From IMG/VR virus record IMGVR_UViG_3300044701_000916, positions 1-23,454 of that record: a stretch of DNA of 23,454 nucleotides; one strand, written 5' to 3'. Both the position numbers and the translations under genes were made by a program. The notes under the pieces are model-generated. The model searched no databases. It had not been told where the DNA came from and saw only the letters and a program-made list of their open reading frames with translations. Below are positions 1 to 23,454 of this stretch, in pieces; within the stretch, counting starts at the first letter, position 1; the number at the start of each line of letters is the position of its first letter. This DNA comes from a virus.

Positions 1-348
1 GGTTATCAGGCTCAGGCTGTGTCTAGTCCGACTGCTGGTTTGCAAGAGTTTTTGTCGTCGCAGGGTGCTGGTGGTGACGATTTGGCGCGGTTTGCCCAGT
101 TGCAGCAGGCGCAGTCGCAGCAGCAGGCGCAGGCTGCGAACAATCTGATGGCCCAGTTGGGTGGATTGTTTACTGGTGCGCAGCAGTCTCGTCAGGCGGA
201 GATGGCGCAGGGTAGGACTGCTGATTTGGGTGCGCTTGGTTTGAATGAGATGTTGTTGGGGACACAGATTCAGCAGCAAGGCAAGTCGGATATTGACAAA
301 CTGAGGGAGATGCTGTTGGCGGCTCAACTCCAGAGAGCAGGTCTGTGA
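1..348 (+). CDS. Gln/Ala-rich helical virion protein, 5' end cut off
   Basis: The reading frame is open from the first base (begins G-Y-Q-A-Q-A-V), so the gene is probably truncated by the window edge; a GTG at 19 is only an internal start candidate. The visible 115 residues are rich in Gln, Ala and Leu, with a heptad-like stretch (AQLQQAQSQQQAQAANN) that predicts a long helix or coiled coil. I recognise no domain. The stop TGA (346-348) shares its A with the ATG of the next gene, so translation is probably coupled. Just upstream of a giant virion protein, a small internal or ejection protein (like the short helical member of podovirus ejection sets) is a reasonable inference, but nothing in the sequence proves it. 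Confidence 0.7.
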   Translation, partial: GYQAQAVSSPTAGLQEFLSSQGAGGDDLARFAQLQQAQSQQQAQAANNLMAQLGGLFTGAQQSRQAEMAQGRTADLGALGLNEMLLGTQIQQQGKSDIDKLREMLLAAQLQRAGL

Positions 349-1391
349 TGTCTGAGGATTTGATGGGCCTGTTGGCTTTGTTGAACACGAGTGCTAGTGG
401 CAAGAAGCAGTCTGGGAATATCGAGTCGATGATTGACTATTTGATGAATCCTTGGCTTGGTGTGATGACGGGCGGCTACGACCCGCTGTCCAGCGTGTCT
501 ACGCCGCCTGCCCGTTACAAGATGGACCAGATTGCCGCCGACCCTGAGGCTCCTGCGGCTTTGAAGTCTATTGCGGCTTCTATTTCTCAGGGTGTCCCGT
601 TGTACCGTGTTTTGGTTGATATTGATTCTTTGCCTGACAAGGGTGGAATGACCGGCGATGAGTTGAAATCTATTGCTAAACAGTTGGATTCTGAGCAGCA
701 GCAGTTTGTTCAGGCGCAGTCGAAGCCTGCGTCTGACATTTTTTCTAAGGCTGGGTTGCCTGCGATGACGGAACGTTACAGTGACCGCCCAGAGTTGGCT
801 CCTCTTAGTTTGGAGACTGGTCAGGCTATTTCGGGTTTGGTTAATCAGTCTGACGAGTTGCGTCGCCAGTATGAGTTGTTGGCTGGTACAGCGAAGCGTA
901 ATGCGGCTGGCTACAAGAAGCCTACTAGTTATGAGCAGGCCCTCAAGGATGTTACGGAGGCTGAGGCGGCTTACAAGTTGGCGACCGAGAAGGTGCCAAC
1001 GAAGGATAAGCCTGCAGCGAACATTACAGAGAATCCTTTTGGTGTGACGTATGGTGATGATGGTGTTTCGATGACGCCGAACACTCCTGAGAATATGAGG
1101 AAGTTGGCGACTAAGGAGTTGGCTAGGTTGAAGAGCGCAAAGAAGACTTTGGCTGCTACACCTAAGGACCGTAAACCTGCGTTTAACGAGAATTGGGGCG
1201 ACCTAAACGACCCAGCAACGGTGAAGCGTTACCTGCAGGCGCAGGCGACGCTTCAGGAGTCTAATCGTCTTGCTGCTGAGGCTGGGAGAACCCAGTCTAA
1301 GGCGATTGCCAAGGGTGAGGCTGAGGGCCGTACGCCGCTTATGGACATGTTGGCGCAGCGCATTCTTGCGTCTCGCCTGATGGGGGCCTAG
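348..1391 (+). CDS. Helical virion-associated protein of unknown function
   Basis: A 347-aa protein starting at ATG 348, which overlaps the previous stop as TGATG. A GTG three bases earlier is in frame, but the ATG with CAGG six bases upstream is preferred. The protein is mostly helical, rich in Ala, Lys, Glu and Gln, with no signal peptide, TM segment or cysteine cluster. A Pro/Gly-containing segment near residues 40-60 precedes a predicted helical body, and residues 170-215 and 295-335 look coiled-coil prone. I do not recognise the family. It lies between a Gln-rich protein and a 2816-aa protein in the late block, which suggests an internal virion or ejection role by context only. Confidence 0.75.
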   Translation: MSEDLMGLLALLNTSASGKKQSGNIESMIDYLMNPWLGVMTGGYDPLSSVSTPPARYKMDQIAADPEAPAALKSIAASISQGVPLYRVLVDIDSLPDKGGMTGDELKSIAKQLDSEQQQFVQAQSKPASDIFSKAGLPAMTERYSDRPELAPLSLETGQAISGLVNQSDELRRQYELLAGTAKRNAAGYKKPTSYEQALKDVTEAEAAYKLATEKVPTKDKPAANITENPFGVTYGDDGVSMTPNTPENMRKLATKELARLKSAKKTLAATPKDRKPAFNENWGDLNDPATVKRYLQAQATLQESNRLAAEAGRTQSKAIAKGEAEGRTPLMDMLAQRILASRLMGA

Positions 1392-1417
1392 TTAGGTTAC
1401 AAACCGCCCATTAATGT

Positions 1418-4400
1418 ATGTCTAATGTTGACCCTCGTTTGGAGTTGGCGCGGCAAATAGCCGCCACTAGGCGGCCCGTGGTGGCCGCTAATACGCCTGT
1501 CGGCCCTAAGACGACTGGTCCTAGACCTTCACAAATGTCGCCTGAGACACGCCAGTTGCAGTCTCAGGTTGAGGACGCTACGACTGTGGCGTTGCGCCAG
1601 TACCCGAATCTTAGTGAGCAGATTAAGGCTGCGTCTCAGGGTCAGCCGCAGGCTACTGGCATCAAGGGGATGTTTGGCAAGTTGTTGTCATCTACTCCTG
1701 CGAAGATTGCTTTGCAGCCTCTTATTGTTTTGGACACGGGTCGCCGTGCCGTTATTTCAACGGCACGCGAAATGGTTGACTTGTTGGATACGGACCCGAA
1801 TACGAAGGCGTCGATTTCGGATTTTGTGGCGCAAACCAAGGACCCGATGTTTGGGTTTGGTACTGCTTTCCCGATGAAGGGGAACTGGGGTAGGTTCACT
1901 GGGTTTGTTGGGGATGTGGCGCTTGACCCGTTGACGTATGCGACGTTGGGTGTCGGTAAGGCGGCGCAGGGTGTTGCTGGCCGTATTGCTTTGGCTGGCA
2001 AGTATTTGGATAAGTTTGGTGACGCCGCCAAGGCTGCTTCTATTGCTCAACGCGGCAAGGCCGCTTTGAGCGCAGATGAGATTGCAAAACTTGGTTTGAA
2101 TCGTTCTGGCATCTACATGTTTGGCACTAAGGTTCGTGTGCCGATGACTGGTGCTATTGGCGAAAGTATGCTTAGTGGTGTCACTAGGGCGCGTATCGGT
2201 TTTACCAATACGCGTTTTGGTTCAACATTACAAAAAGGGTTTATGGGGCTTGGTGGTGATGGCAACAAGTCTCTTAGGGATATCCGTTTGGCTTTGGCTA
2301 GGGGCGAGCAGTTGCCTGACAATATGGCTGTTGATGCAGGTATCCGTATTGTTAATAGTGAGAACTCTCGCCGTGCCGCTGCGAAGATGGCGAGTGATGC
2401 TGTGCGTCGCCGTATGGCGCAGGAGTTGTCGACTGTTGGTAGGGAAAATCTCGAGTCTTACCGGAATGTGGCGTACAAGTGGCTTGAGGGTACTGCGGTT
2501 CCGCAGACCGCTCAAGAGGTTGCGTTCTTTGAACGTTTCAAAACTTTGTTCAGCGATTTGTGGGACGATGTTGATTCCGATTTCCGTCGCCTGACTCCTG
2601 ATAGCGATGGTATGAATCGTGTTAAGGAGTATTTCCCGTGGGTGATGACCGATGCCGCCAAAGAGGCGACAACGGATATGCAGACTCCTTGGGTTAAGAA
2701 TCTGATGTCGACGTTGGCTCCGAACCCGTTGGACCGTGTTGGTTCGTTCCGTTCACGTGGACTTAAAGAGGGTGCAGAGTTTCTGTGGACATTGGATGAC
2801 AACGGTAAGCAGATTCCTTACATCTTGAAGTCAACAGATTTGAATGTTGACCGTATCAACCAGATTTCTCGTGGTGCTCTCGGTATCGATTTCTTTGAGA
2901 CTGATATCGAGCGCGCATTGTTTAGTTACGCTAATTCGTATTCGCAACAGAAGGGTCTGTTGGCGATGTATGACGAGTTGTCGAAGTCTGGCGTGTTGCG
3001 AGAGATGTCGCGCCGTGCTGTGATTGATGAAGAAGCGGCGTTGGCTGTTTCTGCTGCGGCGGATAATGCGGTGCGTAGTGTTGTGGCTGGGTTGGGTTCT
3101 GCCTCTAAGCGTCTTGAGGACGCGTTTCGACTTGTGTCTAAGCGTGCTGAGGTTGAGGTTAAGCGTTTGGCCACTGCGGCTGATGATGCCGCTAAGGGTT
3201 TGGTTCTTGCCGAGAATGCTGCTGGTGATGTGGCGCAGACTGGGTTGTTGTCGCAGGCATTGGATGCCGCGACTATTGTGTCAACACTCAGGGACGAGAT
3301 TGATGGCCTGAAGGGTTCGCTGGATTTCTTGTTTGATGAGGTTCCGCCTGAGGTTGGGGCGTTGTACGACAAGTACGATGACTTGTCGAAGTCTTTGGGT
3401 TCTTTGACTGATGAGATTAATGCTTTGCAGGCCGAGCGTGTGACGCTAGAGCAGGGTATTGCCAGTCCGATGACGGCTGATGTCCTCACAAGCCTGCAGA
3501 GGCGGTTTAACGAGGCGTCTTCTGCTCTTAAGGATGCTGCTACTAACCACCAGTTCTTCCTTGAGTTGAACAGCGTATTGCGTTCACGGTTTGATGACAT
3601 TATCGATGGCACAACTCCGAAGGGGTTGGGGCGTGTCGGGGCAATCATCAAGGGTTCTCAAAGGGCGTTGCCTGCGAAGGAGGGTGCGGCCAAGTCGGTT
3701 GAGGATTTTGCTGAGGCTCCGGGTGTTTTCCAGAAGTGGGCCAAGTCCAAGGACGGCCCGCTTGAAGGGCAGGAATGGTTTGCTAAGACCCAAGGGTTTA
3801 TTGGCAACAAGAACCTGAACAAGACCGGTATTTCTAGGTTGTCTTACAAGGGTGTGTTGGAGAGTGTTGTTCGTGCGGCTCCGACGCATCAGAATGGTAT
3901 TGAACTGATTCAGTCTGCCGTGTACATGTTGGCACGCGACTTGAAGTTCCACGGCGCAGACAATGCGGTATTGGCCCCTGTTCGTGAAGCGTTGATTCAG
4001 GACCTTGACAAGGTTGCTAAGGTTGTTGGTTTGGTCGAGAATCGTGGTGCTGCGATTCTCAGTGACGCACAGTTGTCTGCGCTTAAAACTGAAATAGATA
4101 CTAACTATGTGGCGTTGAACAATCTGTACGACATCAGAAGTTACCGTCTTGACATGGAAGAGGCTTTGAAGCAGGCCGAAAATTTTGCTTCTATTCGTGG
4201 CGCAACTGCTGTGCCTGCTGAAGACGATTTTGTTTTCTTCTCTGACGTAGCCCAGAACTATATTAATGGTCTTTACGATGCCAATGGCGATTTTCCTTCT
4301 TATGCAGAAATTGCTATGGCGATGCGTGGGACTGTTGACTCGATGTCTGAAAGTACTGTGCTTGGTCACGGCAACAAGACTTACGGCATCTACGACATCC

Positions 4401-7400
4401 CAGACCTTGAGAAGTTGGTTAACTCCAAGGAACTTCTTCTCAACAAGGCTGTCGATGGCAGAATCCCCGGAGGCCTGAGGGGTCTTGATGTCAACAAGTT
4501 GATTGAAAACATTGGGCCTGCTGTTGGGGATTTGGCTGACAGGCTTGCCCAGTACACGTTGGCTTCTGAGGTTCAGCGGCGCTTCACCGCACTTGGCAAG
4601 GAACTTGCCATGTTCGGTTTGGCGCCGACAGAAGAAATGTATTCGATTGTGATGCGTCGTGTTGGCGAAGAGTTCTTGAACGTCACAATGGCACGCGAGT
4701 CTGCTGTGCTTGCTGCTCGTGGCGAGATGGACAAGATTCGCGCCGCTGTGATGATGGACATTGGCGCTAAGGGTAATTGGGCTGCGACATTCACCAAGAT
4801 GTTGGAGGAGGCGTACGCTGGACCTAATGGTTCTGCGCTTGAAGAAATCCTTGGCCCGATTGTGCAGTTCACGCCCGATGCACCTCGCATGAAATCGAAG
4901 TATGCGGCTATCAAGGCTAAGTCTGGTCGTGCCGAGTATTTGGATGAGTCGAAGAAGTTTGCTAAGGAGATGCAGAAGGCTCTTGGCGAAGAGGTTGATA
5001 ACAAGATTACTTTTGCTGAAACAAAGAAACTGTTGGCACGTTTGGCTGATACGGAGAATCCGTTGACGCCTGACGATTTTGCTGACGTTATTGAACAGGC
5101 TGACGTAGAGAAGTTCCGCACCAAAGCAATCCAGTTGCTTGACGCAGACAAGGCAACTAGCACCCCCACTAGGGACTTTATTAACGAGGAATGGTCTGAG
5201 TGGTTTGAGGCTTCGTTCCCCGGACGCAAGTTCAGTATTGCGTCAGCCGAGCAGCAGGCTCGACTGTCGCCAGTCACATCTGAGAAGCGTATGCGCATTT
5301 TCTTCAACGAACTGTTGGGTGGACATTACCGTTCAGAGGCTTCGTATCTGGAGAAGGTTGGGCGCAACCGTTGGTCGCGCAAGGGGTTTGTTTCTAAGAT
5401 TGCAAACAAGTCTCCTAGTGGTGAGTATATTGCTGTTCAGGTTCAGGGTTCTTTGCAGACTGAACTGTCTGTGTTGGGTGAGCGTATTGGTCATCTTCAC
5501 AGGATGATTGACCCGTCTGCTGATTATCGTGCGTTTTTGAATGACCCGTTTGGTTTGGGTGGCGGTCCGTTGTCGACTGCTGATTTCCTTGAGTCTTTGG
5601 CGAAGCGTCTTGAGGATGATATTCGTGAGATTCCGAAGTCGGTGCGTACGCAGATTGGTAAGGCTGAGGCTGCTGCACCTAAGGCTGAGTCGGCCCGTGA
5701 TGCGTTGAAGCGTTCTGTGGAGTTGATGAACCCCAGAGGGTCTGGTGAGACTGCTAAAGATTACACTGCACGTGTTCAGGGTTTGTTGGATGAGATGGAC
5801 CCAACAAACGTTAGACCGTTTGTTGCGCCCACACGTGAAGAAGTTATTCAACCGTTTGTTGTGCCGCCTAAGAAGGCTAAGGAAAGTTACAAGGCGTATG
5901 AGGCTCGTGTCGAGCGGATGCAAAAGAATTGGGAACGCTCACAGGAACCTGTGTATGCAAGGAAAGTTAAGGAAGCGCAGGACGCTTGGCGTGCCAGCAT
6001 CGATGAGGAGATTGGTGGTCTAGCCAAGTTCTATGAGAAGCAGGCGAAGATGGCTGAGGACTTCGCTGAGGTTCGTGCGGTTCGCGCCGAACGCGACCGT
6101 CTGGTTAACAGCCCTCAGTATGTGATTGCTGAACGTGACAGGGATTTGACTCAGATGATTAAGGGTCTGTCGGATGTCAATGGTTGGGAGGCACGTCACC
6201 CTGTTACTGGTGAGCAGGGCTGGTTTATTCAGGCTGCAGACCCCGGTGTATCTTTTGAAGGGTTGTTGTCATCGACAACTGACCAGCGTCTCAGGCGTGA
6301 CCTGCTGGCTGCACAGCCGCAGATTCGTGTGATGCGACAGGTTAATGTTGACGAACTTGCCGGTGCGGAACTAGATGGCGTGTTTATGGTTTCTCCAGAC
6401 AAGTCTATGGTGTTGCCGTACACAAAGGATGAGGTGAATGCGCTTAGGAAGCGCATGAACGCTTCTAGGGCTGAGGTTCGTGATTTTGAGCGTGCCGGTG
6501 GCACAGCCGCTGATGGTGTCACCACCGAAAGGTATCTGTATATCCAGAATCTGAAGAAGGAAGTAGCAGATTACGACAATGGCAACTACACGTTTGTGAA
6601 GTTGGGTGCTTTCGACGGCAAGAAAAAGTATTCGATTGATGACCTGATTACTTTGGGGAACAATCCTAGGGGTGGTACTGCGGCCCCTGTCCGCAAGGCG
6701 CTGCCTGAATTGTTTGAGCGGTTTGGCTCTATCAAGGCGACGATGGTTGATGCGGAGTCGTTGGCGCAACGTAAGGTTGTTGCGGACATGTTGATGCAGA
6801 ACGGTGTCATTGACCGTCAGGTTTATCGCAGATTGACCACCGAGGGTGAGTCAATCAACTCTGTGTTGTCTTCCAAGATTTACAACGAGTCTGTTGGTGA
6901 AGTGACTGTTGAGTCTTTGATTGGCCCAGAGGCCACCAAGGCGCTTCGTGATGTTGATAAGCCTTTGACATTCACCAAGGAAGAATGGCTGGCGCTGTAT
7001 GAGCCTTTGGATGCGAAGCGCATGGGTGAGGTCGCTAGGCAAACTAGTGCTGCCAGCAAGCGTTTGGCTGAGTTTAAGGCTTTGCGTGACCGTGGACAGC
7101 AAACCGTCACCATCAATGGTGAACGGTTCGTTGTCGCTAAGGAGATTGAGAGCCTCACAGCAGAGTTGGATGGTTTGCGTACGCTTGCGAAGACTGGTTC
7201 GATTGCGCCGGGGCAGGCCCCTGTTGCTTTGCAGTCTGCGTTGGAGAAGATGGACCAGTTGTTTGCGCAGATTGGTGAGGATGCAATTGGCCAACCTAGG
7301 CGTCTAGCAAACCGTGTTGGTTCTATCAAGACGAACACTTTCGGTTCTTCTAGGGTTGGGGGCAAGGCGTTTAAGGATGCTAGGAATCGTGCGGTTGATG

Positions 7401-9868
7401 CGCGTTGGGAGAAGACTTCTAGTTTTGCGACGTTGAGCAAGGTTAAGGAGATTGACGCCAGCCCTGCGATGGCTAGGTTTAATCAGACTGAGACTGCCGC
7501 TAGTAATGCGGCGGCTGCTGCTGCTCAGGCGCGTCAGCATGCAATTGATTTGCGTTCCACGATTGCTCCACAAGAGCAGGACATCATGGAGATTATGCGC
7601 ATCGCTAGTAGGGATATCGAAACCTTCAGCAAGGAAGGTGTCGAGATTTTCAACGAGGTCAGCCGCATTGTTAAGGGTTTGGTCGACACCAGCCCTGATG
7701 GTGTTAAGACGTTGAATCTTCAGAACATTTCTCTCAGGATTCCTGAGACGGTTAAGGCTGCTGCTAGGGAGATTCGTTCACAGTATGTGTCCCCGGCGGA
7801 GCGTGATTTTGTTACGGCTATTGCTGGCACTAGTGTCCGCGAGGATTTGTATCGTGCGGCGATGGATGCGGCTAGAGCCAAGACTGCATTCTCTGCGTTT
7901 GAGGCTGTGGTTGCTGGCGATGTTAACCGCATTGATGAGATTGTGACGATTCTGAATCCTGCTAAGGGGCGTCAGGCGGCGTTGCGTAAGGGCAAGCCGC
8001 CGGTGTCGCCTACCGAGTTGCAGAATCCTGTTCTTGCACGCCAGTATTTGCTTAGCAAGATTGATGATGTCACTAAGCAGATTCAGTCGATTACTAAAAC
8101 TAGTCGTAAGCAGTTTGACGCAAAGTTTGCTGCGGTCATCAAGAATGTTGATGCCAAGGAAAAGAAGTTGGCTGAAGCGTTGGCTAGGTTTACGGAGATT
8201 CAGGGACGTTACGATTCGATTATCCCGAACTTGTATTCTGCTGAGGCTACAGCCGCTTACGCTGACACGTTTATTAAGCCTAGGATTGATGAACTGACCG
8301 ACATCCTGACGAGGGCGCAGGCTGTCGGTGTTGGTGCACGCAAGAAGATTGTGACGCCAGAAAACTATATGGACATTGTTGAGATTGTTGATGACTTTAA
8401 GACGGTCATGAATGACCTCGCTATTGCACCCGATGACCCAATTCAAAAGGCGTTCCTTGACGTTGTGAACGCTAATGCGGAGATGATGGGCCGTCTTGTG
8501 ACGGCGGGACAGTTGTCGTCCGAGTTTATGGGCACGGCTAACTTCACAAACTTTGAGCGTGTACTGTCTGAGGGTTATGCGTCTTTGGAGAAGGCTGGCC
8601 TCAAGGGTATTGAGGCTCCGGGTGAAGTTGTCGATTTCTTTGACAACATGCGGCGTTTGAAGGAGCCGATGTTGCAGCGTGAGGTGTTGAACTTCTTGCA
8701 GAAGTATACGAAGTTCTTCAAGTCGTATGCGACTCTGAGTCCGGGTTTCCATGTCCGTAACGCTATGTCGAACACGTTTGCTTTGGTTGCCGCTGGCGCG
8801 AACCCCGCTAGGTTCGCCAAGGGTCTGAGTGTGTATCGTTCAATGCGTGAGGCACTTGAGAGTGGTGTGACGTTGGAGCAATGGCTGGCTACGCTGCCTG
8901 AGGCGGAGCGTGCTGTCGCGGATGTTGCTGCAAGGTCTATGTTTGCTAGCGGTGGTGGTATTACCTCTGAGGCTTTCCGTGGCATGTCGAAACGCAACAA
9001 GGGTGTTCTTGGTGCGTTTGAGGACAACTTCTTGTTGTCGGGTTCACGTTCGATTGGTGGAAGGCTCGAGTCTTCGTCACGGTTCATTCTTGGTTATGAC
9101 AGTGCGTTGAATGGTTTGGATTTCAATCAGGCGTCGGCACGTGTGCGACGCTACATGGTTGACTATGAGGATGTTGGTGCGGCTGACGAAGTTATCCGTG
9201 TGATTATCCCGTTCTGGATGTGGACAAGCCGTGCACTGCCTGTCCACATGGTGAACCAGTGGCTTAACCCGAGGCCATATGCCATCTACCAGTCGTTCAA
9301 GCGCAACCTCACAGCGGACGATGAGGGGCAGATTACTCCTAGTTGGATTACGGAGCAGGGTGGTTTCCGTGTTAGTGGTAACACGTATTTGATGCCTGAC
9401 CTTGGGTTTAACAGGTTGGGTCAGCAGGTTGCCCAGTTGGGTGATTTGCCTAGGTTGCTGTCGCAGGCCAACCCGCTTATCAGGCTTCCGATTGAGTTGG
9501 CTGGTAACAGGAAACTGTACACGGGGCAAGAGTTTAAGGATGCGCCTGTTGAGGTGTCTGGTGGCGTCGCAGCGTTGCTGCAGCCGCTGTTGCAGATTGC
9601 AGGATATGGGCAGACCAGTCCTGAGGGTAAGCAGTTTGTTGATGAGAAGGCGCTGTATGCGTTGCAGAACCTTGTGCCGTTCCTTGCGCAGGGTGAGCGT
9701 TTGTTGCCGTCGACTGAGGGCGGTCAGGAGAAGCAGTTGCAGAATGTGCTTTCATACTTTGGTTCACCGACACGTACAGTTCCGGAAAGCCAGCAGCAGG
9801 GCGAGTTGTATTCACGCCTGAGGGCGTTGCAGGATATCACTAATCAAGGAAAGGCTATGGAGGGCTGA
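1418..9868 (+). CDS. Giant (2816 aa) virion/ejection-type protein with LPD38-like C-terminus
   Basis: A single open frame of 8451 bases starts at ATG 1418, with only a weak upstream purine tract, and is 36% of the window. Near residues 160-200 is a Gly/Ala-rich segment (GDVALDPLTYATLG), and near 398-416 a YFPWVMT motif. Long Ala/Glu/Lys/Arg-rich stretches around 530-720, 1320-1430, 1900-2080 and 2190-2300 look like coiled coil. Near 2425-2640 is a C-terminal domain with the pattern FFKSYATLSPGFHVRNAMSN, then an aromatic hydrophobic patch (VIRVIIPFWMWTSRALP). This pattern resembles the large polyvalent-protein-associated domain LPD38 of giant phage proteins; the assignment is from memory. Such proteins are packaged in the capsid and enter the host with DNA. 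I saw no clear catalytic motif. The stop overlaps the next ATG. A minor head or tail protein is possible. Confidence 0.85.
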   Translation: MSNVDPRLELARQIAATRRPVVAANTPVGPKTTGPRPSQMSPETRQLQSQVEDATTVALRQYPNLSEQIKAASQGQPQATGIKGMFGKLLSSTPAKIALQPLIVLDTGRRAVISTAREMVDLLDTDPNTKASISDFVAQTKDPMFGFGTAFPMKGNWGRFTGFVGDVALDPLTYATLGVGKAAQGVAGRIALAGKYLDKFGDAAKAASIAQRGKAALSADEIAKLGLNRSGIYMFGTKVRVPMTGAIGESMLSGVTRARIGFTNTRFGSTLQKGFMGLGGDGNKSLRDIRLALARGEQLPDNMAVDAGIRIVNSENSRRAAAKMASDAVRRRMAQELSTVGRENLESYRNVAYKWLEGTAVPQTAQEVAFFERFKTLFSDLWDDVDSDFRRLTPDSDGMNRVKEYFPWVMTDAAKEATTDMQTPWVKNLMSTLAPNPLDRVGSFRSRGLKEGAEFLWTLDDNGKQIPYILKSTDLNVDRINQISRGALGIDFFETDIERALFSYANSYSQQKGLLAMYDELSKSGVLREMSRRAVIDEEAALAVSAAADNAVRSVVAGLGSASKRLEDAFRLVSKRAEVEVKRLATAADDAAKGLVLAENAAGDVAQTGLLSQALDAATIVSTLRDEIDGLKGSLDFLFDEVPPEVGALYDKYDDLSKSLGSLTDEINALQAERVTLEQGIASPMTADVLTSLQRRFNEASSALKDAATNHQFFLELNSVLRSRFDDIIDGTTPKGLGRVGAIIKGSQRALPAKEGAAKSVEDFAEAPGVFQKWAKSKDGPLEGQEWFAKTQGFIGNKNLNKTGISRLSYKGVLESVVRAAPTHQNGIELIQSAVYMLARDLKFHGADNAVLAPVREALIQDLDKVAKVVGLVENRGAAILSDAQLSALKTEIDTNYVALNNLYDIRSYRLDMEEALKQAENFASIRGATAVPAEDDFVFFSDVAQNYINGLYDANGDFPSYAEIAMAMRGTVDSMSESTVLGHGNKTYGIYDIPDLEKLVNSKELLLNKAVDGRIPGGLRGLDVNKLIENIGPAVGDLADRLAQYTLASEVQRRFTALGKELAMFGLAPTEEMYSIVMRRVGEEFLNVTMARESAVLAARGEMDKIRAAVMMDIGAKGNWAATFTKMLEEAYAGPNGSALEEILGPIVQFTPDAPRMKSKYAAIKAKSGRAEYLDESKKFAKEMQKALGEEVDNKITFAETKKLLARLADTENPLTPDDFADVIEQADVEKFRTKAIQLLDADKATSTPTRDFINEEWSEWFEASFPGRKFSIASAEQQARLSPVTSEKRMRIFFNELLGGHYRSEASYLEKVGRNRWSRKGFVSKIANKSPSGEYIAVQVQGSLQTELSVLGERIGHLHRMIDPSADYRAFLNDPFGLGGGPLSTADFLESLAKRLEDDIREIPKSVRTQIGKAEAAAPKAESARDALKRSVELMNPRGSGETAKDYTARVQGLLDEMDPTNVRPFVAPTREEVIQPFVVPPKKAKESYKAYEARVERMQKNWERSQEPVYARKVKEAQDAWRASIDEEIGGLAKFYEKQAKMAEDFAEVRAVRAERDRLVNSPQYVIAERDRDLTQMIKGLSDVNGWEARHPVTGEQGWFIQAADPGVSFEGLLSSTTDQRLRRDLLAAQPQIRVMRQVNVDELAGAELDGVFMVSPDKSMVLPYTKDEVNALRKRMNASRAEVRDFERAGGTAADGVTTERYLYIQNLKKEVADYDNGNYTFVKLGAFDGKKKYSIDDLITLGNNPRGGTAAPVRKALPELFERFGSIKATMVDAESLAQRKVVADMLMQNGVIDRQVYRRLTTEGESINSVLSSKIYNESVGEVTVESLIGPEATKALRDVDKPLTFTKEEWLALYEPLDAKRMGEVARQTSAASKRLAEFKALRDRGQQTVTINGERFVVAKEIESLTAELDGLRTLAKTGSIAPGQAPVALQSALEKMDQLFAQIGEDAIGQPRRLANRVGSIKTNTFGSSRVGGKAFKDARNRAVDARWEKTSSFATLSKVKEIDASPAMARFNQTETAASNAAAAAAQARQHAIDLRSTIAPQEQDIMEIMRIASRDIETFSKEGVEIFNEVSRIVKGLVDTSPDGVKTLNLQNISLRIPETVKAAAREIRSQYVSPAERDFVTAIAGTSVREDLYRAAMDAARAKTAFSAFEAVVAGDVNRIDEIVTILNPAKGRQAALRKGKPPVSPTELQNPVLARQYLLSKIDDVTKQIQSITKTSRKQFDAKFAAVIKNVDAKEKKLAEALARFTEIQGRYDSIIPNLYSAEATAAYADTFIKPRIDELTDILTRAQAVGVGARKKIVTPENYMDIVEIVDDFKTVMNDLAIAPDDPIQKAFLDVVNANAEMMGRLVTAGQLSSEFMGTANFTNFERVLSEGYASLEKAGLKGIEAPGEVVDFFDNMRRLKEPMLQREVLNFLQKYTKFFKSYATLSPGFHVRNAMSNTFALVAAGANPARFAKGLSVYRSMREALESGVTLEQWLATLPEAERAVADVAARSMFASGGGITSEAFRGMSKRNKGVLGAFEDNFLLSGSRSIGGRLESSSRFILGYDSALNGLDFNQASARVRRYMVDYEDVGAADEVIRVIIPFWMWTSRALPVHMVNQWLNPRPYAIYQSFKRNLTADDEGQITPSWITEQGGFRVSGNTYLMPDLGFNRLGQQVAQLGDLPRLLSQANPLIRLPIELAGNRKLYTGQEFKDAPVEVSGGVAALLQPLLQIAGYGQTSPEGKQFVDEKALYALQNLVPFLAQGERLLPSTEGGQEKQLQNVLSYFGSPTRTVPESQQQGELYSRLRALQDITNQGKAMEG

Positions 9869-10401
9869 TGAAATACCCATCAAAAGATGTGACGATTCCG
9901 AAACGGCTACAAAACTTTGGGAACGGACGGTTGCCTGACAACATGTTGAAGCCCGTCAAGTGCGGCGGACGAATGTTCATTCGTGCCGCCGAAGACTTCA
10001 ACGAACTGTACGAGGCCGCTTTGGCGGCTGGTATCAAACTAAGGAACGTTGGCGACTACAGGTCGTATGAGGCGCAGAAGCAACTGTTTGAGCAGCGTTA
10101 CAGCAAGAGGGATGAGGGGCGTAAGCCGCAGGTTACGCGCACCGTCGAAGGTGTGACGTACTTCTTGCGCAAGGGTGCGTCGCCGTCTTCGACCCCGGGT
10201 AAGTCGAACCACGGTTTCGGTTTGGCGATTGACCTTGGGGTCGAAGTGAAAGGCGCCCTGAAGGCGCTCGCTTCGGAGACGAAGGCTTTGAAATGGATGT
10301 GCGAGAACGCACCATCATTTAACTTCTTTCTGCAGTCGTCTGACCCTAAGTCGCCGGAGTTTGAGGCGTGGCACTGGCAGTGGTGTAAGCCCTCAGAATA
10401 G
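9868..10401 (+). CDS. M15-family zinc D,D-peptidase (VanY/endolysin-like)
   Basis: A 177-aa protein that probably cleaves D-Ala-containing peptide bonds in peptidoglycan. The M15 zinc site is visible: SNHGFGLAIDL gives His115 and Asp122, and EAWHW near the C-terminus gives His169, with Glu166 as likely catalytic base. The upstream motif GDYRSYEAQ supplies the conserved Arg65 of the VanY-like group. There is no signal peptide, so export needs a holin, or the enzyme is carried in the virion. The start ATG shares its A with the TGA of the giant gene, and GGAGGG lies four bases upstream of it. Position at the end of the virion block fits either endolysin or virion lysin. The last 56 bases overlap the opposite-strand gene. 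Confidence 0.92.
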   Translation: MKYPSKDVTIPKRLQNFGNGRLPDNMLKPVKCGGRMFIRAAEDFNELYEAALAAGIKLRNVGDYRSYEAQKQLFEQRYSKRDEGRKPQVTRTVEGVTYFLRKGASPSSTPGKSNHGFGLAIDLGVEVKGALKALASETKALKWMCENAPSFNFFLQSSDPKSPEFEAWHWQWCKPSE

Positions 10402-10648
10402 TCATCTCACGTATCATTCCTGTGGGGATGTAGATTACGTGGTCGTAGAAGCCGTCTGGGGTTGACGATTGGGCGATGGTGACGTGCAGTTTCTTCCCGC
10501 CGTTTGTTTCGTCTATCAGGTAGCCGCATGTGCGAACCAAGTGTTCGCCCATGTCGGGGTCTTCTAGGTCTCCCCAGTGGCCTGCGCCTGCGTGGGCGTC
10601 TGCCCACACAACTTCTACTGTGTCAGGGTTGGTTAGGGTCGATTCCAT
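10346..10648 (-). CDS. Small conserved phage protein, function unknown
   Basis: A 100-aa acidic protein. Its core (VEVVWADAHAG, GHWGD, HVTIAQS, IPTGMI) matches a pattern I remember from small uncharacterised phage proteins, with a strand-rich fold ending at IPTGMI. The last 14 residues are Thr/Ala-rich and are encoded in the stretch overlapping the M15 peptidase on the other strand, so the tail may be dispensable. It is the last gene of the long minus-strand operon. Its ATG lies 26 bases inside the upstream gene, with GAGGAG about ten bases before it. No catalytic motif is seen. Confidence 0.8.
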   Translation of the reverse strand: MESTLTNPDTVEVVWADAHAGAGHWGDLEDPDMGEHLVRTCGYLIDETNGGKKLHVTIAQSSTPDGFYDHVIYIPTGMIREMTILRAYTTASATPQTPAT

Positions 10649-10907
10649 CTTCGTGTAACTCCTCTTCGATTAGCATCACAACGTTGCCTACAAAATGTAT
10701 GACTGAGATGGCGGCCATGTAGTCGCCTTCCATTGCTTGGTTGAATGTTTTGCACAGTTCGATTGCGGATGACCGTGGGGCTGATAGCACAATGTTGAAC
10801 ATTGTGGTTTCGTCCTCGTAGATGCGTTCCATTCGTGCAGACATTTCTTCAGCCTGTTTTTGTGGAATGATTTCGTACAACCATTCTTCGTTGGGTTCAC
10901 TGGTCAT
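10623..10907 (-). CDS. Small acidic protein, function unknown
   Basis: A 94-aa acidic, mainly helical protein with Met-rich and hydrophobic segments (AISVIHFVGNVVMLIEE near residues 66-82) that read as a buried helix rather than a clear TM segment. The ATG lies inside the end of the upstream 54-aa gene (11-base overlap), without a strong ribosome site, which suggests coupled translation. No known family recognised. Confidence 0.72.
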   Translation of the reverse strand: MTSEPNEEWLYEIIPQKQAEEMSARMERIYEDETTMFNIVLSAPRSSAIELCKTFNQAMEGDYMAAISVIHFVGNVVMLIEEELHEDGIDPNQP

Positions 10908-11061
10908 TTTGTACCACTATCCAGCCGCTAGGGATTCCATTCATCGCTTGGCCTTCCCCTATCACAACTGAACCTTTGCCATACACGGATTCCAGCAGTT
11001 TGATTAGTGCTTTGACGTCGACGGGTTTTTGAAACCCGACGACAACCTGCCGTGTTTTCAC
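10897..11061 (-). CDS. 54-aa protein, GTG start, function unknown
   Basis: This short gene fills what would otherwise be a 150-base gap. It starts at GTG 11061-11059, overlapping the TGA of the upstream gene as GTGA, with GGAGG about ten bases before it. It ends in TGA at 10899-10897, inside the next gene. The product reads MKTRQVVVGFQKPVDVKAL and later SGWIVVQNDQ: alternating strands and a helix, a compact globular composition unlike the other frames here. Overlaps at both ends fit the operon pattern. Family unknown. Confidence comes from the coupled start and protein-like composition, not homology. Confidence 0.7.
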   Translation of the reverse strand: MKTRQVVVGFQKPVDVKALIKLLESVYGKGSVVIGEGQAMNGIPSGWIVVQNDQ

Positions 11062-11264
11062 TGGACATTGCCCTCCGAACGGCGCAAGTTTTCTTCCATC
11101 TGTTTCGCCACCTGCTCAATGACGGTCGATGCCTCGTTGCCGTATTGAAACTCGATGAAGTACATGATGGCCACCAGCCGCGCGACAATCCACGCCTCGT
11201 CAATGGTGACGGGCAGGTCATCGTAGCCTTGCTGTTCTTGTGATGTTGATTCGATTTCACTCAT
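11058..11264 (-). CDS. 68-aa protein, function unknown
   Basis: A 68-aa acidic protein with an N-terminal Gln/Ser/Glu-rich stretch and a helical body (DEAWIVARLVAIMYFIEF), probably a small alpha-helical adaptor. The ATG overlaps the end of the sigma-like gene by eight bases (ATGAGTGA), the same junction as between the nuclease and the sigma-like gene. Its own stop overlaps the GTG of the next gene. No recognised family. Confidence 0.75.
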   Translation of the reverse strand: MSEIESTSQEQQGYDDLPVTIDEAWIVARLVAIMYFIEFQYGNEASTVIEQVAKQMEENLRRSEGNVQ

Positions 11265-11646
11265 CGTCTAAACCCAGTCTTTGTCGGATGACGGGGTGTT
11301 CCGCCATCAGTACCCTAAGTCTAGTAAATGCTTGGTCCCGGAGACGGGACGCATGCATCCGTGAAACCCCCAACCTGTCCCCTAGTTCCTGCAGGGTTGC
11401 CCGTTCAGAGTTCACAGCGTCTATGACATATCTGTCCTGTTCATCTAGGGCGTCGATGCAGTCCGCTACGGCTTCCCGTAGGGGCTGGAGTTCCTCTAGG
11501 GATTCGACGGGTTCGTAGCCGGGGGCTGCTTCCATCAAAGCCTGCATGGGGTTGTCGGGTAAACGCGAAAAGCCCACCTGCGGCATCTCAATGGACGACA
11601 AAATGTCATCCAAGGCGACACCACGGGTGGGCTTCGCTTCACTCAT
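11257..11646 (-). CDS. Sigma-70 region-4-like regulator without region 2
   Basis: A 129-aa protein whose residues 56-114 follow the sigma-70 region 4 pattern: a helix (REAVADCIDALDEQDRYVI), then an HTH with LQELGDRLGVSRMHASRLRD near 85-104, then a basic helix (AFTRLRVLM). Region 4 recognises the -35 element and contacts the RNA polymerase beta flap. The first 50 residues are acidic and Pro-rich and lack region 2 motifs for -10 binding, so this is not a complete sigma factor. It may act as a sigma-like adaptor or transcriptional activator switching phage gene classes. The ATG overlaps the upstream nuclease stop by eight bases, with AGGA five bases before it. An ordinary HTH regulator of the same fold is the alternative. 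Confidence 0.82.
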   Translation of the reverse strand: MSEAKPTRGVALDDILSSIEMPQVGFSRLPDNPMQALMEAAPGYEPVESLEELQPLREAVADCIDALDEQDRYVIDAVNSERATLQELGDRLGVSRMHASRLRDQAFTRLRVLMAEHPVIRQRLGLDDE

Positions 11647-12094
11647 CGTATTCCTGATTAATCATTAGGTCCATCACCTGTTCTGGATATATCAAGAATC
11701 CTCTGGCAGGGTTGTCTGACGACTTTGCGAAGTCAACCCATTTCAGATTCTTCTTGTTCTTTTTAATGAACTTTCGTAGCCTGCTCACTGAGATGACTAC
11801 GAAAGAGCCGTGTTCTCCGTCTAGGGAGAAGACGTACACCCACCATTTTGCTTTGGTGACTTGTAGGCCTGATTTAATCCAGAGCGGCTCGCCGTCTTTG
11901 GTGGCGCGTCTCGGGTTTTGTTCCATTTCGATAACCATACGTCCGTTGCGGTATCGGTCTGATTTGACTTCAAACGCATCGGCTTGTAGGTCATCTAGGA
12001 AACGTAACGCTAGGGCTTCTCCTTTCTTGCCGTACGCTAGGTCACGTTTCCAGTTTGGGGTTCTGGGCGGTATGTCCCAGTCACTGTTTTTCAT
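11639..12094 (-). CDS. PD-(D/E)XK-like nuclease
   Basis: A 151-aa protein with a likely restriction-endonuclease-fold core: KKGEALALRFL gives Glu26 on the first helix, and FEVKSDRYRNG gives Glu42 and Lys44 of the E-x-K motif, followed by IEMEQ on the next strand. The rest (WWVYVFSLDGEHGSFVVISV) is strand-rich as expected. The layout resembles small Hjc-like or phage single-domain nucleases; the exact substrate cannot be told. A RusA-like resolvase is encoded two genes upstream, so this may process branched or damaged DNA, or host DNA. The start ATG has GAGGAGG directly upstream and lies 14 bases inside the preceding small gene. Confidence 0.72.
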   Translation of the reverse strand: MKNSDWDIPPRTPNWKRDLAYGKKGEALALRFLDDLQADAFEVKSDRYRNGRMVIEMEQNPRRATKDGEPLWIKSGLQVTKAKWWVYVFSLDGEHGSFVVISVSRLRKFIKKNKKNLKWVDFAKSSDNPARGFLIYPEQVMDLMINQEYDE

Positions 12095-12251
12095 GCGCCT
12101 CCTCTAGGTTGTAACTGAGGCGTTCAGCGAGTTTTTCTGCGATGGCTCTCCATCTGTCTCGCTCTTGTCGTGCGAGCCAGATGTCGTCCAGCATTTCCAT
12201 CGGGTTTTCCCAGATGATGCGGTCACTTGCATGGTTGAGTTTGTCTACCAT
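12081..12251 (-). CDS. 56-aa helical protein, function unknown
   Basis: This gene is visible on reading the minus strand between the nuclease and the 80-aa gene. ATG 12251-12249 shares its A with the preceding stop (TAATG), and TGA lies at 12083-12081 inside the nuclease gene. The product is one or two charged helices (WENPMEMLDDIWLARQERD and RWRAIAEKLAERL), a pattern I associate with short phage coiled-coil proteins. There is no cysteine or TM segment. The perfect start/stop coupling and amphipathic composition support a real gene. Confidence 0.72.
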   Translation of the reverse strand: MVDKLNHASDRIIWENPMEMLDDIWLARQERDRWRAIAEKLAERLSYNLEEAHEKQ

Positions 12252-12493
12252 TACAGGTCCCCAATATAGTTGTTTGTCAACGGATACTTGCGGTCACGCA
12301 TTACAGCGTTGTGTTTGTTCCACAGTTTTTGGTATTCGCTGTTCGCTTCTGCAAGTTCGTTGCGTAGATATTCAATCTCATCAGCGGCGTCAATCACAAG
12401 ATGGGCTGAATCCAAATCGTTTATCCATTCGTAACCAAGTTTTTCGATTATCGCTGGTATTTCCCGTAGTCGGGTCACAATGTCATCAGTCAT
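12251..12493 (-). CDS. 80-aa coiled-coil protein, function unknown
   Basis: An 80-aa acidic helical protein. Residues 33-68 (AADEIEYLRNELAEANSEY and on) show clear heptads typical of a short coiled coil. The N-terminal MTDDIVTRLRE pattern is common in small phage proteins placed beside recombination genes. The ATG overlaps the RusA-like stop as ATGA, with GGAGG about ten bases upstream. No catalytic motif; a scaffold or adaptor role is only a guess. Confidence 0.78.
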   Translation of the reverse strand: MTDDIVTRLREIPAIIEKLGYEWINDLDSAHLVIDAADEIEYLRNELAEANSEYQKLWNKHNAVMRDRKYPLTNNYIGDL

Positions 12494-12837
12494 AACTTCA
12501 CAACCTCCAGTGACCTGACCTGCGAGTCGTCTTTGAATGCGACACCGTTCAACCCGTCCAGAATCGACTTCGCGTAGTTGTCGATGTCGCCCCTGAGTGG
12601 GGAGACAGGTCTGTCGGTTTTGTATTCGCTGATGGCTACTGTGAATGTGTCTTTGTCAAGAACTATCTGGATGGCGATGGGGGATTCGCCATACCAGTAG
12701 TTCCTGTTCCACCCTGCGGCGACAGCGTTCTCAAAGATGTGTGTTGCTTTGGGCGTGTAGGCACGACCGTAGCGTGTCATTCTTGGGCGCTGTTTCGCTT
12801 TGGGTTTCAGTTTGTATCGCTGTGTGTGTTTACGCAC
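12490..12837 (-). CDS. RusA-like Holliday junction resolvase
   Basis: A 115-aa protein that probably cuts four-way DNA junctions during recombination or before packaging. The family signature is clear: RGDIDNYAKSILDGLNG followed by FKDDSQV, giving the metal-binding acids Asp84, Asp86, Asp94 and Asp103/104, with Lys90. The N-terminal KAKQRPRM and GRAYTPKAT segments are the usual basic stretch and first strand. I chose GTG at 12837, which has GAAGG six bases upstream and overlaps the primase stop by eight bases; a TTG at 12852 would add five residues. Length is close to typical RusA (about 120 aa). Neighbours are primase, helicase and nucleases, so it belongs to the replication and recombination set. 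Confidence 0.9.
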   Translation of the reverse strand: MRKHTQRYKLKPKAKQRPRMTRYGRAYTPKATHIFENAVAAGWNRNYWYGESPIAIQIVLDKDTFTVAISEYKTDRPVSPLRGDIDNYAKSILDGLNGVAFKDDSQVRSLEVVKL

Positions 12838-13753
12838 CGTAGACCTTCGCAATCATTCTGTTGATTTCCGTATCGGGGTCAGGCCGCAGATGGTACTTAC
12901 CCCAACGCAAGTCGGCTGACTTGACAACCTGCACCGCCTCGGGCGGAGACAGGTTGTTGTCGCGGCATTGCAACGCAATCTTCCACAAACTGAGCGAACG
13001 GTCTGCACCGTTCTTCGGTCCGTCTCTCCAAATTACGTACGCCATACCACCAGCCTTATGCACAAGAGACATTATGTCACTAGACACAGGCCCGTCAGCG
13101 TACTCGTACTGAGGAACCACAGGCGGTTTATACAGACTTGCAAGAACCTCAAGTTGTTCAGGCTCCGAACGGTTTTTGATGGCGTGGTTCACGAAGACCC
13201 CCAACGACAACGGGTTGCCAGTCTCGTCAATCATGTACCTGACATGGACATCGTTGTAGTTGTGGTCTGCTGGCAGGCCACCGAAAGCGTTCGGGTATGG
13301 CAACCTGACATAGTTACCGAACCCCGCACCAACGTGTTCCTGCTTCGGGTTCACTTCCTTAGCCGGATAGTCGATGGCTTGATGTGCCGCCAGAAACGCG
13401 CGACGCATCGTTGCGGCTGTGACGCTTTTGGTTGCGAACACCCACACGTGGTAGCCCTTGCGTGTCTTCTCAACCCAAGCAGTCACCTGCTTGATGCGGA
13501 ACGCTGTGCTCAGGTTGAACGCCGCATCCATGTCATCGACATCGATATCGGAGCATCCCCAAACGCAGCGTGCCTCGCCGCGCATCGGAACCACAGGGTA
13601 GACGCCAATCAGTTCAGCGCCAGCGAGATGGTTGCGGAACTTGTCGATTGTGACCATTTCCCGTTTGCATCCGCCTTCCCACGTGCCGTGGGCATCGCCA
13701 CGACCACGGAACAGGGTCATGTAGTCACCGATGAGTTCATCATTGTTAATCAT
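12830..13753 (-). CDS. AEP-superfamily primase (TOTE-type)
   Basis: A 307-aa protein likely to make primers for phage replication. Motifs of archaeo-eukaryotic primases are visible in order: VWGCSDIDVDD with the metal-binding Asp69 and Asp71, TRKGYHVWVFA with His102, and KEVNPKQ followed by GNYVRLPYP. This spacing resembles primase domains annotated as TOTE conflict-system primase in phages. Residues 225-307 are a helical C-terminal part (ending LRPDPDTEINRMIAKVYG) like PriCT segments. There is no fused helicase; the DnaB-like ATPase is encoded separately upstream, with a microprotein between them. The start ATG has AAGG five bases upstream. Polymerase activity in addition to priming is possible, since no DNA polymerase is in the window. 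Confidence 0.85.
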   Translation of the reverse strand: MINNDELIGDYMTLFRGRGDAHGTWEGGCKREMVTIDKFRNHLAGAELIGVYPVVPMRGEARCVWGCSDIDVDDMDAAFNLSTAFRIKQVTAWVEKTRKGYHVWVFATKSVTAATMRRAFLAAHQAIDYPAKEVNPKQEHVGAGFGNYVRLPYPNAFGGLPADHNYNDVHVRYMIDETGNPLSLGVFVNHAIKNRSEPEQLEVLASLYKPPVVPQYEYADGPVSSDIMSLVHKAGGMAYVIWRDGPKNGADRSLSLWKIALQCRDNNLSPPEAVQVVKSADLRWGKYHLRPDPDTEINRMIAKVYGA

Positions 13754-13850
13754 CGATGCCTTCCTCGTTGTCGAACATTTCCCACATCACATTGATGATA
13801 ACAATCGACACTAGAACCAGCATACCAAGAATGCCGAATGCCCAAATCAC
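13746..13850 (-). CDS. 34-aa single-TM microprotein between helicase and primase
   Basis: This tiny gene fills the 93-base gap between the helicase and primase. GTG 13850-13848 overlaps the helicase TGA as GTGA, with AGGAG seven bases upstream. TAA at 13748-13746 overlaps the primase start by eight bases. The product begins MIWAFGILGMLVLVSIVIIN, a strong single TM helix, and ends with an acidic tail (EMFDNEEGIDD). It could be a membrane anchor, a small lysis or superinfection factor, or a translational link. Strong ribosome site and coupling support expression; function is unknown. Confidence 0.75.
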   Translation of the reverse strand: MIWAFGILGMLVLVSIVIINVMWEMFDNEEGIDD

Positions 13851-14902
13851 AGCATCTCTCCTTGCTTCCAAGTAGCACCCTTCAGATACTGGTCGGGTAG
13901 TTCACCGTTACGCAACTGCCACAGTCTGCCTGTGCGGATGTCCAACTCAAAATCCACATCGTCCACCAACTGTCCGGCTGGCCGCTTGTTCTTCAACAGG
14001 CTGAGGGTCAGCGTGTACTCGTGAATCTTCAGGTCATACATCAAACTGTCCAGACGGTCTTGCGCTTTGTCGCTGTGGTTGCGTGACAGTTTCTCGTATA
14101 GTTCCGCAATCTCCGCCGCAATCTCATACTTCTTGCGTCGGACACCGATGATGGATGTGGCTTGCTGTTCACCACCGTACGAACCTGAGGACATGGTAAG
14201 TTTCTTGCCGTCCGCACCGCTGGTGCGTGACGTCTGGTGAAGAACCAGCAGAGGGATGTCGTGCCTACGTCCGAACGACTTGATGAAGTTCGCTTTGTCG
14301 GGCACTGTCTCACCTGCCTCAATCAACTCCAGATAGTCAACGACAACTAGGTGGGGCTTGTCGCCCCAAACATCACAAGCCTCGTTGTATGCACGTTCCA
14401 TGTCGGACGGCAACAGCGGCTGGTCGAACACCGCAAGGTTCGGGAAGTCCTCGTCTGCGGTTTGCCGTAGCAGGTCGATTGCCGACTTGTCGTCATCAGC
14501 GACACGATTCTCGAGTTCCCGTGCGTCGATGCCGTGATGCATACATGCCAGTTTCGTCAGCACCAGAGTGCGTGGTTCGTCTGGGATGAAGAACACGACA
14601 CGCTTGTCACGGTTGTTCCGTAGCGTGTGCAACAACGCCAGCGTTTTACCGCCGTGGCTGTAGCCAATCATCATTGCTAGTTCTCCGCAGGCGATGCCAC
14701 GCATTTCGGCATCAAGAGGTTCAACACCCGTATAGATTCGGTCTGCTGGGGATTGCGCCCAACGGACAAACGATTCTGCTGCGTCACTGAGGGGACTGTA
14801 GAACTTGTATTCGTTCTGGTAAACGGGAACAGGGGGCGCTGAGGCCCCCTGTTCGACCGTCCCCCAGCCCGAAATGATTTCTTCGGCTGAGAGTCTTGCC
14901 AT
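13847..14902 (-). CDS. DnaB-like replicative helicase/RecA-fold ATPase
   Basis: A 351-aa RecA-fold ATPase, probably the phage replicative helicase. The Walker A motif GYSHGGKT spans residues 80-87 and Walker B LVVVDYLELI has Asp189. VLHQTSRTSG near 220-229 matches the DnaB sensor region, and LSLLKNKRPAG near 301-310 is the typical KNR-type finger motif at the core end. The usual DnaB N-terminal primase-interaction domain is replaced by about 50 residues of Pro- and Ser-containing sequence, so this is a core-only version. It lies upstream of the AEP primase, separated by a 34-aa membrane microprotein. A perfect inverted repeat lies in its 5' coding part (14827-14854). A RadA/KaiC-like recombinase is the alternative; the context favours helicase. 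Confidence 0.87.
   Translation of the reverse strand: MARLSAEEIISGWGTVEQGASAPPVPVYQNEYKFYSPLSDAAESFVRWAQSPADRIYTGVEPLDAEMRGIACGELAMMIGYSHGGKTLALLHTLRNNRDKRVVFFIPDEPRTLVLTKLACMHHGIDARELENRVADDDKSAIDLLRQTADEDFPNLAVFDQPLLPSDMERAYNEACDVWGDKPHLVVVDYLELIEAGETVPDKANFIKSFGRRHDIPLLVLHQTSRTSGADGKKLTMSSGSYGGEQQATSIIGVRRKKYEIAAEIAELYEKLSRNHSDKAQDRLDSLMYDLKIHEYTLTLSLLKNKRPAGQLVDDVDFELDIRTGRLWQLRNGELPDQYLKGATWKQGEML
14827..14854. repeat. Perfect 11-bp inverted repeat inside the helicase gene
   Basis: GAACAGGGGGC (14827-14837) and GCCCCCTGTTC (14844-14854) are exact reverse complements with a six-base spacer. The repeat lies about 50 bases after the helicase start codon, in the low-complexity N-terminal linker. 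It could fold into a strong mRNA hairpin slowing translation, or be a protein-binding or replication site in DNA. Its ACAGGGGG core recurs in the G-run motif listed elsewhere. Confidence 0.7.
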
Positions 14903-14905
14903 CTG

Positions 14906-15313
14906 TTATCGCCCCTTCGGCGGCCAGAACGCCTTGGTGCCTGTGGTTGCCTTGAACCACGGACGCTTCGGGTTTTCGCTGAGTCCGTCACGGTTGTCGT
15001 ACACCTCAGAGACACCAGCCTCTGCACAGGCGGTAATCAGCCAACCCGGAAGTTCTCCGTGCTGCTTGCCTTTGATACGGACACCGTTGCTGTCGGAGAC
15101 GACAACAGCGTCGAATGCTTTGACAACCATGTCGACTGCCGCCTGCTCACGTGTCGGTGCGCCTGCGAAAATCTTGTCGGTCAACATTCCGCTGATGGAA
15201 TCAAACAGCACCGCATAGTCACCGAGAATCTGTTCGGTGTTCTCGCTACGGGGCGTCAGTTCTGCCGCAATCTTTGCGGCGACCTGCGTGACGATTGACA
15301 TTTCCTTATCCAT
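14906..15313 (-). CDS. Conserved-looking replication-linked protein, unknown
   Basis: A 135-aa protein starting at ATG 15313, which shares a base with the nuclease stop (TAATG) and has GGAGG seven bases upstream. An in-frame start 21 bases earlier would overlap more and has no better site. The N-terminal half is helical; the C-terminal half (GELPGWLITACAEAGVSEVY, then RPWFKATTG and FWPPKGR) is Gly/Trp/Lys-rich and looks nucleic-acid binding. Placement between the Cas4-like nuclease and the helicase suggests a DNA-processing partner, possibly single-strand binding, but I do not recognise the family. Confidence 0.8.
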   Translation of the reverse strand: MDKEMSIVTQVAAKIAAELTPRSENTEQILGDYAVLFDSISGMLTDKIFAGAPTREQAAVDMVVKAFDAVVVSDSNGVRIKGKQHGELPGWLITACAEAGVSEVYDNRDGLSENPKRPWFKATTGTKAFWPPKGR

Positions 15314-16158
15314 TATTGAGCCTCCTGACTCCACTGTTGCTCAACGTCGCTGACGTATGAGCCTTTACAAACTGACCACCACGGACACCACTTGTCTGAA
15401 CAGAGGTTGTGTTGGTCATTCTTCGGCCACGAAACATCGTGACCCATTCGTAGTGCAGACGTAACCGTTGTGGTTGCCTGCTCTGCGACCCAATCACCGT
15501 GTGCCTTTGTACGGTTCACGGGAACAATACTACCAGACGACTTGCTGTTGCGAGTGACCACACCGAAGTTGAACTGGACGTCCCAGTCGGTGTAACCCAA
15601 CCCGACCGCGGCGTATGCATACACCGACGCTTGGATTGACTGCTTCTGCTTTTCGGCTTGCGAATACTTGCGTGCCGCAGTTTTCCAATCCCAGATGACA
15701 CCGTTCGGGTCAACGTAGTCGATAGTGCCTGCGAACCACAGGTCGTACACACGGTCGACATCGACCTGCACTTGCCGGTTCATCGGCACAGCAAACTTCT
15801 GCTCCACACGACCGCCGACAGGGACAACGGGGGCGATGTCTTTCGCCCACGCCATCGACATCAAACCGACATACGGAACCATGTCGTCAGGGTCAACGTT
15901 CGTGTGCTTCCACTTCTCCTCAGTCATCAACTGCCCGAGACGGAACACGGCGACATCAGCGATGGTGTCGGGGTCAGCCTGACCAGTCAGCACCTGCTCA
16001 ATACCGTGGTGCACTGCCGTACCCATGATGGTTGCGTCGGAACCTGTGCGGAACTCTGGCTTGATGTCAGCCAACCTGCCACGCTCCATGCAAATCATCA
16101 TGTCGCCCAGCCAAGACTGGCGGACATACACGCGCTGTTCCTCGTGATTGATAATCAT
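15313..16158 (-). CDS. Cas4/RecB-like PD-(D/E)XK exonuclease with Fe-S cysteines
   Basis: A 281-aa protein likely to be a DNA exonuclease used in phage recombination or end processing. The nuclease motifs appear in order: GTAVHHGIE (His50, Glu54), FAGTIDYVD (Asp147) and VIWDWKTAARK (Asp157, Lys159), then a Gln/Tyr helix (KQSIQASVYAYA). Four cysteines are placed as in Cas4 and AddB iron-sulfur nucleases: Cys23 near the start, and Cys253, Cys258 and Cys264 in CSDKWCPWWSVC. The ATG overlaps the upstream stop as ATGA. There is no CRISPR array here, so a role in replication and recombination is far more likely than spacer acquisition. Confidence 0.9.
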   Translation of the reverse strand: MIINHEEQRVYVRQSWLGDMMICMERGRLADIKPEFRTGSDATIMGTAVHHGIEQVLTGQADPDTIADVAVFRLGQLMTEEKWKHTNVDPDDMVPYVGLMSMAWAKDIAPVVPVGGRVEQKFAVPMNRQVQVDVDRVYDLWFAGTIDYVDPNGVIWDWKTAARKYSQAEKQKQSIQASVYAYAAVGLGYTDWDVQFNFGVVTRNSKSSGSIVPVNRTKAHGDWVAEQATTTVTSALRMGHDVSWPKNDQHNLCSDKWCPWWSVCKGSYVSDVEQQWSQEAQ

Positions 16159-16748
16159 TTATTTGTACCTTTCTGTCCTGTGTATAGATATCTACGTTTT
16201 GAAATGTATGCCTGCGAGATTGTAACACCCCACTGTTCTTCAACTTGGGCGATGACGTCTCTGTTGCGCATTCCTTGTTCGGCGCATACACGCATGAACT
16301 CGCGTGCCTCGTGCGGAACCTTCTGGTTCTCACGCCACTTGAACTCCTGCGACTTGGGGCCGTCCAACAAGTCCTTCGCTCTAGCCGACATCGACAGCAC
16401 CTCAAGCACCTGCTCCGTTGTGTACGGAGCCTCGTACCCTAGGTGTTCACAAATCAGTGATGCGAACGTGATGTCGTGCGGAAACGACACCCCGATGGGC
16501 GTCGTTTCTTTGATGACAACATCACAAAGACAGTCAACATCGTGGCTACGGTGACCGCACCCGGGTTTTTTCAGGAACGCTGCTGGTGCACTGTGCTGTA
16601 ATGCTTTAACCATCTGCGCCCTGTGGGGCGCCGATGGTTCTTGACCCCCACCCCCTGTAGTCCCCCTCCCCCGTCCTGCGACAGGGGAGCCTACATCTGG
16701 GGTTTCTGGGTTTGTCAACGTCTCGAGAAAACTCGGTTTATTCGCCAT
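16155..16748 (-). CDS. Putative zinc/HTH DNA-binding protein, unknown
   Basis: A 197-aa protein with three parts. Residues 1-45 are disordered and rich in Gly, Pro, Arg and Thr. Residues 64-75 carry Cys64, His66, Cys73 and Cys75 (CGHRSHDVDCLC), a plausible zinc knuckle. Residues 145-185 hold a basic helical segment (VPHEAREFMRVCAEQG, then RDVIAQVEEQWG and ISQAYISKRR) resembling an HTH. A transcription regulator or replication-initiation factor is the best guess; no family recognised. GGAGG lies six bases upstream of the ATG, which overlaps the preceding zinc gene by 11 bases. The 5' coding part contains a G/C-run motif (16651-16666). Confidence 0.75.
   Translation of the reverse strand: MANKPSFLETLTNPETPDVGSPVAGRGRGTTGGGGQEPSAPHRAQMVKALQHSAPAAFLKKPGCGHRSHDVDCLCDVVIKETTPIGVSFPHDITFASLICEHLGYEAPYTTEQVLEVLSMSARAKDLLDGPKSQEFKWRENQKVPHEAREFMRVCAEQGMRNRDVIAQVEEQWGVTISQAYISKRRYLYTGQKGTNK
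16651..16666 (-). repeat. G-run motif copy 1 (GGGGG-ACTACA-GGGGG on minus)
   Basis: The minus strand reads GGGGGACTACAGGGGG. It is nearly identical to 23084-23099 (GGGGGACTATAGGGGG on minus; one mismatch) and similar to 22123-22137 on the plus strand (GGGGGTACAGGGGGG). This copy is inside the disordered N-terminal coding region of the 197-aa protein, so codon use for Gly/Thr may explain part of it. Confidence 0.55.
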
Positions 16749-16890
16749 CTAAGGCCTCCATTTTTTGGGGGGTATGTCTACCCCCACCTGAGCAGATTGG
16801 CGGCTCTGAGAGCCGTACGTAGGTTCTGATGACCTGCCTGCACTTGGAGCACAGCCAAGCCACCGACGGTGGTGTCTTAGGCCGCCCCAT
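16738..16890 (-). CDS. 50-aa zinc-binding phage protein
   Basis: A 50-aa protein with Cys14, Cys17 and Cys33, plus His39 (WLCSKCRQV ... PPICSGGGRH), the layout of small single-zinc phage proteins ending in a conserved Met. The start ATG at 16890 is chosen over longer in-frame options because GGAGG lies six bases upstream and the upstream sequence reads as antisense. It overlaps its neighbours by 14 and 11 bases. Likely a nucleic-acid- or protein-binding accessory; exact function unknown. Confidence 0.78.
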   Translation of the reverse strand: MGRPKTPPSVAWLCSKCRQVIRTYVRLSEPPICSGGGRHTPQKMEALDGE

Positions 16891-17059
16891 CTGGAGCCTC
16901 CGAATCGTCAACTGCGCCATCTGGCGACCAGCATCTGTAGCAAGCCGAACCGTTCGGGTCATTGAACCGCATCCGCGACCCGCACCATTGGCACCAGCGT
17001 TGAACTGGATGCACAATGGCGCGGACAACGGCGTCACGCATCTCCTCAAAGTCTGGCAT
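16877..17059 (-). CDS. 60-aa zinc-ribbon protein
   Basis: A 60-aa protein with a four-cysteine zinc ribbon: RWCQWCGSRM gives Cys23 and Cys26, ACYRCW gives Cys40 and Cys43. An acidic tail follows (DDSEAPDGAA). ATG 17059 has a GGGGGG stretch about nine bases upstream; the in-frame extension to 17140 is Arg-rich and overlaps the upstream gene, so it is rejected. It directly precedes another zinc protein in the same operon. Probable nucleic-acid contact or protein scaffold. Confidence 0.75.
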   Translation of the reverse strand: MPDFEEMRDAVVRAIVHPVQRWCQWCGSRMRFNDPNGSACYRCWSPDGAVDDSEAPDGAA

Positions 17060-17243
17060 CGACACCAGCCCCCCGAGAATCGGTCTGCGAAACGTGGAAC
17101 GTCTCGTACGCAAACTCCGGAATCTTGTAGGCAACCTCACCGAAATACTTGTCGGTCAGGGTAGCAACAAACGTCTCAGCGTTCGCCTCACTGTCGGATT
17201 CGACAATGAAATCCCAACACATTCTTACCTTGTATGTAGCCAT
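17046..17243 (-). CDS. 65-aa protein, function unknown
   Basis: A 65-aa protein starting at ATG 17243 (TAATG overlap with the upstream stop; GGAGG eight bases before it). An in-frame ATG at 17267 lies inside the upstream gene and is less likely. The sequence has a strand-rich start (MATYKVRMCWDFIVESDSEA) and a helix (ANAETFVATLTDKYFG), an alpha/beta pattern I have seen in small uncharacterised phage proteins. No motif for a specific function. Confidence 0.75.
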   Translation of the reverse strand: MATYKVRMCWDFIVESDSEANAETFVATLTDKYFGEVAYKIPEFAYETFHVSQTDSRGAGVDARL

Positions 17244-17650
17244 TACTTTTTCCTCCATTGTAGCCACGGGTCACCGTGGCGGTCTTGTGAATAATCAAAC
17301 AAAGCCTTAGCGGCCCTTAGGTTCTTGACAGGTGACAGCAACTCCGAAGATTTGGTCACAATTTTTCTGTTCCTGAGGAACGTAATCCAACTGAAATCGT
17401 TGACCTGAGTCAACCCCCAATCCTTAGTGACACGCCCATCCTGATGGAAGTTTGTGTTCACCGCTTTCGGGGCGCACCTAGATTCACGCCAAATGATGTA
17501 GTCCAATTGACGGTACTGAGACGGCGAGAAACCGACACGTTGTGCCAGTCTAGCCCATTGGGGACATAACAGTTGTGTGTCCGCATCGACGGCGGTCGGG
17601 GCGAACCCCAACACAACCGCCAACACGAAACCAATAATACGTTTACTCAC
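17243..17650 (-). CDS. Secreted lysozyme/transglycosylase-like protein
   Basis: A 135-aa protein with an N-terminal Sec-type signal (MSKRIIGFVLAVVLGFAP, likely cleavage after VDA near residue 23) and a lysozyme-fold SLT-like domain. The key motif is YIIWRESRC with catalytic Glu56, followed by DWGLTQVND near 77-85, as in transglycosylases. Cys29 and Cys59 could form a disulfide outside the membrane. GTG at 17650 is chosen because AAGGAG lies five bases upstream; GTG 17656 abuts that site. It probably cuts glycan strands and may be a secreted endolysin, or help DNA entry or release. It sits among replication-block genes, away from the M15 peptidase, so two wall enzymes are made from opposite strands. 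Confidence 0.82.
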   Translation of the reverse strand: MSKRIIGFVLAVVLGFAPTAVDADTQLLCPQWARLAQRVGFSPSQYRQLDYIIWRESRCAPKAVNTNFHQDGRVTKDWGLTQVNDFSWITFLRNRKIVTKSSELLSPVKNLRAAKALFDYSQDRHGDPWLQWRKK

Positions 17651-17873
17651 TAGCACTCCTTAGAACGGTTGATAAAACACACTGGCATTCAGCCAGCGCA
17701 GACGTAAGCGACTGATACTCATCGCATAGTTCACGGTAATGTTTCGCACCCCCTTTAGAATCCTTAGGGAAACGCTCCAACTTTTTGGCAATCTGGTCAG
17801 ACCCAATCGCCAAAGACTTGACAACTGTACGCAACTCACCGACAGTAAACTGCACCTCAACAATGTTCTCCAT
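17643..17873 (-). CDS. 76-aa helical protein, function unknown
   Basis: A 76-aa protein, mainly helical. The first strand (VEVQFTVGELRTVVKSL) is followed by a Lys/Glu helix and a Ser/Ala/Cys helix ending in ECQCVLSTVLRS. The ATG shares a base with the upstream stop (TGATG). The pattern resembles short phage coiled-coil proteins. No specific motif. Confidence 0.75.
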   Translation of the reverse strand: MENIVEVQFTVGELRTVVKSLAIGSDQIAKKLERFPKDSKGGAKHYRELCDEYQSLTSALAECQCVLSTVLRSASE

Positions 17874-18196
17874 CAGAACGGTTCCTTACTATTGAATCTG
17901 TTACTGAGTTTGGAATACAAGTCGTGTGTGAAATGTTCCGGATGCTGTTCAGCATACAGCCAAACCTCACGCAACAAATCCAAACCCTCACGGCTGGTAC
18001 GCATCACAAACACATAGTCGTCGTGCAACTGTTCGTATGCACGTTCACTGTCATATATTTCGTGGTCAAGTTTCCTGCATTCCATCACCAACTCTGAGTT
18101 GGACATCTGTTCTAGACGCTCATAGTACGTCATTGTTTTCTCCTGTTCTATGTTTGGTTTCTTCACTTGCTTTATCGGGTCACCGATGTAAGGCAT
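17873..18196 (-). CDS. Helical protein with two possible starts
   Basis: Up to 107 aa. Two in-frame ATGs have good ribosome sites: 18196 (AGGAG six bases upstream) and 18133 (AGGAG seven bases upstream), giving 107 or 86 aa. The extra 21 residues (MPYIGDPIKQVKKPN and on) are Lys/Pro-rich and unlike the acidic helical remainder, which starts MTYYERLEQMSNSELVMECR and looks coiled coil. Two isoforms, or a wrong first start, are both possible. Function unknown. Confidence 0.75.
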   Translation of the reverse strand: MPYIGDPIKQVKKPNIEQEKTMTYYERLEQMSNSELVMECRKLDHEIYDSERAYEQLHDDYVFVMRTSREGLDLLREVWLYAEQHPEHFTHDLYSKLSNRFNSKEPF

Positions 18197-18205
18197 TTTC
18201 TTCTC

Positions 18206-18421
18206 CTAAATGTTTGAGGGTGAAATGTAACGGGCATCAACATGAATACCCAGATACGCAATCATGTGGCGCGGAACGTGATACCACGTTTCGCGTGTCT
18301 TGGAACGGTCATAACCGATTATCTCGACATCGATGTTCACGGTGTCGCAATCGAATGCGTCCCACCCGAGGATACGAATGAATCCTCGGGCGGTCAACAT
18401 CTCATCTTTATTGGCGGGCAT
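18206..18421 (-). CDS. 71-aa alpha/beta protein, function unknown
   Basis: A 71-aa protein starting at ATG 18421, with GAGG six bases upstream. The in-frame ATGs at 18436 and 18433 lie deeper in the amidotransferase-like gene. The product is strand-rich (GFIRILGWDAFDCDTVNID, then YHVPRHMIAYLGIHVDAR), a compact small domain of unknown family. It overlaps the end of the amidotransferase-like gene by 14 bases, so it is translated from the same mRNA. Confidence 0.78.
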   Translation of the reverse strand: MPANKDEMLTARGFIRILGWDAFDCDTVNIDVEIIGYDRSKTRETWYHVPRHMIAYLGIHVDARYISPSNI

Positions 18422-19355
18422 CGATGACCTCATCATTCTCGTTGAAGTAAATCAAATCCTTGAGTTCGTTACCAGTGATTTTGCGCATCACAGGAACCTC
18501 GCTCGGCTTGGTCATCATGTTGCACGCACACTTGGTGTTCGGTTCCTGACACCACATACAGTATTCGCACGTTGGGCAAGACAACGGGTCTTCCATATCG
18601 AAGTCGTAAATCTCGGGTGTCTCACACACGGGACACGTCACCTCGTACAGATTCCAGTAGCCCTCCTCCTCAGCCCACTCGTCTTCAGTGAACTCGTACG
18701 GAGACTGGTTGTCTTTCGTTGTGGTCACATAGCCACCCCAACCCGATGTGTACGTCGAACCGTAACTAGAGTAACTATAGGTGTTGCCACCCCAACGGTA
18801 CTTGTAGGAGTTGTTCGACCACCACACACCGTCCTCGTCCCAATGACCATCTTTCTCATTGAGAATGTAGAACGGTTTGACAGCCCACTCGTCGGTGGTC
18901 AGCACCACAAGTTTGGAACCAGCCGCCCACTTCTCAAGTGAGGCGAACGTGTCCGGCTCATCAAGCGCATACACGCCACCGATAGACGGCAGATACGTGT
19001 CAGCGAAGATGCGTGTGTCCGAACGTGGGTCACCCTTGGGGACTTGGATTGGCAACATACCGTTGTGACCGACAACCGTTCGCGGGTCGCCACCGACACG
19101 GAACGGGTGACAGTTGTCGACGTTCGTCGTGCCGTGTGTCGTGATACGGGAGTGGAACAAGGCGTGACCGTGGTGACGTTTCCGCACCTCAAGGAACTGG
19201 TCGAGCACCTGCTCAAAGTCCATACCGTGACCTGTGACAATCTTGTTGCCACAGACCACGGCAAAACCGTGACCGTCGTCGTTGTTCCACGCACCTGTAC
19301 GCAGATGTTCGATGTTTGCTGTTGTGCCCTCAGGCATGAATGTCAAAATACACAT
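18408..19355 (-). CDS. Class II glutamine-amidotransferase-like protein with zinc-ribbon tail
   Basis: A 315-aa protein whose first 160 residues match the Ntn-hydrolase glutaminase fold that releases ammonia from glutamine. Cys2, exposed after Met removal, is the expected nucleophile (MCILTFMPEG). Further motifs are HSRITTHG (68-75), CHPF (82-85), VGHNGML (95-101) and SDTRIFAD (112-119). Residues 180-220 are Tyr/Ser/Gly-rich and probably flexible. Eight cysteines at 241, 244, 260, 263, 266, 269, 276 and 278 form a two-zinc ribbon. No synthetase domain is fused; the adjacent amidoligase-like gene is the natural partner. AGAGG lies eight bases upstream of the ATG, and a palindrome begins 36 bases upstream. 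Ammonia transfer and substrate are inferred; a proteolytic or non-catalytic role remains possible. Confidence 0.87.
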   Translation of the reverse strand: MCILTFMPEGTTANIEHLRTGAWNNDDGHGFAVVCGNKIVTGHGMDFEQVLDQFLEVRKRHHGHALFHSRITTHGTTNVDNCHPFRVGGDPRTVVGHNGMLPIQVPKGDPRSDTRIFADTYLPSIGGVYALDEPDTFASLEKWAAGSKLVVLTTDEWAVKPFYILNEKDGHWDEDGVWWSNNSYKYRWGGNTYSYSSYGSTYTSGWGGYVTTTKDNQSPYEFTEDEWAEEEGYWNLYEVTCPVCETPEIYDFDMEDPLSCPTCEYCMWCQEPNTKCACNMMTKPSEVPVMRKITGNELKDLIYFNENDEVIDARQ

Positions 19356-19373
19356 TGGGTGTACCTCTTTCTA

Positions 19374-19387
19374 TTGTTGATTGTTGA
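19374..19387 (-). repeat. CAA-rich tandem 7-mer in the amidotransferase leader
   Basis: The plus strand reads TTGTTGA twice in tandem (19374-19380, 19381-19387), i.e. TCAACAA repeats in the minus-strand mRNA just before AGAGG and the ATG at 19355. CAA-rich unstructured leaders can favour ribosome loading. A related 7-mer array precedes the amidoligase gene. Confidence 0.6.
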
Positions 19388-19390
19388 TAG

Positions 19391-19405
19391 TTAGCGGAAC
19401 GCTAA
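19391..19405. promoter_or_regulatory. Palindromic operator-like site A (TTAGCG-GAA-CGCTAA)
   Basis: A perfect 6+3+6 inverted repeat that starts 36 bases upstream of the amidotransferase ATG, in the only gap between this gene and the amidoligase gene. Three similar sites precede other minus-strand genes. A homodimer-binding operator is the simplest reading; a 5' UTR hairpin is possible. Confidence 0.7.
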
Positions 19406-19419
19406 GTTTTGGCAGATGA

Positions 19420-20877
19420 TTAGAACAGGTTGTCACTAGAGGACACCATGAACTGGTTGGTCACGTCTTCGACGTCATCAGCGTCAGCAATCTGCATCGG
19501 CGGGGCGACAGACACAGCGTCAGTCTCCACAATCAGATTGTGCAACTGCTGGTAGCGCGGCTGGAACGACACCCACTCTGCGAAGTCCGCAAAGTTGAAA
19601 CGGTGACGCATCTTCTCGACACGCCTGTCGCCAGTGTAACGGACAGCAGCCTCAGCGAACTGCAAGTACGCCTGCACACGCTCAACACGCATCGTGGAAC
19701 GGAACATACGCAACTCGACAGTCGCATCGTTGAGCAGGTTCACTGCGTACGTGCGGCTGTACTGCGAGGCACCACGCCTAGCGCAAGCGAAAGCCTCATT
19801 CAGATAACGCTTGCTCATATGACCGTAGTGAACGTTGCGTCCTGCGATACGGGTGATGGACTTGACGTTCCCATAGATGAAGTACATAAACGCCATCAAA
19901 TGCGGAGACGCATTGAACCGACCGTGGTCAGGCTTCGTGTAGAACGCCTTACGGTTGACGTGAATGTGAATCCCAATCTCACGAGAACCGACATCCCAAC
20001 CACGCATACCTTTCGACTGGGCTTCACGAATCAACTGCCAGTCGAAGTGTTCCATAAACGCATCCAGCGTGTGCGGTTGTGTCACCAACTCAAACCCGTT
20101 GTTGATTGAACCGTCCTGCTTCAGCATCAGATGGTTGTCCTCGTATGCGTTACGGAACAGTTCGGCAATCTCGCGGGTCGGGTAGTCGCCCTCGATGTTC
20201 TCCATCTCGAACTCGAGACCCATCGCAATCTGGTTGGCGAACTCTGGGTTGCGCCAGTAGTTGCTCACCAAATGCAAACCGCCGTCCGTCACCGTATGCA
20301 AGTACAGCGGATGGAACTTCGTGGAGTACGACAGAACCATCTCGCCAAGACACGAGTCATCGCAGTCACACTCATCGCCCTCAGCGAGAAGCGTGTCGCA
20401 ATACTCGCAACTGTACGTACAGTTCTCGTAGCACCCGTAGCACCAAGTCTGGTTGCTCACCTCGTAAGAGTCGCCGTCCTGCACTGGACCGTTGCAGTTG
20501 CCGCACGTATCTGCATACCACGCACAGTAGTTACACAACGTGACACCGTTGCGTCGACGCCACGTCGAAACGCGACCCAACGCACGATTCAGCACGACGC
20601 TACCCTCGCACCATTCGCATTCCGCATCGACGTGCGAATCGTGAATCTGAATCTCGTTACGATTCTCGTCATACCAGTCGACCAGCGACGGTTCGACACG
20701 ATTGACAGGCACACGGACGTACGTGCCACGCTCGTCGGACCACACGTGACCGTATTCAGTGACGCACCGAAACTCCGGATACCAACGCCCATCGAACTGG
20801 CATTCGACGGCATCACCGTACAGAATCGGCACGACCTCACTGGGGTCGACCTGCACCTGTGTAGATGTATCTGACAT
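19420..20877 (-). CDS. Amidoligase-like enzyme with SH3-like N-terminus and Cys-rich middle
   Basis: A 485-aa protein. Residues 15-65 look like a small SH3/Tudor-like barrel (GDAVECQFDGRWYP ... VRVPVNRVEP). Residues 87-176 hold 14 cysteines in CxxC and CxC pairs (CEWCEG, CNYC, CGNC, CYGC, CEYC, CDC), several zinc ribbons. Residues 215-415 match the glutamine-synthetase-like amidoligase family: MGLEFEMEN (Glu222, Glu224), KQDGSINNGFELVTQP (253-268), GIHIHVNR (302-309) and a distal AVNLLNDATVELRMFRST (378-395). This family joins amines or ammonia to carboxyl groups using ATP. The neighbouring class II glutaminase could supply ammonia, a pairing known for phage amidoligases. GAAAGG lies seven bases upstream of the ATG, and palindrome B lies beyond. 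Substrate unknown: cell-wall peptide or host protein are options. Confidence 0.87.
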   Translation of the reverse strand: MSDTSTQVQVDPSEVVPILYGDAVECQFDGRWYPEFRCVTEYGHVWSDERGTYVRVPVNRVEPSLVDWYDENRNEIQIHDSHVDAECEWCEGSVVLNRALGRVSTWRRRNGVTLCNYCAWYADTCGNCNGPVQDGDSYEVSNQTWCYGCYENCTYSCEYCDTLLAEGDECDCDDSCLGEMVLSYSTKFHPLYLHTVTDGGLHLVSNYWRNPEFANQIAMGLEFEMENIEGDYPTREIAELFRNAYEDNHLMLKQDGSINNGFELVTQPHTLDAFMEHFDWQLIREAQSKGMRGWDVGSREIGIHIHVNRKAFYTKPDHGRFNASPHLMAFMYFIYGNVKSITRIAGRNVHYGHMSKRYLNEAFACARRGASQYSRTYAVNLLNDATVELRMFRSTMRVERVQAYLQFAEAAVRYTGDRRVEKMRHRFNFADFAEWVSFQPRYQQLHNLIVETDAVSVAPPMQIADADDVEDVTNQFMVSSSDNLF

Positions 20878-20890
20878 TACCTAACCTTTC

Positions 20891-20909
20891 TGTTTGTTGT
20901 TTGTTGTTT
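20891..20909 (-). repeat. CAA-rich 7-mer array in the amidoligase leader
   Basis: The plus strand reads TGTTTGT, TGTTTGT, TGTTT in tandem (20891-20909). In the minus-strand leader this becomes ACAACAAACA-type sequence ending just before GAAAGG and the ATG at 20877. It is similar in place and base content to the array at 19374-19387. Confidence 0.6.
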
Positions 20910-20927
20910 CCACCCATTGGTGGAGTT

Positions 20928-20979
20928 GGTGGCACCGAAACTTAGCGCACCGCTAAGAACGCTAAGAAACGATGCCACC
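20928..20979. promoter_or_regulatory. Palindromic operator-like site B with nested outer arms
   Basis: The inner palindrome CTTAGCG-CAC-CGCTAAG (20941-20957) is followed by a third half-site CGCTAAG (20960-20966). Outer arms GGTGGCACCG (20928-20937) and CGATGCCACC (20970-20979) pair in nine of ten positions, so the whole could fold as a long hairpin in the amidoligase leader. CCACC-CATT-GGTGG (20910-20923) adds a second small hairpin. Flanks CGAAA and AAACGA match site C. Either a cooperative operator or a structured leader; both are consistent with the sequence. Confidence 0.68.
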
Positions 20980-20985
20980 TCACCA

Positions 20986-21192
20986 TCAACGGTCAGAATC
21001 CATCTGACGGACATAATCGTTTGTGATGTTCACAAGCAACCAACCGAACACGCCCAACAAAACCCAAGCGTAATCCGGCACAGCACCCTCACCCTCAAGC
21101 CCACCAACCGATGCCAACGTTGCGATGAACGCGACAGCGGTCAGCCAACGCTTGAACCGCAACCACTTGCGACGGTCACGAACGTACAACAT
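20986..21192 (-). CDS. 68-aa two-TM membrane protein
   Basis: A 68-aa protein with a very basic N-terminus (MLYVRDRRKWLRFKRW), a first TM helix (LTAVAFIATLASVGGL), a short acidic loop (EGEGAVPDY) and a second TM helix (AWVLLGVFGWLLVNI). The ATG at 21192 shares a base with the upstream stop (TGATG). Two TM helices with a short loop and charged ends are typical of small holins and of other phage inner-membrane proteins. No lysis gene is adjacent, so holin is only a possibility. Confidence 0.78.
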   Translation of the reverse strand: MLYVRDRRKWLRFKRWLTAVAFIATLASVGGLEGEGAVPDYAWVLLGVFGWLLVNITNDYVRQMDSDR

Positions 21193-21404
21193 CACAAATC
21201 ACCACCCTCAACAATAAGCGGCAAAACAAAACCGTTGTCGTCCTCAACGAACCTCAGCAACGGGTCGTCCAACCCGTTCACCAACTCGACACACGCATCA
21301 ACCTTGCGTGGGTCATCGAACGTGCGATACAACACACACTCGCCATCGTACATTTGCAGCCACACCGACAAACCCTCGGTGAAAGCACCAGCAATAGACA
21401 ACAC
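21192..21404 (-). CDS. 70-aa protein, function unknown
   Basis: Likely start GTG 21404, because AGGAG lies seven bases upstream; the in-frame ATG at 21410 is only one base from that site and would be poorly used. The product (70 aa, or 72 from the ATG) is alpha/beta with an acidic middle (YRTFDDPRKVDACVELVNG) and a hydrophobic end (GFVLPLIVEGGD). It is translated together with the two-TM protein downstream. No family recognised. Confidence 0.72.
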   Translation of the reverse strand: MLSIAGAFTEGLSVWLQMYDGECVLYRTFDDPRKVDACVELVNGLDDPLLRFVEDDNGFVLPLIVEGGDL

Positions 21405-21431
21405 AACCATACTCCTTTTTCTGTTACGAAA

Positions 21432-21448
21432 CTTAGCGGAACGCTAAG
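21432..21448. promoter_or_regulatory. Palindromic operator-like site C (CTTAGCG-GAA-CGCTAAG)
   Basis: A perfect 7+3+7 inverted repeat, 27 bases upstream of the GTG at 21404. The flanks CGAAA and AAACGA are shared with site B, so conservation reaches beyond the arms. It sits between a terminator-like hairpin and the gene it would control. Confidence 0.72.
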
Positions 21449-21477
21449 AAACGACTGCCCGTAGACAGTGTGCGACC

Positions 21478-21504
21478 CACAAGCCCCAGAGGGCAGGGCT
21501 TGTG
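21478..21504 (-). terminator. Hairpin after the 132-aa gene
   Basis: CACAAGCCC (21478-21486) and GGGCTTGTG (21496-21504) form a perfect 9-bp stem with a nine-base loop, 29 bases beyond the stop of the gene ending at 21533. There is no U-tract on the minus strand, so termination is plausible but unproven; it separates two palindrome-controlled units. Confidence 0.6.
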
Positions 21505-21532
21505 AATCGGCACCACCGACGAACAGTGACTA

Positions 21533-21931
21533 CTAGGCGAACTTCTTCAGTTCGTTGATGAGCGACGCAACCTGAGCCTTCGTGAGACCCTTGGCAATGC
21601 TCTCCGCCTTCTTCTTCGCAGAGAAACGCGACTTCTCAGCCGTCTCACGACCGCTCACCTCGTCCAACGTGAAGTACGCCGCATCCGACGCCTTCTCGTA
21701 CGTTGCGAAGCACCGCTTCGCACGAGAGATTTCCACTTCCCACGTCGAGGACTTCTTGCCCGTCTTGTGCGCGAGCGCCACCGCGAGGCGACGTGCCGCA
21801 CCGTGCGGTGCGTTCTCCGTGAGTTCGTGGACTGCCTTGCCGAACTCCCACAAGCGTGCGCTTGCGTTCTCGACTGCGCTCTTGTAGGCGAGCGCCGCCT
21901 TGATTGCGTTGGTGTTGTTCTCCGTCTTCAT
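21533..21931 (-). CDS. 132-aa basic helical protein, function unknown
   Basis: A 132-aa, Lys/Ala-rich, mostly helical protein (ALAYKSAVENASARLWEFGK; later SAKKKAESIAKGLTKAQVA). It has an AAGGAGAG site about ten bases before the ATG, and palindrome D a further short distance upstream. Basic helices and lack of signal or TM segments suggest nucleic-acid or protein binding inside the cell. It is bounded by a noncoding region before and a hairpin after it, so it is probably transcribed alone. No known family recognised. Confidence 0.78.
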   Translation of the reverse strand: MKTENNTNAIKAALAYKSAVENASARLWEFGKAVHELTENAPHGAARRLAVALAHKTGKKSSTWEVEISRAKRCFATYEKASDAAYFTLDEVSGRETAEKSRFSAKKKAESIAKGLTKAQVASLINELKKFA

Positions 21932-21953
21932 TTTCTGTTCTCTCCTTGATTGT

Positions 21954-21968
21954 TTAGCGGGTCGCTAA
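21954..21968. promoter_or_regulatory. Palindromic operator-like site D (TTAGCG-GGT-CGCTAA)
   Basis: A perfect 6+3+6 inverted repeat starting 23 bases upstream of the 132-aa gene ATG. Arms are identical to sites A-C while the spacer differs (GGT), which favours selection on the arms. Confidence 0.7.
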
Positions 21969-22070
21969 GTTTGACTGTTGGATAGACGCACCACACACAA
22001 CAAGCGAACGCTGGTTGGGCGCAATGCTTCCACTAGTAGAGAACTGCCCGAATAGAGGTTTTTGGTTTCG

Positions 22071-22090
22071 CGCCTGTTTGCGCCTGTTTG
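22071..22090. repeat. Tandem 10-bp repeat CGCCTGTTTG x2
   Basis: CGCCTGTTTG occurs twice back to back, preceded by G and followed by CG of a partial third unit, in the noncoding region. Too short for an array; could be a protein-binding iteron pair. Confidence 0.6.
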
Positions 22091-22122
22091 CGTCACAATC
22101 CGTGTGTCGTGTGTGTGGCGAT

Positions 22123-22137
22123 GGGGGTACAGGGGGG
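22123..22137 (+). repeat. G-run motif copy 2
   Basis: GGGGGTACAGGGGGG on the plus strand, similar to the minus-strand motifs at 16651-16666 and 23084-23099 but lacking two central bases. Noncoding location. Confidence 0.5.
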
Positions 22138-22198
22138 TGCCGCCCGTCCAGTTATAGGGACTCCTTTGGCGTGTGGCGGTCTGGGTCTGTTTTGGATA

Positions 22199-22222
22199 GG
22201 CTGTGTGACGTAGGTCACAGCC
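22199..22222 (-). terminator. Hairpin after the DUF6321-like gene
   Basis: GGCTGTG (22199-22205) and CACAGCC (22216-22222) pair over seven bases around TGACGTAGGT; a bulged alternative extends the pairing. It starts 12 bases after the stop of the minus-strand gene ending at 22234. No U-tract follows, so it is a candidate terminator only. Confidence 0.5.
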
Positions 22223-22233
22223 CGTTTGGGGGT

Positions 22234-22494
22234 TTAGCAGTCCCACTTTCGCAGGGCTAGGGCCTTGCGTGTTGGGCGTCCTTTGGAGTCTTTCATCGGC
22301 CCTGGCATGCCACCCATTCTGGCGCAGAACGATTTACGACGCGCTGCGGCCTTGGGTGACTTGGCGGCTTGTTTGCTGCTAACTGGCGGTTTCAGGTTCA
22401 TGCCTTGCTTCTTGGCTGAGGCACGGCCCTTGGCGTTCAATCCACCTTTAGGGTTCTTGCCTTCTTTGCGTTGCCATGCTGGTGTCTTAGCCAT
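22234..22494 (-). CDS. DUF6321-like small basic phage protein
   Basis: An 86-aa protein strongly matching my memory of the DUF6321 family of aquatic phages: MAKTPAWQRKEGKNPKGGLN, then a Lys/Ala linker, and RRKSFCARMGGMPGPMKD with a basic end. Function of the family is unknown to me; the very high Lys/Arg content suggests DNA or RNA contact, perhaps within the virion. The ATG overlaps the upstream stop by eight bases, with AAGGA six bases before it. Confidence 0.87.
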   Translation of the reverse strand: MAKTPAWQRKEGKNPKGGLNAKGRASAKKQGMNLKPPVSSKQAAKSPKAAARRKSFCARMGGMPGPMKDSKGRPTRKALALRKWDC

Positions 22495-22900
22495 TGGACT
22501 TCCTTGCTTTGCGGCCAGAAGCCTTGGCTGCAGGCGTGTTGGGTACGAACTGTTTACCAGCCCTAGTGCCGCGACGTTTCTTGTCGCTAGTGGCTCGGTA
22601 TTCGGCTGTACTTAGGGACTGGATGGCTTTCTTGGGCAGGTACCGTTCACCTGTGGCTTTGGGTCCCTGCGTGGACGGTTTACCCGACTTGGTTCCCCAG
22701 TCCTCTTTAGTCCACTTACTTAGCGACTTTTGTGATGCTGATTTGGGGCCGCTGTAGCCCCCGCCAGCCTGCTCATATAGTTGAGCCAATCGTTGTGCTT
22801 TACGGGCTGACCATTGACCGGGGTTACCGCCCTTGTTGCTGGCCATGACCTGTTTCTTTAACCGCTCCCGCAAAGCGGGGTTGCTGTAGTTACTTGGCAC
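22487..22900 (-). CDS. DUF5872-like basic phage protein
   Basis: A 137-aa Lys/Arg/Gly/Ser-rich protein with the DUF5872 pattern from memory: GGNPGQWSARKAQRLAQLYE, GGGYSG, SLSKWTKEDWGTKSGK, ERYLPKKA and GKQFV. The start is GTG 22900, overlapping the previous stop by 11 bases, with AAGG about nine bases upstream; a Met at residue 19 would remove part of the family's usual N-terminus. Function unknown. It occurs beside DUF6321-like proteins in phages as far as I recall, and both may coat or condense nucleic acid. Confidence 0.85.
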   Translation of the reverse strand: MPSNYSNPALRERLKKQVMASNKGGNPGQWSARKAQRLAQLYEQAGGGYSGPKSASQKSLSKWTKEDWGTKSGKPSTQGPKATGERYLPKKAIQSLSTAEYRATSDKKRRGTRAGKQFVPNTPAAKASGRKARKSNG

Positions 22901-23015
22901 GTTTACGTGCCTTAGAAGAATACTGGACTTTCATCCCTTTTTGGGCGGCAGCCTTTTTGGCGGCCGCCATCCCTTTGGGTGTGTACGCGTAGTGCTTTGA
23001 ACCAACCTTAGGCAT
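22890..23015 (-). CDS. 41-aa Lys/Ala-rich phage protein
   Basis: A 41-aa protein starting at ATG 23015 (AAGGG about ten bases upstream), beginning MPKVGSKHYAYTPKGMAAAK and ending in a basic tail. It looks like a short family seen in aquatic phages beside DUF5872-like genes. In-frame codons upstream extend into the hairpin region and are less likely coding. First gene of the three-gene basic-protein unit. Function unknown. Confidence 0.75.
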   Translation of the reverse strand: MPKVGSKHYAYTPKGMAAAKKAAAQKGMKVQYSSKARKRAK

Positions 23016-23036
23016 GTGATGTTTACCCTTTCTTTC

Positions 23037-23062
23037 GGGCCTTGTGATGTTATCACCGGCCC
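23037..23062. repeat. Interrupted palindrome in the divergent region
   Basis: GGGCC-TT-GTGAT-GTT-ATCAC-C-GGCCC: two nested arms with one uneven joint. It lies 22 bases upstream of the 41-aa gene. GTGATGTT also occurs at 23016-23023, and its complement AACATCAC at 23145-23152, so this may be an operator group; a leader hairpin is the alternative. Confidence 0.6.
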
Positions 23063-23083
23063 TCAAACAGTTTTCTTGCAACC

Positions 23084-23099
23084 CCCCCTATAGTCCCCC
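23084..23099 (-). repeat. G-run motif copy 3
   Basis: The minus strand reads GGGGGACTATAGGGGG within longer G7 runs on both sides. One mismatch from the motif at 16651-16666. It lies about 70 bases upstream of the minus-strand 41-aa gene, in the divergent intergenic region. Confidence 0.55.
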
Positions 23100-23102
23100 C
23101 CT

Positions 23103-23131
23103 TTGTAACATCGGGTGACAAACCCGATAAT
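23103..23131 (+). promoter_or_regulatory. Sigma-70-type promoter for the rightmost gene
   Basis: TTGTAA (23103-23108) and GATAAT (23126-23131) are separated by 17 bases and match four and five positions of the consensus hexamers. An inverted repeat ATCGGGT-GACAA-ACCCGAT (23110-23116 and 23122-23128) covers the spacer and enters the -10, a good repressor position. The ATG begins five bases after the -10 and has no ribosome site, so the transcript may be leaderless. Confidence 0.55.
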
Positions 23132-23135
23132 CTAC

Positions 23136-23454
23136 ATGAACGAAAACATCACAGCCCTAACACAAGACCACCAGCGGTATCTGGACTGGCTTTGTACCGC
23201 GCCAGCGGAGCGTCAGCCAGCCACCAAAAAAGCGATGGCTGATGCTCTGGGTGTTGACATCACAACGTTGCGTCGTTGGGAGAAGAAACCGTTCTTCAAG
23301 GAGGAGTGGCAGAAGCGGGTTGATGACATTCAGGGGTCGCCTGAGCGGACGCAAGCCTTGTTGGACACTTTGTACAAAAAGGCTTTGGATGGGGACACCA
23401 AGTCTGCCCAGTTGTATTTGCAGGCTACGAACCGTATGGCTCCGCCTACGGTTG
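23136..23454 (+). CDS. Terminase-small-subunit-like HTH protein, 3' end cut off
   Basis: From ATG 23136 the frame is open to the right edge, giving 106 residues. The N-terminal half has an HTH of the phBC6A51 type (KKAMADALGVDITTLRRWEK, then KPFFKEEWQKRVDD), followed by a helix (RTQALLDTLYKKALDGDTKS) and AQLYLQATNRMAPP, a pattern typical of small terminase subunits that bind packaging sites. It is divergent from the minus-strand block, as expected for the start of a packaging and virion operon. A general DNA-binding regulator is the alternative. No Shine-Dalgarno is visible. Confidence 0.8.
   Translation, partial: MNENITALTQDHQRYLDWLCTAPAERQPATKKAMADALGVDITTLRRWEKKPFFKEEWQKRVDDIQGSPERTQALLDTLYKKALDGDTKSAQLYLQATNRMAPPTV

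Follow-up and report, generated by a model that had tools for sequence, protein, structure and literature searches.

In phages such as phiEco32, LUZ24, tf, UFV-P2 and RIO-1, a ligase of the Amidoligase_2 family and a class II glutamine amidotransferase (GATase), the same two enzyme types as in the pair studied here, belong to a five-gene module completed by a COOH-NH2 ligase, an ATP-grasp protein and GGCT, and papers citing Iyer 2009 and Hardies 2013 describe this module as predicted to act in peptidoglycan modification. The two-gene pair as a type is already known from annotated phages, namely mycobacteriophage Marvin and the OM43 phages. The Marvin cluster carries the ligase and the GATase next to each other and in that order (gp105/gp106; 108/109 in LittleLaf), and the same pair in the same order is present in the Methylophilales OM43 phages MEP401 (gp05/06) and MEP402 (gp06/07), where it was reported as PF12224 and GATase (PMC10580990). 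Phage-ZRK32 has genes for a GATase, an amidoligase, glutathione synthase and GGCT, and a role in nitrogen metabolism was suggested for them together with growth data (PMC10945688). Outside phages, MurT/GatD, which amidates D-iGlu of the cell wall, is a two-subunit, glutamine- and ATP-dependent amidotransferase, as we propose for the pair, and its ligase subunit MurT carries a Cys4 zinc ribbon of unknown role (PMC6113224). However, MurT/GatD combines a Mur-ligase fold with a class I GATase, whereas the pair combines a GS fold with class II, so the two systems are analogous and not homologous.

Here we analyzed such a pair in an IMG/VR virus record of 23,454 bases, probably a fragment, the whole of which is referred to below as the window. 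Taken together with its relatives, the pair appears to define a zinc-bearing two-gene subtype that, on the sequence evidence, is distinct from the five-gene module and related to it by enzyme family.

Two adjacent genes for a GS-fold ligase and a class II amidotransferase

The two genes fill exactly the stretch (18408–20877) marked in the first-pass annotation of the window. The 485-aa ligase ORF (19420–20877, minus strand) comes first and is followed, after 64 bases, by the 315-aa GATase ORF (18408–19355, minus strand), with genes for an AEP-type primase, a DnaB-like helicase, a PD-(D/E)XK nuclease, RusA and a sigma region 4 protein further downstream on the same strand. No Rfam match was found in the window, and promoter and terminator scans returned counts near the level of shuffled sequence.

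The product of the upstream gene is a GS-fold amidoligase of the Amidoligase_2 family. It scored 22.3 bits against PF12224, a marginal pass of the curated cut-off of 22 (24.8 bits when scored in frame), and matched the PHROG profiles phrog_2443, annotated as amidoligase, phrog_16683 and phrog_22302. The motifs on which the amidoligase assignment had originally been based were located at residues 220–226 (GLEFEME), 302–309 (GIHIHVNR) and 386–390 (TVELR), inside the catalytic domain delimited by alignment, model, fold match and conservation (residues ~212–450; 19528–20244, minus strand). AlphaFold2 models of both proteins, built on alignments of 45 and 44 relatives, contained a confident GS-fold domain at residues ~197–453 of the ligase, with fold matches at Z 10–11.8 that included YbdK (Z 11.4–11.8), glutamine synthetase and GmaS (Z ~10–11) and, also among the best, a plant glutamate-cysteine ligase. 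Residues E222, E224, E263 and H304 were kept in 130/130 compared pairs and E388 and R390 in 129, the remaining row being cut at that point; by analogy, these active-site residues may be assigned to ATP or metal. The dN/dS of the catalytic domain against the nearest divergent relative was ~0.11, indicating purifying selection.

YbdK, GmaS, glutamine synthetase and PafA/Dop share the ligase fold; none of them is known to us to carry a zinc-bearing N-terminus or to work with a class II GATase of its own. The likeness to PafA/Dop raised the Pup system as a target, which was set aside with relatives also occurring in Methylophilales and Clostridioides phages; to our knowledge, both Methylophilales and Clostridioides lack Pup.

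An SH3-like fold had also been ascribed to the ligase N-terminus (residues 1–80; 20638–20877, minus strand). This assignment was not supported, because the segment was modelled with pLDDT mostly below 50 and was the least constrained part of the protein (dN/dS 0.42 versus 0.11 for the catalytic domain). It retained 61% and 31% identity in two near relatives and was mostly missing in the others.

The downstream gene was more difficult to classify. Its product matched phrog_25883 at E 4e-42, and Pfam and NCBIfam gave weak class II GATase/GlmS similarity, the Pfam GATase_4 score (13.2 bits) falling under the curated cut-off of 23; the sequence matches were to GlmS and PurF profiles and not to EgtC. 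The predicted motifs were all in place, with Cys2 at the N-terminus, HSRITTHG at residues 68–75 and GHNG at 96–99. The AlphaFold2 model contained a confident Ntn GATase domain at residues 1–187 (18795–19355, minus strand), a boundary consistent with alignment and conserved residues, which matched the folds of GlmS (Z 14–15), EgtC (Z 13.7–13.9) and PurF. C2, R70, N98 and D113 were kept in 130/130 compared pairs and G99 in 129/130, and dN/dS of the domain against the nearest divergent relative was ~0.06, again indicating purifying selection. Since the strong phrog_25883 match, the fold and the residues agree while the GATase_4 cut-off was missed, we call this protein a divergent relative of class II GATases rather than a Pfam-certified member. 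The two partners were thus modelled with a YbdK/GS fold for the ligase and a GlmS fold for the GATase, each with conserved catalytic residues. The Ntn domains of GlmS, PurF and EgtC share both the fold and the glutamine-site residues of the window GATase; unlike them, it has a separate GS-fold ligase partner and a C-terminal zinc-type module. By its glutamine-site residues, the protein could be either a glutaminase or a gamma-glutamyl hydrolase like EgtC, whose fit is nearly as good.

Each of the two genes had been noted to possess its own palindrome. Both palindromes are real and lie upstream of their genes: an operator-like copy before the GATase start (TTAGCGGAACGCTAA, 19391–19405) and a copy before the ligase start (TTAGCGCACCGCTAA, 20942–20956), where the leader RNA fold had a z of −4.0. 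However, the exact palindrome TTAGCGNNNCGCTAA, which starts at 19391, 20942, 21433 and 21954, is not specific to the pair, because the third and fourth copies (21433–21447 and 21954–21968) precede two other ORFs (21192–21410 and 21533–21931). Four copies were reached in 0/100 shuffles of the window. Six copies of TTAGCGNNNCGCTAA stand before several genes in a near relative (L024), and none was found in the other lineages compared; the palindrome resembles an operator or leader sequence particular to this lineage.

Cysteine-rich modules and pairing in relatives

The cysteine counts in the first-pass annotation, 14 in the ligase and 8 in the GATase, were reproduced at residues 87–176 (20350–20619, minus strand) and within residues 241–278, respectively. 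The ligase region is a zinc-type candidate in which C125, C128, C146 and C149 are at least 90% conserved in the alignment of relatives, residues ~111–170 were modelled with pLDDT ~77–89, and weak LIM-like sequence matches were obtained (E 0.014 at best). The GATase module (residues 239–280; 18516–18641, minus strand) has the pattern CxxC-CxxCxxCxxC-CxC, each of its eight cysteines being at least 90% conserved in the GATase alignment. Conserved CxxC pairs of the zinc-ribbon kind were thus found in both proteins, which are putative metal binders. The complete 8-Cys motif occurred in 61/71 viral and 62/68 bacterial relatives. The module therefore characterizes the subtype, though not without exceptions, among them the MEP phages, whose GATase lacks it. 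The Marvin-cluster GATase, in comparison, is 44% identical to the window GATase over residues 1–184 and carries the same 8-Cys motif, and the corresponding ligase has a Cys-rich N-terminus as in the window but a shorter N-terminus overall and an extra C-terminal part.

The two genes are near-obligate neighbors. Viral contigs scanned with a GATase profile yielded 260 relatives, of which 80 were kept. Among 75 distinct viral records, a script placed the ligase immediately before the GATase in 68, or 69 when a record missed by the script's distance rule (L009) was added by eye. One further record had the pair in reverse gene order (L087), two had the GATase near the end of the sequence piece (L031 and L099), in two no ligase was recognised on the sequence piece carrying the GATase (L021 and L098), and one carried a larger module instead of the two-gene pair (L008). 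At bacterial loci, the ligase held this position immediately before the GATase in 47/49, and the GATase start often overlapped the ligase end. The distance matrices of the two proteins correlated with r of 0.89 (viral) and 0.95 (bacterial), with 0/1000 permutations as high, although shared descent also yields correlated distances, so that r on its own says little about physical contact. We found no conserved small neighbor that could serve as a peptide substrate: the ligase and the GATase were the sole genes common across unrelated phages, and the other genes shared among relatives were backbone genes of a single phage group. The original proposal that an amidoligase and a class II glutaminase act together is supported by profiles, by folds, by the invariance of catalytic residues and by this adjacency.

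The remaining members of the five-gene module were not found with the pair in the 28 records compared, which comprised the window fragment, its 23–108 kb relatives and Marvin- and MEP-type phages. GGCT (PF06094) was found in 0/28, with the control phage StenR_269 positive, and a RimK-type ATP-grasp protein (PF08443 probe) was absent alongside the pair, with a positive control and one weak sub-cut-off match (L101). The COOH-NH2 ligase probe (PF14395) matched solely the control UFV-P2; StenR_269, a phage with a GS-like gene at that place, also went unmatched, so the sensitivity of this probe may be limited. Profiles of the pair, trained on a set that included a Marvin-cluster relative and excluded MEP, scored 129–225 bits with the Marvin-cluster and MEP proteins as opposed to 12–19 bits with the UFV-P2 module proteins; the UFV-P2 ligase (12 bits) is without the Cys-rich N-terminus and the UFV-P2 GATase is a remote relative. 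This difference in score therefore sets the pair apart as a subtype.

Occurrence on plasmids and actinobacterial elements

The pair was found in mycobacteriophages and marine phages and also beyond phages. Among four mycobacterial plasmid records with a GATase match, a ligase was annotated alongside in three, and the fourth match was partial. Bacterial carriers included Nocardia, Kutzneria, Amycolatopsis, Actinoplanes, Virgisporangium and others. The distribution in Nocardia was patchy (GATase in 39 of the 118 genomes sampled), most carriers having exactly two copies. In 24/24 tandem loci copy 1 preceded copy 2, and the copies, 57–59% identical to each other and with catalytic residues intact in both, fell into two separate groups in both proteins, pointing to a single ancient event that duplicated the pair as a unit, with the order kept.

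Five Nocardia contigs, viewed over ~40 kb on each side, had the one-strand order ligase 1, GATase 1, ligase 2, GATase 2 and a conserved 240-aa protein, followed in some by Prim-Pol or DUF4192 and then by a ParB-like protein and SSB. A TrwC-like relaxase came after SSB in 4/5, and a tyrosine integrase lay on the opposite side in two. Pfam confirmed SSB, Prim-Pol and DUF4192, whereas the ParB-like protein was named by our own reading without a Pfam match. A TrwC relaxase also adjoins the pair in Labedaea (Pfam), the Virgisporangium locus carries coupling protein, VirB4/TraG, PrgI, TrbL and ArdC genes, and the 240-aa companion was present on 37 plasmid records, all Actinobacteria by genus name. 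The gene content suggests that the actinobacterial loci are integrative or conjugative elements. In a literature search of limited scope, no report of the zinc-bearing subtype, its plasmid and conjugative-type spread or the Nocardia twin pairs was found, and these three appear to be new here.

Proposed reaction and candidate targets

On sequence, models and near-obligate pairing, the products of the two genes probably form a single heteromeric amidotransferase that depends on glutamine. In such an enzyme, the nucleophile Cys2 of the GATase would release ammonia from glutamine, and the ammonia would be passed between subunits to the GS-fold ligase, which would use ATP to convert a carboxylate into an acyl phosphate and then a primary amide, the predicted product; the zinc-type modules might join the subunits or serve as a docking site for the substrate. 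The two enzymes could instead work in sequence, the ligase adding a gamma-glutamyl group in the manner of EgtA or GshA and the Ntn enzyme later removing it in the manner of EgtC. The nearly equal fold matches to EgtC (Z 13.7–13.9) and GlmS (Z 14–15), and the high ranking of YbdK and a plant glutamate-cysteine ligase among the fold matches to the ligase, speak for this arrangement, which we nevertheless consider unlikely: the sequence matches were to GlmS and PurF profiles, and strict one-to-one pairing and duplication of the pair as a whole better suit a stable complex. Less likely still is an auxiliary role in nitrogen metabolism, in which a free amide metabolite would be made for the infected cell, as suggested for phage-ZRK32 with growth data (PMC10945688), since the gene set of that phage is larger, the conservation of zinc-type modules would be unusual in an enzyme of free metabolites, and the presence of the pair on conjugative-type elements would be left unexplained.

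For the proposed amidotransferase, we lean slightly and tentatively toward a cytoplasmic peptidic carboxylate of the peptidoglycan-precursor type as the target, a close and likewise tentative second being some other host macromolecule that is hit at an early stage of establishment. On the former account, which is conceivable but short of probable, the pair would be a reduced phage peptidoglycan module that alters stem-peptide linkages and shields the wall from superinfecting phages or, by extension, other elements. The enzyme families are those of the five-gene module, the hosts have peptidoglycan in all cases seen, and MurT/GatD offers a precedent for a two-subunit wall amidotransferase with a zinc ribbon on the ligase. 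Against it stand the absence of GGCT and RimK-type ATP-grasp and of a detected COOH-NH2 ligase alongside the pair (28 records, the last with a probe of uncertain sensitivity), the distance from members of the five-gene module (12 bits for the UFV-P2 ligase) and the location of the Nocardia pair among DNA-establishment genes and not wall genes. The wall hypothesis may be right for both the pair and the five-gene module.

The gene neighborhood might suggest an enzyme of early establishment or anti-defence, a possible though doubtful role in which a host protein or other macromolecule would be recognised through the zinc-type modules and amidated on a carboxylate, and the response to incoming DNA blunted. 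The pair is common to phages, plasmids and relaxase-bearing elements, its neighbors include SSB, ParB-like, Prim-Pol and ArdC proteins, and the zinc-type modules are conserved on both partners. Plasmid leading regions, similarly, are enriched in SSBs and anti-restriction genes, with many families uncharacterised and amidoligases unmentioned (PMC11541004). However, the pair had no PADLOC match, in a library that covers defence and not counter-defence, and the modules would also fit subunit assembly. The zinc itself cannot discriminate between targets, because MurT has a zinc ribbon too, and the suggestion in the first-pass annotation that it directs the pair to a nucleoprotein or ribosomal target was therefore left without support. 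Whatever its target, the enzyme would serve mobile DNA in general, given that one and the same pair is present in phages and in plasmids and conjugative-type elements of soil bacteria. A bolder and rather improbable version is a mobile-DNA amidotransferase of phages, plasmids and actinobacterial elements that amidates a host macromolecule early after DNA entry, disabling defence or remodelling the host, with the Nocardia duplicates acting on two sites.

If the proposed amidotransferase is real, one enzyme chemistry would be common to tailed phages and conjugative-type elements, broadening what was predicted for wall modification by phages, and the Marvin-cluster phages of M. smegmatis and the Nocardia elements would provide cultured test systems. 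Identification of the substrate would settle a prediction on phage amidoligase function standing since 2009, and might bring to light a modification, either post-translational or of the wall, that mobile DNA introduces.

Companion protein of the Nocardia pairs

A Cys-containing protein of 240 aa was found beside the Nocardia ligase-GATase pairs at 34 of the 43 loci, made up of positions 5447-6169 of L129 and 33 further bacterial loci. The protein, for which no Pfam match was found, is carried by 37 plasmid records and also by mycobacteriophage Sparky.

Ligase-like and mobile genes near the pairs

Several phages (L015, L032, L044, L071, L072, L075 and L076) contain a second ligase-like ORF a few hundred bases 5′ of the pair. 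On an M. paragordonae plasmid (L153), the ligase has IS200/IS605 transposase and TnpB genes (11428-13082) nearby.

Other genes of the window and the region downstream of the pair

The 2816-aa ORF of the window (1418-9868, plus strand), possibly a virion-associated multidomain protein, has a VanY-type peptidase gene close to its 3′ side, and an AEP-type primase (12830-13753, minus strand) matches the TOTE conflict-system primase domain. The small ORF overlapping the GATase end (18206-18436, minus strand) showed 87% identity to its counterpart in a near relative, beyond which no counterpart was found. In relatives, a WhiB-family gene lies 3′ of the pair (for example, L062, 7706-8059), its cluster being common to 18 loci. 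This gene hints that the hosts are actinobacterial.
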